Positions 1 through 64,000 of a stretch of 64,000 bases of DNA are shown here, one piece after another (positions within the stretch are counted from its first letter, which is position 1; every line of letters starts with the position of its first letter). The notes beneath the pieces are model-generated. The model did no database searches and was not told the DNA's origin. It was given only the letters and a program-made list of their open reading frames with translations. Source of the stretch: Sneathiella chungangensis (GTDB lineage: Bacteria; Pseudomonadota; Alphaproteobacteria; Sneathiellales; Sneathiellaceae); NCBI RefSeq assembly GCF_009882935.1, contig NZ_WTVA01000002.1, positions 186,001 through 250,000 of the forward strand, in the 5' to 3' direction. The position numbers and the translations under genes were made by a program.

Positions 1-1037
1 AGATAAACGACGACATGGCCGTTGGCGGCGACAACGAGTTCCGCATTTTCATGCTTGAAACGGCCGAGAGCTGTCCGCTTCTTCGGAACAGAGTCCGGAT
101 TTTCGGGATCGATCTCGACCACATATCCGAATCGGTTCGGCTCGTTGGGATTCTTGCTGATATCGAAACGCTCGTCGACGCTGGCCCAGGCGTACCCCCA
201 GTCCTTATTGCCGACGCCATAACGCTTCAGGGCATCGGACGGCGTGTAATTTTCATCACTGCTCGAAAAATATCCGTTGAAATTTTCCTCGCAGGTCAGA
301 TAGGTGCCCCAGGGCGTCCGCCCGCTACCGCAGTTATTCCAGGTGCCGAGCGCTGTAGCGCCGTCCGGATCAGCCGCGGTTTTCATCATGTCGTGTCCGC
401 GCGCGGGACCGGATATGTCCATCGGCGTATTGGCGGTGATACGGCGGTTATAGGGGCTATCCTTGACGATGCCCCATTTCCCGTCTGTTTCCCGGATTTC
501 CGCAATGGTGACGCCGTGACCGGCCATTCCCTTTAGGACGTCGTCCGCAGTCTCCGGTTTTTTGCTCGCCCGGTTGCCATAGATAATGCTTCGGTTGACA
601 TATTCGTTGTTGGAGGCAAGGACCAGCTTTTCATCAATCTCGAAAAGCACCATGCCGTCATTATTATCTCCGACCGCCAGCAACTGGCTTTCCGCCGTGC
701 CGCGGGTCACGGGATCGAAGGGGAGGCTGTTTGACCACAGCGGATCGCCCCACATGCTCACCACATGCCAGTTGTAGTTTTCAGGAACTGTAACGGTGTC
801 CTTGTTGTTGGCCTCGACCCCGCTGAAATCCTCCGGAAGGAAGGTACAGCCGGCAAGGCCGGTAAGCGAGGTCGTTCCCATGACGAACGCGGCGGCGCCA
901 AACTTTGCCCCTTGCCCGAGGAATCTGCGCCGCGAGAGGACCGTTTGCGAAATTTTCTGAAAATCAGTTGCGCCATCACGCGGATAATGGGTGTCGTCGA
1001 ATTCATCAAAGGAAATTTCATCTTCCGATGCGGACAT
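1..1037 (-). CDS. PhoX-family (DUF839) phosphatase, 3' end cut by window
   Basis: The visible 345 residues are the N-terminal half or so of a PhoX-type alkaline phosphatase, an exported enzyme that releases phosphate from organic phosphoesters using iron and calcium. A twin-arginine motif (SRRRFLG, residues 35-41) followed by a small hydrophobic stretch predicts Tat export, as known for PhoX. Family-like stretches include GHDMMK and CEENFNGYF. The ATG at 1037 has an AGGAGG ribosome site just upstream. The C-terminus lies outside the window, so completeness of the active site cannot be judged. A Cys in LAGC after the signal could be a lipobox, but Tat cleavage is equally possible. No Pho box was recognised in the 140 bases upstream. 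Confidence 0.85.
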   Translation of the reverse strand, partial: MSASEDEISFDEFDDTHYPRDGATDFQKISQTVLSRRRFLGQGAKFGAAAFVMGTTSLTGLAGCTFLPEDFSGVEANNKDTVTVPENYNWHVVSMWGDPLWSNSLPFDPVTRGTAESQLLAVGDNNDGMVLFEIDEKLVLASNNEYVNRSIIYGNRASKKPETADDVLKGMAGHGVTIAEIRETDGKWGIVKDSPYNRRITANTPMDISGPARGHDMMKTAADPDGATALGTWNNCGSGRTPWGTYLTCEENFNGYFSSSDENYTPSDALKRYGVGNKDWGYAWASVDERFDISKNPNEPNRFGYVVEIDPENPDSVPKKRTALGRFKHENAELVVAANGHVVVY

Positions 1038-1177
1038 AAGGGGCCTCCTGGCAAATCGTCTTTGTTGCAATATGGCTTCACACTTGTGAAGCCGTCCCGA
1101 GTCCCTTCTTACTGGCGGCAGATTGCAAAATTGTGTCATACATGCGGGCCAAGACGCTACCCGTGATGAGGATTTTT

Positions 1178-2023
1178 TTACCGGCTGCGCGCCGAGCCAC
1201 TTTCCGCAATATCGAGGGCTTTCGTAGGATCGTCCTTGAGGTCGGCTTCTAGAAACGATCTGGTCTCCGGAATGGCGATATGAAAGTCCGTCTCGAAATG
1301 CACCTCCGCTGACAGTTTTGCGGCGTTGAGATCGAGAAGATGGCCGCCTTTCGTCTTATCCTCCGAAATGAAATGAAGATGATAACCGGCGACATTCAAT
1401 GTCTTCGCATATGTCGGCGTCCAGAAGCCGACAAGGGTGCCCGTGATATTTTCGAAGCTGAACTCACTCTGATGACTGGTGGCCGTTACAAGGTCTTCCC
1501 CCGGCGCCGCCTTGCAGGCCGCGCGGAGGTCGATCTTGTCGAAACGCCCCTGAAGGCGGAAGCCGACAAAGATATTATCTGACGGCCGCAATTCGTCGAG
1601 TGTCTGTTTCAGGGTTTCAATTGACGAAATGGCAAGCAAATCCTTGGTTATATCCGCGTCAAACCGGGTAATGGTGGCAAAGGGCACGAACCACCCGTCC
1701 TCTGCCTCGCGGGTGACGCCGTCATCCGTCGCCTGATAGCAGTGTCCATCAAGCATGATGAGTTCACCGTCAAGCCCGTCATAGGTGCCAAGACCGAAAT
1801 CGCCATGGGTCTTCAAATCGCCGACGGTCATGCAACCCTGGTACACGCCTTTGACCAATGCGCCGCTTGTGGACACCTGAAAAAGAGAATGATGCTCCAG
1901 CCCGAAGGCCGAGGCAAGGGCGTCGCGCACCACATGCGAAAGACTATGCCCTGTACGTTCGGTCTCCGCATGCAGGGCGTCCCACAGGGTTTTGGAGATA
2001 TGGCACTTCAGTTGATGGGTCAT
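1178..2023 (-). CDS. budA: Alpha-acetolactate decarboxylase with ribbon-helix-helix-like N-terminal extension
   Basis: Converts alpha-acetolactate to acetoin and CO2. The enzyme core spans about residues 48-265. The metal-binding pattern is clear: H215 and H217 in GYHLHF, and H228 in KGGHLL, with the spacing of known decarboxylases; E87 in DGELIMLDG is a likely active-site acid. At 281 residues it is longer than usual, because residues 1-42 form an extra segment: a short strand (LKCHIS), a helix (KTLWDALHAETERTG) and a second helix (SLSHVVRDALASAFGL). That is the arrangement of Arc/CopG/MetJ DNA-binding proteins. The ATG at 2023 has GGAGG upstream and lies 9 bases after the acetolactate synthase stop, so the two form an operon. 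Enzyme identity is firm; DNA binding is inference. Confidence 0.9.
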   Translation of the reverse strand: MTHQLKCHISKTLWDALHAETERTGHSLSHVVRDALASAFGLEHHSLFQVSTSGALVKGVYQGCMTVGDLKTHGDFGLGTYDGLDGELIMLDGHCYQATDDGVTREAEDGWFVPFATITRFDADITKDLLAISSIETLKQTLDELRPSDNIFVGFRLQGRFDKIDLRAACKAAPGEDLVTATSHQSEFSFENITGTLVGFWTPTYAKTLNVAGYHLHFISEDKTKGGHLLDLNAAKLSAEVHFETDFHIAIPETRSFLEADLKDDPTKALDIAESGSARSR

Positions 2024-2032
2024 ATTGCCTCC

Positions 2033-3682
2033 TTAATGTCCGGCATTCGGGTCGGTCGCGACGAAGAGTTCCATATTGTCGCTATAATCGACAGGCATGT
2101 GAACGAGAACAGGGCCTTCATCTGCGAGTGCCTGCTGCATTATCTCGTCAAATTTCGATGAGTCGTCGAGTCGATACCCCGTCGCCCCGAAAGCCTCCGC
2201 AAATTTTACGACGTCGTAATAGCCGAGGTCGACGCCTGAGCGGCGCTTGTATTTCATCAACTGCTGTTCCAGCACCATGTCATAGTTGCCGCTATCCCAG
2301 ACAAAGAGGATGAAATGCAGCTTTTCGCGCACCGCGGTTTCCAGCTCCGTCGCGCTGAACAGAAAGCCGCCGTCGCCGACAGTTGCGAGCACGGTTTTCT
2401 CAGGGTGCGCCAGTTTCGAGGCCATTGCCCAGGGAAGCGCAACTCCAAGCGTCTGCTGCCCGTTACTGATCAGGAGCTGGTGCGGAACATGACTCAGGAA
2501 ATAACGGGACATCCACATGCCGTGGGTGCCGATGTCACATGCGACAATGACATTCTCATCCAGATATTCATGCAGCTGGTGGATAAACCGCAGCGGGTGG
2601 ATCTTGCCCTTGCATTCCGTAAGGGCCTTCGGATTGACGAGATAATCTTCATATTCCTTGCGGACGTTCTTATGCTGGTCCATGGGCGGCATGTCCACGA
2701 GCATGGGGATCAGCGCGCGTATATTTTCCGCGACGCCGCCCAGCAACTCGACATCGGTTTGATAGGCAAGATGGATATCGGACATGACGTGATCGATATG
2801 GATGATCTTCTTGCGATCGCCTGAATTCCAGATTTCCGGATCATACTCCACCGCGTCATACCCGATGGTGATGACGACATCCGCCTGCCGCAGAATCTTG
2901 TCTCCGGGTTGATTGTTGAACAGGCCGACGCGACCGAAGAAGAGATCGAGATATTCCTTGCAGACGACACCGGCGGCCTGAAAGGTCGATACGACCGGGA
3001 TCTTATGCGCCGTCAACAGGTCGTGGACGGCTCGGGCGGCTTTGGGTTGAGAAGCTTCTTCGCCCAGCAACAGAACCGGCGATTTTGCTCCGGTGATGAT
3101 TGCGGCAGCCTTTTCCAGCGCCGCATCCGATGCCTTGCCCGCATAATCTATCTCACCGGCTTCGATGACACCCGCATCCGTTTTTTCGTGGGAAACGTCA
3201 ACCGGCAAGCTCAGGAAACAGGCGCCGCGCCGCGGCGCCATGGCGATCCGAAAGGCGTTGACGATCGCCTCCGGTATTTCGTCGGCGAGATAGATTTCCT
3301 GGCTGGACTTTGTCGCGCCTTCCATCAGCTTGACGTTCTGTGCCGCCTGATGGGAGGCCTTGTGCAGCATTCTCCGCGAGACATTGCCGCCGATGGCGAC
3401 CACCGGATCGCCTTCTGTCGTCGCGGTAAGCAGGCCGGTCAGCATGTTGCCGACGCCCGGCCCAGACGTTACGAGCACGACGCCGGGCTTTCCTGTGAGA
3501 CGGCCATAGGCGGCGGCCATGAAACAGGCGTTCTGTTCGTGCCGGCATAGGATCAGTTTGATGGGAGAGTCCAGAAGGGCATCAAAAACGGCATCTATCT
3601 TCGCACCGGGAATGCCAAAAACGAATTTCACGTCAAGAGATTCAAGGCATTTTACAAGTAGTTCCGCACCGTTTCTCGTCAT
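2033..3682 (-). CDS. alsS: Acetolactate synthase, catabolic type
   Basis: Thiamine-diphosphate enzyme that condenses two pyruvates to acetolactate. At 549 residues it has the usual three domains: pyrimidine-binding N-terminus with catalytic E49 (RHEQNACFMAAAYGR), a central Rossmann domain, and a C-terminal PP-binding domain with GDGGFLFSATELETA near residue 437 and the downstream NYDM segment. The adjacent decarboxylase argues for the catabolic acetoin route rather than branched-chain amino acid synthesis. No small regulatory subunit follows, also typical of the catabolic type. An anaerobic or acetate-responsive promoter would be expected in the 267 bases upstream, but I could not identify one. 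Confidence 0.93.
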   Translation of the reverse strand: MTRNGAELLVKCLESLDVKFVFGIPGAKIDAVFDALLDSPIKLILCRHEQNACFMAAAYGRLTGKPGVVLVTSGPGVGNMLTGLLTATTEGDPVVAIGGNVSRRMLHKASHQAAQNVKLMEGATKSSQEIYLADEIPEAIVNAFRIAMAPRRGACFLSLPVDVSHEKTDAGVIEAGEIDYAGKASDAALEKAAAIITGAKSPVLLLGEEASQPKAARAVHDLLTAHKIPVVSTFQAAGVVCKEYLDLFFGRVGLFNNQPGDKILRQADVVITIGYDAVEYDPEIWNSGDRKKIIHIDHVMSDIHLAYQTDVELLGGVAENIRALIPMLVDMPPMDQHKNVRKEYEDYLVNPKALTECKGKIHPLRFIHQLHEYLDENVIVACDIGTHGMWMSRYFLSHVPHQLLISNGQQTLGVALPWAMASKLAHPEKTVLATVGDGGFLFSATELETAVREKLHFILFVWDSGNYDMVLEQQLMKYKRRSGVDLGYYDVVKFAEAFGATGYRLDDSSKFDEIMQQALADEGPVLVHMPVDYSDNMELFVATDPNAGH

Positions 3683-3899
3683 AATATTTCCTTACCCTGT
3701 TGACCTGGATTTCTTACGTCGATCTGAAGCTGCTATTTTTCAAGGCACTTTGATAAAATGACAAGAGAAAAATCCAATTTTTATTCTACTTAAAATTTTC
3801 AGGTATTTCCAGGTCACCCCGCTCTCTGAAGCAAAGGCGTGCCGGATTTTGCCGGTTCGGCGATTTTGCGCGCTTTTTCTCCTGCGCCGAGGAAACTCT

Positions 3900-3927
3900 T
3901 TGACATGGCAGGAAATCCCTATATATT
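3900..3927 (+). promoter_or_regulatory. Sigma-70-type promoter of tRNA-Thr
   Basis: TTGACA at 3900-3905 and TATATT at 3922-3927 are separated by 16 bases. The -10 box ends 22 bases before the tRNA. This is one of the best matches to the housekeeping promoter consensus in the window and sits where a tRNA promoter should be. Confidence 0.75.
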
Positions 3928-3949
3928 CCGCCGCGCATCAACCCAAATC

Positions 3950-4024
3950 GCCGCCGTAGCTCAGGGGTAGAGCACTCCCTTGGTAAGGGAGAGGCCGGTG
4001 GTTCAAATCCACCCGGCGGCACCA
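3950..4024 (+). tRNA. tRNA-Thr (anticodon GGT)
   Basis: A complete cloverleaf can be folded. The acceptor stem GCCGCCG pairs with CGGCGGC, the D-arm contains CTCAGGGGTAGAGC, the anticodon arm is CTCCC-TTGGTAA-GGGAG with anticodon GGT (threonine), and the T-arm is GGTGG-TTCAAAT-CCACC. The discriminator A and the CCA end are encoded (4021-4024). Confidence 0.97.
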
Positions 4025-4139
4025 TCACCTTGTGTTAAACCGTTATTCTTGCGATCCTGTGGGGGGGCGTTGCTTGTCATTGCCGTTTTTGCAGGTCCGG
4101 TTGCGCCAATCACATGTCCGTCTTTCAGGGTGAGGCTTT

Positions 4140-4685
4140 ATGCGAAAATATCTTATTCCGTTACTTATCGCCGTCGGGATCGGACTTGTCGGCTGGGTTG
4201 GATATGACTATTCAAGAAGCGGCGAGCAGATTGCGGCTTTTAACCTTGACGGCAGTGAAGGCAGTACGGATCTGATCAAGCTTGATCCGTCGATGAATCC
4301 GCTGCGGGCAATCCTGACAGTCTCCTATGAAATAGAGCTGTTGAAGGGAACTTCGGCGGCCTTTGACTATGATATCCTGATGGCTGGACTTGGGGGAGTG
4401 GAGGTTTTTGCGGCGCAAGGTCAGCAGCGCGACAAACGGGACGACAATACACCGGAATATGCGACGAAATCTTCGGAACTGGTCATAAAAACATTTGCCG
4501 TTCCGGTTCCCGGGGAGTATTTGCTGGATTGGCGGATTGCTCCGGTTGAAGCGAAAATTCTCGGTCAGTCGATCTCGCTTCGGCGGAATGTGGAACCTCT
4601 TAGGGTCGCGTTCCTGATACCGGGCGTTCTTAGTCTTGCGCTGGGCTTCTTTTTGCTGATCCGGAGCAAGCGCAAGGGGCGTTGA
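4140..4685 (+). CDS. Membrane-anchored protein of unknown function
   Basis: A 181-residue protein with a hydrophobic segment at the N-terminus (about residues 4-24) and a second near the C-terminus (about 154-174), ending in a basic tail (RSKRKGR). The loop of about 130 residues between them would face the periplasm if the basic tail is cytoplasmic. I recognise no catalytic motif or family. It begins about 115 bases after the tRNA and runs in the same direction as the DUF1737 and LysE genes that follow. It could be a small envelope protein; the assignment as a real gene rests on its length, plausible topology and genomic fit. Confidence 0.7.
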   Translation: MRKYLIPLLIAVGIGLVGWVGYDYSRSGEQIAAFNLDGSEGSTDLIKLDPSMNPLRAILTVSYEIELLKGTSAAFDYDILMAGLGGVEVFAAQGQQRDKRDDNTPEYATKSSELVIKTFAVPVPGEYLLDWRIAPVEAKILGQSISLRRNVEPLRVAFLIPGVLSLALGFFLLIRSKRKGR

Positions 4686-4708
4686 TTTCTATTGCGTGAG
4701 GCGGCAGT

Positions 4709-4900
4709 ATGACGGATGAAAAACCTGGTTACCGGTTGCTGACTGGCGAAGATACCCATGACTTTTGCGTTCGCGTCAGTAAGGCGCTTGCGGAAGGTTA
4801 TGTGCTGTACGGATCTCCGGCGGCGACATTTGATCCCAACACCAACCGCATGCTGGTCGCGCAGGCGGTTGTCCGCCCTGATTTTCCAAAATCTGACTAG
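4709..4900 (+). CDS. DUF1737 family small protein
   Basis: This 63-residue protein matches the DUF1737 pattern: a short domain with YRLLTGEDTHDFCVRV followed by L-x-x-GYVLYGSP and a C-terminal MLVAQAVV strand. Members are small soluble proteins of unknown function, often with one copy per genome in proteobacteria. It lies only 3 bases before the LysE exporter start, so the two are probably translated from one message. No functional link between them is known to me. Confidence 0.8.
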   Translation: MTDEKPGYRLLTGEDTHDFCVRVSKALAEGYVLYGSPAATFDPNTNRMLVAQAVVRPDFPKSD

Positions 4901-4903
4901 AAA

Positions 4904-5536
4904 ATGCTGATCGAACCTGGTCCGCTTGGTCTGTTTGTCCTCTCGGCTCTGGCGCTCAACCTGACGCCGGGGCCGGATATGCTTTTTACGACCGCCAGCG
5001 GCCTCAAGCAGGGGCCGCGCGCCGGTGTCGTCGCCGCCCTCGGGATATCTGCCGGCTCAATGGTTCACATTCTCCTCGCGATCATCGGCGTTACGGCAAT
5101 TTTTAAAACATCGGAGCTTGCATTCGACATCCTCCGCTTTATCGGCGCGGGATATCTGCTCTGGATCGGGATACGAAGCTTCTCCGCCCGCGGCGGCGAC
5201 CTCAGCCGTCCACATGTAAAACCTGCCGGCCTGATGACCGTCTTTCGGCGCGGGATGTTCACCAATATATTCAATCCCAAGGTTGCGTTATTCTTTATTG
5301 CCTTCCTGCCGCAGTTCGTGTCGGTGGACGCGGGGGCAATTCCCCTACAGATTCTGATATTGGGGCTTTTGTTCAATGTGACCGGATTGCTGTGCAACGG
5401 AAGTGTCGGATTGTTTGCCGGTGGGGCCGGGCGGATCCTGTTGCAACGGCCGTCAGCCGCGAAATGGATTTCAAGAATTTCGGGGTCGATTTTTATCGGT
5501 CTCGCGGTTCGCCTCGCGCTGACGGAGCGGGCATAG
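4904..5536 (+). CDS. LysE/RhtB-family amino acid exporter
   Basis: A 210-residue inner-membrane protein of the LysE/RhtB family, which exports amino acids or their analogues. The family signature NLTPGPDMLF is at residues 19-28, followed by GLKQGPRAGVVAALGIS in the first loop and about six hydrophobic segments. Length is normal for the family. The substrate cannot be told from sequence; homoserine, threonine, lysine and leucine exporters all look like this. No LysR or Lrp-type regulator, which often neighbours such genes, is visible nearby. Confidence 0.88.
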   Translation: MLIEPGPLGLFVLSALALNLTPGPDMLFTTASGLKQGPRAGVVAALGISAGSMVHILLAIIGVTAIFKTSELAFDILRFIGAGYLLWIGIRSFSARGGDLSRPHVKPAGLMTVFRRGMFTNIFNPKVALFFIAFLPQFVSVDAGAIPLQILILGLLFNVTGLLCNGSVGLFAGGAGRILLQRPSAAKWISRISGSIFIGLAVRLALTERA

Positions 5537-5648
5537 CGCTGCCGTCCTGTGCCGGGCTGCTGATATAAGTACATCTCGTATTGGACTAATGGATTTAAAG
5601 TTGTAAAAATCCCTTCGAGGTTGGGTTAATCTATATGAAGGGCCAATC

Positions 5649-6311
5649 ATGTCCGACACTATTTTGGTAATTGGTAACAAGAGATATTCGTCCTGGAGCC
5701 TGCGGGGCTGGTTGGCGGCCAGGCTGTCGGGACTGGATTTCACGGAAGTTCTGGTGCCGCTTTATCGCGCGGATACGCCAGAGCGGCTGAAAGAGGTCAA
5801 CCCGAAGGCGCCGCCGAAAGTGCCGTCTCTGCTCATAGGGGACAACGCGATATGGGATACGCTTGCCATTTGTGAATATCTCGCGGAACGGTTTCCCGAA
5901 GCGAAGCTTTGGCCGGAAGATACGTTCACACGCGCGCATGCGCGCTCCGTCGTCGCAGAAATGCATTCGAGTTTTGCGGCCCTTCGTGACCATATCCCCA
6001 TGGATCTTTCGAAGCATCTTGCCTATGAGGCGCAACCTGCCGATGTGGCCGCGGATATCGCGCGGATTTGCGAAATCTGGCGGCAATGCCGCGCTGACTA
6101 TTCGGCAGCCGGGCCGTATCTGTTCGGACAGATTTCAGTGGCCGATGTGTTCTTCGCGCCTGTACTTGTACGGTTTCACAGCCGTTCAATCCCGCTGGAC
6201 GATGTGTGTCAGGCTTATTTTGATACTCTCTGGGCGTTGCTGGAGTTCGTCGACTGGCGGTCCGCGGCGGAGAAAGAGGAATGGGTTATCACGGATTATG
6301 GTCCGAAATAA
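5649..6311 (+). CDS. Glutathione S-transferase family protein
   Basis: A 220-residue protein with the thioredoxin-like N-terminal domain (about 1-80) of glutathione transferases and an all-helical C-terminal domain. The N-terminal NKRYSSWSLRGWLA carries serine residues where the glutathione-activating residue sits. PPKVPSLL contains the cis-proline and WDTLAICEYLAERFP the glutathione gamma-glutamyl-binding Asp/Ser-like segment. It probably conjugates or isomerises small electrophiles in the cytoplasm; the substrate is unknown. Its last 23 bases overlap the 3' end of the convergent cyclase gene. Confidence 0.88.
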   Translation: MSDTILVIGNKRYSSWSLRGWLAARLSGLDFTEVLVPLYRADTPERLKEVNPKAPPKVPSLLIGDNAIWDTLAICEYLAERFPEAKLWPEDTFTRAHARSVVAEMHSSFAALRDHIPMDLSKHLAYEAQPADVAADIARICEIWRQCRADYSAAGPYLFGQISVADVFFAPVLVRFHSRSIPLDDVCQAYFDTLWALLEFVDWRSAAEKEEWVITDYGPK

Positions 6312-7539
6312 TCTCCGGCCAGGCGGGCGTTAGCACCTCAATCGGATTTTTAAGTCCTGAGACGGATTGCGGCGGAAAGCGTCGCCAGTCTATCGTCACC
6401 TGGTCCGCTACGGAGGAGGAGACAAGAAGCTTGACGTTCAGCTTCTTCGTCAAATCCTGAAGGCGGCTGGCCATATTGACGGCGGGACCAATGACGGAGA
6501 AATCGAGCCGTTCCCGCGCGCCGATATTGCCGAACATGACGTCGCCGTGATGAATGCCGATGCCGAATTTCAGTTTTGCCGCGTCGGAGGGCTGATTGGC
6601 CAAAGCTTCCGCGCCTTTCCGCGCGGCATTGAGTGCCCGTTGCGCGGCGTCCGAAATAGCGGTTCCGTCCATCGTCGGAAAAATGGCGAGAAAACCGTCG
6701 CCCATGAATTTAAGCACTTCGCCGCCTTCGGCCATGACGGCCTCCGCCATGGATTCGAAAAACTGGTTGAGAAGCGCGAGGTAGGCCGGCATTTCAAGCT
6801 GATCGGCGAGGGCGCTGGATCCCCTGAGATCGCAAATCCAGATAACGGCCTGAATAACATCGCCATCGCCGCGCTGATGTTTTCCTTCCATTATCTGATG
6901 GGCCGCGGCGGGTCCAAGATAGGCGCTGAGGACGTCATGGAGGGTTTGCTCCCGCTTGAAAATGCGTGCGGCGACAAAGAAAAGCGAAACGAGACGGCGT
7001 AGGGCCGCTATCTCTTCCTCGGTGAAACCGCCCTGCTGGTCCGTAAGCCAGGACGCTATTATCCCATCCTGCTGTTTTAGCGCATTTTCCTCATTGCCAA
7101 ACGGGCTGAGGAACGCAATGTAGTCGGTGCCGCCATCTTCCGCGAACTTCGAGAAAATTGGATATCTTTCCACGACGTCCGGCCGCGTCAGGTCGCATCG
7201 GTATTCCGGTAGCGTGTTGGCGAGCATATGAAAGAGAGGACTTTGCGTCCAGTTTGGTTCGGCTATCAGCGTTCTTGGCCGGGAACTGGTGCTGAGCTCC
7301 CCGGTCCGGTGCCAGGTATGATCGGTATTATCAATAAAAGGATGCATCTGGCGCATGGTCATATGCGAGCGGAGCAGCGGAAACAGCGATTTATCAATCT
7401 TCTGGCTGAATTTTGAAAAAATGTCAGTCAGTAAAACATCACCAAGCATGCTGTGAATAAGCCAGCGTTCGATCTCTTTAACCGCGTTATCGAGATCACG
7501 CGAACGCACAGAGGCGTCGGCAGCGTTATTAATCGCCAC
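6289..7539 (-). CDS. Class III adenylate/guanylate cyclase
   Basis: A 416-residue protein whose C-terminal half (from about residue 225) is a class III cyclase catalytic domain. Both metal-binding aspartates are visible, in WICDLRGSS (about residue 235) and KFMGDGFLAIFP (about 278). The Lys before MGDG and the Asp in DFSVIGPAVNMASR (about 343) are the residues that favour adenine; the transition-state Asn and Arg lie in the same segment. It is therefore probably an active cAMP-forming enzyme. Residues 1-220 have no transmembrane segment and belong to no family I recognise; they may be a cytoplasmic sensor. Convergent overlap with the glutathione transferase. Confidence 0.88.
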   Translation of the reverse strand: MAINNAADASVRSRDLDNAVKEIERWLIHSMLGDVLLTDIFSKFSQKIDKSLFPLLRSHMTMRQMHPFIDNTDHTWHRTGELSTSSRPRTLIAEPNWTQSPLFHMLANTLPEYRCDLTRPDVVERYPIFSKFAEDGGTDYIAFLSPFGNEENALKQQDGIIASWLTDQQGGFTEEEIAALRRLVSLFFVAARIFKREQTLHDVLSAYLGPAAAHQIMEGKHQRGDGDVIQAVIWICDLRGSSALADQLEMPAYLALLNQFFESMAEAVMAEGGEVLKFMGDGFLAIFPTMDGTAISDAAQRALNAARKGAEALANQPSDAAKLKFGIGIHHGDVMFGNIGARERLDFSVIGPAVNMASRLQDLTKKLNVKLLVSSSVADQVTIDWRRFPPQSVSGLKNPIEVLTPAWPEIISDHNP

Positions 7540-7607
7540 GGCGGTGGTTATCCTTTCCCTGTTTTCCTCTAGGTAGGCAAATGCCGTCCTAAATACAAGA
7601 GAATGCC

Positions 7608-7627
7608 CGCCGAAGACAGGTTCGGCG
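7608..7627 (-). terminator. Hairpin downstream of PEBP gene
   Basis: CGCCGAA (7608-7614) and TTCGGCG (7621-7627) form a perfect 7-bp stem with a 6-base loop, 14 bases past the PEBP stop codon. There is no good T-run after it on the minus strand, so it may only be a weak terminator or an mRNA 3'-end stabiliser. Confidence 0.35.
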
Positions 7628-7640
7628 AGACGTATTTTTG

Positions 7641-8279
7641 CTATGCCGGTACGTCCGGGTTGAGGCTGTAGGTGCCAACATAGGATCCGCTTGCAAGGAT
7701 ATGCCCTTCCATCGCAGCGAGGGCCTCCGGCCCGCCAAAATTACCCGATAGGCCAAGGCTTTCAACGTCAAGCGCATAAACCGTGAAATGATAATGATGC
7801 ACGATGCTGTCGTTCCAGGGCGGGCAGGGGCCATCGTACCCGCCATAGGTGCCACCCATGTCCGGATCGCCGGCAAACCAGTCCGTATAGTTGTTGACGC
7901 CCGTCACCCCATAGGCCCGCTTGCCGGGCGCCTTGCCCTTGGGCGTAATGCCGTCACTGACTTCTCCTTCCGCAAGATTGGAATATTCAACGGGTATATC
8001 CACCTGGACCCAATGATAGAAATCGACGCGCGGCAGGCTGGCGGGTACGGTTTTACCTTCCTGATTGACATCCTCACCGCTGGAAGGCACATCAGGATCG
8101 TGGCAGATAATGGCGAAAGATTTCGTGCCTTCCGGCGCGTCCGACCAGCTGATCGCAGGGCTCTTGTTGTCGCTGAGTGCAACATGGCCTTCCTCTGCAG
8201 GGACACCGAAGGCAAATCTTCCCGGTATTTCTGCACCGTTTTCCCATCCGTCGATCTTCACTTTCAATGTGGCCGTCAT
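7641..8279 (-). CDS. PEBP / YbhB-YbcL family protein
   Basis: A 212-residue member of the phosphatidylethanolamine-binding protein (Raf kinase inhibitor-like) family. The ligand-pocket signatures are present: HDPDVPS near residue 60, then YDGPCPPWNDSIVHHYHFTV in the C-terminal half. No signal peptide is seen, so it is probably cytoplasmic, unlike some periplasmic YbcL proteins. At 212 residues it is longer than the roughly 160-185 residues of E. coli homologues, because of an insertion around the VNQEGKTVPASLPRVDFYH segment. Biological role in bacteria is poorly known. The ATG at 8279 has AAGGA upstream. Confidence 0.88.
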   Translation of the reverse strand: MTATLKVKIDGWENGAEIPGRFAFGVPAEEGHVALSDNKSPAISWSDAPEGTKSFAIICHDPDVPSSGEDVNQEGKTVPASLPRVDFYHWVQVDIPVEYSNLAEGEVSDGITPKGKAPGKRAYGVTGVNNYTDWFAGDPDMGGTYGGYDGPCPPWNDSIVHHYHFTVYALDVESLGLSGNFGGPEALAAMEGHILASGSYVGTYSLNPDVPA

Positions 8280-8351
8280 GATCTTTCGTCCTTCTTTTTA
8301 TTCTGGTAAGCGCGGGCAAGTTTATCAAAGCCACCGTAACAGGTAAATGAC

Positions 8352-9902
8352 TTAGGGCCGGAAATAGAAGGAGACAGGCCCTTTCAGACTTTCAAGCTGC
8401 GGCCCAATCCAATCGATCCATTGGCAGAGCGCGGGACGTGTTTCACGTGGATCAATGATGTCATGAATGCTGAAGCTTTCGGCGCGCGGAAAGGGTGATT
8501 GCTGTGCCGCCAGCTGTTCTTCCAGCTCCGCGCGCAGCTGTTCCGGATTGTCGGATGCTTCTATCTGGCGGCGAAAAGCGACTGCGACGCCTCCTTCGAC
8601 CGGAAGCGGCCCCATTTCCGCGCTGGGCCAAGCCAGCACATATCCGTTTTCGCTGAAATGCGCGGCTGCGGCGACGCCGAAAGCCTTCTTCACGATGATG
8701 GTTGCCCAAGGGACGACGGACATGGCAGCCGCCGCCACGGCTGAGGTGCCATATTTGATGGTGCCGTCTTTTTCCGCGTCCGGCCCGATCATGAAGCCCG
8801 GCTCATCCGTGAAATTGACAATGGGGAGGTGAAAGGTGTCGCAAAGTTCGATGAAACGGCGGACCTTCTGTGCGGCATTGGCGCCCATTGCGCCGGCGTA
8901 GTATCGGCAGTCATTGGCGATCACGCCGACGCTCTGGCCGTCGAGCCGGGCGAAGGCGGTGATAAGGCTAGGGCCATAGTTTTTGCCCATTTCAAAAAAG
9001 CTGTCTCGATCCACAACCATTTGGACGAGATTTCGCATTTTGAAGGGGAGCCGCCGGTTTTTCGGAACGATGCTGAGTAGATCCTCGTCCATTCTGTCTG
9101 TCGGATCGTCGGAGCTAAGGCGTGCCGGCAATTCCCAGACATTGGCCGGGAGATAGCTTAAAAATTTCCTGATTTGCGCAAGGGCATCCGCTTCATCTTT
9201 CGCTATGTTGGCGGCGACGGCATTCCGGCTGTGAACCGATGCGCCGCCAAGGTCTTCTTTACTAATCTTGATATTGAGCGCCCGTTCGACGAGAGCCGGC
9301 CCTGCGATAAGAAGCTGCGCTGTCTCCCGTGTCATAACGGAAAAATGCGAGGCCGCGAAGCGCGCGGCAGGAAATCCGGCAACCGGCCCAAGAGCGGCGG
9401 AGGCAACCGGCACCTCGCCCATCAGTTTCGCAATGGAGAGGAACCGGGGTTTCTCGTAGGCGGGACTACCGACAGTTCCGCCGCCCTTGCCTTTCGCGAC
9501 GCTGCCACCGCCCCCTTCGAGCATTCTGACAAGCGGTACACGGTATTGCGACGCGAGTTCTTCCGCAAATACGCTTTTTCTTAGTCCTGCCGCATTGGGG
9601 GAGCCGCCTTTCAAGGTAAAATCTTCGCCGCCGACGGCAACGCGCCGTCCGTCGATCAATCCGAGACCGGTGATATAGTTGGCAGGGGAAAAATTCTTTA
9701 GATTGCCATTCTCGTCCCGTTCCGCCGCTCCGGCAATCCGTCCTTGCTCCTGAAAACTTCCTGTATCAAGAAGACTGTCGATGCGTTCCCGGATGGTGAG
9801 GCGGCCTTTCGCATGCTGGATCTCAATTGCCTCTTTGCCGCCCTGCGCTTGCGCGGCGACGCGCATTTTTTTTATTTCTTCGGCTTCCTTTTCCCAGCTC
9901 AT
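8352..9902 (-). CDS. Acyl-CoA carboxylase carboxyltransferase (beta) subunit
   Basis: A 516-residue carboxyltransferase with the two tandem crotonase-like domains of propionyl-, methylcrotonyl- or geranyl-CoA carboxylase beta subunits. The N-terminal domain includes KGRLTIRERIDSLLD and GGSPNAAGLRK; the C-terminal domain includes FTDEPGFMIGPDAE and WPSAEMGPLPVEGG. It would transfer a carboxyl from biotin to an acyl-CoA. The start at 9902 (MSWEKE) is chosen over upstream in-frame codons because it has GGAG upstream and matches the family N-terminus; the longer frame would overlap the TetR gene. No biotin carboxylase/carrier subunit gene is near, so it must partner with a subunit encoded elsewhere. 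Substrate unknown. Confidence 0.9.
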   Translation of the reverse strand: MSWEKEAEEIKKMRVAAQAQGGKEAIEIQHAKGRLTIRERIDSLLDTGSFQEQGRIAGAAERDENGNLKNFSPANYITGLGLIDGRRVAVGGEDFTLKGGSPNAAGLRKSVFAEELASQYRVPLVRMLEGGGGSVAKGKGGGTVGSPAYEKPRFLSIAKLMGEVPVASAALGPVAGFPAARFAASHFSVMTRETAQLLIAGPALVERALNIKISKEDLGGASVHSRNAVAANIAKDEADALAQIRKFLSYLPANVWELPARLSSDDPTDRMDEDLLSIVPKNRRLPFKMRNLVQMVVDRDSFFEMGKNYGPSLITAFARLDGQSVGVIANDCRYYAGAMGANAAQKVRRFIELCDTFHLPIVNFTDEPGFMIGPDAEKDGTIKYGTSAVAAAAMSVVPWATIIVKKAFGVAAAAHFSENGYVLAWPSAEMGPLPVEGGVAVAFRRQIEASDNPEQLRAELEEQLAAQQSPFPRAESFSIHDIIDPRETRPALCQWIDWIGPQLESLKGPVSFYFRP

Positions 9903-9918
9903 GCTTCTTTTCTCCGCG

Positions 9919-10554
9919 TCACTTGAAACTTTCGCGGAGTATAACGGCTGCCTGCTCATCAAGATAGGGTTCGAGAAGGGCAAAAATCTGGTGTGCGCCA
10001 TCCGTAATTTCAGCTTCGGAAATCTCCGCGTCGGACTTATCAATCTGCAGGTACCGTATCCAGTTAAGCGCGATGATCCAGATATTGATGGCGAGGCGCA
10101 TTGCCGACTCACCGTCCAGGGGTGATTTTCCCTGCTTCTCGCGAATGCGCGTCGCAAGAAGAGCGGATTTGATAAAATGAAGGGTAGCCTCCCGCCGCCG
10201 CCCGTAGAGTTTTCGCAGCTCCGGATCGTTCCGCAAAAGCTCGACGAGGTTGCCATAGAAAAATCGATACTTCCAGACAACTGTCATCCAGTTTTTCGCA
10301 ATTGCGACGAGTTGCGCTTCTCCGGGCAGGTTTGGTTCGTTAATCATCAGCGCCGCTTCCGTTGCGGCGGAAATTTCGGGAAAAATGGCGCGGATAATAT
10401 CTTCCTTGTCCCTGAAATGATAATAAAGATTGCCGGGGCTGATCTGCAGATGAGCGGCGATTCGGTTGGTGCCGACATTGCCGACGCCATCCTTGTTGAA
10501 CAGGTCGATCGCCGCCTCGATAATTTTGCTCTTGTTTCCCTTTTTAGGTCGCAT
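9919..10554 (-). CDS. TetR-family regulator next to acyl-CoA carboxyltransferase
   Basis: A 211-residue TetR-type repressor. The N-terminal helix-turn-helix is clear (KIIEAAIDLFNKDG, then GTNRIAAHLQISPGNLYYHF and RDKEDII). The C-terminal ligand domain has aromatic-rich WKYRFFYGNLVELL, as in regulators of fatty acid or acyl-CoA genes. I prefer the ATG at 10554 (MRPKKGNKSK), which starts just before the DNA-binding domain; in-frame codons lie up to 10608. It ends 16 bases before the carboxyltransferase start and is likely in one operon with it, suggesting autoregulated control of that gene. The alkylsulfatase gene is divergent, so both may share the AT-rich region 10555-10662. Confidence 0.88.
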   Translation of the reverse strand: MRPKKGNKSKIIEAAIDLFNKDGVGNVGTNRIAAHLQISPGNLYYHFRDKEDIIRAIFPEISAATEAALMINEPNLPGEAQLVAIAKNWMTVVWKYRFFYGNLVELLRNDPELRKLYGRRREATLHFIKSALLATRIREKQGKSPLDGESAMRLAINIWIIALNWIRYLQIDKSDAEISEAEITDGAHQIFALLEPYLDEQAAVILRESFK

Positions 10555-10662
10555 TTTCAATCCCATTCGACATGACAGACGACTGTTTGATAACCTGGAT
10601 ATTGACATAATTAGAATAAAGTATCTAGTATCTAATTCTTTATAATATGGATCATAGGATTA

Positions 10663-12408
10663 ATGACGGAAAAGGTGACCTGTATGCGAAGGCGGATTGC
10701 GGGACTGCTGTGCGGGGTTTTATTAATGTCAGGCTGCGATGACGTGCCGACGATCCAGCCTGGTGTTGGAATCCCAGCAAATCAAAAGCTTGCCGCCCAT
10801 AACGCGGAAGTGCGCCAGGAAGTCATTCGCGTTGCCGACAATGTGCATGTCGCCGTCGGCTTCGGACTTGCAAACTCGATCATGATCGAAGGGACCGACG
10901 GCGTTATTATTGTGGATACGACGGAAAGCGTTGCCGTCGCCGAGAACGTCAAGGCCGAGTTTGACAAGATCACAGACAAACCGGTGAAGGCGATTATCTA
11001 CACTCATAATCATGCCGACCATATCCTGGGATCGGGCGTGTTTGTCGGTGACGATAACCCGGAAATTTATGCCTATGAGACCACACCTGAACATATCGAC
11101 AAAATCCTGCAGGTAATCAGGCCCGTCATTTATAAGCGATCGATGCGCCAGTTCGGATCATTGCTCGAGGATGGTGACGTCATCAATGCCGGAATTGGGC
11201 CATTCCTTGATCAGGGACCGGAGTCGATTGTCGATATGCGTCGGCCAACCAAGACCTTTTCCGGCGAGATGACCAGTCTGGAAATCGCCGGGATAAAGCT
11301 GGAGCTGCATTTTGCGCCGGGAGAGACGCCCGACCAGATTTTCATCTGGCTGCCGGATCAGAAAATCCTTTTGTCGGGCGACAACTATTATCACAGCTTT
11401 CCCAATCTTTACGCGATCCGCGGGACGGCCTATCGCGACGTCATGGATTGGGTGAGAAGTCTCGACAAGATGCGCGCCCTTCACCCCGACATACTGGTGC
11501 CGAGCCATACACGCCCGCTTTCCGGCGCCGATGAGATATATGACCGGCTAACGAATTACCGCGATGCCATCCAGTATGTGCATGACCAGACGATCCGGCA
11601 GATGAACAATGGACTGACGCTGCAGGAGATCGTGGAGACGGTCAATCTGCCGCCCCATCTTGCGGAAAAACCCTATCTGCAGGAGTTCTACGGCCGTGTG
11701 GACTGGTCGGTGCGGTCAATTTTCACCGGATATCTCGGCTGGTTCAGCGGCAATGCAACGGATCTTGAGGCACTCCCTCTTGAAGAAGAGGCTGCGGCCA
11801 TGGCGGATCTCGCGGGCGGGATCGACGCTTTGCGGGAAAAGGCACATTCGGCGCTTGATGCCGGGAAATTTCAATGGTCTCTCCAACTCGCCGATCATCT
11901 TCTGGTGCTGAATGACGAGGATACAGCGGCGGGAGACATTAGAATGAAGGCGCTCGCCGCCCTGGCGGAGCGGGAGATCAGTGCCAATGGCCGGAGCTAC
12001 TATCTGACACAGATGCGGGAGCAGGGGGGGTTGAAGATTATCGAGCCGGATCCGCATAATATTCCGGCTGCGATGCTGGCGGCCTTTCCCATCGGCCAGT
12101 TCATGCAGGCGATGCGCGTGAGCCTGGACGCGGAACAGTCAGCGGATGTGGATATGATCGTGGGGTTCGCGTTTACGGATACCGGAGAGGATTTCACGAT
12201 TCACGTAAGGCGGGGTGTTGCGGAAGTGACGGAAGAATTTCCTGAAAATCCGGCAGCGTCGATCAGGACTGAAAGTTTCGTCTGGAAGGAAATTCTTGCG
12301 AAGCGTCGGAACCCGGCGATCGCTTTTGCCTCCGGTGACGTCGAGATTAACGGAAGCATGATTGACATGCTTTCCTTCCTCTCGCTGTTTCAGCCGCCCG
12401 ATAACTAG
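10663..12408 (+). CDS. Metallo-beta-lactamase-fold alkylsulfatase-like lipoprotein
   Basis: A 581-residue protein resembling SdsA-type (type III) alkylsulfatases, which hydrolyse alkyl sulfate surfactants. The zinc-binding THNHADH motif is at about residues 113-119, and GDNYYHSFPN with LYAIRGT are typical family stretches. A dimerisation region follows, and the C-terminal 130 residues resemble the SCP2-like domain. An N-terminal lipobox (LLMSGC) predicts a lipoprotein. Translation may begin at 10684 (MRRRIAGLL), which gives a cleaner signal peptide with AGGTGA upstream; 10663 is kept as the longest form. Sulfate-ester substrate is inference from the family. Confidence 0.85.
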   Translation: MTEKVTCMRRRIAGLLCGVLLMSGCDDVPTIQPGVGIPANQKLAAHNAEVRQEVIRVADNVHVAVGFGLANSIMIEGTDGVIIVDTTESVAVAENVKAEFDKITDKPVKAIIYTHNHADHILGSGVFVGDDNPEIYAYETTPEHIDKILQVIRPVIYKRSMRQFGSLLEDGDVINAGIGPFLDQGPESIVDMRRPTKTFSGEMTSLEIAGIKLELHFAPGETPDQIFIWLPDQKILLSGDNYYHSFPNLYAIRGTAYRDVMDWVRSLDKMRALHPDILVPSHTRPLSGADEIYDRLTNYRDAIQYVHDQTIRQMNNGLTLQEIVETVNLPPHLAEKPYLQEFYGRVDWSVRSIFTGYLGWFSGNATDLEALPLEEEAAAMADLAGGIDALREKAHSALDAGKFQWSLQLADHLLVLNDEDTAAGDIRMKALAALAEREISANGRSYYLTQMREQGGLKIIEPDPHNIPAAMLAAFPIGQFMQAMRVSLDAEQSADVDMIVGFAFTDTGEDFTIHVRRGVAEVTEEFPENPAASIRTESFVWKEILAKRRNPAIAFASGDVEINGSMIDMLSFLSLFQPPDN

Positions 12409-12433
12409 GAACCGGCAATTTTTTTAAGGTCTT

Positions 12434-12844
12434 TTAAAGGGACAATTTCCCGCTAAGGCCAGGCGTTGAGGGAACGGGTCCCGGTTCAGCCTGTTTCGGA
12501 TCCTGCGGTTTCATGCCGTCCATGATCTGCTTGTTGACCGTGATCAACGGTGCCACGGAAGCCTCGCCTTTCATGGCTTTCAGGCTATAGCGCCCCACCC
12601 AAATTGCGATGGAAAGAAGCCGACCTCTCAAATCGTCTGGGAGACCATTTTCCTCTGACAGAAGATCCATTTGCAAGGTAAGCCACAGACGCCGGTTGTT
12701 GGCAACAGCGCGTATCCTTGCCATTGTGTCATCTTCTCTGTCAGCTTCTTCCATAGCACGAGTGAATATTGCGAAAGCCCGATACTCGGTTTGCCGAGGG
12801 GTTTCAGTATTCTGATTGGCCTTTTGGTAAGCAGCTACAGACAT
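12434..12844 (-). CDS. flaF: Flagellin biosynthesis regulator FlaF
   Basis: A 136-residue FlaF protein. In Caulobacter and rhizobia, FlaF acts with FlbT to balance flagellin translation and secretion. The family pattern is clear: an N-terminal YQKANQ helix, EYRAFAIFTRAM, NNRRLWLTLQMDLL and LPDDLRGRLLSIAIWVGRYS. The last 35 residues (proline-rich, ending GLSGKLSL) extend beyond the usual length of about 115. It lies 76 bases after a flagellin stop with no terminator between, so it is probably read from the flagellin message and from the sigma-54 promoter at 13784. Confidence 0.9.
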   Translation of the reverse strand: MSVAAYQKANQNTETPRQTEYRAFAIFTRAMEEADREDDTMARIRAVANNRRLWLTLQMDLLSEENGLPDDLRGRLLSIAIWVGRYSLKAMKGEASVAPLITVNKQIMDGMKPQDPKQAEPGPVPSTPGLSGKLSL

Positions 12845-12920
12845 TTCAGTTTCTCATTCGTTTCCCGTAGTAACGTCTACTATCAACGAATATCCTTACG
12901 ATACTCTTACTAACTCTCAA

Positions 12921-13721
12921 TTATTGAAAGAGCTGAAGAATAGACTGCGGACGGGCGTTGGCAATCGACAGGGACTGAATGCCAAGCTGTTCCTTCGTCT
13001 GCAATGCCTGCAACTCGGCGCTTGCTTCTGCCAGGTTGGCGTCAACGAGGATGCCGAGACCTTCTTTGAGCTTGTCCGTCAAGAGCTGGGTGAATTCCGC
13101 CTGGCTGTCGAGCCGGTTTGCGGATGTACCCAAGGTCGTGATAACGGCGCCGACAAGACCCTCGGCGGTTTCCGTTGCGGCAAGAGCGGCAGCGGGGTTC
13201 GTCAGGTCAAGGCCGACAAGACCGAGCGTCGCCAGCGTAAGGTCCTGCGCCGGGATCGTCTGGGTAATGCCGCCAAGGCCCGTCAGAACATCAAGATCAG
13301 GGCTAACACCGTCAATCAGGTTCACACCGTTAAATACGGAGGAGTTCACAACGGAGGTAATCTGTGCGAGCAATGCATCGACTTCTTCCTGAAGAACCGT
13401 TACGTCAAGGCCATCATTAAAGGCCTGGGTGACTTTCAGATTGATGTCGATCAGAATATTTGAAATTTGAAGGGCGCCGGCGTTGGCCATGCTGACCGTC
13501 GCCTGGCCAAATGTCAGGCCCTCTTCGATTGCATCCAGGGCGGCAATGTCACCGCGCATCGTCTGGGCAATCGTAAAGGATGCCGGGTTGTCCTTCGGTT
13601 CGGCGACTTTCAGGCCGGTTTCGACCTCCCGCTGCGTTTTGCTCAGAGCCGTCTGGGTCAGAGTCAAAGTGCGAAGCGCTGCCATCGCTGTTGAATTGGT
13701 GTTAATAGAAAAAGCAGCCAT
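12921..13721 (-). CDS. Flagellin (copy 1)
   Basis: A 266-residue flagellin with conserved N-terminal (INTNSTAMAALRTL, NPASFTIAQTMR) and C-terminal (LQTKEQLGIQSLSIANARPQ) helices that pack in the filament core. The variable outer domains are nearly absent, giving a short flagellin of the type common in alphaproteobacteria. The ATG at 13721 (MAAFSIN) has AGGAG upstream and matches family N-termini; an upstream in-frame TTG at 13754 is unlikely. A sigma-54 promoter lies about 63 bases upstream. It is clearly related to the flagellin at 14870 but diverged in the middle. Confidence 0.93.
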   Translation of the reverse strand: MAAFSINTNSTAMAALRTLTLTQTALSKTQREVETGLKVAEPKDNPASFTIAQTMRGDIAALDAIEEGLTFGQATVSMANAGALQISNILIDINLKVTQAFNDGLDVTVLQEEVDALLAQITSVVNSSVFNGVNLIDGVSPDLDVLTGLGGITQTIPAQDLTLATLGLVGLDLTNPAAALAATETAEGLVGAVITTLGTSANRLDSQAEFTQLLTDKLKEGLGILVDANLAEASAELQALQTKEQLGIQSLSIANARPQSILQLFQ

Positions 13722-13783
13722 TTTGTTTTCTCCTGTAGTTTCCTGCGTTACCAAACGAACGCAAATTCACTCACGGCTACAGA

Positions 13784-13800
13784 AGCAAGGGGCGTGCCAA
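13784..13800 (-). promoter_or_regulatory. Sigma-54 (RpoN) promoter of flagellin copy 1
   Basis: Read on the minus strand, 13800-13784 is TTGGCACG-CCCC-TTGCT: the -24 GG and -12 GC elements are at exact spacing, matching the consensus TTGGCACGN4TTGCW. It sits about 63 bases upstream of the flagellin ATG, in the correct orientation. Late flagellar genes of alphaproteobacteria such as Caulobacter use this sigma factor, normally with the activator FlbD. Confidence 0.85.
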
Positions 13801-13807
13801 AAACAAA

Positions 13808-13829
13808 AACCCGCAGATTTCAGCGGGTT
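13808..13829 (-). terminator. Terminator after DUF1217 gene
   Basis: AACCCGC (13808-13814) pairs with GCGGGTT (13823-13829) around an 8-base loop. On the minus strand it is followed by TTTGTTTTT. It lies 137 bases past the DUF1217 stop and directly upstream of the sigma-54 promoter, so it insulates the two transcription units. Confidence 0.75.
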
Positions 13830-13965
13830 TCAGAAAGAAAGTAGGGAGATTTCGGTGGGCCGGGAAAGCCGGCATTGTCGCGTCAGGTGGGAATTTTTTT
13901 CTCTGCTAAGAAAGATCTGCCCCGTTGCAGGGACAAATTTGCAAGGTTATCCGGAAGTTGGCCGT

Positions 13966-14751
13966 TCAGACGAACAGGTCTATCTGGATTGGTTGCGGAC
14001 CGACAAAGCTATTGTCTGTTGAGATCGGCTGGAACAGGGACAGCATCGGATTGGCGGTCGGGTCAGTGTTGTTGATTTCCGTATACACCAGAAATCTCTG
14101 GACCATCTTTTCGATTTTCTCGGGATCCTTGAAATCCTCGATATTAATCTGCTTTTCCAGGCGGTCCCGCTGTTGCTCGTAGGACAGGCTCTGGAAGCTT
14201 TCTGGCAGGCCAAGGCCGACCCGGACGACATGCATCAGCGTTTTGTCCGCCATGATCTGCGACAGTGCGTCGACATCTCCGGCAAGCCGCTTGAAGTACA
14301 GGGCTTCACGAACGCCATCCGCATTCTCACCTTCGAATTTCTCGAATTCATTGGTTTTGTATCCGGCAAGGATTGCATCTACATTCGACTGGTTCTGGAA
14401 AAAATCGGGGTTGGCATTCAACCCGTACATTGCCGACGCCAGTTTCGCCCAACGCGGTTCCGCTAGTCTATTGACGAGGCTGTCTTCATCTGCTGGATTT
14501 TCCGTCAGTATCTTGCGGACCATCGCCGGTTTGTCGATTTCACTTTCAAGCTGAAAAGCCGAGAGCACCATGGTCAGAACGCGGCGGTTCTTCATCAGAT
14601 CGTCCACCGACTTGATCTCGCCGATATCTTCGTTGAACGTCGCAATATCGCGCTTGACGGTCGGCTGCGCTTCGAAAGTTTTCAAATGCGCATCTTTCAA
14701 GCTGGTTGAAAGCTTGTACCAGAGCAGCGAACTATCCGTTGAAAGTTGCAT
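13966..14751 (-). CDS. DUF1217 flagellar-locus protein
   Basis: A 261-residue protein with the DUF1217 pattern, found next to flagellar genes in many alphaproteobacteria. Features include VDDLMKNRRVLTMVLSAF near residue 50, repeated helical segments, and FLVYTEINN near the C-terminus followed by a short tail. It has no signal peptide or membrane segment. Function is unknown; location between two flagellin genes suggests a role in flagellin export or filament assembly. The ATG at 14751 is preferred, but an in-frame TTG at 14763 cannot be excluded because neither has a strong ribosome site. Confidence 0.82.
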   Translation of the reverse strand: MQLSTDSSLLWYKLSTSLKDAHLKTFEAQPTVKRDIATFNEDIGEIKSVDDLMKNRRVLTMVLSAFQLESEIDKPAMVRKILTENPADEDSLVNRLAEPRWAKLASAMYGLNANPDFFQNQSNVDAILAGYKTNEFEKFEGENADGVREALYFKRLAGDVDALSQIMADKTLMHVVRVGLGLPESFQSLSYEQQRDRLEKQINIEDFKDPEKIEKMVQRFLVYTEINNTDPTANPMLSLFQPISTDNSFVGPQPIQIDLFV

Positions 14752-14825
14752 CGTTAAACCCAAGGAAAAAGGAAATTCCGTTCCACTCAGTATATCTGAG
14801 AAATCATGAACAGGAGGTTAACAGA

Positions 14826-14851
14826 AAAGGCGGCCCGAATGAGCCGCCTTT
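14826..14851 (-). terminator. Terminator after flagellin copy 2
   Basis: AAAGGCGGC (14826-14834) pairs perfectly with GCCGCCTTT (14843-14851) around an 8-base loop. On the minus strand the stem ends in TTTTCTGTT. It lies 19 bases past the flagellin stop codon, so this flagellin is probably a monocistronic message. Confidence 0.85.
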
Positions 14852-14869
14852 CCGTGTAGGGACTTAATT

Positions 14870-15679
14870 TTAACGGAACAGGGCCAGAATACTCTGCGGT
14901 GCCGAGTTGGCGATGCTGAGAGACTGGATGTTGAGCTGTTCCTTGGTCTGCAAAGCAGTCAGCTCAGCAGCAACTTCTGCCATGTCGGCATCGACGAGAA
15001 CGCCAAGGCCTTCTTTCATCGTGTCGGTCAGAAGCTGGGTAAATTCACCCTGGTCATCAAGACGATTGGCGAATGTACCAATGCTGGTCAGAGCCGTACC
15101 ATTGGTTGCGATGGCGGCGTCGATGGTCGCAAGATGCGTATCGAGGTTTGCCGTATCCGTCGCGTCGATGGTGTTAAGAGCAAGACCGGTCGTAGACGTT
15201 AGGTCGATGTTGGTGAAAGTGATGTTGTCAGTTGCACCAAGACCCGTAGCGACCGTCAGCGTCGTTGCCGTTGCCGTCAACAGGTTCACACCGTTAAAGG
15301 CAGACGTGCTGGTGATCGCGTCGATCTGAGCCAGAACTTCCGTAACCTGATCCTGAATTGCAGAGGCATCAAGACCTTCGTTTTTCGCCTGAGTAAACAG
15401 GCCTTTCAGCGTTGTAAGCTGATCGGAAATGGCGGTTGCACCGGCCATGGCCATACCAATCGTAGCCTGACCGAAAGCGATACCTTCGGAAATTGCATTC
15501 AAAGCGCCGATGTCGGCACGCATGCCCTGAGCAATCACGAAAGTTGCCGGAGCATCTTTTGCGCTGCTGACACGCAGACCTGTTTCGAGCTGTGACTGAA
15601 CTTGTCCGAGAGATTTCTGCGTCATGTTAAGGGTACGCAGAGCTGCCATTGAACTGGCGTTGGTATTAATAGAAGACAT
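14870..15679 (-). CDS. Flagellin (copy 2)
   Basis: A 269-residue flagellin with intact N-terminal (INTNASSMAALRTL, APATFVIAQGMRAD) and C-terminal (LQTKEQLNIQSLSIANSAPQ) core helices and a short threonine/alanine-rich middle. The ATG at 15679 has GAGG upstream. It has its own terminator and an unusual leader with two hairpins (15705-15737). It is probably the major or minor partner of the copy at 12921; abundance cannot be judged. I found no convincing sigma-54 site upstream, in contrast to copy 1, so the two copies may be controlled differently. Confidence 0.93.
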   Translation of the reverse strand: MSSINTNASSMAALRTLNMTQKSLGQVQSQLETGLRVSSAKDAPATFVIAQGMRADIGALNAISEGIAFGQATIGMAMAGATAISDQLTTLKGLFTQAKNEGLDASAIQDQVTEVLAQIDAITSTSAFNGVNLLTATATTLTVATGLGATDNITFTNIDLTSTTGLALNTIDATDTANLDTHLATIDAAIATNGTALTSIGTFANRLDDQGEFTQLLTDTMKEGLGVLVDADMAEVAAELTALQTKEQLNIQSLSIANSAPQSILALFR

Positions 15680-16011
15680 AGTATCTTTTCCTCATTCTAG
15701 AGTTGTCGCATCTGCGACGGAACGGCTCTTTTGAGCCCCGGTCTGCTTCGAAACCGTGCCCTGACTATCCATCCCATTTCCTAACAAAAGATTAATGAGG
15801 ATTTTTTTTACGGCCTCCTTATCGATTGGTTACGGCGGCAGGGGGGCGAAAACCGCACAAATGCTTTGATATACGAGGAAATTTGCCCTCTTGCGTTCGG
15901 GATTTTTTTTATCCGGAGCCCTCGCGAATTTCCGCCCAAGCTAAATGGCCGGTGTTGAACCACCGGCGACAATGCTGAATCAGGAGAGCCCGCAGGCGAA
16001 AAAACAAACGG
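15680..16011 (-). other. Non-coding region between flbT and flagellin copy 2
   Basis: There is no gene in this 332-base stretch. It must hold the flagellin copy 2 promoter and leader. Visible elements are the two leader hairpins (15705-15718 and 15724-15737), an A/T tract at 15798-15809, another at 15902-15910, and a GC-rich hairpin at 15948-15967 (GCCGGTG/CACCGGC, 6-base loop) 45 bases past the flbT stop, which lacks a T-run. A GGGCACGG segment near 15749-15756 recalls half of a sigma-54 site but has no -12 element at the right spacing. Confidence 0.6.
15705..15737 (-). promoter_or_regulatory. Tandem hairpins in flagellin copy 2 leader
   Basis: Two adjacent inverted repeats lie 26-58 bases before the flagellin ATG: GTCGCA/TGCGAC (15705-15718, 2-base loop, or 5 bp with a 4-base loop) and GGCTC/GAGCC (15724-15737, loop of four A/U). 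In the transcript they would flank the region upstream of the ribosome site. FlbT, encoded next door, is known in Caulobacter to bind the structured leader of a flagellin mRNA, so this is a candidate FlbT target. The link is inference. Confidence 0.5.
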
Positions 16012-16413
16012 CTAGTCTGCCGATTCTTCCGCCTTCGATTCAATCGATTTAAAATATTTCTGCAAAAGTTTGAGGGCGGAGTAGTAGTTTTTCTCGCCAA
16101 TAAGGCCCACGACTTCAAAAACCAGGTTGCGCTCCTTGTTATCGTGTGTGGAGAGGAAAGCAATCTGCGCCGCGTCCTGGAAACTTTTGTGATGCGCGTC
16201 GTGATTATCCGGCTCTATATACATGAGCTGGACATATAGATAGACATTCTCAAACGGTGTTTTTACATGCTCCGGAAGAAGGATATCCCTCTCACGCATG
16301 ATCGACGCATCATTCTCGAGCGAAAAATGCATCGCCTTGCTGCTCGTGTTGGTGAGAACGGCACCGTTGACGATAATCTTCTCCCCGGCGGGGATACGAA
16401 ACTTCAAAGACAT
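16012..16413 (-). CDS. flbT: Flagellin mRNA regulator FlbT
   Basis: A 133-residue FlbT protein, a post-transcriptional regulator that binds flagellin mRNA leaders and promotes their decay or translation depending on species. Family stretches include LKFRIPAGEKIIVNGAVL at the start, ILLPEHVKTPFENVYLYVQL in the middle and NYYSALKLLQKYF near the end. The ATG at 16413 has GGAGACGAG upstream. It lies upstream of flagellin copy 2 in the same direction, while its functional partner flaF lies at the other end of the locus. Confidence 0.93.
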   Translation of the reverse strand: MSLKFRIPAGEKIIVNGAVLTNTSSKAMHFSLENDASIMRERDILLPEHVKTPFENVYLYVQLMYIEPDNHDAHHKSFQDAAQIAFLSTHDNKERNLVFEVVGLIGEKNYYSALKLLQKYFKSIESKAEESAD

Positions 16414-16625
16414 TTACTCGTCTCCAATATGGGACCACGCCGCATACTATAACAACAGTCACAAAATGTGCAAAACAGGATTATACACTACCTGCCCGCG
16501 CCAGCATTTCCAACTGTATAAGTTCACAGGAAATAAATTCTGGCTATCATGCGGGCGACAACTATATGATTGCATGTAACCATAGGCTTATGGGACGCGA
16601 TCGTAATAAATATTGAGGGCTGTTA

Positions 16626-16913
16626 ATGCCAAAAAATATTGTCTCAATTATTATAAAGCTGGTGCTCGCGTCTTTCGCTGTCGGCTGGGCTTTGACATTA
16701 TTTGACATTACGCCGATTGATCTGCTGAAAGATCTGACCGGCACGATCGGGCAGATATACTCGATGGCGCTGGAGACAGTGGGCTGGGCGGCGGATTATA
16801 TCCTGCTCGGGGCGGTCGTCGTGGTGCCGATTTGGGCGATCGTTGCCGGGTTAAACTATCTGCAACGGAAAAGCCGCCGGAATATGTCATCCTCGTCCAA
16901 GCGCCAGGACTAG
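16626..16913 (+). CDS. Small integral membrane protein (DUF6460-like)
   Basis: A 95-residue protein with two hydrophobic segments (about residues 5-25 and 58-80) separated by IDLLKDLTGTIGQIYSMAL, and a basic/serine-rich C-terminal tail. The pattern resembles the DUF6460 family of alphaproteobacterial membrane proteins of unknown role. It is divergent from flbT across 212 bases and convergent with the DksA-like gene, ending 12 bases before it. No catalytic residues are apparent. Confidence 0.72.
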   Translation: MPKNIVSIIIKLVLASFAVGWALTLFDITPIDLLKDLTGTIGQIYSMALETVGWAADYILLGAVVVVPIWAIVAGLNYLQRKSRRNMSSSSKRQD

Positions 16914-16925
16914 GTTGATTTTAAT

Positions 16926-17255
16926 TTAGCTGCTGGCGCAGTCAATGCAGAGCGGCGCGCTGGGGTCAAGCGCAAGGCGCTTTTCGGAAATCTCCTCACC
17001 ACAATTCACGCAATATCCGTAATCGCCGCTGTCGACGCGGTCGAGCGCGGCGTCGATGCGGGTCAGCTCGTTTTTGCGTCGGCGTTCCGTTTCCTGGGCC
17101 ATGGCCTGGCCCTGCAGCGCATCCATCCGCGACAGGCGACCGACGCGGGCCTGGTCGAGTTCGACCGGCCGGGCGTCATCGGTGCTCGATGTCATGACGT
17201 CGAGTATTTCGGCGCGCCGCGCAAGCAGTATTTTCCGGGGATCTTTCTCTACCAT
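16926..17255 (-). CDS. DksA/TraR-family zinc-finger protein
   Basis: A 109-residue protein of the DksA/TraR family, which binds the secondary channel of RNA polymerase. The four-cysteine zinc finger is complete (YGYCVNCGEEI and PLCIDCASS). The coiled-coil tip carries QARVGRLSRMDALQGQAMA rather than the DxxDxA of true DksA, and the protein is shorter, as in the TraR/YbiI-like group. So it probably modulates transcription but is not the main stringent-response DksA. It is followed by the convergent membrane gene. Confidence 0.85.
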   Translation of the reverse strand: MVEKDPRKILLARRAEILDVMTSSTDDARPVELDQARVGRLSRMDALQGQAMAQETERRRKNELTRIDAALDRVDSGDYGYCVNCGEEISEKRLALDPSAPLCIDCASS

Positions 17256-17286
17256 GGGTGCAGGCTACGTTAATTTTTCTGGAGAA

Positions 17287-17325
17287 GCAAAGAAAAGGCC
17301 GGCCTTGCGGTGGCCGGCCCTTCTA
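17287..17325 (-). terminator. Terminator of the korAB operon
   Basis: GGCCGGCC (17297-17304) and GGCCGGCC (17312-17319) form a strong self-complementary stem with a 7-base loop, extended by flanking pairs. On the minus strand it is followed by TTTTCTTTGC. It lies 20-40 bases past the korB stop, as expected for an intrinsic terminator. Confidence 0.85.
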
Positions 17326-17342
17326 TCCTTATAACCGGGCTA

Positions 17343-18359
17343 CTAGGCCTGCCAGGTATGCCCCTGACGGAGAAGGGCGTCGAGCGATGGCGTGCCAGAG
17401 GCTTTCGCCGCGTCGAGCTTCGCCTCGATCCCCGCTTCATAGGTCGGGGCGGGGTCGCAATAGATCACGCCGAAGGCCATGGGCAGGTCATGACCATCCA
17501 TGGCGGCGATCAATGTCGCGAGCGAGCGGTTGGTTTCATCATGGACGAGGATGTCCTCCTCCGTTACGCCGTTTTCGCCGATGGTGACCGCTTCAAGCGT
17601 TAGCGTCCTGGCATTCAGGCGGATTCCCTTGTTTTTCTCCGCCCCGAAAATCAGCGGCTTGCCATGTTCGACATGGAGCTGCTTTTCCGCCGCGACGTCG
17701 CGGGCGAGAACATTGTCAAAGACCGCGTCATTATAGACGATGCAGTTCTGCAGGATTTCGACAAGCGACGTGCCTTTATGGGCATGGGCCCGTTTCAGGA
17801 CCTCGGGAAGCGTTTTCTGCGTATCATAGGCCCGGGCGGCAAAGCGCGCGCCGGCCCCCAGGGTAAAGACAAGTGGCTTCAGGGGCGTATCGACCGATCC
17901 GTCCGGAGAGGAGGGCGTGCGTAATCCCACTTCCGATGTCGGTGAATACTGGCCTTTCGTCAGACCATAGATTTCGTTATTGCAGAGCAGGATCTGAAGA
18001 TCGACATTGCGCCGCAAGACATGCAGCATGTGATTGCCGCCAATGCTGAATCCGTCGCCGTCGCCCGTCACCATCCAGACATCAAGTTCCGGATTGGCTA
18101 TCTTGATACCGGTCGCGAATGCCGGCGCCCGCCCATGGATCGTATGGAAGCCATAGGTCGACATATAATAAGGGAAGCGGGAAGAACATCCGATGCCCGA
18201 AACGAAAACATAATTTTCCTTCGGCGTGTCGAGATCGGGCAATGTCCGTTGGACTGCCTTCAAAATGGCATAGTCACCGCAGCCCGGGCACCAGCGCACT
18301 TCCTGATCAGACGCAAAGTCGGTCGGTTTCATTTTCTCTTTTGTAACGGCAATATTCAT
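17343..18359 (-). CDS. korB: 2-oxoacid:ferredoxin oxidoreductase, beta subunit
   Basis: A 338-residue thiamine-diphosphate subunit of the enzyme that interconverts 2-oxoglutarate (or a related 2-oxoacid) plus CoA with acyl-CoA, CO2 and reduced ferredoxin. CPGCGDYAIL at residues 24-33 and the TPP motif GDGDGFSIGGNHMLHVLRRN, with NNEIYGLTKGQYSPTS after it, are typical of KorB. The ATG at 18359 follows the alpha-subunit TGA by one base, showing tight coupling. I see no extra ferredoxin domain. 2-Oxoglutarate as substrate is the best guess from the KorB-like form but pyruvate or branched 2-oxoacids are possible. Confidence 0.9.
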   Translation of the reverse strand: MNIAVTKEKMKPTDFASDQEVRWCPGCGDYAILKAVQRTLPDLDTPKENYVFVSGIGCSSRFPYYMSTYGFHTIHGRAPAFATGIKIANPELDVWMVTGDGDGFSIGGNHMLHVLRRNVDLQILLCNNEIYGLTKGQYSPTSEVGLRTPSSPDGSVDTPLKPLVFTLGAGARFAARAYDTQKTLPEVLKRAHAHKGTSLVEILQNCIVYNDAVFDNVLARDVAAEKQLHVEHGKPLIFGAEKNKGIRLNARTLTLEAVTIGENGVTEEDILVHDETNRSLATLIAAMDGHDLPMAFGVIYCDPAPTYEAGIEAKLDAAKASGTPSLDALLRQGHTWQA

Positions 18360-18360
18360 G

Positions 18361-20232
<1,872 letters not shown>

Positions 20233-20530
20233 CTTTCCTACTCGCGTTATGCAAATGGGGTGGGAAATGCTCTAACACCGCCGAATGCCTTTAGTTTAGC
20301 CATATTTCGTAACAGCAATCAACGGCCTATATCATCATTTGCTGTATCAACAACAATTTGTGAGGCGATACGGTCCCGTTGCCGGAGTTTTTCGCCCATA
20401 CTCGGGCCGGCAGCCATCTTATCCCCGTTAGATATAGTTTTTTTTAGGTAAAACGCAATATAATTTTCTACAAAATATTGTGAAATAAATTAATCACATA
20501 AAAATAATGTGAAAATAGGCGGAGGGGATT
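20233..20530 (-). other. AT-rich promoter region of korAB
   Basis: The 298 bases between the TetR gene and korA hold no gene. The stretch nearest the TetR stop is very AT-rich and contains the TGTGA repeats described separately. I cannot point to firm -35/-10 boxes. Confidence 0.5.
20479..20512 (-). promoter_or_regulatory. TGTGA repeats upstream of korAB
   Basis: TGTGA (20479-20483) and TCACA (20494-20498) form an inverted repeat with a 10-base spacer, and a third TGTGA lies at 20508-20512. The array sits between the TetR gene and korA in an AT-rich stretch. It may be a regulator operator. The spacing (10) is not that of a CRP site (6), so the binder is unknown. Confidence 0.3.
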
Positions 20531-21124
20531 TCAGGAAAGGCCGTCTTTCATAATGCGCACGAAAAAGGCGCCGATCTGTGCGGGCGTCTGGCCACCGGGG
20601 CGGTACCAGCTGCTCGACCAGTTAAGCGAACCGAGCAGGCTCAAGCGGAGCAGGCCCTTGTCAACATCCTCGGCAAGCGGAAGATCCTCTATCAGGTCCA
20701 TGAACAGCTTGTCGTAGCTGTCGCGAATTTCGATGAGGCGGCTTCGCAATGTCGGTGCAGTTCGGGAAATGTCCGCGCAGAGCAGAATTGAAAAATTGTT
20801 GCCGCCGAAAAGGGTATTCATATGGGCGACCGCCGCCCGGGTCAGTCGTTCCCATGGATCGTCAACCCCTTCAATTGCCTCGATCACCGCTGTACTGATA
20901 AGCCTTTTGCCTTCTTCATAAGTGGCGACGATCAGGTCGTCTTTGGAGGAAAAGTGGTAATACATGGAGCCGGCAAGCATCCCCGCTTCCCGCGCGATGT
21001 CCCGCATGGAGGTGGCGTCATATCCGCGCTGGTTAAATAAATGCGCCGCCGCCGCCATCAGTTCCTGGCGGCGGTTGTCACTCCGGTGCAGACTTTCTTC
21101 TCGTGAGGTAGCGTTTTCTGTCAC
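20531..21124 (-). CDS. TetR-family regulator upstream of korAB
   Basis: A 197-residue TetR-type repressor with a standard N-terminal DNA-binding domain (RRQELMAAAAHLFNQRGYDATSMRDIAREAG, HTH then SMYYHFSSKDDLI) and a helical ligand domain. The start is GTG at 21124. It runs in the same direction as korAB and precedes them, so korAB or itself are possible targets. The C-terminal WSSSWYRPGGQTPAQIG segment resembles regulators of acyl-CoA metabolism such as KstR2-like proteins, but the effector is unknown. Confidence 0.87.
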   Translation of the reverse strand: MTENATSREESLHRSDNRRQELMAAAAHLFNQRGYDATSMRDIAREAGMLAGSMYYHFSSKDDLIVATYEEGKRLISTAVIEAIEGVDDPWERLTRAAVAHMNTLFGGNNFSILLCADISRTAPTLRSRLIEIRDSYDKLFMDLIEDLPLAEDVDKGLLRLSLLGSLNWSSSWYRPGGQTPAQIGAFFVRIMKDGLS

Positions 21125-21189
21125 AGCCTGGCCCTAACGAACAGTTGTTATAGCCCCTGTTATGCCTGCTCGCGCAAGGAGCGGCAACT

Positions 21190-21945
21190 CTAATTTTCGA
21201 GGAGTTCTCGAAGGCGGCTGATGGCTTCTTCCGTCTCGTCGCTGGCAGCGCGAAGAATGTTGAGCGCCTGATCGGACAAATTGAGATCCGTCGAGAGAGC
21301 GGCAATTGTTACTGCCTGTAGGATTGGCGCATACAGCTTGTCGACAAGCGCGGCAGGGGCGAGGCCATTTTCATCGCGGCCGACGTCTTCAAGATGCACG
21401 TTTTTCATGATAGCGGTCGTTCTTTTTCCTGTGAGACCTTCGGCTTCCACAACGACGACGCCATTCGAGATATACAAATCATTGATAATGAATTTCGTCG
21501 GAGAGCCAGCCTTATCATCAGGAAAGGAACCCTGCTTTTCCGCCGCCACGGCTTCTCCGATCTGGGCGCGAAGCGCACGGAGATTGTCGCCGGATTGGTT
21601 TATCTCATAGGTAATCTCCGGGGCCTCGATTTCCATTCTCTTGATTACCATGACGCCTTCACCGACGGTTTGAGGGTCGATCTGGATTTCTATGCGGGGT
21701 GCAAGAAGAGCGGTTTTTGCAGAAAAGCCGGCCGGGTTTGCCACCGAAAGATCGAGGAGGGAGGCGTCTCCGCTCGACGGTGAAAAATCCGCATCGCGGA
21801 GGGTTACGGCGGTTTGTGTGATGGCGCTTCCATATTTCTCGACGCTCGTCGTGATAACCGATCCGATCGAGAGATAGACGGTGACGATGGCGATGCAGAA
21901 AAGGGCGGCGATCCCGACCATCGCAATCGTTAAAATACGTTTCAT
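21190..21945 (-). CDS. AsmA-like single-span envelope protein
   Basis: A 251-residue protein with an N-terminal transmembrane anchor (about residues 4-28, IAMVGIAALFCIAIVTVY) and a periplasmic beta-rich domain. Segments LDLSVANPAGFSAKTALLAP and EIEAPEITYEI resemble the AsmA/DUF748 type of bridge-like lipid-transport proteins, but this one is far shorter than AsmA and ends in a helical EETEEAISRLRELLEN. The start at 21945 begins directly at the anchor; an earlier in-frame codon would add an implausible N-terminus. Role unknown; outer-membrane lipid homeostasis is a guess. Confidence 0.72.
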   Translation of the reverse strand: MKRILTIAMVGIAALFCIAIVTVYLSIGSVITTSVEKYGSAITQTAVTLRDADFSPSSGDASLLDLSVANPAGFSAKTALLAPRIEIQIDPQTVGEGVMVIKRMEIEAPEITYEINQSGDNLRALRAQIGEAVAAEKQGSFPDDKAGSPTKFIINDLYISNGVVVVEAEGLTGKRTTAIMKNVHLEDVGRDENGLAPAALVDKLYAPILQAVTIAALSTDLNLSDQALNILRAASDETEEAISRLRELLEN

Positions 21946-22040
21946 ATGAACAGCCTGCTTGCCATGAAAGAAATACGTCGCCGCAGAATACGATGCGGAC
22001 CCCACGGTCGCAAGCGAAGAGCGACGCGTCACCCCCTTAA

Positions 22041-22073
22041 TAAAAACGCCCGCCGGAGATCCGGCGGGCGTTT
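22041..22073 (-). terminator. Terminator of TRAP transporter operon
   Basis: ACGCCCGCCGG (22046-22056) pairs perfectly with CCGGCGGGCGT (22061-22071), loop AGAT. Read on the minus strand it is followed by a run of T (22045-22042). It lies about 22 bases past the permease stop codon. On the plus strand the T-run is weaker. Confidence 0.9.
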
Positions 22074-22094
22074 CTTCGGAATATCCTTCGGGCG

Positions 22095-24092
22095 TTAAAG
22101 CACCATCGCCGCTTTTGCCCGTCTATCGATGAAAAAGGCGAGAAGCGCCGCGGATCCGGCGGTGACGAGCGCAAATAGCGCAAGTTCCAGATCGCTGAAA
22201 GGGATCAACTCGCTTCCGCCCGGCGTTGCAAGAGCAAGGCCGCCGATAAGGATCAATCCCCTGATCGGCCAGCCGAGCACCGGATGGCGATGGAGGTTTC
22301 CGACCCAGACAAGATATCCTTGCAGCGAACTGGCGACGAGAATAACCCCGCCGACGGCGCAAACGAACAGGAGCGCCGTCCGGCTCAATTCACCGTGAAA
22401 GATAAAGGCGGGATCCAGCACAAAGAAGAAGGGAACGAAATAGATGATCGATCCCAGCCGCATCGCTTCAAGACCGGTCCGCATCGGGTTGGCGCCCGCA
22501 ATCGACGCCGCCGCAAAAGCGCCAAGCGCCACCGGTGGCGTGATGAAGGAGACCATCCCCCAGTAAAGGATGAACAGATGCACCGACATCGGATCAAGCC
22601 CGCCCTGCACCAGCGCGGGCGCAAGGACAATGGCGAGAAAGATGTAGGCGGCGGTCACGGTCATACCAATGCCCATGATGAAGCTGGTTATCGCGCCCAT
22701 CAACAGCAGGACGAGAATGTCGCCGCCGGCCATGAAGATCAGATCATTGACCAGGGTTCCAGCCATGCCGGTGATGGAAAGGGCGCCGACGATCAGTCCG
22801 ACACCGACGAGAATTGCCGCGATTTCCGCGAGCAGCTTGCCGGAGGCCAGAATAAACTCCCAGAATTCCTTCATTCCCCACCGATCCGGTGAAAAAATCT
22901 GGTTGATGAGAATCAGCAGGCCCGTTGCGTAAAACGGCGCCAGGACTTCCTGCTTGAGATAGACCAGCATCACGATCAGCAGGACGAAAACTGCAATGAA
23001 GTGCCAGCCCTTGCGGAAGGTTTCGCCAAGCTTCGGAAGCTGGTCCCTCGGCAGGCCGGGCATATTGTGCCGCGCCGCGTAGGCGTCGATCTGAATAAAC
23101 AGGGCGAGATAATAAAGGACTGACGGGACAATCGCGGCAATCGCGATCGTGATATAGGGGATGTTCAGGAACACCGCCATAATGAAAGCCGTCGAGCCCA
23201 TGATCGGAGGCATGAGAACGCCGCCGGTCGACGCACAGGCCTCGACGCCTGCAGCATAGGATGCGCGAAATCCGGTCTTCCGCATGGCCGGAATGGTCAT
23301 GACGCCGGTCGTGATCACGTTGGAGATCACGCTGCCGCTCATTGAGCCCATCAGGCCCGATGAGAAAATAGCCACTTTGGCCGGACCGCCACGCACATGC
23401 CCCAAGGCGGCGAAGGCGAGATCGATAAAGAATTTACCGCCGCCCGTCTGAGTCAGTGCAACCCCGAAAATCAGGAATCCGATCACGAGATTGGCGAGCG
23501 CCTGCATCGGAATGCCAAGCATACTCTCCGCACTGAACACATGGTATGCGGTGGTATCCGCGAGATTACTTCCAAGTCCGGATATTGGTCCAGGCATAAT
23601 ATCCGCATAGAGCGGATAGAGCGAAATGATGACGACAATGGTGAAAAGAGCGGTGCCGCCCGCGCGTCTGGTGCCCTCAAGGACAAGCAGCCACAGGATA
23701 AATCCGAGAATGACGACATCCGTCGGCGCGCCCATTTCCCAGCCGTAATCGACAATTGCCGCGGCTTTCATGAAGAAGAAAACCAGCAACCCGAATGTGA
23801 CGACGGCAAACAGAATATCGTACCACGGCACCCTGTCCATGGCCGATTTGCTCGTCGCCGGGAAAATCAGAAAAACAATGGGAACCAGCAATCCGAACAA
23901 GGCATATTGATATTCATTATCAAGCCAGGTATGTCCGACAAAGAAGCCGGCATTGAACAGCTGGTTCATTGCAAGGAGTATGACGACGATCGTGACCGCA
24001 ATAACGATCACGCGCCAAAGAGGGGAAAGGTTACGGTGGCGAGCCAGTTCAGGCTGCACCACCGCTCCATTCTCTTGTTTTTGGATTTCCAT
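22095..24092 (-). CDS. TRAP transporter, fused 4TM/12TM permease (TAXI type)
   Basis: A 665-residue membrane protein fusing the small (DctQ-like) and large (DctM-like) permease subunits, the form that pairs with TAXI-family binding proteins. It has many hydrophobic segments; the large subunit shows GGGKFFIDLAFAALGHVRGG and SGVISNVITTGVMTIP-like stretches, conserved in the family. It drives sodium- or proton-coupled uptake of a small organic acid-like solute. It follows the binding-protein gene by 21 bases in one operon and is closed by a strong terminator. Substrate cannot be predicted from the permease. Confidence 0.92.
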   Translation of the reverse strand: MEIQKQENGAVVQPELARHRNLSPLWRVIVIAVTIVVILLAMNQLFNAGFFVGHTWLDNEYQYALFGLLVPIVFLIFPATSKSAMDRVPWYDILFAVVTFGLLVFFFMKAAAIVDYGWEMGAPTDVVILGFILWLLVLEGTRRAGGTALFTIVVIISLYPLYADIMPGPISGLGSNLADTTAYHVFSAESMLGIPMQALANLVIGFLIFGVALTQTGGGKFFIDLAFAALGHVRGGPAKVAIFSSGLMGSMSGSVISNVITTGVMTIPAMRKTGFRASYAAGVEACASTGGVLMPPIMGSTAFIMAVFLNIPYITIAIAAIVPSVLYYLALFIQIDAYAARHNMPGLPRDQLPKLGETFRKGWHFIAVFVLLIVMLVYLKQEVLAPFYATGLLILINQIFSPDRWGMKEFWEFILASGKLLAEIAAILVGVGLIVGALSITGMAGTLVNDLIFMAGGDILVLLLMGAITSFIMGIGMTVTAAYIFLAIVLAPALVQGGLDPMSVHLFILYWGMVSFITPPVALGAFAAASIAGANPMRTGLEAMRLGSIIYFVPFFFVLDPAFIFHGELSRTALLFVCAVGGVILVASSLQGYLVWVGNLHRHPVLGWPIRGLILIGGLALATPGGSELIPFSDLELALFALVTAGSAALLAFFIDRRAKAAMVL

Positions 24093-24113
24093 TTAAGGTT
24101 CTACAGATAAGGA

Positions 24114-25268
24114 TTATTTGAAAATCGGGTTCATGCCGGCGGCCTGCAATGCCTCAGCCCGGACTTTCATCCATTCTGCCGCAAATGCATCGCCTTCAAG
24201 ACCCTTGTCCTTCATCGTCGCCCAAGCGTTGGCGAGAACGTCCTGACGTTCCATCATTTTATTGTTATGGGCATCCATTTCATCGGTCCAGACGCCAATT
24301 TCCTTCCAGTATTTGACGGCAGCCGGGTGATAGGGAACCGCCCATTTGAAGGTCTGGTTTTCAAGTGCCCAACCGGTCATTTCCGGCAAGGCTTCCTTGT
24401 AGCTTTCATATTCCGAGTGAACGGCCTTGATCATGGAATAGACCAATTCCGGGTCCTGGTCCGCGCGGGTGATCAGGATCGGGTAAGGATAGGCCGCACC
24501 ATCATGCGGGGTTTCCTTGGAGATATTACCCGTTCCCAGAACGGCCACATGCGGTACGAAATACGGTGCGACAGCCTGGACACGGTCCCAGCCTTCCTTG
24601 TCGGCGGCAGGGGTCGGCGGCCAGTAAATACCACGTGGCGACGCTTCCAGCTGTTTCGTCGGTCCGGAGACGGTTGACGCGAAGGCCGCGTCGATCTGAC
24701 CGGAAATCATCCCCTTCCACATGGCGCCGTATCCACCGAATTCAACAACTTCGACGTCGTCAAATGTCAGTCCGCCAAAGGCGAGAATGGCTTCGGTGCC
24801 GATGGTCAAAGCCGGTGAACTGCGAACCACGCCGACACGCTTACCTTTCAGATCAGCAATGGTCTTGACGCCTGCATCCGCAGCCACACCAACGGAAAGG
24901 TTGGCATCGGACGTTGCGGACGCCAGCAGCTGCACTTTCTGCGGGCCCCAGTCCGGCGTTGCAAATTCGAATACGCCTTCGGATGCATAGAACGTTCCGG
25001 CACCATTTGCGACGAACTGAACTTTATCGGTCCTCAGCGGACCCATGCGCGAAATGTCGTTCTTACCGGGAATCACGCGCAAATCGACGCCAAATTTGTC
25101 TTTCAAGGCTTTGCCGATTGCGACGGACTGGTTATAGCCGGTTGTGCCGGTGTTGTAGGCACTCCACGCAAGTGTGTCTGGAAGCTTGACATCCGCAGCA
25201 GACGCGGCGGACGAGAAAGCAAACACCGCTGCCGCTGCAGCCGCGCAAAGTTTTAAACTTATTCGCAT
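24114..25268 (-). CDS. TAXI-family TRAP transporter solute-binding protein
   Basis: A 384-residue periplasmic binding protein with a cleavable signal peptide (MRISLKLCAAAAAAVFAF...ASA-AD). The mature part shows the TAXI pattern: LAWSAYNTGTTGYNQSVAIG, GVRVI-like strand, LKGKRVGVVRSSPALTIG and FATPDWGPQKVQLLAS. At 384 residues it is longer than many TAXI proteins. The ATG at 25268 has AGGGAGG upstream, and it is preferred over in-frame codons further out. It is transcribed divergently from the IclR gene across 126 bases. Ligand unknown; the downstream catabolic genes suggest a carboxylated or acyl compound. Confidence 0.9.
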   Translation of the reverse strand: MRISLKLCAAAAAAVFAFSSAASAADVKLPDTLAWSAYNTGTTGYNQSVAIGKALKDKFGVDLRVIPGKNDISRMGPLRTDKVQFVANGAGTFYASEGVFEFATPDWGPQKVQLLASATSDANLSVGVAADAGVKTIADLKGKRVGVVRSSPALTIGTEAILAFGGLTFDDVEVVEFGGYGAMWKGMISGQIDAAFASTVSGPTKQLEASPRGIYWPPTPAADKEGWDRVQAVAPYFVPHVAVLGTGNISKETPHDGAAYPYPILITRADQDPELVYSMIKAVHSEYESYKEALPEMTGWALENQTFKWAVPYHPAAVKYWKEIGVWTDEMDAHNNKMMERQDVLANAWATMKDKGLEGDAFAAEWMKVRAEALQAAGMNPIFK

Positions 25269-25324
25269 TATTTCCTCCCTGGAAAACTTAGCATGGTTAT
25301 TTTTTTGTTTTCTAATAGGCGGGT

Positions 25325-25352
25325 ATTCTGCATAGTGGAACAGAATTCTGCA
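25325..25352. promoter_or_regulatory. Candidate IclR operator in the divergent promoter region
   Basis: In the 126 bases between the binding-protein gene and the IclR gene lies the perfect palindrome CAGAATTCTG (25341-25350). A second ATTCTGCA half-site is at 25325-25332, exactly 20 bases (two helix turns) from the one at 25345-25352. That layout suits a dimeric regulator bound on one face of DNA. No test is possible here. Confidence 0.4.
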
Positions 25353-25394
25353 AGTTTTTTTCGTATATAGCTCTATTTTTACCAATGTTAGAAA

Positions 25395-26201
25395 ATGCTA
25401 GAAGAAAAAACATTTATTGAGGGTATTTCCACGCCGGATAATGACCGGCATTTCGTGACGTCACTGGCGCGCGGCCTGCAAATTCTTCAGGCTTTCCGGC
25501 CAGGGGAGGGGCCGGTCGGCAATAATGAACTCGCCAAAAGAACCAAGCTCCCGCGTTCGACGGTGTCGCGCCTGACAAGCACTCTCTTGCAGCTTGGCTA
25601 TCTGACCTACCGCAAGAGCCTCGGCAAGTACGAGCCCTCACCAGCGGTGCTTTCGCTCGGTTACACCTTTCTCGCCAACAACAAGATGCGGCTGCTTGCT
25701 CGGCCCCTGATGCATGATTTCGCGCGGCAGGTCGGTCTGGGCGTGGCCCTGGCGACGCGCGTCAGACTTCATATGATGTATGTCGAGACCGCCCGCGGTG
25801 GAGACGAGAGCACCCTCCGGCTGGAGACCGGTTCCTATCTTCCGATTGCCAGCACATCGATCGGGCGCGCCTTCCTGTGCAAGCTTCCGGAAGGCGAACG
25901 TCAATTTCTTCTCGATCATGTGCGGCGGAAAAATCCCGCGGACTGGTCAGAAATCAAAAAGGGCTTCGAGGCGGCGCAAAAGGATTTCTCCGAATACGGA
26001 TACTGTTTGTCGCTCGGTGAATGGGATTCAAGTTTTTGCGCTGTGGGCACGGCCGCCCGTGATAATTCCAGCGGCGACGTTGTCGCCTTCAATTGCGGGG
26101 GCTCTTCATATCTGGTAACAGAAGCCATCTTGCGAGAAAATGTGGGTCCGCGCCTCGTTGCGCTGGCAAGGAACATCGAAGTGATGTGCGGACTGGACTG
26201 A
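25395..26201 (+). CDS. IclR-family regulator
   Basis: A 268-residue regulator with an N-terminal winged helix (SLARGLQILQAFRPGEGPVG; KLPRSTVSRLTSTLLQLGYL) and a C-terminal effector domain (GVALATRVRLHMMYVETA, PIASTSIGRAFLC, CLSLGEWDSSFCAVGTAA), as in IclR/PcaR/KdgR proteins. It is divergent from the TAXI binding protein and precedes the acyl-CoA dehydrogenase and aldolase by 41 bases, so it probably controls both directions. Its effector is likely a substrate or intermediate of those genes. The start at 25395 lacks a strong ribosome site. Confidence 0.92.
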   Translation: MLEEKTFIEGISTPDNDRHFVTSLARGLQILQAFRPGEGPVGNNELAKRTKLPRSTVSRLTSTLLQLGYLTYRKSLGKYEPSPAVLSLGYTFLANNKMRLLARPLMHDFARQVGLGVALATRVRLHMMYVETARGGDESTLRLETGSYLPIASTSIGRAFLCKLPEGERQFLLDHVRRKNPADWSEIKKGFEAAQKDFSEYGYCLSLGEWDSSFCAVGTAARDNSSGDVVAFNCGGSSYLVTEAILRENVGPRLVALARNIEVMCGLD

Positions 26202-26242
26202 AATAAAACCTGAAAAATAAGAAGAATACAGAAGGATAAAAG

Positions 26243-27397
26243 ATGGCTCTTGATATCGAGACATTTGAATTAATGAAAGATGCTGTAACGCGATTCGTTC
26301 GAGAAAAGCTGGTGCCTGCCGAAGATACGGTTGAGGAGACAAACGATGTTCCGGAGGAAATAATCCAGGAAATGCGCGAACTCGGACTGTTCGGCCTGTC
26401 GATTCCCGAAGAATATGGCGGTCTCGGCCTCAGCATGGCACAGGAATGCGAGATTATTCACGAGCTTTGCAAGGCGTCGCTCGCGTTCCGGTCCGTGATC
26501 GGGACGACGGTCGGCATTGGCAGTCAGGGCCTTGTCATGACCGGCACTGACGAGCAGAAAAAACAATATCTGCCACGGCTTGCCTCCGGTGAGATCATGT
26601 CATCCTTCTGTCTTACTGAACCGGAAGCGGGATCGGATGCGGCCTCATTGCGTACGGTCGCGGTCAAAGACGGCGAAGATTATGTTCTCAACGGCACGAA
26701 ACGATACATCACGAATGCGCTGCGCGCCGGGATGCTTACCGTTATGGCGCGAACGGATTCGTCAAAAAAGAGCGCGTCAGGGATCTCGGCGTTTCTCGTC
26801 GATCCGAGCACGCCCGGCGTCACCATCGCCAAGGCGGATGAAAAAATGGGGCAACGGGGCACGAAAACCAGCGACGTCATTTTCGAGGATGCGCGCGTTC
26901 CGGCCTCTGCGCTTCTTGGTGGTGTCGAGGGTCAGGGTTTCTACACCGCGATGAAGGTTCTCGACCGCGGGCGGTTGCATCTGAGCTCGGTTTCCACCGG
27001 CATATCGGAACGGATTCTCGCCGAAGCTCTCGGCTACGCCGCAGAGCGCAAGCAGTTCGGGACGGTGATCGGAGAGTTCCAGCTTGTTCAGGCGCTGCTT
27101 GCCGATAGTCAGGCGGAGTTGTTTGCCGGCAAGGCTATGACATTGGATGCGGCGAAGAAATATGATAACAATGAAGACATCTCTATGCTGGCCGCTTGTT
27201 GCAAGATGTTCACGACGGAAGCCGCCGGCAGGATTGCGGACCGCGCAGTCCAGATTCACGGCGGCGCGGGGTACATGGCGGAATACAAGGTTGAGCGGTT
27301 CTATCGGGACGTTCGGTTGCTCCGCCTATATGAAGGAACAACACAGATCCAGCAGTTGGTCATTGCGCGAAACATGCTGAAGTCTCATATGAACTAA
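26243..27397 (+). CDS. Acyl-CoA dehydrogenase
   Basis: A 384-residue FAD enzyme that introduces an alpha-beta double bond into an acyl-CoA. It has the usual three domains: N-terminal helices, the beta domain with CLTEPEAGSDAASLRT, and the C-terminal helical domain. The catalytic base is E364 in LYEGTTQIQQ, the position used by short/medium-chain dehydrogenases. RYITNALRAGMLTVMART and AVQIHGGAGYMAEY are typical. The ATG has GAAGGA upstream. It is 41 bases after the IclR gene and 22 bases before the aldolase. Acyl-chain preference is unknown; the context suggests a small branched or hydroxylated acid. Confidence 0.92.
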   Translation: MALDIETFELMKDAVTRFVREKLVPAEDTVEETNDVPEEIIQEMRELGLFGLSIPEEYGGLGLSMAQECEIIHELCKASLAFRSVIGTTVGIGSQGLVMTGTDEQKKQYLPRLASGEIMSSFCLTEPEAGSDAASLRTVAVKDGEDYVLNGTKRYITNALRAGMLTVMARTDSSKKSASGISAFLVDPSTPGVTIAKADEKMGQRGTKTSDVIFEDARVPASALLGGVEGQGFYTAMKVLDRGRLHLSSVSTGISERILAEALGYAAERKQFGTVIGEFQLVQALLADSQAELFAGKAMTLDAAKKYDNNEDISMLAACCKMFTTEAAGRIADRAVQIHGGAGYMAEYKVERFYRDVRLLRLYEGTTQIQQLVIARNMLKSHMN

Positions 27398-27419
27398 CGA
27401 ACAAAAAAGGAAAATCGAT

Positions 27420-28193
27420 ATGGGTGTGGATACAATCAACAAACTGGTGCCCAGCCTTAAGGGCAAGGTCAGTGATGAAGAATGGGAAACGCGGGTCAAT
27501 CTCGCGGCCTGCTATCACCTTGTTGCCCATTACGGGATGAGCGATCTTGTCTTTACCCATATTTCCGCGCGGGTGCCGGGAAGTGACCATCATTTCCTGA
27601 TCAATCCCTACGGCCTCTTTTTTGACGAGATGACGGCGTCCAGCCTCATCAAGGTCGATATCGACGGGAAGATACTTGACGATACGCCGTTCAACATCAA
27701 TCCGGCCGGTTATACCATTCATAGCGCCATTCATGCGGCGCGTGAGGATGTCGGATGCGTACTTCACACCCATACCACAGCCGGTATGGCGGTCTCGGCA
27801 CAAAAGCAGGGCCTGCTGCCGATCAGCCAGCATTCCATGATGTTCTATGGCAGACTTGCCTACCATGGATATGAGGGGATTGCGCTCGATCTTGATGAGC
27901 GTGAGCGTCTTGTTCGGGATATGGGCGACAGTATCGCCATGATCCTCCGCAACCACGGTCTTCTCACTGTCGGCAGTACGGTGCCGGAAGCCTTCCGCCG
28001 CATTTTCTATCTTGAGAAATCATGTGAGTCTCAGATCAAGGCGCTTGCGGGCGATTCGGAGTTGATTATTCCCTCCCGCGAAGTCTGTGAGCATGCCGCC
28101 TCCCAGTTCAAGATCAGCGCGTCCCAGTCCGGTCTCGAATGGCCGGGCCTGCTGCGCATCCTTGACCGCAAGGGCGCAAATTACCGCGATTAG
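27420..28193 (+). CDS. Class II aldolase/adducin-family protein (copy 1)
   Basis: A 257-residue zinc-dependent protein of the class II aldolase family (fuculose-phosphate aldolase/adducin head fold). Metal ligands are visible: H116 and H118 in LHTHTTAG and H179 in RNHGLLTVG, with the acidic E70 in FFDEMTASSL. The subgroup with no sugar-phosphate loop is often annotated only as aldolase-like, so it may be a decarboxylase or a lyase acting on a non-sugar hydroxy acid. It follows the acyl-CoA dehydrogenase by 22 bases. A strong terminator follows it at 28223. A paralogue is at 53603. Confidence 0.88.
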   Translation: MGVDTINKLVPSLKGKVSDEEWETRVNLAACYHLVAHYGMSDLVFTHISARVPGSDHHFLINPYGLFFDEMTASSLIKVDIDGKILDDTPFNINPAGYTIHSAIHAAREDVGCVLHTHTTAGMAVSAQKQGLLPISQHSMMFYGRLAYHGYEGIALDLDERERLVRDMGDSIAMILRNHGLLTVGSTVPEAFRRIFYLEKSCESQIKALAGDSELIIPSREVCEHAASQFKISASQSGLEWPGLLRILDRKGANYRD

Positions 28194-28222
28194 GCGGAGA
28201 CGCGGGCAGACAAAAACTATCG

Positions 28223-28266
28223 GGCGCCGGGCCGCTTTTCAGGCGGTTTCCGGCGCCTTGTTTTTT
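28223..28266 (+). terminator. Terminator of IclR-dehydrogenase-aldolase operon
   Basis: GGCGCCGG (28223-28230) pairs with CCGGCGCC (28250-28257); an inner stem adds further pairs. TTGTTTTTT follows (28258-28266). It lies 30 bases past the aldolase stop. Part of it overlaps the 3' end of the convergent MFS gene, so the two transcription units meet here. Confidence 0.85.
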
Positions 28267-29495
28267 GCCTTCTTTGATTCCTCCGACCGGCTGTAAATGA
28301 TCAGCGCGATGGCGACAATCGCCGCGAGGCTGAAATAAAAGACTCGATAGGCGTCGATCGAGGCAGTCCCGTCGCTCTTGACAAATTGGCCGATGATAAA
28401 ACCGCCCATCGACTGCAGCAGGAAGACGCCGAGAAACACCGCCGTATTCAAGGTGGCGATGCCGCGTCCGAGGAGTTTCTCCGGAAAAATTGAACGGCCG
28501 TGCGACATGATGACGACGCCGTAACTTCCAAAAAAACTAAAGAGAATCAATACTGTTGAAATCTGCCAAACGCGGACGACGGGCAGGAGTGCGAGAATTA
28601 TCAGCAGGATGATCGTGGTTACGGCGGCGGCGGCAACGAGATGCTTTCGGGCGCGGAATATTCCATCCAGATACCCGTAGAAAAAATTTCCGCCGATCAC
28701 CGCTATCGTCATCCAGAACAGGATGTTGCCGCGCTCCGCGAGGTCGAGACCATAGATATCCCGCAGATAATTGCCGCCCCAGAGACCGACGATTGCCATT
28801 ATCGTTCCATAGATCACGAGATTGATGGCGAAGATATACTGAAACTGTCGATACTTGATGATTTTTAAAACGCCACCGATGGTTTCCTTCATGCTCTCGA
28901 CTTCGCGATTGTGAAAGGCGTGGCCTTTCGGGGCGTCCTTGATGATCAGATATCCGAATATGATGGACATTGCCGTCATCAGGCTCGCGATCCAGAAGAC
29001 GTCACGCCAGCCAATAAGGTCGGTCAGCCATGCCGTCGGCGTTGTCGCAAGGATATTGCCAAGCCCCCCCATTCCGACGATCAGGGATGCGTAAAAGGCA
29101 AACCGTTCCGCCGAGAGCCATCGCGAGATGATGACGAGGGAGCCCATAAGGACGGGGGCACAGCCGACGCCGATCAGGAATCGCGCGGCGGCAAGCTCCA
29201 GAAAATCGGAGGCGATGGCGAATCCGCTCGAGCCGATCACGGCGATCAGCATGAGACCGCAGATGGTTTTCCTCGGGCCATAGCGATCGAGAAAAATGCC
29301 GACTGGAACCTGGAAAAAGGCAAAGGCGATAAAGAAAATACCACCGACGATACCAAGCTGTTCATGGGAAAGGCCGATTTCGTCCATCATGTTCGGCGCG
29401 ATGACAGCGATGGACGAGCGATAAAAATTGCTTGCGAGATAGACAATCGACAGCGTCGTAATGATCTTGAGGGCGGTCGTTGTTTCGCTTTTCAT
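28239..29495 (-). CDS. MFS transporter (catabolic cluster)
   Basis: A 418-residue major facilitator with about 12 membrane segments. The loop 2-3 motif GIFLDRYGPRKT matches the MFS consensus, and MDEIGLSHEQLGIVGGIFF is typical of the first helices. It resembles transporters for small organic acids or aromatic acids. It is convergent with the aldolase operon, sharing its terminator region, and divergent from the cyclase gene across 138 bases. Direction of transport and substrate are unknown. Confidence 0.9.
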   Translation of the reverse strand: MKSETTTALKIITTLSIVYLASNFYRSSIAVIAPNMMDEIGLSHEQLGIVGGIFFIAFAFFQVPVGIFLDRYGPRKTICGLMLIAVIGSSGFAIASDFLELAAARFLIGVGCAPVLMGSLVIISRWLSAERFAFYASLIVGMGGLGNILATTPTAWLTDLIGWRDVFWIASLMTAMSIIFGYLIIKDAPKGHAFHNREVESMKETIGGVLKIIKYRQFQYIFAINLVIYGTIMAIVGLWGGNYLRDIYGLDLAERGNILFWMTIAVIGGNFFYGYLDGIFRARKHLVAAAAVTTIILLIILALLPVVRVWQISTVLILFSFFGSYGVVIMSHGRSIFPEKLLGRGIATLNTAVFLGVFLLQSMGGFIIGQFVKSDGTASIDAYRVFYFSLAAIVAIALIIYSRSEESKKAKNKAPETA

Positions 29496-29633
29496 TTTTA
29501 TTATTCTCGCATTGCTTTTTCCAAAGAGCTAACAGGTCGCGGGACTTACGTCAATTCGGCGGGTGAGGGGCTTTGCAGTCGCCCCCGTTGCAGCTATGCT
29601 GTTCGCAAAATAATAACAAGAGGGAGGGAACAT

Positions 29634-30647
29634 ATGTCCAGATGGGTGAACCGGCCGGAAGGGTCAAACTGGGGAGATTTCGGACCGGACGATCAAATCG
29701 GCCGCCTTAACCTCATCACGCCGGAAAAAATACGGGCCGCGGCCGCCGAAGTGAAGACAGGGGAACGCTTTTGTCTCAGCCTGCCTCTCGATCTGCCGGG
29801 TGGCAATATCCTTAATCCGAGGCGCTATCCGCCGGAAATATCGCCGACGATGCGATCCCAGAACCGTCCGAACATGAATTACAACCTCTCCCAGGACGAT
29901 CCGAACATGATCGACGTTATCTGCGACGACATGGTGGTCCTGCATACCCAATATTCTTCACAATGGGACAGTCTTGCCCATGTCGGGCAGGAGTTTGACG
30001 CCGATGGCGATGGCAGGGCGGAAATCGTCTATTACAACGGCTATCGCGGCGGAGAGCATATTCGCGGACCTGAAGACGAGGGAGGCAGCCGGGCCCTCGC
30101 GCTCGGGATCGAGAACATGGCGGCGGCCGGCGTCCAGGGACGTGGCGTCATGATCGACCTCGAAGGCGCATTCGGCCGCGCGAAAACGTTAGTCGGTTAT
30201 GATGGGCTGATGCGGGTTCTCGAAACGGACAATGTCGTCATCGAAGAGGGGGACATGATCTGCCTGCATACAGGATTTGCCCAGATGATCATGGACATGG
30301 ATGGCAAGCCGGACAAGGACAAACTCCACAACTCCTGCGCGGCGCTTGATGGGCGTGACGGCAGGCTTCTCAACTGGATTTCGGATAGCGGATTGTCGTT
30401 GCTGATTGCCGATAATTATGCGGTTGAAGCCTACCCCTCCCGCGCCGGGCATGGCAACTGCGCCTTTCTGCCCATTCATGAGCATTGCCTGTTCAAGCTC
30501 GGTATCCATCTTGGTGAGCTCTGGTACCTGACGCCGCTCAATAACTGGCTGAAGGCGAATGGGCGCTCACGCTTCTTGCTGACCGCTCCGCCAATCCGGT
30601 TGCCCGGCGCTGTGGGCTCGCCTGCCAATCCCGTTGCGACGGTTTGA
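29634..30647 (+). CDS. Cyclase-family (PF04199-like) metal-dependent hydrolase
   Basis: A 337-residue protein of the cyclase/kynurenine-formamidase-like family. The metal-binding segment is a variant HTQYSSQWDSLAHVG (about residues 103-117), with the QWDSLAH form seen in longer members. IADNYAVEAYPSRAG and HCLFKLGIHLGELW resemble conserved C-terminal parts. It probably hydrolyses an amide or lactone, or a cyclic ester of an aromatic or diketone compound. The ATG at 29634 has GGGAGGG upstream; an open frame continues 241 codons further upstream, but that part is antisense to the MFS gene and has no ribosome site. Likely part of the catabolic cluster. Confidence 0.88.
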   Translation: MSRWVNRPEGSNWGDFGPDDQIGRLNLITPEKIRAAAAEVKTGERFCLSLPLDLPGGNILNPRRYPPEISPTMRSQNRPNMNYNLSQDDPNMIDVICDDMVVLHTQYSSQWDSLAHVGQEFDADGDGRAEIVYYNGYRGGEHIRGPEDEGGSRALALGIENMAAAGVQGRGVMIDLEGAFGRAKTLVGYDGLMRVLETDNVVIEEGDMICLHTGFAQMIMDMDGKPDKDKLHNSCAALDGRDGRLLNWISDSGLSLLIADNYAVEAYPSRAGHGNCAFLPIHEHCLFKLGIHLGELWYLTPLNNWLKANGRSRFLLTAPPIRLPGAVGSPANPVATV

Positions 30648-30777
30648 TCGTCACGGGCACTATTGCAAGCGGATGCCGCCGCCTTATGTTATGCTTGTGC
30701 CTTGCCGGTAAGCTGGAATTCTGCTAGCTGACGACCGTCATTGTAATTTTCCCGGTCATCGGGAAGGGAGCTTGTTG

Positions 30778-31662
30778 ATGTTTATTCAGACCCTGCCGCA
30801 TGAAAGCGAAGACAGGATGAAATTTGTGCCCGGCCGTCAGGTGCTGGCTTCCGGTTCCATCCTTTTCGAGGACGAGACCGAGGGACGCGCGCGCTCTCCG
30901 CTGGCGGCGCGCCTCTTTGATATACCGGGCATCAAGGCCGTGGAACTTGGTGAAGACTATGTCACCATAATCAAACGCCCCGATGATGAGCACAAGACGC
31001 TCTGGATACAGCTCAAGCCGATGGTGCTGGCGGCGATAATGGACCATTATATGAGCGGTTTGCCGGTCCTGAATGGCGGAAACCCGACTGCAAGCGCCAG
31101 CTATTCGGATGAGGAGCAAAAGGTCGTTGATTCCATCGTCGAGTTGGTCCGCGATCGCGTTCGACCTCAACTTCTCGAAGATGGCGGTGATGTTGCGTTC
31201 AAATCCTATGATCCAACCGAAGGTGTCGTCACTCTCGAGATGGACAGCACCGGTCTCTCGACGCCGGCCTTTGGAACACAGATCAAAATCGAGAACACGC
31301 TCAAGCATTTCGTGCCGGAAATACAGCGTGTCCGGTTTGAGCGCATGATCGACGAAGAGGCGGCGAACACGTCGGACCGGCCGGGTCTCTTGACGGATGA
31401 GGCGGAGCAGATTCGTGTTCTGCTGGAAACCCGCATCAACCCCGCGATTGCGGCACATGGCGGCTATATTACCCTGATCGATATTCAGGACCGGACAGCC
31501 TTCGTTGAAATGGCCGGCGGCTGCCAGGGATGCGGCATGGCCGATGCGACCTTGAAACAGGGTGTGGAAGTCGAGATAAAATCAGCCGTGCCGACAATAG
31601 AGCGTGTCCTTGATGTCACCGATCACGCCGGCGGCACCAATCCCTATTATGTCGGCTACTAA
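30778..31662 (+). CDS. nfuA: Nfu-type iron-sulfur scaffold with an extra NifU-like domain
   Basis: A 294-residue protein with three parts. Residues 1-90 are the Nfu N-terminal domain (MFIQTLPHE, MKFVPGRQVL). Residues 111-185 look like a NifU domain with no cluster-binding cysteines (GLSTPAFGTQIKIENTLKHF where C-x-x-C is expected). Residues 207-285 are a complete NifU domain with C249 and C252 in GGCQGCGMADATLKQG and the NfuA-type ending. Typical Nfu proteins have only one NifU domain; E. coli NfuA has a degenerate A-type domain plus one NifU domain. It probably carries [4Fe-4S] clusters to apoproteins. The ATG at 30778 has GGGAAGGGAG upstream; two TTG codons precede it. Confidence 0.85.
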   Translation: MFIQTLPHESEDRMKFVPGRQVLASGSILFEDETEGRARSPLAARLFDIPGIKAVELGEDYVTIIKRPDDEHKTLWIQLKPMVLAAIMDHYMSGLPVLNGGNPTASASYSDEEQKVVDSIVELVRDRVRPQLLEDGGDVAFKSYDPTEGVVTLEMDSTGLSTPAFGTQIKIENTLKHFVPEIQRVRFERMIDEEAANTSDRPGLLTDEAEQIRVLLETRINPAIAAHGGYITLIDIQDRTAFVEMAGGCQGCGMADATLKQGVEVEIKSAVPTIERVLDVTDHAGGTNPYYVGY

Positions 31663-31671
31663 TCCTGAAGG

Positions 31672-31884
31672 TTAGTCGATTTCGTCGATGGCTTTGATAA
31701 CGAAGCCGCGTTCCGCGCTGTATTTGCGGCGCATTTTTTCCCAGGCCTGCTCGAGACTCGTGGCGTAAACGTCAAAATAATGCGTTTCCGCCCAGCTGTC
31801 TGACAGATTTCTGTGATGTTCGCCGTCCTGTACCGCTGCCAGAACTTCCTCATTATAAATCGCCGCTTCAAACTTCAATTGCAT
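31672..31884 (-). CDS. Small conserved-looking protein
   Basis: A 70-residue protein (MQLKFEAAIYNEE...VIKAIDEID) convergent with nfuA, whose stop is 9 bases away. Its sequence has a strand-helix-strand look with the aromatic patch ETHYFDVYATSLEQAWEKM. I do not recognise the family. An in-frame GTG at 31926 would add 14 residues; the ATG at 31884 is preferred. It is followed upstream by osmC in the same direction, so an osmC-to-this operon is possible. Confidence 0.6.
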   Translation of the reverse strand: MQLKFEAAIYNEEVLAAVQDGEHHRNLSDSWAETHYFDVYATSLEQAWEKMRRKYSAERGFVIKAIDEID

Positions 31885-31944
31885 TCGTTGTCTCGACAAA
31901 GTTTTCTTCTGACGTAACTCTCTCACTCTTCGGTTAAAAATTGG

Positions 31945-32415
31945 TTATTTCGCAAGGCTGACCGTCGCCTCATTACGGACGGGGAAATTGACGGAATTGG
32001 CGATAAAGCAAACGCCGTGCGCGTCATGATGGAGCCGCTTCGCTTTCTCGAGGTCGCCGTCGCTCGCGATGGTCACAACCGGCTTCAATAGGACGTCCGT
32101 AAAGCGAAGGCTTCCCTCCTTCATCTCCATTTTGCCCCAGGCGTCATCATGATAGTCGAGAACTTCAATCTTGTTCCTGGCGCAAAGGGCGAGATAGCTC
32201 AGCATATGGCAGGCAGAGAGCGACGCGACGAGAAGATCTTCCGGATTATACCGGTCATCGGTTCCAAGAAATACGGGATCTGCGGAACCTTTAATTTTCT
32301 GCCGCCCCTTGATCGAAATATCATAGTCACGGGAGTAGGTTTTATAGTCGGTCGTCGTCCCTTTGCCCGCCCCGGTCCAGTCGATACGGGCAATAAATTC
32401 GTGCGTGTGAGCCAT
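31945..32415 (-). CDS. OsmC-family peroxiredoxin-like protein
   Basis: A 156-residue OsmC/Ohr-superfamily protein, thiol peroxidases of the cytoplasm that act on organic hydroperoxides. The two redox cysteines are in SLSACHMLSYL (C71-like) and AHGVCFIANSV near the C-terminus. Length is normal. The N-terminal EFIARIDWTG and the DLLVASLSACH segment are typical. The ATG at 32415 sits after AAGGAAACG. It could be an osmotic-stress OsmC or a YhfA-type member; the sequence does not decide. No OhrR-type regulator is nearby. Confidence 0.88.
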   Translation of the reverse strand: MAHTHEFIARIDWTGAGKGTTTDYKTYSRDYDISIKGRQKIKGSADPVFLGTDDRYNPEDLLVASLSACHMLSYLALCARNKIEVLDYHDDAWGKMEMKEGSLRFTDVLLKPVVTIASDGDLEKAKRLHHDAHGVCFIANSVNFPVRNEATVSLAK

Positions 32416-32556
32416 TTCGTTTCCTTATAACGCGAATTCACATTATCGGGAGCAGCGCGATATCGCTTTGCTTTGTCCGCTGTATGTCATTATGTCATTT
32501 TTCAGATACAATCTCACCAGACTGTTTGCGGATCAAGAAGGTATTTCGAAGAAGAG

Positions 32557-33168
32557 ATGTTTGATGCGGCCCTCCGGAATGTTATCGATCCACCATTGAA
32601 CGCCATGGGTACGCGACTCGCCGCCTTTGGCGTATCCGCGAATGCGGTTACGGTCGTGGGGTTCGCACTGGGCTTGGCGGCGGTTCCCCTGATTGCGATC
32701 GAATCCTATGGCGCCGCCCTCCTTCTGATTTTGCTTAACCGGCTCTTCGATGGTCTCGACGGGGCTGTGGCGCGGCATTCGCTATTAACTGACTTCGGCG
32801 GATATCTCGATATCGTTTGCGATTTCATCTTCTATTCCGCCGTTGTTTTCGCCTTCGCGCTGGCCCGGCCGGAAAATGCCATTTATTCCGCGTTCCTGAT
32901 TTTCAGCTTCATGGGAACCGGATCGACGTTTCTCACCTATGCAATCATGGCGGAGAAGTACAAGATTTCCACCGACATCCAGGGGCGCAAGTCGCTCTAT
33001 TATCTTGGTGGCCTTGCCGAAGGGGGAGAGACAATCACGGCCATGATATTGATGTGCGTTTTCCCGGATTATTTCGTTGTGATCGCGGTGATTTTTGGCG
33101 TGATGTGCTGGGTGACGACTGTAACGCGGATTTACGCCGCCTGGCTGACCTTTGGCAGATCTCGTTGA
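32557..33168 (+). CDS. CDP-alcohol phosphatidyltransferase family protein
   Basis: A 203-residue membrane protein with the CDP-alcohol phosphotransferase signature DGLDGAVAR-x8-G-x3-D-x3-D (residues about 70-95), complete with all metal-binding aspartates. It has about six membrane segments. The enzyme would move a phosphatidyl group from CDP-diacylglycerol to an alcohol such as glycerol phosphate, serine, inositol or choline. The gene is separate from pgsA/pssA neighbourhoods, so the acceptor is unknown. The start at 32557 is chosen because it begins just before the first helix and follows AAGAAGAG. Confidence 0.88.
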   Translation: MFDAALRNVIDPPLNAMGTRLAAFGVSANAVTVVGFALGLAAVPLIAIESYGAALLLILLNRLFDGLDGAVARHSLLTDFGGYLDIVCDFIFYSAVVFAFALARPENAIYSAFLIFSFMGTGSTFLTYAIMAEKYKISTDIQGRKSLYYLGGLAEGGETITAMILMCVFPDYFVVIAVIFGVMCWVTTVTRIYAAWLTFGRSR

Positions 33169-33242
33169 ACGGTATTGTAAGGCGGCCTTTAACCGCTATA
33201 CTTCCGAAACGGCAAAAAATAATAATGAAGGAGGAAGCCGGC

Positions 33243-34094
33243 ATGAACACTTGGCAGATCGGTCAAGTCAAGATCACCCGTGTCGTCGAGGTGGAGGCGA
33301 CGGGCGGCACGCGCTTTATCTTGCCTCAGGCAACACCAGAAGCCGTCCAACCGATAGACTGGCTCGTCCCGCATTTCGCCTCGGCGGAGGGGAAACTGAT
33401 CATGAGCATACATGCTCTCATCATCGATACGGGAACGCGCAGAATCATCGTCGATACCTGCCTTGGGAATGACAAGAAACGCGAGATTCCCGCCTGGAAC
33501 ATGTTGCAGACCACCTTCCTTGCGGATCTTGAAGCGGCCGGATATCCGCGCGACAGCATCGATACGGTTCTCTGCACACATCTCCATGTGGACCATGTCG
33601 GCTGGAATACGATGCTGGTGGATGGCGAGTGGGTGCCGACATTCCCGAATGCGCGGTATTTGATCGGCGAAAAGGAATGGGCCTATTGGAACTCTGCGTC
33701 GCAGGAGGAATATGGCGATGTCATCGGCGATTCGGTCGCGCCGATCGTCAATGCCGGCCTTGCCGATTTTGTCGCCACGGACCATCGGATTTGTGAAGAG
33801 GTCAGCCTGTTTCCGTCGCCGGGCCATACACCGGGGCATGTCTGCGTGCAGATACGCTCGAACGGGGCGGAAGCGGTCATCACGGGCGACAGCATGCATC
33901 ATCCCTGTCAGATTGCCCGGCCTGACTGGTCGAGCTCCGCTGATTCGGATGCCGTCGCGGCCCGTAACACCAGGGAAGCGTTTTTGAAAAAGTACAGCGA
34001 TTCCGATACGCTGATCATCGGGACGCATTTTGCAACGCCGACAGCGGGACATCTATGTACCCGTGAGGGCGGCGATTACTGGCTTAAAACCTGA
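33243..34094 (+). CDS. MBL-fold metallohydrolase (lactonase-like)
   Basis: A 283-residue metallo-beta-lactamase-fold hydrolase. The zinc motif THLHVDHVGW (H113, H115, D117, H118) is complete, followed by GHTPGH about residue 197 and GDSMHHP. It resembles N-acyl homoserine lactonase-type and related hydrolases rather than a lactamase, and has no signal peptide. The start at 33243 has GGAGGAAG upstream; an in-frame ATG at 33225 is close and cannot be excluded. Quorum-quenching activity would be a guess: the substrate is unknown. Confidence 0.86.
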   Translation: MNTWQIGQVKITRVVEVEATGGTRFILPQATPEAVQPIDWLVPHFASAEGKLIMSIHALIIDTGTRRIIVDTCLGNDKKREIPAWNMLQTTFLADLEAAGYPRDSIDTVLCTHLHVDHVGWNTMLVDGEWVPTFPNARYLIGEKEWAYWNSASQEEYGDVIGDSVAPIVNAGLADFVATDHRICEEVSLFPSPGHTPGHVCVQIRSNGAEAVITGDSMHHPCQIARPDWSSSADSDAVAARNTREAFLKKYSDSDTLIIGTHFATPTAGHLCTREGGDYWLKT

Positions 34095-34209
34095 AGCTGC
34101 CGGGCGGCGGCCCTTGTCGCCTGCCAACCAGTAATAGGCGGCTTGAGGATGGTTGGCGTCCCTACCCGGGCGCAGGATAAATTACTGATTTTAAATGGGG
34201 AACCGTAAT

Positions 34210-35160
34210 ATGTCGATGAAACTACCACAATTGCTCCTGACCGCGGGCGTCGCCCTGTTCACTACATTATCTGCAGCGCAAGCGGCAGATCCGGCGGCCT
34301 GCCAGAAAGTCCGCTTTTCCGATGTCGGCTGGACGGATATCACCGCGACGACCGCCGCCGCTTCGGTCGTTCTGGACGCGTTGGGATATGAACCGACGGC
34401 GACTGTCCTTTCCGTTCCGGTCACCTATGCCAGTCTGAAAAATGGCGATATCGACGTCTTTCTCGGCAACTGGATGCCGACGATGGAAGGCGACATCGCC
34501 CCTTATCGGGAGGATGGGTCCGTCGAGACGACAGGAATGAACCTTGCCGGCGCGAAATATACCCTTGCGGTGAACAAGGCGGCGGCCGATGGCGGAATAA
34601 AAAGTTTTGCCGATATTGCCAAGTTCAGAGATCAGCTCGACGGTAAGATTTACGGGATCGAGCCTGGCAATGATGGTAACCGCCTCATTCAGGATATGAT
34701 CGATTCTGACGCGTTCGGGCTCAAAGGTTTCGAAGTCGTCGAATCGAGCGAACAGGGAATGCTCGCCCAGGTCGCCCGCGCCGATCGGAAAAAGGAATGG
34801 GTGGTTTTCCTGGGCTGGGAACCGCATCCGATGAACGCCAATTTCGATATGACCTATTTGTCAGGCGGTGACGATTATTTCGGACCAAACTTTGGTGGCG
34901 CCGAAGTGTTCACGAATGTGCGGAAGGGATATCTGACTGATTGTCCTAATGCCGGTAAGCTGATCGCCAATCTCAAATTCACCCTTGCCATGGAGAATGA
35001 GATTATGGCGGCCATCCTTGATGACGGCGTGGATCCGAAAAAGGCCGCCGAAGCCTGGCTTAAAAAGCATCCTGACGTTCCGGCAGCCTGGATCGCGGGC
35101 GTAACTACCTTCGAAGGCGGAGATGCTGCGGCCGCGCTTAACAAGGCTTTGGGAATGTAA
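34210..35160 (+). CDS. choX: Choline/betaine ABC transporter, substrate-binding protein
   Basis: A 316-residue periplasmic binding protein of the OpuAC/ChoX type with an N-terminal signal peptide (cleavage after AAQA). The sequence CQKVRFSDVGWTDITATTAA and FLGNWMPTMEGD with YGIEPGNDGN matches choline-binding ChoX proteins of rhizobia. Aromatic residues that cage quaternary ammonium groups (W/Y-rich segments such as VFLGWEPHPMN) are present. The first gene of choXWV; the ATG at 34210 is preferred over 34195, with GGGGAA upstream. Betaine rather than choline as ligand cannot be excluded. Confidence 0.88.
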   Translation: MSMKLPQLLLTAGVALFTTLSAAQAADPAACQKVRFSDVGWTDITATTAAASVVLDALGYEPTATVLSVPVTYASLKNGDIDVFLGNWMPTMEGDIAPYREDGSVETTGMNLAGAKYTLAVNKAAADGGIKSFADIAKFRDQLDGKIYGIEPGNDGNRLIQDMIDSDAFGLKGFEVVESSEQGMLAQVARADRKKEWVVFLGWEPHPMNANFDMTYLSGGDDYFGPNFGGAEVFTNVRKGYLTDCPNAGKLIANLKFTLAMENEIMAAILDDGVDPKKAAEAWLKKHPDVPAAWIAGVTTFEGGDAAAALNKALGM

Positions 35161-35242
35161 AAAGAGCAAGTGGCCGGGATAGGAACCGGCCGCTGATTTC
35201 CCGGTCATAGAGCGTAGCCGCGTCAATCAGGGGGGGCATGAC

Positions 35243-36088
35243 ATGGAGTGGCTTACCGATCATAAAATACCGCTTGGTAACTGGATTCGCGACGGCGTTG
35301 ATTTCATACTCGATCATTGCGCTTGGATTTTTGACAGCTTTTCAGATGGGCTCGCATTTCTGATCAACGGGCTCATCGACCTCATGCTCTGGTGCCCGCC
35401 GCTTCTGCTTGTGGTCATTTTTGCAGGCCTCGCCTATGCCCTCCATCGCAGTTGGAAACTCTCCCTGCTGATTTTACTGTCGCTGCTGCTTGTCATTAAT
35501 CTCGGCTACTGGGAAGAAACGGTCCGGACGCTGGGGCTGATCATATTCGCGACGCTAAGTTGCGTGGTTGTCGGGGTGCCGATTGGTATCGTGGCGGCGC
35601 ACCGGCCGCGCGTATACACTTTCCTTCGTCCCGTTCTCGACCTGATGCAAACCATACCGACGTTTGTCTATTTGATTCCGACGATGATCATGTTCGGTCT
35701 CGGCGTTGTTCCCGGGCTGATCTCGACAGTCATCTTTGCGATCCCGGCACCCATCCGGCTCACCTATCTCGGGATCTCGAGCGTTCCGAAAACATTGATC
35801 GAGGCGGGCGACGCCTTTGGCGCAACAAAACAGCAGATTCTCTGGAAGATCGAACTGCCGCATGCCGCGCCAACCATCATGGCGGGTGTTACGCAATGCA
35901 TCATGCTCTGTCTTTCAATGGTGGTGATTGCCGCAATGGTCGGCGCGCCGGGGCTCGGCGTTCCTGTCCTGCGCGCGCTCAATACGGTCAATATCGCCAA
36001 GGGTTTCGAAGCGGGGCTCGCCATTGTCATCATTGCGATCCTGCTGGACCGGGTCTGCAAGCAGCCATCCCAGTCGGAGAAAAAATAG
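35243..36088 (+). CDS. choW: Choline/betaine ABC transporter, permease
   Basis: A 281-residue inner-membrane permease of the ProW/ChoW family. It has about six to seven hydrophobic segments; FLRPVLDLMQTIPTFVYLIP and the EAA loop GDAFGATKQQILWKIELPHA are typical. It forms the channel for the transporter and contacts the ATPase through that loop. It begins 82 bases after choX and ends 1 base before choV. Confidence 0.92.
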   Translation: MEWLTDHKIPLGNWIRDGVDFILDHCAWIFDSFSDGLAFLINGLIDLMLWCPPLLLVVIFAGLAYALHRSWKLSLLILLSLLLVINLGYWEETVRTLGLIIFATLSCVVVGVPIGIVAAHRPRVYTFLRPVLDLMQTIPTFVYLIPTMIMFGLGVVPGLISTVIFAIPAPIRLTYLGISSVPKTLIEAGDAFGATKQQILWKIELPHAAPTIMAGVTQCIMLCLSMVVIAAMVGAPGLGVPVLRALNTVNIAKGFEAGLAIVIIAILLDRVCKQPSQSEKK

Positions 36089-36089
36089 A

Positions 36090-37259
36090 ATGGCTGTCGT
36101 CGAATTCAAAGATGTGGATATTATTTTTGGCAGCAACCCGGCGCCGGCGCTTGCACTTCTCGACGGCGGCGCCGACCGGGAAAAAATTCTTGAGGAAACC
36201 GGGAATGTGCTGGGCGTCGCCGGTGCATCGCTTGCGGTGAATGCGGGCGAGATTTGCGTTCTAATGGGTTTGTCGGGCTCCGGGAAGTCGACATTGCTTC
36301 GGGCCGTTAATGGTCTCAACAAGGTATCGCGCGGCAAGGTGCTGATCGAACATGAAGGCCAGCAGTTAAACCTTCCCGACACGGATGCGTCGACCCTCCG
36401 TCATTTGCGGATGCACCGTATTTCAATGGTCTTTCAGCAATTTGCGTTGCTGCCCTGGAGAACGGTCGCCGAGAATGTGGGGTTCGGTCTGGAACTCCGG
36501 GGCGTCGGAAGACGTGAGAGACTGCGCATTGTTGAAGAAAAGCTCTCACTTGTCCAGCTTGACCAATGGAAGGACAAGTTCGTGCACGAACTTTCAGGCG
36601 GGATGCAACAGCGCGTCGGACTTGCCCGGGCGTTTGCCACGGATGCCGACATCCTGCTGATGGACGAGCCATTTTCGGCGCTTGATCCGCTGATCCGTAG
36701 CCGTCTCCAGGACGAACTTCTGCAGCTTCAGGAGAAAATGCACAAAACCATAATTTTCGTCAGTCATGATCTGGATGAGGCGCTGAAGATCGGCAACAAA
36801 ATCGCGATCATGGATCAGGCGCGGATTGTCCAGTATGACACGGCGGAAGAAATCGTCCGTAACCCGGCCAATGCCTATGTTTCCGATTTTGTCGGCCATA
36901 TGAATCCACTCAATGTTCTGAAAGGCCGGAGCCTGATGGCGCCGTTGGCAAAAATACCGAAAGAAGAGGGTGAACTTGTCCTTGATCGGACCGGCTGTTG
37001 GCGCATCCGCGTCGATAAAGACGGGAAGTTGTTGTCGGCCACGACCAACGGCAAACCCTCCGGCATCACCGGATTTGAGCCCGGCAATGGATTTGACGGT
37101 ATCGGGTATGATCAATATGTCACCGCGCCGCCTGATATCATGCTGAGGGACGTCATCGAGATCCGCCGCAAATCGGGGTCCCCGGTTTTGCTGGTTGAGA
37201 ATGGGACGCTAATCGGTATGATTGGCGACGACGAAATATTTGAGGGATTCCTCAACTAG
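36090..37259 (+). CDS. choV: Choline/betaine ABC transporter, ATPase
   Basis: A 389-residue ATPase with Walker A (GLSGSGKSTLL, residues 60-70), signature (LSGGMQQRVGLARA), Walker B (ILLMDEPFSALDP) and the H-loop in FVSHDLDEALK. The C-terminal 100 residues form a CBS-like regulatory domain, as in ProV-type ATPases. The first 45 residues before Walker A are longer than in short ATPases, matching ProV/ChoV. It completes the three-gene operon and is followed by a glutathione transferase gene 50 bases later. Confidence 0.92.
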   Translation: MAVVEFKDVDIIFGSNPAPALALLDGGADREKILEETGNVLGVAGASLAVNAGEICVLMGLSGSGKSTLLRAVNGLNKVSRGKVLIEHEGQQLNLPDTDASTLRHLRMHRISMVFQQFALLPWRTVAENVGFGLELRGVGRRERLRIVEEKLSLVQLDQWKDKFVHELSGGMQQRVGLARAFATDADILLMDEPFSALDPLIRSRLQDELLQLQEKMHKTIIFVSHDLDEALKIGNKIAIMDQARIVQYDTAEEIVRNPANAYVSDFVGHMNPLNVLKGRSLMAPLAKIPKEEGELVLDRTGCWRIRVDKDGKLLSATTNGKPSGITGFEPGNGFDGIGYDQYVTAPPDIMLRDVIEIRRKSGSPVLLVENGTLIGMIGDDEIFEGFLN

Positions 37260-37309
37260 CAGGAAGCTCATCTGATCCGGGGCGCAATACTGGATAAGGA
37301 CCATTATAA

Positions 37310-37942
37310 ATGAAGCTGTACGATTTTCCCGGCCCCCCAAGTCCGCGCCGTGTCAGAATTTTTCTGGCAGAAAAGGGCGTCGAGCTGGAGACTATCTCCA
37401 TCAATATCCGTGAAGGGGCGCAGTTTGCTAAGGATTTCAAGTCGATTAATCCGCATTGCACCATTCCCGTGCTCGAGCTTGACGATGGCAGCCATATTTC
37501 ATCTATCGACGCCATCAACCGGTATCTGGAGGAAAAATTCCCCGAGCCGCCGCTGTTCGGCCGGACGATCGAGGAGCGCGCGCATATCAACGATTGGTGC
37601 CACTATATCAACGTAAACGGCTTTATGGCGGTTGCGGAGGCACTTCGCAATTCAGCGCCAAGGCTCGCCGGGCGCGCCCTCACCGGTCCGCGGAATGTTG
37701 AGCAGATACCCGAACTTGCCGAGCGCGGACGCCAGCGGGTTCTCTATTTCTTCGAAGATCTCGACAATCAGTTAAACGGGCAGGATTTTGTCGTCGGCAC
37801 CAGCTATTCCGTCGCGGATATCGGTGCGATGGTCGTTGTCGATTTTGCGACCGGCATGGCGAAGGTCGAGATGCCGGATGGTCTTGACAATCTGAAGCGC
37901 TGGCATGCGGCGGTATCCGCGCGGCCGAGCGCCGGCGCTTAA
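37310..37942 (+). CDS. Glutathione S-transferase family protein
   Basis: A 210-residue cytoplasmic glutathione transferase. The N-terminal thioredoxin-like domain has FPGPPSPRRVRIFLAEKGV and HCTIPVLELDDGSHISSIDAI (cis-Pro and glutathione-binding residues); the helical C-terminal domain follows. It resembles the nu/beta-type or the dichloromethane dehalogenase-like group; the function is not clear. It lies 50 bases after choV in the same direction and could be cotranscribed, but no clear functional link to choline is known. Convergent with the methyltransferase gene. Confidence 0.87.
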   Translation: MKLYDFPGPPSPRRVRIFLAEKGVELETISINIREGAQFAKDFKSINPHCTIPVLELDDGSHISSIDAINRYLEEKFPEPPLFGRTIEERAHINDWCHYINVNGFMAVAEALRNSAPRLAGRALTGPRNVEQIPELAERGRQRVLYFFEDLDNQLNGQDFVVGTSYSVADIGAMVVVDFATGMAKVEMPDGLDNLKRWHAAVSARPSAGA

Positions 37943-37948
37943 AGCCTG

Positions 37949-38986
<1,038 letters not shown>

Positions 38987-39090
38987 CTTCTCATATCCGC
39001 CGGCTCAGTTACTTTTGTTGGTCATGGCACAGGGAACAGGTGGCCGCAATTCCAAAGCCGACATTTCCTGTTTCAAAGGAATTGAAGCGA

Positions 39091-39525
39091 TCAAGAATTA
39101 TCGGATCCCTCGTCTTCCTTTGGCGCGTCCGGTTTCTTCGTGGGACGAGCGCGGGGCTTCTTCGGGGGCTCGGCAGGTTTTGACGGACTTGACGACGTTT
39201 CAGCCACAATGATCACGTCATCAGCTTTTTCGCTGTCGGTCTCACGCGGTTGTTCCGGCGGCCAGGGGCCAATCGGAAATGGCTTTTCGTCGCTCTGATA
39301 GGAAAGGAACGCAACGAGCTGCCTATTATATTCCGCAAGCGCGCCGCCAAAGGACTGCAACTGTTCGAAGGGACTGCCGGTCAGAAGCGCCTTCACAAAC
39401 TGAATGATTGTAATAGCGAAGAGCACTATTCCGGCGACCCGATATATGATCCCGTACAGGATCAGATATATCAGCCTCGTCCAGGTCGTCTTTGATTTGA
39501 CATGGGTTTTTACGTCTTCTGTCAT
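39091..39525 (-). CDS. DUF4389-like membrane protein
   Basis: A 144-residue protein with a hydrophobic segment at about residues 17-50 (WTRLIYLILYGIIYRVAGIV and VLFAITIIQFVKALL) and a proline/charge-rich C-terminal tail (residues 90-144). It resembles the DUF4389 family. The tail, rich in K, P, E and D, is probably disordered and cytoplasmic. Function unknown. It lies between the methyltransferase and an isoprenylcysteine methyltransferase-like gene, all on the minus strand. Confidence 0.75.
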   Translation of the reverse strand: MTEDVKTHVKSKTTWTRLIYLILYGIIYRVAGIVLFAITIIQFVKALLTGSPFEQLQSFGGALAEYNRQLVAFLSYQSDEKPFPIGPWPPEQPRETDSEKADDVIIVAETSSSPSKPAEPPKKPRARPTKKPDAPKEDEGSDNS

Positions 39526-39588
39526 CTGCCGTGCCCCTTGCGATACTGTGTCTGTTTCGGTGGGAATTTCCGCTGCCAGACTGTTGTT

Positions 39589-40053
39589 CTACAGCCAGCG
39601 ACGGACCCGTGCCTTGTAGTCTAGATATTCCTTGCCGAACTTTTCTTCAAGGTAGGCTTCTTCCCGGGCGATAACATAGTACCGTATAAACAGCAGACAT
39701 AAGGGCAGAAAAAGGAGGGCAAGCCAGCTTCCGGCGGCGATGGCGACGCCCGCATAGACGACCGCCATGGCAACATAAATCGGGTTGCGGGAATATTTAT
39801 AAACTCCATCGGTGATGATCGTTGTCGTCGGCTTCCATGGCTCGACATTGGACCCCGCGGCTTTGTGTTTCAGTGCCGATATGATCAGGTAAATCAGGGA
39901 GATAATGGCAATCAGCCCGCCAATAATCGTCAAATAAGCGTTGGCAAGCCGACCCTCCGTCCAATCGGAATTCAGCAAAATCCCGGCAACCAGAAAGGCG
40001 AAAAAGCAAAGCGGCGGCGGAATGCGAACCCCGGCATGATCCTGTTTTGGCAT
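39589..40053 (-). CDS. Isoprenylcysteine carboxyl methyltransferase-family (ICMT/PEMT-like) protein
   Basis: A 154-residue membrane protein with four hydrophobic segments and the family motifs YKYSRNPIYVAM and REEAYLEEKFGKEYLDYKARVRRW. These resemble the SAM-binding region of ICMT and phospholipid methyltransferases. In bacteria most such proteins have unknown substrates; lipid or small thiol methylation is possible. The ATG at 40053 has GAGGTG upstream; an in-frame start at 40068 would add five residues. Confidence 0.85.
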   Translation of the reverse strand: MPKQDHAGVRIPPPLCFFAFLVAGILLNSDWTEGRLANAYLTIIGGLIAIISLIYLIISALKHKAAGSNVEPWKPTTTIITDGVYKYSRNPIYVAMAVVYAGVAIAAGSWLALLFLPLCLLFIRYYVIAREEAYLEEKFGKEYLDYKARVRRWL

Positions 40054-40128
40054 AAACACCTCATCCAAATTTGATCAATGATAACAGGAAAAAATGTCGT
40101 CGTCCGTGTCTGCCGTCACACCTCTCGG

Positions 40129-41316
40129 CTATCGCGGGACATTTGCCGCAAGATGGTCGATTGCGGCCTGCACGCCGCCTGTCCCGTGCGGAATGCCAAG
40201 GGCCTTGAAACTCATCTCGAGAGAGCTGAGGGTGCCCAAAAGCATCGGCGCATTGATATGCCCCATATGCGCGATCCGGAGCGCCTTTCCCGATAGACCG
40301 GCGATGCCGACACCGACGACGACATTGCATTTGTCGATACAATAGTCGTGGATGGCTTCAAGATTTTCCGGATGCGTTACCAATACGGTCGTTACGGAAT
40401 TCGACCGTTCCGCCGGATTTGTGATGTTGAACGTAAACTCGCCCTTTTCCGACCATTTTCCGACGGCGGCGCGGGTCGCTTCTGCCAGCAGCTTATGGCG
40501 CAGGAAAATCGCGTCCAGCCCTTCCTCGTTAATCATCTCGAAGGCTTTTTGCAGTCCGAAGAGTAAATGGACCGGTGGCGTACCTGAGTAATTACGGTAA
40601 TGTTCCGCCCCCTGACGGCTTGTCCAGTCCCAATAGGCGGTCCTGAGATTGGCGTTTTGATGACGTTCCATCGCTTTTTCATTCGCGATGACAAAACTCA
40701 CGCCGGGGGACATCATCAGGCCCTTCTGGCAGGCGGCGACGGTAACATCGACGCCCCATTCATCCATCCGGTAATCCATGGTGCCAAGACTTGCGATGGT
40801 GTCAACCATCAGCAATGCGTCGTGGCCCGCGTTGTCAATTGCCCGGCGGATCGCGGGGATGTCATTGACGACGCTTGACGCCGTGTCGATCTGGACGGTG
40901 AGGACAGCTTTGATATCACCACTTGTATCCGCCTTCAGCCGCGCCTCCAACGCCGCCGGATCAACTGCTTTCTGATAGCTTCCGGGCAAAATCTCCACAT
41001 CCAGCCCGAATGTCGCGCCCGCCTGCCCCCAGCCGACGGCAAAGAATCCGCTTTCCAGTACGAGGACTTTATCATCGCGGTTGAGCACGTTGGTCAGTGC
41101 CCCTTCCCAGGCGCCATGCCCGTTGGCGATGTAGATAAAGGGGTAGCCTTGCGTTTTGGTGATCATCCGGAGATCTTTCTTGATACCCGCAGTTACTTCT
41201 ACCAATTCGCCTTTGCGTATATCGACGGCAGGCCGATGCATGGCCGCCAAAACCTCATCGGGGACAGTCGTCGGACCAGGGATGCTTAAAAATTGGCGGC
41301 CGTTCTTGACACTCAT
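40129..41316 (-). CDS. Class V aminotransferase (alanine/serine/aspartate-glyoxylate type)
   Basis: A 395-residue PLP enzyme of the alanine-glyoxylate/serine-glyoxylate aminotransferase family. The PLP lysine is K198 in AACQKGLMMSPG, and D172 in MVDTIASLG binds the pyridine nitrogen. The start FLSIPGPTTVPDEVLAAMHR and the substrate-binding GHGAWEGALTNVL are typical. Serine-glyoxylate, aspartate-glyoxylate (as in the beta-hydroxyaspartate cycle) and purine-derived substrates are all possible; the local genes do not settle it. Confidence 0.86.
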   Translation of the reverse strand: MSVKNGRQFLSIPGPTTVPDEVLAAMHRPAVDIRKGELVEVTAGIKKDLRMITKTQGYPFIYIANGHGAWEGALTNVLNRDDKVLVLESGFFAVGWGQAGATFGLDVEILPGSYQKAVDPAALEARLKADTSGDIKAVLTVQIDTASSVVNDIPAIRRAIDNAGHDALLMVDTIASLGTMDYRMDEWGVDVTVAACQKGLMMSPGVSFVIANEKAMERHQNANLRTAYWDWTSRQGAEHYRNYSGTPPVHLLFGLQKAFEMINEEGLDAIFLRHKLLAEATRAAVGKWSEKGEFTFNITNPAERSNSVTTVLVTHPENLEAIHDYCIDKCNVVVGVGIAGLSGKALRIAHMGHINAPMLLGTLSSLEMSFKALGIPHGTGGVQAAIDHLAANVPR

Positions 41317-41403
41317 GACGGTAATTTCCTCAAAAAGATCACATAAGGAATAAGGGAGTTTATTCGCTTTAACGGGACAGGCAACGGGAAACTTGGCGCA
41401 TGA

Positions 41404-42669
41404 TCAACTGTCATTTCCCTCGCCCTTTCCGTCATCCTTCACGGTTTCCCGTGCAACGTTGCTGTAAAGCTGCTTGCTTGAGGAACCGAGGCTTCCCAGC
41501 GGCAAAAATTCTGCCTTTTTCTTGCCTGAAGGCCGCTGAATAACCCGGACCACGGTCACCATCGCGAGAATAAGGGTGCAGCCGATCACATAATAGAAAA
41601 GCCCGTTGGGTCCGACCTGGCCCATGATTTGCGAGGCAATAATCGGTCCGATACTGGCGCCCGTGCCATAGGCCAGCAGGAGGCCGGCGGACACCTGAAC
41701 AAGCCGATTCTGGTCCGCAAGATCGTTTACCTGGGCGGAAGACATCGGGTAGATGGTGTAACAGAAGCCGCCATAGATGAGGCAAAAGATAAACAGGGCA
41801 AGCACATGATGTCCCGTGGCCGCCCACAGGATTCCTCCGCTTGCAAGAGCCGCCGCGAGAGCCGAACCGATCAGAATGGTCCGTCGGTCGAATCGGTCCG
41901 ACAACCGGCCGACCGGGAACTGCAGCAACATGCCACCCAGCAGGATGCTGGCCATAAAGGTGGAGATCTGACCCAGACTGAGCCCGACAGAAGCGGCGAA
42001 TATAGGCCCCATACTGTTAATCGCCGAGTTCGCCAGCCCGGAAACAAGTGTGCCCGCGACGCCGACCGGCGAGATTCTGACGAGGTCACGGAATTTCATC
42101 CGCTCCGGCGCGGAGGGTTTTGGCGCCGTCGCCCGCGTCAGAAGAATAGGGACAAGCGCGACAGAGAAGATGATGGAGGCAACGGAAAAAAGCTGGAAGC
42201 TGTCGGGATTGGCAACGGTCAACAGGAACTGGCCCGATCCGGCGCCGAGGTAGTTGGTTATCATGTAAAGCGAGAGAACCTGCCCGCGGGTCGCGTTGGT
42301 GGACCGCTCGTTCAGCCAGCTTTCGACGATCATCACCATGCCGGCCATGCAGAATCCGGCAAGCGCGCGGAGAAAAAGCCAGGCGATCGGATTGATAATC
42401 AGCACATGGGCGAGGACGGCGACGGACATGAGGGAGGCGAAGGCCGCGAAGCTACGGATATGGCCGGCGCTTGCGACAACGCGCACGGCGTAAACGGCAC
42501 CCAGCAGCATGCCGATAAAGAAACCGGCCATGATCACGCCCGTGACTTCCGTCGAAAATCCTTCAAGCTTGCTGCGCAGGCCAAGCAGGGTTCCGAACAT
42601 GGCGTTGGCGACCATCAGGAAGCCATAGCTTGCAAGAAGTGACGCAACAGATTTAATCGAGTTCCACAT
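41404..42669 (-). CDS. MFS transporter, YcaD-like
   Basis: A 421-residue major facilitator with about 12 membrane segments (start MWNSIKSVASLLASYGFLM). The loop motif GRLSDRFDRRTIL is present between helices 8 and 9, and MVIVESWLNERSTNATRGQ is typical of the YcaD/MucK-like group. It follows the Bcr-type transporter by 2 bases, so the two are a translationally coupled pair. The C-terminal tail is charged and soluble (from about 380). Substrate unknown. Confidence 0.87.
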   Translation of the reverse strand: MWNSIKSVASLLASYGFLMVANAMFGTLLGLRSKLEGFSTEVTGVIMAGFFIGMLLGAVYAVRVVASAGHIRSFAAFASLMSVAVLAHVLIINPIAWLFLRALAGFCMAGMVMIVESWLNERSTNATRGQVLSLYMITNYLGAGSGQFLLTVANPDSFQLFSVASIIFSVALVPILLTRATAPKPSAPERMKFRDLVRISPVGVAGTLVSGLANSAINSMGPIFAASVGLSLGQISTFMASILLGGMLLQFPVGRLSDRFDRRTILIGSALAAALASGGILWAATGHHVLALFIFCLIYGGFCYTIYPMSSAQVNDLADQNRLVQVSAGLLLAYGTGASIGPIIASQIMGQVGPNGLFYYVIGCTLILAMVTVVRVIQRPSGKKKAEFLPLGSLGSSSKQLYSNVARETVKDDGKGEGNDS

Positions 42670-42671
42670 GA

Positions 42672-43892
42672 TCAGCCGGAATGCGGAGGCTGGTGGGAGG
42701 TTTTCACGGTCCAGATCATGGCCGCGAGCGATAGCCCGCCAAGAACCGCAAAACTGGCGACAAGAGGCAAGACGGTGCCGTCATAAAGCTGTGCGATCAG
42801 TGTGCCCAATCCCATTGACACGAAAGTCGTAATCGATCCGATGACAGCGGCGGCCACGCCGGCAATATGCCCGAGCGGCTCCATCGCCATGGCATTGAAA
42901 TTTCCGAACAGAATACCGATGCAGAAAAAGGTCACCATAAAAAAAGCCACGAGCGTCGAAAGCGGCGGATGGCCGTCATGAATATAGGTATAAATGACAA
43001 ACAGCCCCGATAAAAGGGTCAGTGCGACCAGCGCGTAATAGGAAAGTTTCCGCATGCCGAAACGCATGACGAGACGGGCGTTGACAAACGAAGCCGTGCC
43101 GAGTGCGAGCGCGAGTACGCCGAAATAAACCGCGAACATCTCGCCGACCCCGTATTGATCCTGGAATATCTGTTGGGACATCGTCAGGTAGCCGAGGAAG
43201 GCGCTGAAAATAAATCCGCCGACGAGCGTGTATCCGAAGGCCGCGCGTGTGCCGACGACTTCCTTGACCGCAAGCCAAATCCGGCGAAGCGAGAGCGGCG
43301 CGCGCTTTTCCGGAGGAAGAGTTTCGACCTGGCGAAGGGCGAACCAAGTAAGGGTCGCCAGACCAAGAAGGAGCAGGACAACAAAAATTGCCCGCCATTC
43401 GGCAAAAATCAGGATGACTTGGCCGAGCGCCGGCGCCAGCACCGGCACCAGAATGAAGACTGTCATGACCAGCGAGACGAAGCGCGCCATCTCGCGGCCC
43501 TCGTATTGGTCGCGGATAAGCGCGAGCGAGACAATTCTCGGCGATGCCACACCGAGCCCCTGCAACAACCGCCCGATCAGCATGACCGTGAAGTTTGTTG
43601 CGAAGATCGACAGCAGGCAGCCGAGCAGAAAAAGCCCGAAGCCGAAGTAAATCGCGGGCTTTCTCCCCGTGCTGTCGGAAATCGGACCGTAGAAGAGCTG
43701 TCCGATCGCAAGTCCGAGAAAAACCGCGGCGATCACATATTGACGGTCATTCGGATTTGCCGCCTTCAGGTCCCGGCTGATGTCGAACAGGGCCGGCAAC
43801 ATGACGTCGATGGACAGGGCCACCATTGATATCATCAATGCCAGCAGGATAATCTGCTCGACAAATCCAAGTTTTGCGGAAGGCGCGGACAA
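42672..43892 (-). CDS. Bcr/CflA-family multidrug-type MFS exporter
   Basis: A 406-residue major facilitator of the drug:H+ antiporter-1 type. YGPISDSTGRKPAIYFGFGL is the loop 2-3 signature, with LPALFDISRDL in the first loop. Helix 4 carries GRLLQGLGVASPRIVSLALI and the motif C region in helix 5 is VFILVPVLAPALG, resembling bicyclomycin/chloramphenicol exporters. The start is TTG at 43892 (MSAPSAKLG); the first helix needs this N-terminus, and GGAG lies about 12 bases upstream. Likely an efflux pump. Confidence 0.87.
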   Translation of the reverse strand: MSAPSAKLGFVEQIILLALMISMVALSIDVMLPALFDISRDLKAANPNDRQYVIAAVFLGLAIGQLFYGPISDSTGRKPAIYFGFGLFLLGCLLSIFATNFTVMLIGRLLQGLGVASPRIVSLALIRDQYEGREMARFVSLVMTVFILVPVLAPALGQVILIFAEWRAIFVVLLLLGLATLTWFALRQVETLPPEKRAPLSLRRIWLAVKEVVGTRAAFGYTLVGGFIFSAFLGYLTMSQQIFQDQYGVGEMFAVYFGVLALALGTASFVNARLVMRFGMRKLSYYALVALTLLSGLFVIYTYIHDGHPPLSTLVAFFMVTFFCIGILFGNFNAMAMEPLGHIAGVAAAVIGSITTFVSMGLGTLIAQLYDGTVLPLVASFAVLGGLSLAAMIWTVKTSHQPPHSG

Positions 43893-44059
43893 TTTTCAAC
43901 GAAGCTCCGTGTTGCAAGGCGGCATCTGGGTAATTAATTGGCGGTAAGGCGAAGGGCTGTCTGAATGAAGGCCGTCTGCCGCTCGATGACACCCACTATA
44001 GTCTATTTTTTTTGAGCCTGAACAGACTGTTTTTAGTCAAACAGCCGTACCGCCGCAAA

Positions 44060-44599
44060 TTATCCGGCCGGTCTGCCCATCGCCTCCTGCAACCGGAGAA
44101 ATGTCAAATCATCCCAGTAGCTTGAACCGTAGGTGGCAACGAGGTCGCGATTCTCGGACTGACGCAGCTTATGGCCGGTTTCGACGCCCAATGCGTTGAC
44201 ATAGGCGTCATTCGCGACGATGAACTGCGTTTTATAGGGAAACAGAAAATAACCTTCCTGCTTTTCCAGCTGTTCGCGCGCCTCGCCATAATTCCGGCAC
44301 CAGATGTTCAGAAGGCCGTGACATTTGACGCTGTACCAGATATCACCCATATCCTCGCCGATCTGGGCGGATCCGCCAAGCACATAGCGGGCATGCTGCC
44401 AGTCTTTGAAGCCAGCCGTTCGTGCAACGCTTTTGAGGGCATCTTTCAGCTTGTACGGAGGATCGGTCCGGGTCGTGGAACTCAGTATCTTGAGCGCATT
44501 CGGTTGTTGCTGATCCGCCGCTTTCAAGAGAATGCGGCTGCGGATCTTAAGCTCGGCAAGCGATCGACGGGCCAGGGGATTATTCTTCGGGATCGACAT
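44060..44599 (-). CDS. Protein of unknown function, 179 aa
   Basis: A 179-residue soluble protein that I do not recognise. The N-terminal part is basic and helical (SLAELKIRSRILLKA); the C-terminal part has tryptophan/tyrosine-rich segments such as GDIWYSVKCHGLLNIWCRNY. The middle ARTAGFKDWQHARYVLGG looks like a DNA- or protein-binding helix pair. No signal peptide or membrane span. The ATG has AGGAG upstream, so it is probably a real gene. It lies alone between the drug exporter and a divergent MFS gene. Confidence 0.65.
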   Translation of the reverse strand: MSIPKNNPLARRSLAELKIRSRILLKAADQQQPNALKILSSTTRTDPPYKLKDALKSVARTAGFKDWQHARYVLGGSAQIGEDMGDIWYSVKCHGLLNIWCRNYGEAREQLEKQEGYFLFPYKTQFIVANDAYVNALGVETGHKLRQSENRDLVATYGSSYWDDLTFLRLQEAMGRPAG

Positions 44600-44871
44600 A
44601 TCGTAACTCCTAAGTTTTTTCCGGCATCCCGCGAAGCCAAACTAGAAAGTTAAATATGTGCCTCTAACATCGTTTTATCGAGGTGACGTCATCTTGAGCG
44701 GGCAGGCGCCCCCGAAGCACCTGGGTGCAATATACAAAGTCGTTTCAGGGAGTCAATTAAAGAGATCGTTCACTGCCTTGCTTTTCCATTTCGTTTGCCG
44801 CGAATGATGGAGTAAGCTTTTCTCATGCTGACGGGAAATTCCGAATTTCAGAAAAATAACAAGGAAACAGC

Positions 44872-46239
44872 ATGGTCAGATTGGAACAAAAAGGGCCGCC
44901 TCATGGCCTTGATGTGCTTCTCGCACGCACCCCATTCTTCTATGGCTGGGCGGTTGTTGCAATTGTCTTTATCACCATGGGGATCGGGGTCAATGTCCGC
45001 ACCTCGTTCTCGCTGTTGTTTCCGGCGATCCTGAATGAATATGGATGGGACCGCGCGACGACGGCGGCCGCTTTCTCGGTCGGCTTCGCGATGGCAGCAG
45101 TACTGGCGCCGGTCGTTGGCAAACTTCTGGAGTTTGTCGCGCCGAGATTTCTCCTATCCATCTCGGCGATAACAGTGAGCCTCGGTCTCCTTCTCTCCAC
45201 CATTGCCATCGAGCCCTGGCATTTCTACCTGACGCTTGGCGTTCTTATGGTGGGCACAGGTATCGTTCTGACCTACGTGGGGCAGTCGATGTTCTTGCCC
45301 AACTGGTTCCAGCGGCGGCGCGGTCTTGCGGTGGGCGTGGCGTTTTCGGGTGTCGGGATCGGGTCGATGATTCTGATGCCGTTAATCCAGGAAACGATTT
45401 CCGCCGACGGCTGGCGCGATGCCTGCTGGCTGATGGCGGGCTTACTGTTGATTATCGTGCTGCCCCTTAATTTTTTCCTGCAGCGCAAGCAGCCTTCCGA
45501 TATCGGTCTTTATCCGGACGGGGATGCCGCGCCGGACAAGGAAAAAACACAGGCCCAGCAAGCAGCGGCCGATCCCGTTGTCGACCATAACTGGGTTAGC
45601 ACGGACTGGACGTTGTTAAAGGCTATCAAAACGGCGACCTTCTGGTGGCTGGCGCTCGCATGCTCTACGGCCCTCTATGTCTGGTACGCCGTTCAGGTTC
45701 ATCAGACGAAATATCTGATCGAGATCGGGTTTTCCGAACTGGAGGCTGCGTCGGCGCTTGGATTGGTGGGGTTCGCTGGCGTGCTCGGACAGATATACCT
45801 CGGCAACCTCTCCGACCGGATTGGCAGGGAGTGGGTCTGGACAATTTCAACGGCCGGCTTCCTACTGAGCTGCATCCTCCTGCTGGTTATGGAGCATGTC
45901 CCGAGTGCGGTCATGATGTATGCCATGGTCATTCTTCAGGGTGGGCTCGGTTATGGCGTGGCAACGGTTTACGGATCAATGCCCGCCGATCTCTTTCAGG
46001 GGCGCGGCTATGGGATTATCTTTGGGACGATCAGCACCCTTGCCCTTATCGGCGGCGCCGTCGGGCCGTGGCTCACCGGCTTTTTTTACGACGAAGCCGG
46101 AAATTATCATCTGGCCTTTTACGTTATTATCGGAATGTCGGTCCTTTCAATATTGTCCGTCTGGTTTGCCGCCCCGCGCAAGCGGCGGCTGGTCGCCGGG
46201 CAGGCGCAAAAACGTGCCGCCAAAGCGATGGCTGGCTAA
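44872..46239 (+). CDS. MFS transporter, oxalate/formate-antiporter or monocarboxylate-like
   Basis: A 455-residue major facilitator with about 12 membrane segments. It resembles the OFA/MCT group: FYGWAVVAIVFITMGIG in helix 1, then the signature NWFQRRRGLAVGVAFSG after helix 4 and GNLSDRIGREWVW in the loop before the C-terminal half. Substrates of this group are monocarboxylates and dicarboxylates. The next gene, an SDR, begins 26 bases later. The ATG at 44872 follows AAGGAAAC. Confidence 0.88.
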   Translation: MVRLEQKGPPHGLDVLLARTPFFYGWAVVAIVFITMGIGVNVRTSFSLLFPAILNEYGWDRATTAAAFSVGFAMAAVLAPVVGKLLEFVAPRFLLSISAITVSLGLLLSTIAIEPWHFYLTLGVLMVGTGIVLTYVGQSMFLPNWFQRRRGLAVGVAFSGVGIGSMILMPLIQETISADGWRDACWLMAGLLLIIVLPLNFFLQRKQPSDIGLYPDGDAAPDKEKTQAQQAAADPVVDHNWVSTDWTLLKAIKTATFWWLALACSTALYVWYAVQVHQTKYLIEIGFSELEAASALGLVGFAGVLGQIYLGNLSDRIGREWVWTISTAGFLLSCILLLVMEHVPSAVMMYAMVILQGGLGYGVATVYGSMPADLFQGRGYGIIFGTISTLALIGGAVGPWLTGFFYDEAGNYHLAFYVIIGMSVLSILSVWFAAPRKRRLVAGQAQKRAAKAMAG

Positions 46240-46265
46240 AAAAACGGGTGTGGATGGAATAGGGA

Positions 46266-47024
46266 ATGGTTGAAAAACGAAAGATTGCGCTGGTAACGGG
46301 AGCGGGCGCTGGCATTGGCCGGGCGGTGTCTTTGAGGCTTCTCAAGAACGGATATAACGTTGCTCTCGCCGGACGGAACCTTAAAACGCTTCAGGAAACC
46401 CTCGACCTCGCAGGTGCCAAGGCGGCAAACGGTCTGGTCGTGCCCACGGATGTGTCTGTACCGGCCGAAGTCGACGCCCTGTTTCAGGCGGTAAAGGAAA
46501 AATTCGGGCGGCTGGACCTGTTGTTCAACAACGCGGGATTGGGCGCGCCGCCGGTAACGCCGGACGAACTTTCCGTCGATGTCTGGCAGAATGTCGTGAA
46601 TACGAACTTGAATGGTTCTTTTTATTGCGCGCGGGCAGCCTTCGGCATGATGCGCAGCCAGACGCCGATGGGCGGACGGATTATCAATAACGGCTCTATT
46701 TCGGCCCATGTCCCGCGGCCATACAGCGTTGCCTATACCTCGACGAAGCATGCCATTACCGGGCTGACGAAATGCCTGTCGCTCGACGGACGCCCGTTTG
46801 ATATCGCCTGCGGTCAAATTGACATCGGCAATGCGGAAACGCCGATGACGGCCGTCATCAAGAAAGGCGTGCCGCAGGCCGACCTGACGATGGCGCCGGA
46901 ACCTGTGATGGATGTGGAAAATGTCGCGTCGGCCATCCTGTATATGGATAGCCTCTCTCTGGATGCGAATGTTCAGTTCATGACAATCATGGCGACAAAG
47001 ATGCCCTTTATCGGGAGAGGGTAG
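46266..47024 (+). CDS. Short-chain dehydrogenase/reductase
   Basis: A 252-residue SDR with the cofactor motif TGAGAGIG (residues 11-18), the NNAG motif (88-91) and the catalytic S-Y-K (Y157 and K161 in YTSTK). R37 after the second strand (AGRN) favours NADP(H). The C-terminal 60 residues set substrate choice; nothing indicates which alcohol or ketone. It follows the MFS transporter by 26 bases, so the pair may import and oxidise or reduce the same compound. Confidence 0.9.
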
Positions 47025-47103
47025 CAGACCCTTTGAAATAGCGAATTCGTACCTATATTAAACCGATCGTTCCAAATTAAATCTGAAGGAAAGACAGGTT
47101 CCC

Positions 47104-47943
47104 ATGCCGAATTTACGCAAAGTCAGCCGTGTTATTTTATCCCAGGTGGCCTCAGATGGCGCTGGCGTGAAATTGCGCCGCTCGATCGGCGGGGGACAGA
47201 TATCTGAGCTCGACCCTTTTTTGCTCCTGGATAACTTCGGCACGGAAAATCCCGATGATTATATTGCGGGATTCCCCTCGCATCCCCATCGTGGCTTCGA
47301 GACGGTCACCTATATGATCGACGGCCAGATGCGGCACAAGGATTCCACGGGCGCGGAAGGCGTGCTCGGCCCGGGCAGCGTGCAGTGGATGACGGCGGGC
47401 CGAGGGATCGTGCATTCGGAAATGCCCGAGCAAAAGGAAGGCCGCATGAGCGGATTCCAGCTTTGGGTCAATCTGCCGGCAAAGGACAAGATGTGCGTGC
47501 CACGCTATCAGAACATTGATCCGGAAGACGTGCCGACCGTCGATCTTGGCCGCGTGACACTGCGGGTTCTTGCGGGTGAAGCCAAGGGTCCGGATGGCCC
47601 GGTTACGGGTCCCGTATCGGGCGTTGCAACCGATCCCGTCTATATCGACGTGGCGCTTGAGGCGGGCGGAAGTTTTGAGCAGCCGATCACTGAAGGGCAT
47701 ACTGCTTTCGTTTATGTTTTTGATGGCGACGTCGATGTCAGCGGCAAGGAAGTAACGCAACATCACCTTGCCATTCTATCCGACGGGGATCGCGTTCGCC
47801 TCTCGAGTGAGCATAGCGGCCGGGCAATTCTCGTCGCCGGGCGGCCGTTGGGAGAGCCCGTCGCCCGCTACGGCCCGTTCGTGATGAATAGCTTCGATGA
47901 AATCCAGCAGGCCGTTCGGGATTTCCAGACAGGCAATTTTTAA
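47104..47943 (+). CDS. Pirin-family cupin protein
   Basis: A 279-residue pirin with two cupin domains. The N-terminal domain has the iron-binding residues in SHPHRGFETVTYMIDGQM and WMTAGRGIVHSEMP (His/His/His/Glu). Pirins are non-heme iron proteins; some are quercetin dioxygenases, others regulate pyruvate dehydrogenase. The C-terminal domain has lost metal ligands, as usual. Gene context gives no pathway. Confidence 0.9.
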   Translation: MPNLRKVSRVILSQVASDGAGVKLRRSIGGGQISELDPFLLLDNFGTENPDDYIAGFPSHPHRGFETVTYMIDGQMRHKDSTGAEGVLGPGSVQWMTAGRGIVHSEMPEQKEGRMSGFQLWVNLPAKDKMCVPRYQNIDPEDVPTVDLGRVTLRVLAGEAKGPDGPVTGPVSGVATDPVYIDVALEAGGSFEQPITEGHTAFVYVFDGDVDVSGKEVTQHHLAILSDGDRVRLSSEHSGRAILVAGRPLGEPVARYGPFVMNSFDEIQQAVRDFQTGNF

Positions 47944-47957
47944 GCTCGCTTGATCGT

Positions 47958-47987
47958 CCGGAGAAAGCCCGTTAGGATTTTCTCCGG
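47958..47987 (+). terminator. Hairpin between pirin and flavin oxidoreductase
   Basis: CCGGAGAAA (47958-47966) pairs with TTTCTCCGG (47979-47987) around a 12-base loop, 15 bases past the pirin stop. A proper T-run is missing, so termination is uncertain. Confidence 0.4.
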
Positions 47988-48029
47988 CAAAATTGTCACC
48001 ACGAGAATGACGAAAAGGATCAGCGCCTA

Positions 48030-49259
48030 ATGACAGTAGATATTTCATCTCCCATCACACTTCCCTGCGGTGTAGCCGTCAAAAACAGGATCGCCAAGGC
48101 TCCGATGACGGAAGGGCTTGCGGATTCGATGAACCGCGCGACCGAGCGGCATGTCACGCTCTATCGGAAATGGGCGGAAGGCGGCGCCGGGATTCTCATC
48201 ACCGGCAACGTTCAGGTCGACCGTCGATATCTTGAACGGCCCGGCAATGTCGTCATTGACCAGAACGGCGGACTGGACGAGCTGCGTGCCTTTGCCGCGT
48301 CGGGCATTGTCAACGATACGCTTCTTTTTATGCAAATCGGGCACGCAGGACGTCAGACGCCGCGCCGGGTTAATCCGCGACCCGTGGCGCCGTCGGAAAT
48401 TCCGCTGGCGTTGCCGGAAAGCGCGTTCGGCGCGCCGCAGGCGCTTACCTCTGATGAAGTCGATGATGTCATCCGCCGTTTCATTCACGTGGCAAAGGTC
48501 GCGAAGGAAACCGGGTTCTCGGGGGTGCAGGTGCATGGCGCCCATGGCTATCTGATTTCGGAGTTTCTGTCGCCGCTCGCCAATCAGCGGGACGATAAAT
48601 GGGGCGGAAGCCTCGAAAACCGGGCGCGGCTTCTCCGCTCGGTCGTGCAGGGCATTCGCGCCGCTGTCGGGCCGGAATACCCGATTTCGGTGAAGCTGAA
48701 TTCCTCCGATTTCCAGAAGGGCGGATTCAGCCACGAGGAATGTCTTCAGGTCGTTAGATGGCTTGAAGAGGATACGGTCGATCTGCTCGAAATTTCCGGC
48801 GGCAATTATGAGAATCCGGCGATGATGATCGGAGGGCGCGGCGCGGATGAAATCCGCGGTTCGACAATTGCGCGCGAAGCCTATTTTATGGGCTATGCCA
48901 AGAATATCCGCGCGGCGACCAAGGTGCCGCTGATGGTCACCGGCGGTTTTCGTACACGCGCCGCTATGGATGCGGCGCTTGCCGAAGGTGACGTCGATAT
49001 CATTGGTATCGCCCGCCCGATGTGCGTCGATACCGATGCGCCCAATCAACTTCTCGCCTCTCCCGAAGCCATAACGATCGCCTATGAGCAGCAGATAAAA
49101 CCCTCAAAAGGTGCGTTGGGCTGGTTTTGCCTCAACATCATCCGGATTGCGGAAGGCAAGGAGCCGGATCGTAACATGACAGGGGAGGACGCGATTGCCG
49201 CGTATCTTGTCAATGAGGAAAAAACGGCCGCGGCGCTGGAGGGAAGGTTGACGAATTAA
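48030..49259 (+). CDS. NADH:flavin oxidoreductase (old yellow enzyme family)
   Basis: A 409-residue FMN enzyme of the old-yellow-enzyme family. The TIM-barrel pattern is clear: KNRIAKAPMTEGLA near the start, LLFMQIGHAGRQTPR, then VHGAHGYLISEFLSPLANQRD (catalytic His) and SVKLNSSDFQKGG. LMVTGGFRTRAAMDAALAEG binds the FMN phosphate. No C-terminal iron-sulfur or NADH domain is present, so it is a single-domain enoate reductase-like member. It could reduce alpha,beta-unsaturated aldehydes or ketones. Confidence 0.92.
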   Translation: MTVDISSPITLPCGVAVKNRIAKAPMTEGLADSMNRATERHVTLYRKWAEGGAGILITGNVQVDRRYLERPGNVVIDQNGGLDELRAFAASGIVNDTLLFMQIGHAGRQTPRRVNPRPVAPSEIPLALPESAFGAPQALTSDEVDDVIRRFIHVAKVAKETGFSGVQVHGAHGYLISEFLSPLANQRDDKWGGSLENRARLLRSVVQGIRAAVGPEYPISVKLNSSDFQKGGFSHEECLQVVRWLEEDTVDLLEISGGNYENPAMMIGGRGADEIRGSTIAREAYFMGYAKNIRAATKVPLMVTGGFRTRAAMDAALAEGDVDIIGIARPMCVDTDAPNQLLASPEAITIAYEQQIKPSKGALGWFCLNIIRIAEGKEPDRNMTGEDAIAAYLVNEEKTAAALEGRLTN

Positions 49260-49356
49260 CCGGTTAATGTGGTTATGTCGGAAATTTGATTATTGTCAAT
49301 GCGCCGCGCTGTGGGTTGTATAAACTGGTGCCTCGCTCCATAGGAAGGAAAAGCCA

Positions 49357-49800
49357 ATGTTTGACAATCCGTCTCTGATAACGCGCATTGCAATCGGCAA
49401 GCTCATTGGCTTGATTTTCGGCCTGATCGGCTTTTTCCTTTTGCCTTTGTTTTGGCCGCTGGCCGACATGTTTTTGCGGGTGGGTATCTTGTTTTGGTAT
49501 ATCACCGTCGGCGCGATAATCGGTGTCTACGGCGTCCTGAACTGGCATCCGGTTATCAGGTTGCCGTTGCCCTGGTGGTTCCGTGCGCCGCTCATCGGCG
49601 GCTGGATGAATTTTGTGCTGACCTTCTTCGCCTACGATACCTTCCGCACCATGATGCTCGATATGTTCGGGCCGGACTTTCCCTTCACGTCACCCTTCTG
49701 GTTTGTTCTCGAAGGCGCTATCGTCGGGCTTATCATCGGATATTTCGCGACGAAGTTCGGCGGGGAAGGGAAGGCGGCGGTACCCGAACCTCCCAAATAA
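49357..49800 (+). CDS. Integral membrane protein of unknown function
   Basis: A 147-residue membrane protein with four hydrophobic segments (about 16-35, 40-60, 75-95, 115-135) and a short charged C-terminus. HPVIRLPLPWWFRAPLIGGWMN is a distinctive central loop with aromatic and proline residues. I do not recognise the family. The ATG has AGGAAGGA upstream. It lies between the flavin enzyme and the convergent thioredoxin-fold isomerase. Confidence 0.7.
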   Translation: MFDNPSLITRIAIGKLIGLIFGLIGFFLLPLFWPLADMFLRVGILFWYITVGAIIGVYGVLNWHPVIRLPLPWWFRAPLIGGWMNFVLTFFAYDTFRTMMLDMFGPDFPFTSPFWFVLEGAIVGLIIGYFATKFGGEGKAAVPEPPK

Positions 49801-49836
49801 TCCGCCTGCGGGAAATGATTAGCGAAACGTCTAAGT

Positions 49837-50445
49837 TTACTTCTGGCGCAATATTTCCCGTTCGACAGCCTCGAGCCGGTCCTTGCCGAAATACATCTCG
49901 TCGCCGACGAAGAACATTGGTGCGCCGAAGCAGCCACGCTTCACGGAAGAATCCGTATTGGCGATGAGTTTGTCTTTGACGCTCTGTTCCTGAATACGGT
50001 TGAGAATATGGGCGCCGTCAAGGCCGGCGGCGGTCAAAACCTCTGAAAATACTTCCGGATCGTCCAATTTCTTTTCATCTTCCCACATCGCGTTGAACAT
50101 GACGTCCCTGTAGACATCTGCATATCCGTCCTCTTCCGCGACAATGGCGCCCCGCATCATCTGAACCGTATTGACTGGAAAATGCGGGTTCATTCTGAAT
50201 TTCACGAGATTATGCTCGGCGATGAAGCGCCGTGATTCAAGGCGCATATATTCCATCTTGAGCGGAATTCCATCAAACTGCTGCATCGGGGATTTATTGT
50301 TGGTCATCTTGAAGACGCCCCCAAGTAAAATGGGGACGTAGGTAAAGCCCGCCCCTGTCCGCCCTTCGATTTCGGGGATGACTTTATGGGCGAGATAACA
50401 GTTTGGGCTGCCGAAATCATAATGAAATTCAACCTGCACCGTCAT
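49837..50445 (-). CDS. 2-hydroxychromene-2-carboxylate isomerase-like (DsbA-superfamily) protein
   Basis: A 202-residue thioredoxin-fold protein of the HCCA isomerase/DsbA-like family. The N-terminal FHYDFGSPNCYLAHKVIPEI is the glutathione-contact segment; the common form SPYSYLA is here SPNCYLA, with Cys in place of the second Ser. GCFGAPMFFVGDEMYFGKDRL is the C-terminal cis-Pro/glutathione region. It would isomerise or conjugate an aromatic ring product with glutathione. The ATG at 50445 is followed by the family N-terminus; longer in-frame starts lack support. Divergent from the HD gene. Confidence 0.85.
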   Translation of the reverse strand: MTVQVEFHYDFGSPNCYLAHKVIPEIEGRTGAGFTYVPILLGGVFKMTNNKSPMQQFDGIPLKMEYMRLESRRFIAEHNLVKFRMNPHFPVNTVQMMRGAIVAEEDGYADVYRDVMFNAMWEDEKKLDDPEVFSEVLTAAGLDGAHILNRIQEQSVKDKLIANTDSSVKRGCFGAPMFFVGDEMYFGKDRLEAVEREILRQK

Positions 50446-50573
50446 GTTCTCTTTCCTTTTTGTTTCACGCTGCCGATGATATGCTGCAGTTTGAACCCTG
50501 TCGCCGGAATAGACAAGGGCTGTCTTCGGGCAATTGGAAATCAAAAATAATAAAATGGACGAGGGAGCATCAA

Positions 50574-51155
50574 ATGAACGATATGTCGGAACACAGAGCT
50601 AAGTTCAGCCAGATGACGGAGGGGACGGCGGCTGACTACAACATCATCTCGGAGAATTTCAAGGTCTATTCGCGGGGTCTGCCCGACCGGGTGCTCGATC
50701 ATCTGCAACTGCTGAAAGGCGACTTCGGCGGATTTGCGGTGGATCGTCTTGAACATTCCTTACAGGCGGCGACCCTTGCCCATCAGGATGGCCAGGATGA
50801 GGAATATGTCGTGGCGGCGCTGCTCCATGATATCGGTGATACACTCGGTACCTTCAACCATGCGGATATCGGCGCGGCGATACTGAAGCCGTTTGTTTCG
50901 GAAAAGCTGCACTGGATCCTTGAAAAGCACGGGATTTTCCAAGGCTATTACTTTTTTCATCATATCGGGCTTGACCGGGACATGCGGGAGCAGTTCCGTG
51001 GTCATCAACATTTCGAAGACTGCGCTCATTTCTGTCATGCTTATGATCAGGCGGCCTTCGACCAGAATTTTGAATCGGCGCCGCTCGAGTTTTTCGAGCC
51101 CATGGTCCGCCGGGTGATGGCGGCGCCAAGGCAGTCGATCTATATCTCCGAGTAG
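50574..51155 (+). CDS. HD-domain protein, PhnZ/TmpB-like
   Basis: A 193-residue HD-domain protein. The ligand pattern is H61, HD at 85-86 (ALLHDIGD), H119 and D158 in AYDQAAFD. H61 and H85 are 24 residues apart, the same distance as the first two ligands of the mixed-valent diiron oxygenase PhnZ. Together with the Asp-rich C-terminal segment this suggests an oxygenase of the PhnZ/MIOX type rather than a simple phosphohydrolase. Substrate unknown; no phosphonate genes are in the window. The ATG at 50574 has GAGGGAG upstream and the family-like N-terminus. Confidence 0.75.
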   Translation: MNDMSEHRAKFSQMTEGTAADYNIISENFKVYSRGLPDRVLDHLQLLKGDFGGFAVDRLEHSLQAATLAHQDGQDEEYVVAALLHDIGDTLGTFNHADIGAAILKPFVSEKLHWILEKHGIFQGYYFFHHIGLDRDMREQFRGHQHFEDCAHFCHAYDQAAFDQNFESAPLEFFEPMVRRVMAAPRQSIYISE

Positions 51156-51168
51156 GCCGCTTCAGCGG

Positions 51169-52083
51169 CTATACCTTGGTTGCTATCGCGGATGGCGTCT
51201 GCTGTTTCCGGCTGACCTGCAGTTCCCGATGCGAGATATAGGTCGCCGCCGCCACGATAACCGCGCCGCCGAGCATGACAAACGGATCAAGCGGCTCGCC
51301 GAATACCAGCACGCCAAGGATGGCGGCCCAAACCAGTTGCAAGAAACCGAGTGGCTGCGTCAGGGTGATGGGAGCAGCCTGGAAAGCGCGGGTCAGCGTA
51401 TAGTGTCCCGCCGTCGCGATCACGGCTGCAAAGGCGAGCCAGGAAAGTTCGTAGGTAGTGGGCGTCCGCCATTGCAGGATGGCGCCGGGCAGCAATGCAA
51501 TGGTGCATCCTATCGACAACATGCCGACAATCATGGATGAACTTTGCGTTCCGGTAAGCTTCTTCGCGATCAGGAATGACACGGCAAAGAGTGGCGCCGC
51601 GCACAGCTGAGCAAGTTGTCCAAGGTTGATTTCCTGAAAACCGGGACGAAGAATGATGAGGGTGCCAAGGAATCCAGCGACGACGCCGGCAATGCGCCGG
51701 AAATGCATCCGCTCGCCAAGGAACAGCGCCGCACCGATGGTAACGAATATCGGCGAGACATATCCGATGGCCGTCACCTCAGCGATCGGTATGCGGGCCA
51801 TGGCGTAAAACCAGAGAATGACGCCGCCGCCATGAAAAATTCCGCGAAGTATGTAAAACCGGGTTTCGCGCTTGTTCGGTATGCCGGGCCAATGCCGGAT
51901 GACCATCGGGAGGATCAGCAGAGATCCCAGAAAATATCGGATGAACGCGGTCTCAACGGCCGGCATATCGGACCCGAGATGGCGGATAATTCCCGTCATG
52001 CCGACAAACAGAAAACTTGTCAGCACCATCCACGCAATCCCTTGCAAGGTCTCACTGTTCTTGAGGGAACTTTTTACTGACAT
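51169..52083 (-). CDS. EamA/DMT-superfamily transporter
   Basis: A 304-residue membrane protein with two EamA repeats, about ten hydrophobic segments in all. SDMPAVETAFIRYFLGSLLIL and IPIAEVTAIGYVSPIFVTIG are typical of the first repeat; PITLTQPLGFLQLVWAAILG of the second. The family exports amino acids, nucleosides or drugs. The ATG is at 52083. It is convergent with the HD gene, 13 bases between stops, with a small GCCGC/GCGGC hairpin there. Confidence 0.88.
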   Translation of the reverse strand: MSVKSSLKNSETLQGIAWMVLTSFLFVGMTGIIRHLGSDMPAVETAFIRYFLGSLLILPMVIRHWPGIPNKRETRFYILRGIFHGGGVILWFYAMARIPIAEVTAIGYVSPIFVTIGAALFLGERMHFRRIAGVVAGFLGTLIILRPGFQEINLGQLAQLCAAPLFAVSFLIAKKLTGTQSSSMIVGMLSIGCTIALLPGAILQWRTPTTYELSWLAFAAVIATAGHYTLTRAFQAAPITLTQPLGFLQLVWAAILGVLVFGEPLDPFVMLGGAVIVAAATYISHRELQVSRKQQTPSAIATKV

Positions 52084-52292
52084 GCGCAGGCCTTTATTAT
52101 TTTTATTGCAGCGCTCCTTATGCGGGGTTTTTCTGTTCGGAGTGCGATGCCCTCCATTCTAATGTCCATAGGAACATTTTGCCACTTTATTCACTTCATC
52201 TCAAAAGCGGCTTTGGCCGATAGGCTTCGTAACCTAGCATTGCAATTTCGCTCGTGTGGGGGAGAAGTTTATGTCCTGCGAGAGAGGTTTAT

Positions 52293-52700
52293 CTATGAAG
52301 GAATACCGTCAATCTTCGGAAGCGTCTCCAGATCTTCATCCCAATCGGCCCGGCTTGAAACAAATATATGGGCTTTCGGCCGAAGCGAGAGTTTGCTATC
52401 CAGGCAGCCAGCCGGAACAGTCAAAAAATTTTCGTTCATGTTGACGCTCGGGACGGGGGAGCCGCAATTCAGACAGAAACTTTTCGTATGGCGCGTCGCC
52501 GGGAGAGTGAAGGTTTTTATCTTGTCCTGTCCCGAAGTCCAGTCCAGTTTTGCGGTGGTCGAGAATAAATTCGCAGCATGAGCGGAGCCCGTATCCTTGC
52601 GGCAATAATTGCAATGGCAGAGATAAAAGCTTTCGAATTCGCCCTCGATTTTATAGCGCACGTCACCGCACAGGCAGGACCCGTTATATACTTTTGCCAT
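52293..52700 (-). CDS. GFA-family zinc-binding protein
   Basis: A 135-residue protein of the glutathione-dependent formaldehyde-activating (GFA) family. The zinc ligands are four or more cysteines: SCLCGDVRYKI near the start, CHCNYCRKDTGS in the middle and SFCLNCGSPVPSV after. Most bacterial members have no proven GSH-formaldehyde activity; the name is by homology. The ATG at 52700 has AGAGGAAAA upstream. It lies 87 bases after the stop of msrA in the same direction. Confidence 0.88.
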   Translation of the reverse strand: MAKVYNGSCLCGDVRYKIEGEFESFYLCHCNYCRKDTGSAHAANLFSTTAKLDWTSGQDKIKTFTLPATRHTKSFCLNCGSPVPSVNMNENFLTVPAGCLDSKLSLRPKAHIFVSSRADWDEDLETLPKIDGIPS

Positions 52701-52787
52701 ACTTTATTTTCCTCTACAGCAGGATGGGGAGCGGCCTGTACGCCGCGCCCTATCTCTCTGCCATGCTTCAGATTATCCGGCCAGGGA

Positions 52788-53423
52788 TTAATGTTCCATG
52801 ATGCCGCGGTGGGCCTGATCACCCCAAAGATCCTTCACTTTGGCATCGCGGCCACAGGAGAGACGATAGAAGTTGTAACGTAACGGGTTTATCTCCGCGT
52901 AATTCTGGTGATAGTCCTCTGCGGGATAAAATTTTGTGGCGGTTCGGATAGGTGTCACGACCGGATCGTTCAACAAGCCCGATGCCTCTATCGCGGCTTT
53001 GGAGGCCTCCGCCGTGGACCGCTGGGCGTCGCTTGTTACAAATATCGAGGTTTTGTAGCTTTCTCCCCGGTCGCAGAATTGCCCGCCGTCATCGGTGGGA
53101 TCGACACTCCGCCAGAAAATATCCAGTATCTCGGCATATGAAACCTTATCCGGATCGAAAATGATTTCTACCGCTTCCAGATATCCGCTGCCGCCCGCCG
53201 AAACGGACTTGTATGTCGGGTTCGGGGCCTCGCCGCCGATATAGCCGGACGTCGTTTTGAGCACGCCCGGCACATGATCATAATCCGATTCCACGCACCA
53301 GAAACAGCCGCCCGCCAGAATGGCCGTTTCTTCTGCGGCAACGGCCTGCCGGGCAACCGACCCTGCGATTGTCACGCAAATCACAAAAATCGCACAGGCC
53401 AATGGATTGATAACTTTTCGCAT
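52788..53423 (-). CDS. msrA: Exported peptide-methionine (S)-S-oxide reductase
   Basis: A 211-residue MsrA that reduces methionine sulfoxide in proteins. The catalytic Cys is C40 in GGCFWCVE, followed by YDHVPGVLKTTSGYIGG; the later YHQNYAEINP and C-terminal YRLSCGR supply the resolving-cysteine region. Residues 1-30 are a signal peptide or signal anchor (PLACAIFVICVTIAG), so the enzyme would work in the periplasm, unlike the usual cytoplasmic MsrA. The ATG at 53423 has GGAGAG upstream; one five-residue-longer form is possible. Confidence 0.9.
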   Translation of the reverse strand: MRKVINPLACAIFVICVTIAGSVARQAVAAEETAILAGGCFWCVESDYDHVPGVLKTTSGYIGGEAPNPTYKSVSAGGSGYLEAVEIIFDPDKVSYAEILDIFWRSVDPTDDGGQFCDRGESYKTSIFVTSDAQRSTAEASKAAIEASGLLNDPVVTPIRTATKFYPAEDYHQNYAEINPLRYNFYRLSCGRDAKVKDLWGDQAHRGIMEH

Positions 53424-53602
53424 CACTACTCTCCGCACATAACCTTAAAGGGAACTGTCCGGAAAACTGGCTTATTCAGGCAGTGAATGCCAGTGCATCT
53501 CGCGGAAAATTGATATCACAAATTTGTCAGCGTACGGCGCGCCTCATGTCGGTGCCGGTCTTCGCCTCAAAGAAAGCTGGCCCATTGTTGCCGATCTGGG
53601 TA

Positions 53603-54373
53603 TCAATCCGCATATCCCGGAAGTTGCCTGTCCAGTTTGCGTAAGAGCGCGTCCCAGGCAATACCGGAAACGGAAGGCAGCCCATTCTCACCCTGTTTCG
53701 CCGTGATCTCCTTAACCGCGTCAGAGGGATAGTGCAGCTTGCGGGCGCCGGCCAGACTCGCTACTTGCATTTCGCAAGCCCGCTCCAGGAAGTACATGCT
53801 TAAGAAGGCGTCCTGAACGGTCGGGCCGAGGGCAAGCGTGCCATGATTCCAGAGCAACATCAGGTTCTTGTCGCCAAGGTCTTTTTGCAGCCGCGGACGC
53901 TCGTTATGGTCAAGTGCAATCCCTTCATATTCATGGTAGGCAATCTGCTCGCGGATGACCAAGGCAGTCTGATTGAGCGGCAACAACCCTTCTTCCTGCG
54001 TTGCCACGGCTGTCCCCGCCGGCGTGTGCAGGTGAATGACACATCCCGCGTCGTGGCGAACTTCATGCACCGCAGAGTGAATGGTGAATCCCGCCGGGTT
54101 CACCGCATAGTCGCTGTCGCCGACGACATCCCCGTCCATATCTATCTTCACCAGGGCCGAGGCGGTGATTTCCTCAAACATCATGCCATAGGGATTGATA
54201 AGGAAGTGCCCTTCGTCTCCGGGCAGACGCGCAGAAATATGGGTGAAAATCAAGTCATCCCATCCGTAGAGCGCCACAAGACGGTACGCGGCCGCGAGAT
54301 CGACACGGATTTTCCATTCCGCTTCGCTGACCTGATCTCGCAATTTTGGTTTTTTCAATGTTGCTACGCTCAT
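53603..54373 (-). CDS. Class II aldolase/adducin-family protein (copy 2)
   Basis: A 256-residue zinc-dependent protein closely related to the copy at 27420. Ligands are H114 and H116 (IHLHTPAG) and H177 (WNHGTLALG), with acidic residues at E67/E68 in FEEITAS. It keeps the same lengths and the ISARLPGDEGHFLINPYGMM segment. Without a transporter or regulator beside it, its substrate is open. The ATG has AGGAG upstream. Confidence 0.88.
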   Translation of the reverse strand: MSVATLKKPKLRDQVSEAEWKIRVDLAAAYRLVALYGWDDLIFTHISARLPGDEGHFLINPYGMMFEEITASALVKIDMDGDVVGDSDYAVNPAGFTIHSAVHEVRHDAGCVIHLHTPAGTAVATQEEGLLPLNQTALVIREQIAYHEYEGIALDHNERPRLQKDLGDKNLMLLWNHGTLALGPTVQDAFLSMYFLERACEMQVASLAGARKLHYPSDAVKEITAKQGENGLPSVSGIAWDALLRKLDRQLPGYAD

Positions 54374-54584
54374 GGGTGTCTCCTGTATTATTTGCCGACC
54401 GGGCCGTCACCGCCGGAAGCAGGAATGCGGCGCAGTCAAAGGCAGTATTTTTTCACTGATCAATGTAGCGCCATTTTGCGTTCATGGCCAATTTCCTTTC
54501 GATTGGGCCACGCATAACCCGTTGTTAATATTTTTGCGGTAATTGTGGTTAATTCATTGCAACTGATGAGGGGCCAGACGCCTA

Positions 54585-56945
54585 ATGAACCAGATGTTGA
54601 AAAAGGTAACGCAGCTTTTTAAGAAAAAAGACAAAGCTTTAGAAGAGGTTGTCGAGAGTGAGGGAGAGGTTACTTATTCCAGGTTTGGGATCGGACCGAG
54701 ACTTATCGCATCATTTTCCATCGTCGCGGTATTGACGGTAGCTATATCGGTTTTGAGTTGGGTCAGCCTTGGAACCCTGACCTCTGCCGAGAAGGAACTT
54801 ATCGATCAAAAGGTGCCGGCGATCACGCTCGCGCTGAACCTCGCAAACGAGACGACCGCGCTTGCTGCGGCAGCCCCACAGCTCAGCAATGCGAAGACCG
54901 AGGCCGAACGCAAACAAAACTACAAAGGTATAACGAATGCGGCTGAAAAGGCGGCGGAACGGTTGAATGCGCTGCGTCAGTATATGAGCGAGAATGAATC
55001 GCTTCAGAAAATTGATACAGGCCTTACCCAAATTCAGGCAAGCCTGACGCGTCTCAATGAACAGGTTCAAAAGCGCATAGAATATGCAAATCAGTTGAAC
55101 ACGACATCCCCGCGCCTTTCCGTTGCGCGCGACATTCTTGATACCGGGCTGAGCTCCCTTCTGCTTCCTCTCAGAATGCAGGTGATAAAAAATTCCGATG
55201 AGTGGAACGACTTGCTTGCGAAATCTGTTGACCAGGCGCTCACCGGCATAAAGCCGGATTATGATACCAACAAGCTATCTGCGGAAGTTATGAGTGTACT
55301 CCGCTTTCAGGAAGACATTTTTTCCTTCAAAAGCGGCGGCTACCAGATGCTGAGTTTGTTGACGGAAGGCCTGCAGGCGAGCGATGTCGATGCGGTTAAA
55401 GATCTGGAAGCCGTTTTCCTGTCGTCGATCGCCTCGATGGGAACGCCGCTCGATGCAATTGAAGAAAAGACCTCGAAAGCCCGCGTCAAGGAGCTGTCGG
55501 AACTGTTCGAGGATTTCCTCTCAATGGGCGTCAAGGATAATACCGATAAATCGGTCAATATTTTTAAAACGCGAGCTCTCGAACTTGAAGCGGCGAAAGC
55601 GGCACAGGGAATTGTCGGTGAAAGCCGTTTTCTTGCCGGGATTCTTGTAAAGAATGTTCATACATTTACCGATGAAGTTCAGGAATCCTTGGGCGTCGCG
55701 GCCAAGGAAAATGAAGCGCTTTCCAACACGACGAAACTGACCTTGTTGATTTGTGCGCTTGTCGCCCTTGTTGCAACAATTGCCATCGGTTGGTTCTATG
55801 TCCGGCGCAACATCATTCGTCGATTGATGCTGGTGGTCGCGTCTGCGGACCGCCTGTCTGAAGGCGATCTTGCCTCCAGCATTTATCGTGAAGGCAATGA
55901 TGAAATTGCGCGGATGGGCTATGCCCTCGTTGGCTTCCGTGACACAGCCCGTGAGGCGGAAGCCGCACGCGCTGAAGCGGAAGTTCAACGCCAGAAGCGA
56001 GATGAGGAAAAAGCGAAGCGCGAAGAAGAACAGCGTGAGGCCGAAAAAGCGGCCCGCGAAGAGCGCGAACGGATTGAGCGCGAAGCCGCCGAAAACAAGG
56101 CGAAGGAACGCAATCAGCTCGCTGATTCCTTTGAAGGCAGCGTGAAGCATCTTGTTCAGAAGTTCGCCGCCGCCGCGTCTGAAATGACGGAAATGGCAAC
56201 CTCGATGACCCGCTCCGCTGAGGATACGACGCAGCGGTCGGCAACTGTTGCGTCTGCGTCGGATCTCGCTACCTCCAGTGTGAATTCGGTTGCCGCCGCA
56301 ACGGAAGAACTGACGTCTTCGATCAATGAGATCAGCCGTCAGGTCAATCAGGCGGCAAGCATCGCCGGGGAGGCGGTGTCCGAAGCCGAGCGGACGAATA
56401 TCATGGTGACGTCCCTCAATGAGGCCGCTGCCAAGATTGGCGACGTTGTCGGTTTGATCAATGATATTGCGGGCCAGACGAATCTTCTTGCGCTTAACGC
56501 GACAATTGAAGCGGCCCGGGCCGGAGATGCCGGCAAGGGATTTGCGGTGGTCGCCAGCGAGGTTAAGAATCTCGCATCGCAGACGGCCAAGGCGACGGAA
56601 GAGATTTCGGAGCAGATACGGGCTGTCCAGGAAGAAACCGGAAACGCCGTTGGCGCCATTGGCGGTATTACGACGACAATTGGCAAGATCAACGAGATTG
56701 CAACCTCCATCTCCGCCGCTGTGGAAGAACAGGGGGCCGCGACGGGCGAAATCAGCCGTAGCGTGCAGCAGGCAGCGGAAGGATCGCAAGAAGTTTCCCA
56801 GAACATCAATTCCGTTAGAAATGCCGCTGAATCCACCGGAAAAACAGCACAGGAAGTTCAGGAAGTTTCAGATGGAATCGCAAAGGAAGTCACGGAACTG
56901 GATCGGGAAGTGGAGAGCTTCCTTGCGCAGATCCGAGCGAGCTAA
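54585..56945 (+). CDS. Methyl-accepting chemotaxis protein with charged linker
   Basis: A 786-residue chemoreceptor. It has a 38-residue cytoplasmic N-terminus, TM1 (about 39-60), a periplasmic sensing region of about 320 residues predicted mainly helical, TM2 (about 385-405), HAMP (406-460), and a signalling domain (about 520-786). The receptor tip is intact, with [22 protein letters not shown] and [15 protein letters not shown] near residue 630. Between HAMP and the tip lies a stretch of about 55 residues made almost only of E, R, K, A and Q (457-510). The ligand is unknown. A terminator follows. Confidence 0.9.
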
Positions 56946-56962
56946 TTCTTGAAATAAATAAC

Positions 56963-57015
56963 AAAGGCAGTATTTACGGAAGCAATATCCGGAAAAAATA
57001 CTGCCTTTTATTTTG
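56963..57015 (+). terminator. Terminator after chemoreceptor gene
   Basis: AAAGGCAGTATTT (56963-56975) pairs perfectly over 13 bp with AAATACTGCCTTT (56996-57008), and the T-rich tract (TTTTATTTT) follows. The 20-base loop can fold into a small second stem. This is a strong intrinsic terminator 18 bases past the stop codon. Confidence 0.92.
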
Positions 57016-57170
57016 CTATAATTTGCCCGTAAAAAAAGAATATAAATATAATTAAATCTCCTAATTTTCCTTACGCATTCAAAAACAACAATTTTTTTTG
57101 CTGGCCAAACAGAAATTATTGAGTCACAGTTAGCGCACAAAAAAGAAGAATAACGTTTTAACTGGGAGGT

Positions 57171-57232
57171 GGACGCCTAGGCGTCCGGAAGCGTTTTCAT
57201 AAGTTGCATGAACATGCATCTGGGAGCTTATG
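57171..57232 (+). promoter_or_regulatory. Structured leader of the branched-chain ABC operon
   Basis: The leader has the palindrome GGACGCC-TA-GGCGTCC (57171-57186), then a nested hairpin in which CATAAG (57198-57203) pairs with CTTATG (57227-57232) around a compact TGCATG-AA-CATGCA stem (57205-57218). It ends 16 bases before the GTG start of the first gene. It could control translation or transcript stability; no known riboswitch class fits by eye. Confidence 0.5.
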
Positions 57233-57248
57233 CAGCCATTAGTTATGA

Positions 57249-58064
57249 GTGAACAAAAATACCGATAGTTTGGCGTCTGCGGACGTTTCAGCGACGGATG
57301 CTCTTCTGAGTGTTCAGGATGTCAGTGTGCATTTCGGAGGCATCGTCGCTTTGGATGGTGTATCATTCGATATACCCTCCGGACAGATCGTTGGTCTGAT
57401 CGGACCGAATGGCGCTGGAAAGACGACGCTATTCAACTGTATCAGCCGACTTTACAATGTGAATTGGGGCGATATTTTATTCCGTGGCCAATCGATCCTG
57501 AAAAGCCCGGTGCATAAAATGAGTTCGATCGGCATCGGTCGCACATTCCAGAATCTGGCGCTTTTCTCAAATCTTACCGTTTTGGACAATGTAATGATTG
57601 GCGGGCATTCGACGGCAAAGTCGGATTACCTGAGTAATGCTTTGCATTTGCCTTGGATTAAACGAGAGGAAAAGAATTTGCGTGCCCGCGCGCTGGAAAT
57701 GTTGCGGTTCATGGAACTGGAACATACGGCCCTGCAACGCATTGGCGATCTCCCGTTCGGCATTCAGAAACGCCTTGAAATTGCCCGCGCGCTCGTAAGC
57801 CATCCCAAACTGTTGTTGATGGATGAACCTGCAGGGGGCCTCAATCACAACGAACTGTCCCTGCTGGTGAATACCATCCGACGCATCCGTGACGAATTCG
57901 GAACCACCGTCCTGCTTGTCGAACACCATATGGGGGTCGTCATGGAGGTTTCGGAGAAGGTTGTTGCTCTCAACTTTGGCCGGAAGCTGGCGGAAGGTGC
58001 GCCAGCAGAAATTCAGCAACATCCCGATGTTATTGAAGCGTATCTGGGGACGGGCAAAAAATGA
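57249..58064 (+). CDS. livG: Branched-chain amino acid-type ABC transporter, ATPase LivG
   Basis: A 271-residue ATPase with Walker A (GPNGAGKTTLFN), a variant signature (PFGIQKRLEIARAL) and Walker B (LLLMDEPAGGL). It is the LivG-type subunit of a polar amino acid, amide or urea uptake system. The start is GTG, with no ribosome site in front; the first 20 residues (NKNTDSLASADVSATD) are extra compared with typical LivG. Overlapping it, a 7-codon frame begins at ATG 57245 and stops at 57268. It overlaps livF by 4 bases. Confidence 0.88.
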   Translation: MNKNTDSLASADVSATDALLSVQDVSVHFGGIVALDGVSFDIPSGQIVGLIGPNGAGKTTLFNCISRLYNVNWGDILFRGQSILKSPVHKMSSIGIGRTFQNLALFSNLTVLDNVMIGGHSTAKSDYLSNALHLPWIKREEKNLRARALEMLRFMELEHTALQRIGDLPFGIQKRLEIARALVSHPKLLLMDEPAGGLNHNELSLLVNTIRRIRDEFGTTVLLVEHHMGVVMEVSEKVVALNFGRKLAEGAPAEIQQHPDVIEAYLGTGKK

Positions 58065-58774
58065 GTCAGATACTTGAAGTAAAAGGGCTTGAAGCGTCTT
58101 ACGGCCCGACCAAAGTCCTGCACGGGCTGGATTTCAGCCTTGATCAGGGCGGTGTGACGACCATCCTCGGAGCGAACGGTGCCGGAAAGACAACAACCTT
58201 GCGGGCGATCAGCGGAATGGTCACGCGCAGCGGAAAGATAAGTCTTGCCGGTACGGAGCTTTCGTCGCTGTCGACGGCGGATATAACCCGTCGGGGAATT
58301 GCGCATGTGCCGGAAGGACGCGGGACCTTCGTCCGGATGTCAACAGAGGATAATCTGCGCCTCGGGGCATACAGCCGAAATGACAAGGCGGCGATCGCCG
58401 AAGATATGGAACGCGTTTATACCTATTTCCCCATTTTAAAGCAGCGGCGCGGCCAGCAGGCCGGCACGCTGAGTGGCGGCGAGGCACAAATGCTGGCGGT
58501 CGGCCGCGCGCTGATGTTGCGTCCGCGACTGTTGCTGCTTGATGAACCGTCCTTCGGTTTGGCGCCGCTGATCGTCCAGGAACTGTTCGCGATTCTGAAA
58601 AGGATCAATGACGAGGAGGGGGTGAGCATGCTGCTGGTTGAGCAGAATGCGGCACTGGCCCTTGAGCTCGCGGATCATGCTTATTTGCTGGAGACTGGCA
58701 ATATCGTCATCTCTGGCACATCAGAATCTATTTTGGAAAATGAGACCGTTCGCCGGTCCTACTTAGGGTATTAG
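58061..58774 (+). CDS. livF: Branched-chain amino acid-type ABC transporter, ATPase LivF
   Basis: A 237-residue ATPase with Walker A (GANGAGKTTTLR), signature (LSGGEAQMLAVGRAL) and Walker B (LLLLDEPSFGLAPL). It pairs with LivG. The start codon overlaps the livG stop by ATGA, giving translational coupling. Length is typical. Its neighbour livH starts 11 bases later. Confidence 0.92.
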   Translation: MSQILEVKGLEASYGPTKVLHGLDFSLDQGGVTTILGANGAGKTTTLRAISGMVTRSGKISLAGTELSSLSTADITRRGIAHVPEGRGTFVRMSTEDNLRLGAYSRNDKAAIAEDMERVYTYFPILKQRRGQQAGTLSGGEAQMLAVGRALMLRPRLLLLDEPSFGLAPLIVQELFAILKRINDEEGVSMLLVEQNAALALELADHAYLLETGNIVISGTSESILENETVRRSYLGY

Positions 58775-58784
58775 GAAAACTCCC

Positions 58785-59657
58785 ATGGATCTTTTTCTAC
58801 AGCAAATACTGACGGGACTCGCGAACGGCGCAATTTATGCCTGCCTGGCTCTCGCGGTTGTCATGATTTACCAGGCAATCGATCATTTTAACTTCGCCCA
58901 GGGCGAAATGGCCATGTTCAGCACTTATATCTGCTGGGCGATGATCGCCGGTGGCTTGCCTTACTGGGTCGCTTTTTTTGCAACGATCATTATCTCCTTC
59001 GTTGGCGGTCTGGCGATTGAGCGCATTATCTTCAAGCCGCTTCATAGCGCCCCCGTTCTAAGCCATGTCGTTGTTTTCATTGGTCTTGTTGCCATTTTTA
59101 ATAGTACCGCCGGCGCGATCTGGGATCATACGATCAAAACGTTCCCGTCGCCTTTCCCGGATGGGTCCTTCGCCGGTCTGATCGGCCTTCATGAGATCGG
59201 TATGTTTTTCGTGACGCTGATCATGCTGCTCGGCATCTTCGGTTTCTTCCGCTTCACGCGAATTGGCATGGCCATGCAGGCGGCGGCGGCAAATCCGGAT
59301 TCGGCCGGGCTGGTGGGAATTCGTGTCGGTTGGATGCTGGCCCTTGGATGGGGCCTTGCGGCGGCCATTGGCGCCGTCGCGGGCATGATGATTGCACCAA
59401 TCGTTTTCCTCGATCCCAACATGATGCTGGGTATTCTTCTATATGGCTTTGCCTCCGCCATTGTCGGCGGAATCTCGAGCCCTGGCGGGGCGGTTGCGGG
59501 AGGGTTTCTCGTCGGCATTATCGAGAATCTGGCGGGGACTTACATTCCGGCCATCGGAAGCGAATTGAAACTGACGGTTGCTCTTATTCTTATTGTAACA
59601 GTCTTGCTCTTTAAGCCGAACGGATTGTTCGGCAAAACAATTGTGACCAGGGTATAG
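58785..59657 (+). CDS. livH: Branched-chain amino acid-type ABC transporter, permease LivH
   Basis: A 290-residue membrane protein of the LivH family with about eight hydrophobic segments. FLQQILTGLANGAIYACLAL at the N-terminus and FGFFRFTRIGMAMQAAAANP in the coupling loop are typical. It forms half of the membrane channel and contacts the ATPases. It is 11 bases after livF and 4 before livM. Confidence 0.92.
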   Translation: MDLFLQQILTGLANGAIYACLALAVVMIYQAIDHFNFAQGEMAMFSTYICWAMIAGGLPYWVAFFATIIISFVGGLAIERIIFKPLHSAPVLSHVVVFIGLVAIFNSTAGAIWDHTIKTFPSPFPDGSFAGLIGLHEIGMFFVTLIMLLGIFGFFRFTRIGMAMQAAAANPDSAGLVGIRVGWMLALGWGLAAAIGAVAGMMIAPIVFLDPNMMLGILLYGFASAIVGGISSPGGAVAGGFLVGIIENLAGTYIPAIGSELKLTVALILIVTVLLFKPNGLFGKTIVTRV

Positions 59658-59661
59658 CGAC

Positions 59662-60657
59662 ATGGCGACAGATGTAGAAACGCGTGCGGATCCAAGACTG
59701 ACAGTCGGCGCAAAAATCCCTATCAAATTGGTCGGGCTGTTCATCATTATCGGTGCAATTCTTCCCTTCTTGCTCGGTGGATATGCGAATTTCCAGGGCA
59801 CGCTGATAATGATCTACGCGATAGCAATCCTCGGCCTTAACCTTTTGACGGGCTTTAACGGGCAATTTTCGCTCGGTCACAGCGCCTTTTATGCGGTCGG
59901 TGCTTATACAGCGGCCATTCTGGTCTATCATCTTGACTGGCCGGTATATGTGACCATTCCGGTTGGCGGAGTTGTCTGTTTCATCGCCGGATTTCTCTTC
60001 GGCTTGCCGGCGCTGCGTCTAGAAGGACTTTACTTGGCCCTTGCAACCTTCGCGTTGGGTGTCGCGGTGCCGCAAATCCTGAAATCGTCGCATCTGGAAG
60101 GCCTGACCGGCGGCGTTCAGGGGCTTGACGTATTCCGTCCGCCGGTTCCGGAATTCCTGCCGTTGACGATGGACCAATTGTGGTATTACATCGCGTTCGG
60201 CGTCATGTTGATCATGTTCTGGATCGCCTGGAACCTGATAAACAGCAGGACAGGCCGCGCCATGATGGCAATTCGCGACAATCCCATCGCGGCCAAATCG
60301 ATGGGCGTAAATGCGTCCCTGTACAAATCGCTTACTTTCGGTGTCAGCGCCTTTTATACAGGAATTGCCGGGGCCATGGCGGCGATTGTCATCGAGTTTG
60401 TCGCGCCGGATAGTTTTACCTTCCAGCTTTCAATCCTGCTGTTCATCGGCATGGTCGTTGGCGGGACAAATTCCATCTGGGGCGCAATTTTCGGCGGCTT
60501 TTTCATCCTTACTGTCCCCAATTTCGCCGAAGAAATTTCGACAGGTCTTTCTTATGCCATTTTCGGCGTTATTCTTATACTTGTCATCTATGTCTTGCCC
60601 TCTGGCGTAGCGGGTTTGGTGAATCTACTGAGGGTTCGAATTAGGAAATTACTTTGA
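59662..60657 (+). CDS. livM: Branched-chain amino acid-type ABC transporter, permease LivM
   Basis: A 331-residue permease of the LivM family, with about nine to ten hydrophobic segments and the coupling-loop sequence SRTGRAMMAIRDNPIAAKSM. The start is 4 bases after the livH stop. It forms the other half of the channel. A stem CGTATC-AAC-GATACG and AGGAGGT stand between it and the binding-protein gene. Confidence 0.92.
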   Translation: MATDVETRADPRLTVGAKIPIKLVGLFIIIGAILPFLLGGYANFQGTLIMIYAIAILGLNLLTGFNGQFSLGHSAFYAVGAYTAAILVYHLDWPVYVTIPVGGVVCFIAGFLFGLPALRLEGLYLALATFALGVAVPQILKSSHLEGLTGGVQGLDVFRPPVPEFLPLTMDQLWYYIAFGVMLIMFWIAWNLINSRTGRAMMAIRDNPIAAKSMGVNASLYKSLTFGVSAFYTGIAGAMAAIVIEFVAPDSFTFQLSILLFIGMVVGGTNSIWGAIFGGFFILTVPNFAEEISTGLSYAIFGVILILVIYVLPSGVAGLVNLLRVRIRKLL

Positions 60658-60726
60658 CCTTTCAGTTGTGTGCGTGAAGAAGAATCGTATCAACGATACG
60701 GAAATTAAATAACAGGAGGTACCTTT

Positions 60727-61944
60727 ATGAATACCGGGAGAAAATTATCACTAACGATTGCGGCCGTTGCCGCGCTGGGAATGGTGGCCACATCCGCCCT
60801 TGCCGACAAGATGTATGGGCCGGGTGTTACCGACACATCCATTAAAATCGGCAATACCAATCCTTACAGCGGTCCAGCCGCCGCATATAGTGCGATTGGT
60901 AAATCGATTGCTGCTTATTTTGACAAGATCAACAAGGAAAATGGCGGCGTCAACGGTCGTATGATTGAGTTTATTTCATTGGACGATGGCTATAGCCCGC
61001 CGAAAACGAAAGAACAGACTCGTAAGCTGGTGGAACAGGACAATGTGCTTCTTGTCTTCCAGGGACTGGGAACGCCGACGAATTCCGCCGTTCATAACTA
61101 TATGAACCAGAAAAAGGTTCCCCAGCTGTTTGTCGCCACGGGCGCGACGAAATGGGGTGATCCGGAAAACTACCCTTGGACGATGGGCTGGCAGCCAAGC
61201 TATCAGACCGAAGGCAAGCTGTTCGGTGCCTATATCATGGAAAATGTGAAGGATCCGAAAGTTGCAATCCTTTATCAGAATGACGACTATGGTAAGGACT
61301 ATGTGACCGGTCTGAGAGACTATCTCGGCGATAAGGCGGACTCCATCATCGTCGCGGAAGAAAGCTACGAAGTTACCGATCCGACGATTAACTCCCAGAT
61401 GATCAAACTGAAAGACAGCGGCGCTAATGTCTTCTACAATGTATCGACGCCGAAATTTGCGGCGCAGGCCATCAAGAAGTTCCGTGAGCTGAACTGGGAT
61501 GCGGTATTCCTGAACAACTCGGTTTCCAACTCGGTTGGCGCGGTTTACAAGCCGGCCGGTCTTGATAACTCCAAAGGGATTATCTCTTTACAGTATTTTC
61601 AGGATAACACCGATCCGAGCATCTTCGATACAGAGCCTTACAAGAAGTGGAAGGCGTTCATGACCGAATATTATCCGGATGGCGATCTCAGCAGCTCCTT
61701 CACTGTTTATGGCTATCTGGTTGCTCAGACCTTGGAGCAGGTGCTGAAGCAGGCTGGTGACAACCTGACACGTGAAAACGTTATGAAGGAAGCTGCCAAT
61801 CTGGATTTGGAACTGGATATGATGCTGCCAGGCGTTAAAATTCAAACGAGCCCGACGGATTTCTTCCCGATTGAAGCGATGATGCCGATTGAATTTGACG
61901 GCGAAAAATTCGTTCCTATCGGCAAGGTCGTTTCCGTGAACTAA
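60727..61944 (+). CDS. livK: Branched-chain amino acid-type ABC transporter, substrate-binding protein
   Basis: A 405-residue periplasmic binding protein with a signal peptide (about 26 residues, cleavage after SALA). The type-I binding fold is clear: IKIGNTNPYSGPAAAYSAIG, MIEFISLDDGYSPPKTKEQT and VAILYQNDDYGKDYVTGL. It is the last gene of the operon, with AGGAGGT in front, and is closed by a terminator, an arrangement that may allow it to be made in excess over the membrane parts. The ligand is not known: branched-chain amino acids, amides, urea or an aromatic acid are possible. Confidence 0.92.
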   Translation: MNTGRKLSLTIAAVAALGMVATSALADKMYGPGVTDTSIKIGNTNPYSGPAAAYSAIGKSIAAYFDKINKENGGVNGRMIEFISLDDGYSPPKTKEQTRKLVEQDNVLLVFQGLGTPTNSAVHNYMNQKKVPQLFVATGATKWGDPENYPWTMGWQPSYQTEGKLFGAYIMENVKDPKVAILYQNDDYGKDYVTGLRDYLGDKADSIIVAEESYEVTDPTINSQMIKLKDSGANVFYNVSTPKFAAQAIKKFRELNWDAVFLNNSVSNSVGAVYKPAGLDNSKGIISLQYFQDNTDPSIFDTEPYKKWKAFMTEYYPDGDLSSSFTVYGYLVAQTLEQVLKQAGDNLTRENVMKEAANLDLELDMMLPGVKIQTSPTDFFPIEAMMPIEFDGEKFVPIGKVVSVN

Positions 61945-61965
61945 TCAGTATCGGATTAATGATAC

Positions 61966-62005
61966 AAAAAGGGCAGAGGGTGGAAACATCCTCTGCCTTT
62001 TACTT
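61966..62005. terminator. Bidirectional terminator after livK / adh
   Basis: GGCAGAGG (61972-61979) pairs with CCTCTGCC (61990-61997); T-rich tracts follow on both strands (TTTTACTTT on plus; CTTTTTG on minus). It lies between the livK stop (plus) and the alcohol dehydrogenase stop (minus), so it serves both. Confidence 0.9.
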
Positions 62006-62025
62006 TGTCTGAAGGCCTGTTGGCT

Positions 62026-63084
62026 TCAGGCGGTGGGGCTCAAGACGACACGTCCCTTGATTTTGCCCGCCTGAAGATCGGTAAGGGCGCTATTGGCTTC
62101 GTCGAGCGGCCGGACTTCATAGGGGATAGGTGCGACCTTCCCACCCCGAACCAGCTCCATCAGTTCATGCATCTCCTCAAGAGTGCCAACATAGGATCCC
62201 TGTATCGTTCGCATCATTAAGGGAAGCATAGCGATCGACAGCGGCATGGAGTCGCCGAACAGGCCGACGGTAACCATATGACCGCCTTTTCGTAAGCCGC
62301 TAAACCCGAATGAAGCAGTCGCCGGGGCGCCGACGAAATCAATGGCACCGGCAGCACCGCCCCCTGTCATTTCCTGTAGCTGTTTGAGCGCTGCATCGGG
62401 ATCACTGTTATCGATGGTTGCATGGGCGCCGGACTGGCGGGCGATGGCGCGTTTGGTATCGTCTATGTCGGCGACAATAATTTTCGCCTTTACGACGCTG
62501 GATGCGAAATGCACGGCAGATAGGCCGACCCCACCCGCGCCGATAATCACGAGATGGTCATCCTCCTTCAGGTGGGAGAGCTTCTTAAGCGCGCTATAGG
62601 CGGTCAGGCCGGAACAGGCATAGGTGCAGGCCAGTTCTGTCGGGACGCCGTCATAAGGGATCAGATACTTCGGATGCGGCGCAATAACTTCGTCGGCATA
62701 TCCGCCGTTATACCGCGTTCCCACTGTCAGGGGCGACATGCAAAGTAGTTCGTCGCCCGCCTTGCAGACATTGCATTTTCCGCAACCGATCCAGGGAAAA
62801 ACGATGCGTTTATCACCAATCTCGACGCCTTCCGCGTCGGGGCCGAGCGCGGCCACCTCACCGACAACTTCATGTCCAAGCGTGAAGGGAAGTGACATGC
62901 GCTGAAGCAGGTCCATTTTCTGACCGTTTCCAAGATCAAAGAACCCCTCCCAGATATGCAGATCGCTATGGCATACGCCGCAAGCCGAGACTTTTAGTAG
63001 CACCTGCGTGCCCGTTGGTTCCGGTGTCGGATAATCGCGTGCCTGTAACGGCTCGCCAAACTGGATGATTTGCTGGCAGTGCAT
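62026..63084 (-). CDS. Zinc-dependent alcohol dehydrogenase
   Basis: A 352-residue medium-chain dehydrogenase. The catalytic zinc site includes C38 in ACGVCHSDLHIWEG; the structural zinc binds the four cysteines in GCGKCNVCKAGDELLC; the Rossmann motif is GAGGVGLSAVHFA followed by ADIDDTKRAIA (D favours NAD). It oxidises primary alcohols or reduces aldehydes. It lies opposite the liv operon, sharing its terminator. Substrate unknown; AdhP-type ethanol enzymes look similar. Confidence 0.92.
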   Translation of the reverse strand: MHCQQIIQFGEPLQARDYPTPEPTGTQVLLKVSACGVCHSDLHIWEGFFDLGNGQKMDLLQRMSLPFTLGHEVVGEVAALGPDAEGVEIGDKRIVFPWIGCGKCNVCKAGDELLCMSPLTVGTRYNGGYADEVIAPHPKYLIPYDGVPTELACTYACSGLTAYSALKKLSHLKEDDHLVIIGAGGVGLSAVHFASSVVKAKIIVADIDDTKRAIARQSGAHATIDNSDPDAALKQLQEMTGGGAAGAIDFVGAPATASFGFSGLRKGGHMVTVGLFGDSMPLSIAMLPLMMRTIQGSYVGTLEEMHELMELVRGGKVAPIPYEVRPLDEANSALTDLQAGKIKGRVVLSPTA

Positions 63085-63281
63085 TTTCTACTCTCCCTGT
63101 TGTTCTTATTGGTTTCTTCTTTGCAGATGGTAGCGGTTATTCAGCGTTTGAGCTAGATGCTACATACTTAACCCCTTGCAGAAAGTAAGCGGAATTTCCG
63201 ACCAAACTTCGTCAGGAACGAAGTTTCGAAACCTGTCATATCCTTATGCTATGGCAGATAAAGATATATGAACCGAACAGC

Positions 63282-63767
63282 TCAGAGGTCGACACGTTCT
63301 TCGCTGACGGTTTTGCGTTTTTCCATATTAAAGCGCCCGGCATAGATCGGTCGTTCTCCGGTCGTTGGGCCGGGATACTGCACGATGAAAATATCCCCAC
63401 CTGTCTCGGTTTTTAATTCGCCCTCAAAATGCGGGTCGGGGTGAAACAGCATGGATCCGGGCGTACATTTCTCGCCATCGATTAAGAATTCACCCTCCAT
63501 GATATACCAGACTTGCGCAAAACCATGATAATGCTCGGGATGGTACGCGCCGGGTTCCAAACGAAGGATGCCGGCATTGGGCTCGGTTGGCCGGTCGGGG
63601 TTCGGATGAAAAACCATTTTTCCGGTTTCTCCCGGCCAGCGAATAGTCTCCCAATTCAGATCATCAAGATGGCGGACGATATAAGGTAGATGGTCTTTGC
63701 GTGATGCGTCGCGCGTTGTTTTCAGTAAAGCATTCTGTTCAGCCGTATCCGAGACTTCCTTGCTCAT
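63282..63767 (-). CDS. Cupin-domain protein
   Basis: A 161-residue single-domain cupin. The metal-binding motif is in PEHYHGFAQVWYIMEGEF with a later HPDPHFEGEL. Residues of the second motif PGSMLFHPDPH are typical. It could be a dioxygenase or isomerase acting on a small acid, or a sensor. It lies 19 bases after the stop of the truncated cupin gene and before a wide gap to adh. The ATG has AGAGAGG upstream. Confidence 0.83.
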   Translation of the reverse strand: MSKEVSDTAEQNALLKTTRDASRKDHLPYIVRHLDDLNWETIRWPGETGKMVFHPNPDRPTEPNAGILRLEPGAYHPEHYHGFAQVWYIMEGEFLIDGEKCTPGSMLFHPDPHFEGELKTETGGDIFIVQYPGPTTGERPIYAGRFNMEKRKTVSEERVDL

Positions 63768-63786
63768 CGATTACCTCTCTTTGTTA

Positions 63787-64000
63787 TCAAGTGGAATTTT
63801 TTGATCTGGGACTTTTGGACGCCATTAACTGCCACCAATCCGGTGATTTCTGCACCTCGGAGGATTTCGTAACCGTCATCAGGACATGTGCTTCCTTATT
63901 GCCGGCGTTTTCGGCGCGATGCGGCTGCTCTGAGTCTATGAAGATTGCGTCGCCAGAGGACAGATGATGCTGCTCCTCTCCAACAATGAACTGGATTTCT
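63787..64000 (-). CDS. Cupin-domain protein C-terminus, cut by window end (likely HTH-cupin regulator)
   Basis: Only the last 70 or so residues are visible. The frame reads EIQFIVGEEQHHLSSGDA, then AIFIDSEQPHRAENAGNKEA, typical of the C-terminal cupin sensor domain of XRE-family regulators. It ends at a TGA (63787-63789) 19 bases before the next cupin start. Most of the gene, including any DNA-binding domain, is beyond the window, so that name is inferred. Confidence 0.7.
   Translation of the reverse strand, partial: EIQFIVGEEQHHLSSGDAIFIDSEQPHRAENAGNKEAHVLMTVTKSSEVQKSPDWWQLMASKSPRSKNST

Follow-up and report, generated by a model that had tools for sequence, protein, structure and literature searches.

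The aldC gene and its product

The window, by which we mean the whole stretch of 64,000 nucleotides analysed from Sneathiella chungangensis, carries on its minus strand an acetolactate decarboxylase (ALDC) gene whose product is predicted to begin with a ribbon-helix-helix (RHH) domain. The features of this locus, in window positions, are as follows.

1178-2023, minus strand: aldC (budA), encoding an RHH-ALDC fusion of 281 residues (open reading frame list and profile matches)
1235-1885, minus strand: ALDC core, residues 47-263 (Pfam match to PF03306; Foldseek matches of the full-length model, 4bt2 and further ALDCs)
1340-1381, minus strand: presumed metal-binding histidines H215, H217 and H228 (alignment to 4bt2; invariance among ALDC cores)
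1898-2023, minus strand: RHH domain, residues 1-42 (hhalign to CopG/Arc/PutA/NikR, column shuffles and structure matches)
1904-1942, minus strand: RHH helix 2, residues 28-40 (AlphaFold2, 1-46 model; the full-length model gives 28-39)
1952-1993, minus strand: RHH helix 1, residues 11-24 (AlphaFold2 models)
1997-2014, minus strand: putative DNA-contacting ribbon strand, residues 4-9 (QLKCHI, outward Q4, K6 and H8; strand and facing predicted from alignment with the CopG strand)
2033-3682, minus strand: alsS, coding for the catabolic acetolactate synthase; codirectional with aldC and separated from it by 9 bp on the upstream side (presumed operon; NF006378)
3683-3949, no strand assigned: upstream region of the presumed operon as far as tRNA-Thr, the expected place of an operator (inverted-repeat test on the 125 bp nearest alsS)
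3735-3764, minus strand: promoter-like TTGTCA-18-AAAAAT, a block partly conserved in three Sneathiella species (consensus scan and conserved columns; putative function)
3950-4024: tRNA-Thr, the far limit of the alsS upstream region

The Pfam family PF03306 matches residues 47-263 as a full-length core (E 8.3e-75, 251.3 bits against a cut-off of 25) and the equivalog TIGR01252 is passed with 235.2 bits (cut-off 180.65), in agreement with the first-pass annotation, which had named the 1178-2023 reading frame an acetolactate decarboxylase; the frame lies on the minus strand. The alsS product scores 724.6 bits with the AlsS equivalog NF006378 (cut-off 510). The zinc histidines that had been noted in the enzyme core are present: H215, H217 and H228 align with the HxH...GGH motif of solved ALDCs and, together with E87 and R167, are invariant in all 81 cores aligned, fused (29) and unfused (52) alike. 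We take these to be the metal and catalytic residues of the ALDC active site. E253, a Glu in 28 of the 29 fused cores, was left out as a hallmark because it is Glu in only 8 of the 52 unfused ones. In its whole core, its presumed metal and catalytic positions and its operon with alsS, the protein resembles canonical ALDCs (AlsD/BudA, PF03306, TIGR01252). Residue 170 in window numbering, just after the invariant Arg167, is typically C in the fused group (22/29) and P in unfused cores (44/52).

The N-terminal domain

According to the first-pass annotation, the residues before the decarboxylase core follow the strand-helix-helix plan of Arc/CopG/MetJ DNA-binding domains. Searched alone, the window segment gives a weak match to the Pfam family RHH_1 (E 0.21-0.22, 12 bits, under the cut-off of 20.5). 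An alignment (A4) was built from the 19 distinct N-termini among 29 fused ALDCs, the other ten, near-copies from one genus, being omitted. Taken singly, seven of the 19 match RHH_1 at E<=1 and the best one, that of an Ancylobacter relative, is over the cut-off (21.4 bits, E 2.4e-4); four of the 19 match an NCBIfam RelB-like antitoxin model (best 1.7e-5), and RHH_1 matched none of the eight unfused ALDC N-termini tested. The profile of the 19 N-termini was aligned by hhalign with a profile of four RHH sequences (CopG, Arc, PutA and NikR) at a probability of 96% and a pairwise E-value of 4.5e-9 over 40 columns, with an observed score of 39.3 and none of 200 column shuffles above 13.8. When searched against PDB sequences, the profile of the first 10 N-termini ranked unrelated chains, tRNA-dihydrouridine synthase among them, above CopG (E 0.91); enlarging the profile to 19 rows brought CopG to first place, but at an E-value of 0.041. 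As judged from these sequence comparisons, residues 1-42 are an RHH domain fused to a complete ALDC, the pooled profile being decisive and the single sequence unconvincing. The predicted strand-helix-helix plan is borne out in this pooled form, and the proposed HMM assignment to RHH families holds for the pooled profile and the Ancylobacter sequence but not for the window segment alone.

The AlphaFold2 model of residues 1-46 has a pLDDT of 85 and the two helices listed above, whereas the full-length model reaches a pLDDT of 63.5 with values below 50 in the ribbon region; conclusions on the RHH domain therefore rest on the 1-46 model and the profiles. DSSP assigned no strand to residues 1-10 of the monomer models, and a two-stranded ribbon needs a dimer. 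In a Foldseek search of the PDB with the 1-46 model, the first 13 rows are chains of CopG, MatP, VapBC, Arc, NikR and StnY, which presumably share one fold, with probabilities of 0.90-0.97 and modest E-values of 0.13-0.33, the chain being very short; the non-RHH PilF GSPIIB appears lower, at ranks 42 and 44-47. In the VIA list PutA, CopG and Arc come first, with modest Z-scores of 5.6-5.9 (below 6), the top row being the PutA RHH 2ay0_C (Z 5.9, rmsd 2.5 over 44 residues) and CopG and Arc being tied at 5.8. For this model, the recurrence of one fold along the whole length in the upper Foldseek rows counts more than the modest E and Z values.

The domain is similar to the CopG, Arc and MetJ repressors in its strand-helix-helix order, its length of about 42 residues and its profile and fold. 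Those proteins, however, are stand-alone repressors or antitoxins, whereas RHH-ALDC continues into an enzyme and its DNA binding is putative. With the full-length model, Foldseek listed ALDCs (4bt2 and others) first, followed by the PPC protein 2dt4 and the similar 3hwu and 3htn, pointing to a relationship between the ALDC fold and PPC/DUF296 proteins. Plant AHL proteins join a DNA-binding AT-hook to a PPC domain. The likeness extends to the plan alone, since PPC proteins are distinct from ALDCs and AHL proteins contact DNA through an AT-hook.

Distribution and constraint of the fusion

We found 29 fused ALDCs, which come from alphaproteobacteria and one actinomycete-labelled MAG. PF03306 is present in 4 of 24 genomes of the window's own genus, Sneathiella, and all four ALDCs are fused. 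In family f66 it is found in 15 of 75 genomes (13 fused, 2 distant matches set aside), in the order of G534 in 14 of 397 (9 fused, 4 unfused, 1 distant match aside) and in an even draw of Alphaproteobacteria in 11 of 385 (4 fused, 6 unfused, 1 distant match aside). A draw across the phylum gave 12 of 398 genomes, the window's own being the sole member of the fused group. In the phylum to which the actinomycete-labelled MAG belongs, PF03306 was present in 36 of 346 genomes and loci were available for 30, among which that MAG alone is fused, 28 are unfused and one (L072) ends at a contig edge before the N-terminus. The survey of N-termini leaves out the distant matches (L022, L036, L037 and L106), L072 and the six actinomycete-phylum matches without loci. 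ALDC matches on plasmids came to 171 records, and from the best 40 of these, which were listed, the Ancylobacter one was taken in: the budA gene of its plasmid pB (L012) is likewise fused, in the order aldC-alsS. Some of the other listed plasmid alignments extend into residues 1-32, and a plasmid-borne fusion such as that of Ancylobacter is a possible route for patchy spread.

The 81 ALDC cores were placed in a tree after removal of the RHH columns. The 29 fused ones lie on one side of a branch with an SH-aLRT of 94, in a tree that was made by a quick method, in which the separating branch is not starred and for which no root was inferred. A single fusion event with later patchy loss and horizontal transfer would agree with such a tree. 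The pN/pS ratio of the 43-44 N-terminal codons is 0.07 (core 0.15) in a 12-genome set in which aldC and alsS are divergent, 0.29 (core 0.21) in the four Sneathiella and 0.58 (core 0.32) in five genomes of one genus (f252), indicating that the RHH domain is under purifying selection, stronger than on the enzyme core in one lineage and weaker in two. Helix 2 and the first core motif (FQVST) are equally far apart in all 29 fused proteins, which suggests a rigid junction.

By eye, little precedes the core in the unfused ALDCs of the survey other than a short helix or a signal peptide, with the exception of L046. Many of them (L006, L007, L008, L016, L020, L023 and L052-L056) begin, by eye, with N-termini that resemble signal peptides or those of lipoproteins, so that a secreted or periplasmic location seems to be common for ALDC outside the fused group. 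The ALDC of the window and its relatives is most likely a cytoplasmic enzyme. L046 (G559) is an ALDC of another clade, with the core start SLYVSAP, whose N-terminus looks RHH-like by eye (LPDSLRQSLALRAQATGESPALILEQMLRRGL) and may be a second fusion; RHH_1 did not match this N-terminus, and ALDC was found in none of the 73 other genomes of its family.

Gene neighbourhood and a possible regulatory role

Wider flanks, usually 2-5 kb a side, were read for 26 fused loci; flanks are short in L112 (only 3 and 992 bases) and, on one side, in the window, L087 and L108 (0.8-1.2 kb). alsS adjoins the fused aldC in 19 of the 26 loci in three arrangements. aldC comes after alsS in eight (three of the four Sneathiella, L084, L086, L108, L110 and L112), before it in two (L012 and L107) and divergent from it in nine, all of one genus, where the presumed start codons are 89-91 bp apart in the 12 cases measured. 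The remaining seven loci (L082, L011, L109, L111, L113, L114 and L115) have no neighbouring alsS. Among 13 chosen fused genomes, AlsS exceeds the curated cut-off in six, and in all six it neighbours the fused aldC (about 0.7 kb apart in G1343/L108); none exceeds the cut-off in the other seven. The four f252 loci without alsS beside aldC (L109, L111, L113 and L115) belong to one genus, whose five genomes all lack an AlsS over the cut-off.

In LysR-controlled alsSD/budABC operons, alsR or budR lies alongside, whereas the flanks seen revealed no LysR gene in 25 of the 26 fused loci; the one detected, in L082, is 3.3 kb off. The profile used was built from this L082 protein and matches in family f199, which we take to be of enterobacterial type. 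Within about 1.5 kb of the ALDC gene, a distance that stops short of the far side of alsS where alsS comes first, LysR genes accompany 0 of 29 fused and 7 of 52 unfused cores, all seven in f199 (7/7 loci). The absence of LysR is thus confounded with phylogeny, as just 7 of 52 unfused cores have one and these are from a single family. The literature describes a divergent LysR gene as frequent in canonical acetoin operons and a LysR-type alsR divergent to alsD in Acetobacter pasteurianus (PMC8148554).

Inverted repeats that might serve as operators were compared with column shuffles in four sets (divergent, Sneathiella, L107/L012 and f252). Equally good repeats arose in 60 of 200 shuffles for 12 divergent alsS/aldC intergenic regions, in 110 of 200 for the 125 bp nearest alsS in three Sneathiella species and in 175 of 200 for the L107/L012 pair. 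The f252 repeat was matched by 1 of 200 shuffles but was rejected as an operator, since by eye it overlaps the 3'-terminal coding part of the gene before it. All 12 intergenic regions of the divergent set share an unchanged stretch of 17 bp (GCTCCGCTCTCGATTCC), which was not taken as an operator because it covers the presumed alsS ribosome-binding region. With few close genomes the power of the test is low, so its result speaks neither for nor against an operator. Rfam at gathering level over window positions 1-9000 gave the tRNA alone, and PADLOC gave no match.

The putative contact residues of the ribbon vary by lineage. The outward positions are Q-K-H/R and Q-N-R in Sneathiella, R-T-E in the divergent set, R-T-H in Ancylobacter and H-H-R or V-N-K in f252. 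The third of them (column 8) is K, R or H in 10 of the 19 distinct N-termini, D or E in six and S or T in three, and it is acidic in 16 of 29 once the ten near-copies of the divergent set are counted. An acidic residue is unusual in a DNA-contacting ribbon. Judging from the residues alone, the variation fits co-evolved binding sites, but also a loss of DNA binding in the acidic lineages.

The closest parallel is PutA (trifunctional, type C, of E. coli and Salmonella), in which an N-terminal RHH and an enzyme form one chain and whose RHH is among the top fold matches here. In PutA this domain on a metabolic enzyme represses the protein's own genes, and for the PutA of Rhodobacter capsulatus, which lacks an RHH, control falls to a distinct protein, PutR (PMC5293562). 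PutA differs in being an unrelated flavoenzyme of about 1300 residues with membrane switching; in RHH-ALDC the RHH is joined almost directly to the catalytic domain, and regulation is proposed by analogy. To our knowledge, few enzymes control their own genes by means of a fused DNA-binding domain, and where that domain is an RHH the standard example is PutA.

The proposal set out here starts from the fusion with its RHH fold and homology, the single tree group, the constraint, the gene linkage and the LysR-free flanks in 25 of 26 loci. We suggest that an ALDC, mostly in alphaproteobacteria, acquired an N-terminal RHH DNA-binding domain, probably in a single event, and has retained it since. 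The protein would most likely be PutA-like, with two chains pairing via the RHH ribbon; a precedent is the dimer able to bind DNA that resulted when the E. coli PutA RHH was attached to an RHH-less PutA (PMC5293562). The paired RHH would bind near the aldC promoter, and near the alsS promoter where the genes are linked, and tune transcription; the ALDC body, at a fixed distance from RHH helix 2, may allow substrate occupancy or enzyme level to modulate binding. RHH-ALDC would then stand in for AlsR/BudR, the LysR-type regulator that canonical acetoin operons encode as a protein of its own. Dimerisation via the RHH, DNA binding, the operator position, ligand sensing and the sign of regulation are all steps that we infer. 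Because of the PutA plan and the ALDC fold shared with PPC proteins, DNA binding with autoregulation is taken as the likeliest function, and we give it about an even chance. The fuller reading, in which a single-origin RHH-ALDC is a one-piece, acetolactate-responsive regulator of alsS/aldC that has replaced LysR, is held tentatively.

The first-pass annotation had suggested a trigger enzyme that senses acetolactate and represses its own alsS-budA operon. The architecture, the PutA parallel, the linkage to alsS (19/26) and the scarcity of LysR neighbours make a trigger enzyme plausible, and no operator stood out. An alsS-aldC operon is supported as well, but repression of alsS cannot be the general rule because an AlsS over the cut-off is missing from seven of the 13 fused genomes. 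Counting against autoregulation are these seven genomes, the lack of an inverted repeat better than shuffles in three of the four sets, the lineage-dependent outward residues with their sometimes acidic column 8, the confounding of LysR absence with phylogeny and, in two of the three lineages, a weaker constraint on the RHH domain than on the core.

The main rival reading is that the RHH persists as a module for dimerisation or stability, with DNA binding lost at least in the acidic-ribbon lineages, and this we regard as doubtful. ALDC is itself a dimer without an RHH, and little need of such a module would therefore be expected. The acidic contact column (six of the 19 distinct N-termini, or 16 of 29 if near-copies are counted) and the failure to find a usable operator in the four sets searched would suit a dimerisation module, whereas the outward residues of Sneathiella, most f252 and Ancylobacter are basic or polar like those of DNA-binding RHH proteins. 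The acidic divergent set is the one most constrained in its RHH, which shows that the domain has a function but not which. Adding the E. coli PutA RHH to an RHH-less PutA gave a DNA-binding dimer with unchanged catalysis (PMC5293562), and in that the dimer formed and the kinetics stayed the same this, too, favours the module.

Alternatively, RHH-ALDC may bind DNA with its main targets elsewhere, for example at branched-chain amino acid genes, which share acetolactate, or at pathways beside an alsS-less aldC. The seven fused genomes without AlsS over the cut-off would be accommodated in this way, as would contact residues that vary as if sites differed, and the alsS-less aldC follows a SCO1/SenC gene in L113 (Pfam) and L115 (by eye), among the four of five f252 loci listed, and a CitMHS transporter gene in L082. 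We nevertheless consider such targets unlikely, given that AlsS over the cut-off, where present, is a neighbour of the fused aldC in every one of six genomes. A docking role of the N-terminal domain, for example with AlsS as the partner that hands over unstable acetolactate, is very unlikely; the alsS-aldC linkage in 19 of 26 loci would agree with docking, but RHH homology points to a DNA-binding fold and the domain persists in genomes without AlsS over the cut-off. A wrong start codon, with the first 42 codons an untranslated leader read in frame, was ruled out and is hardly credible: the window segment's own Pfam match is under the cut-off, as such an artefact would allow, but amino-acid conservation with pN/pS below 1 in three lineages, the invariant spacing and the 29-member group oppose it, and the segment, whose widespread absence from close homologues the annotation had named as a refutation, is kept in all four Sneathiella with the gene.

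Should RHH-ALDC indeed bind DNA and regulate its own gene, it would be the second natural case after PutA of an RHH making a metabolic enzyme the regulator of its own gene, and would explain how these alphaproteobacterial acetoin operons run without a neighbouring AlsR. An enzyme of 281 residues with a known core structure and an RHH at fixed distance would be a far simpler system for crosstalk between catalysis and DNA binding, and a ready-made acetolactate sensor for acetoin and butanediol engineering. We found no report of an RHH-ALDC fusion in the full-text literature searched, a scope that excludes most subscription papers and all bioRxiv preprints; in the paper that names both ALDC and RHH, the terms stand apart and RHH refers to PutA. 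The earlier remark that no case had been described is upheld for ALDC in the literature searched, but not for RHH-fused autoregulatory enzymes, PutA being known (PMC5293562).

Other neighbours were recorded in passing. The f252 aldC genes of the listed loci lie near genes for SCO1/SenC, DUF1697 and, by eye, thiM/thiE. A PhoX-type alkaline phosphatase gene (PF05787) follows aldC in L009 (4994-6889), and the same kind of protein is seen by eye at window positions 1-1036 on the minus strand.
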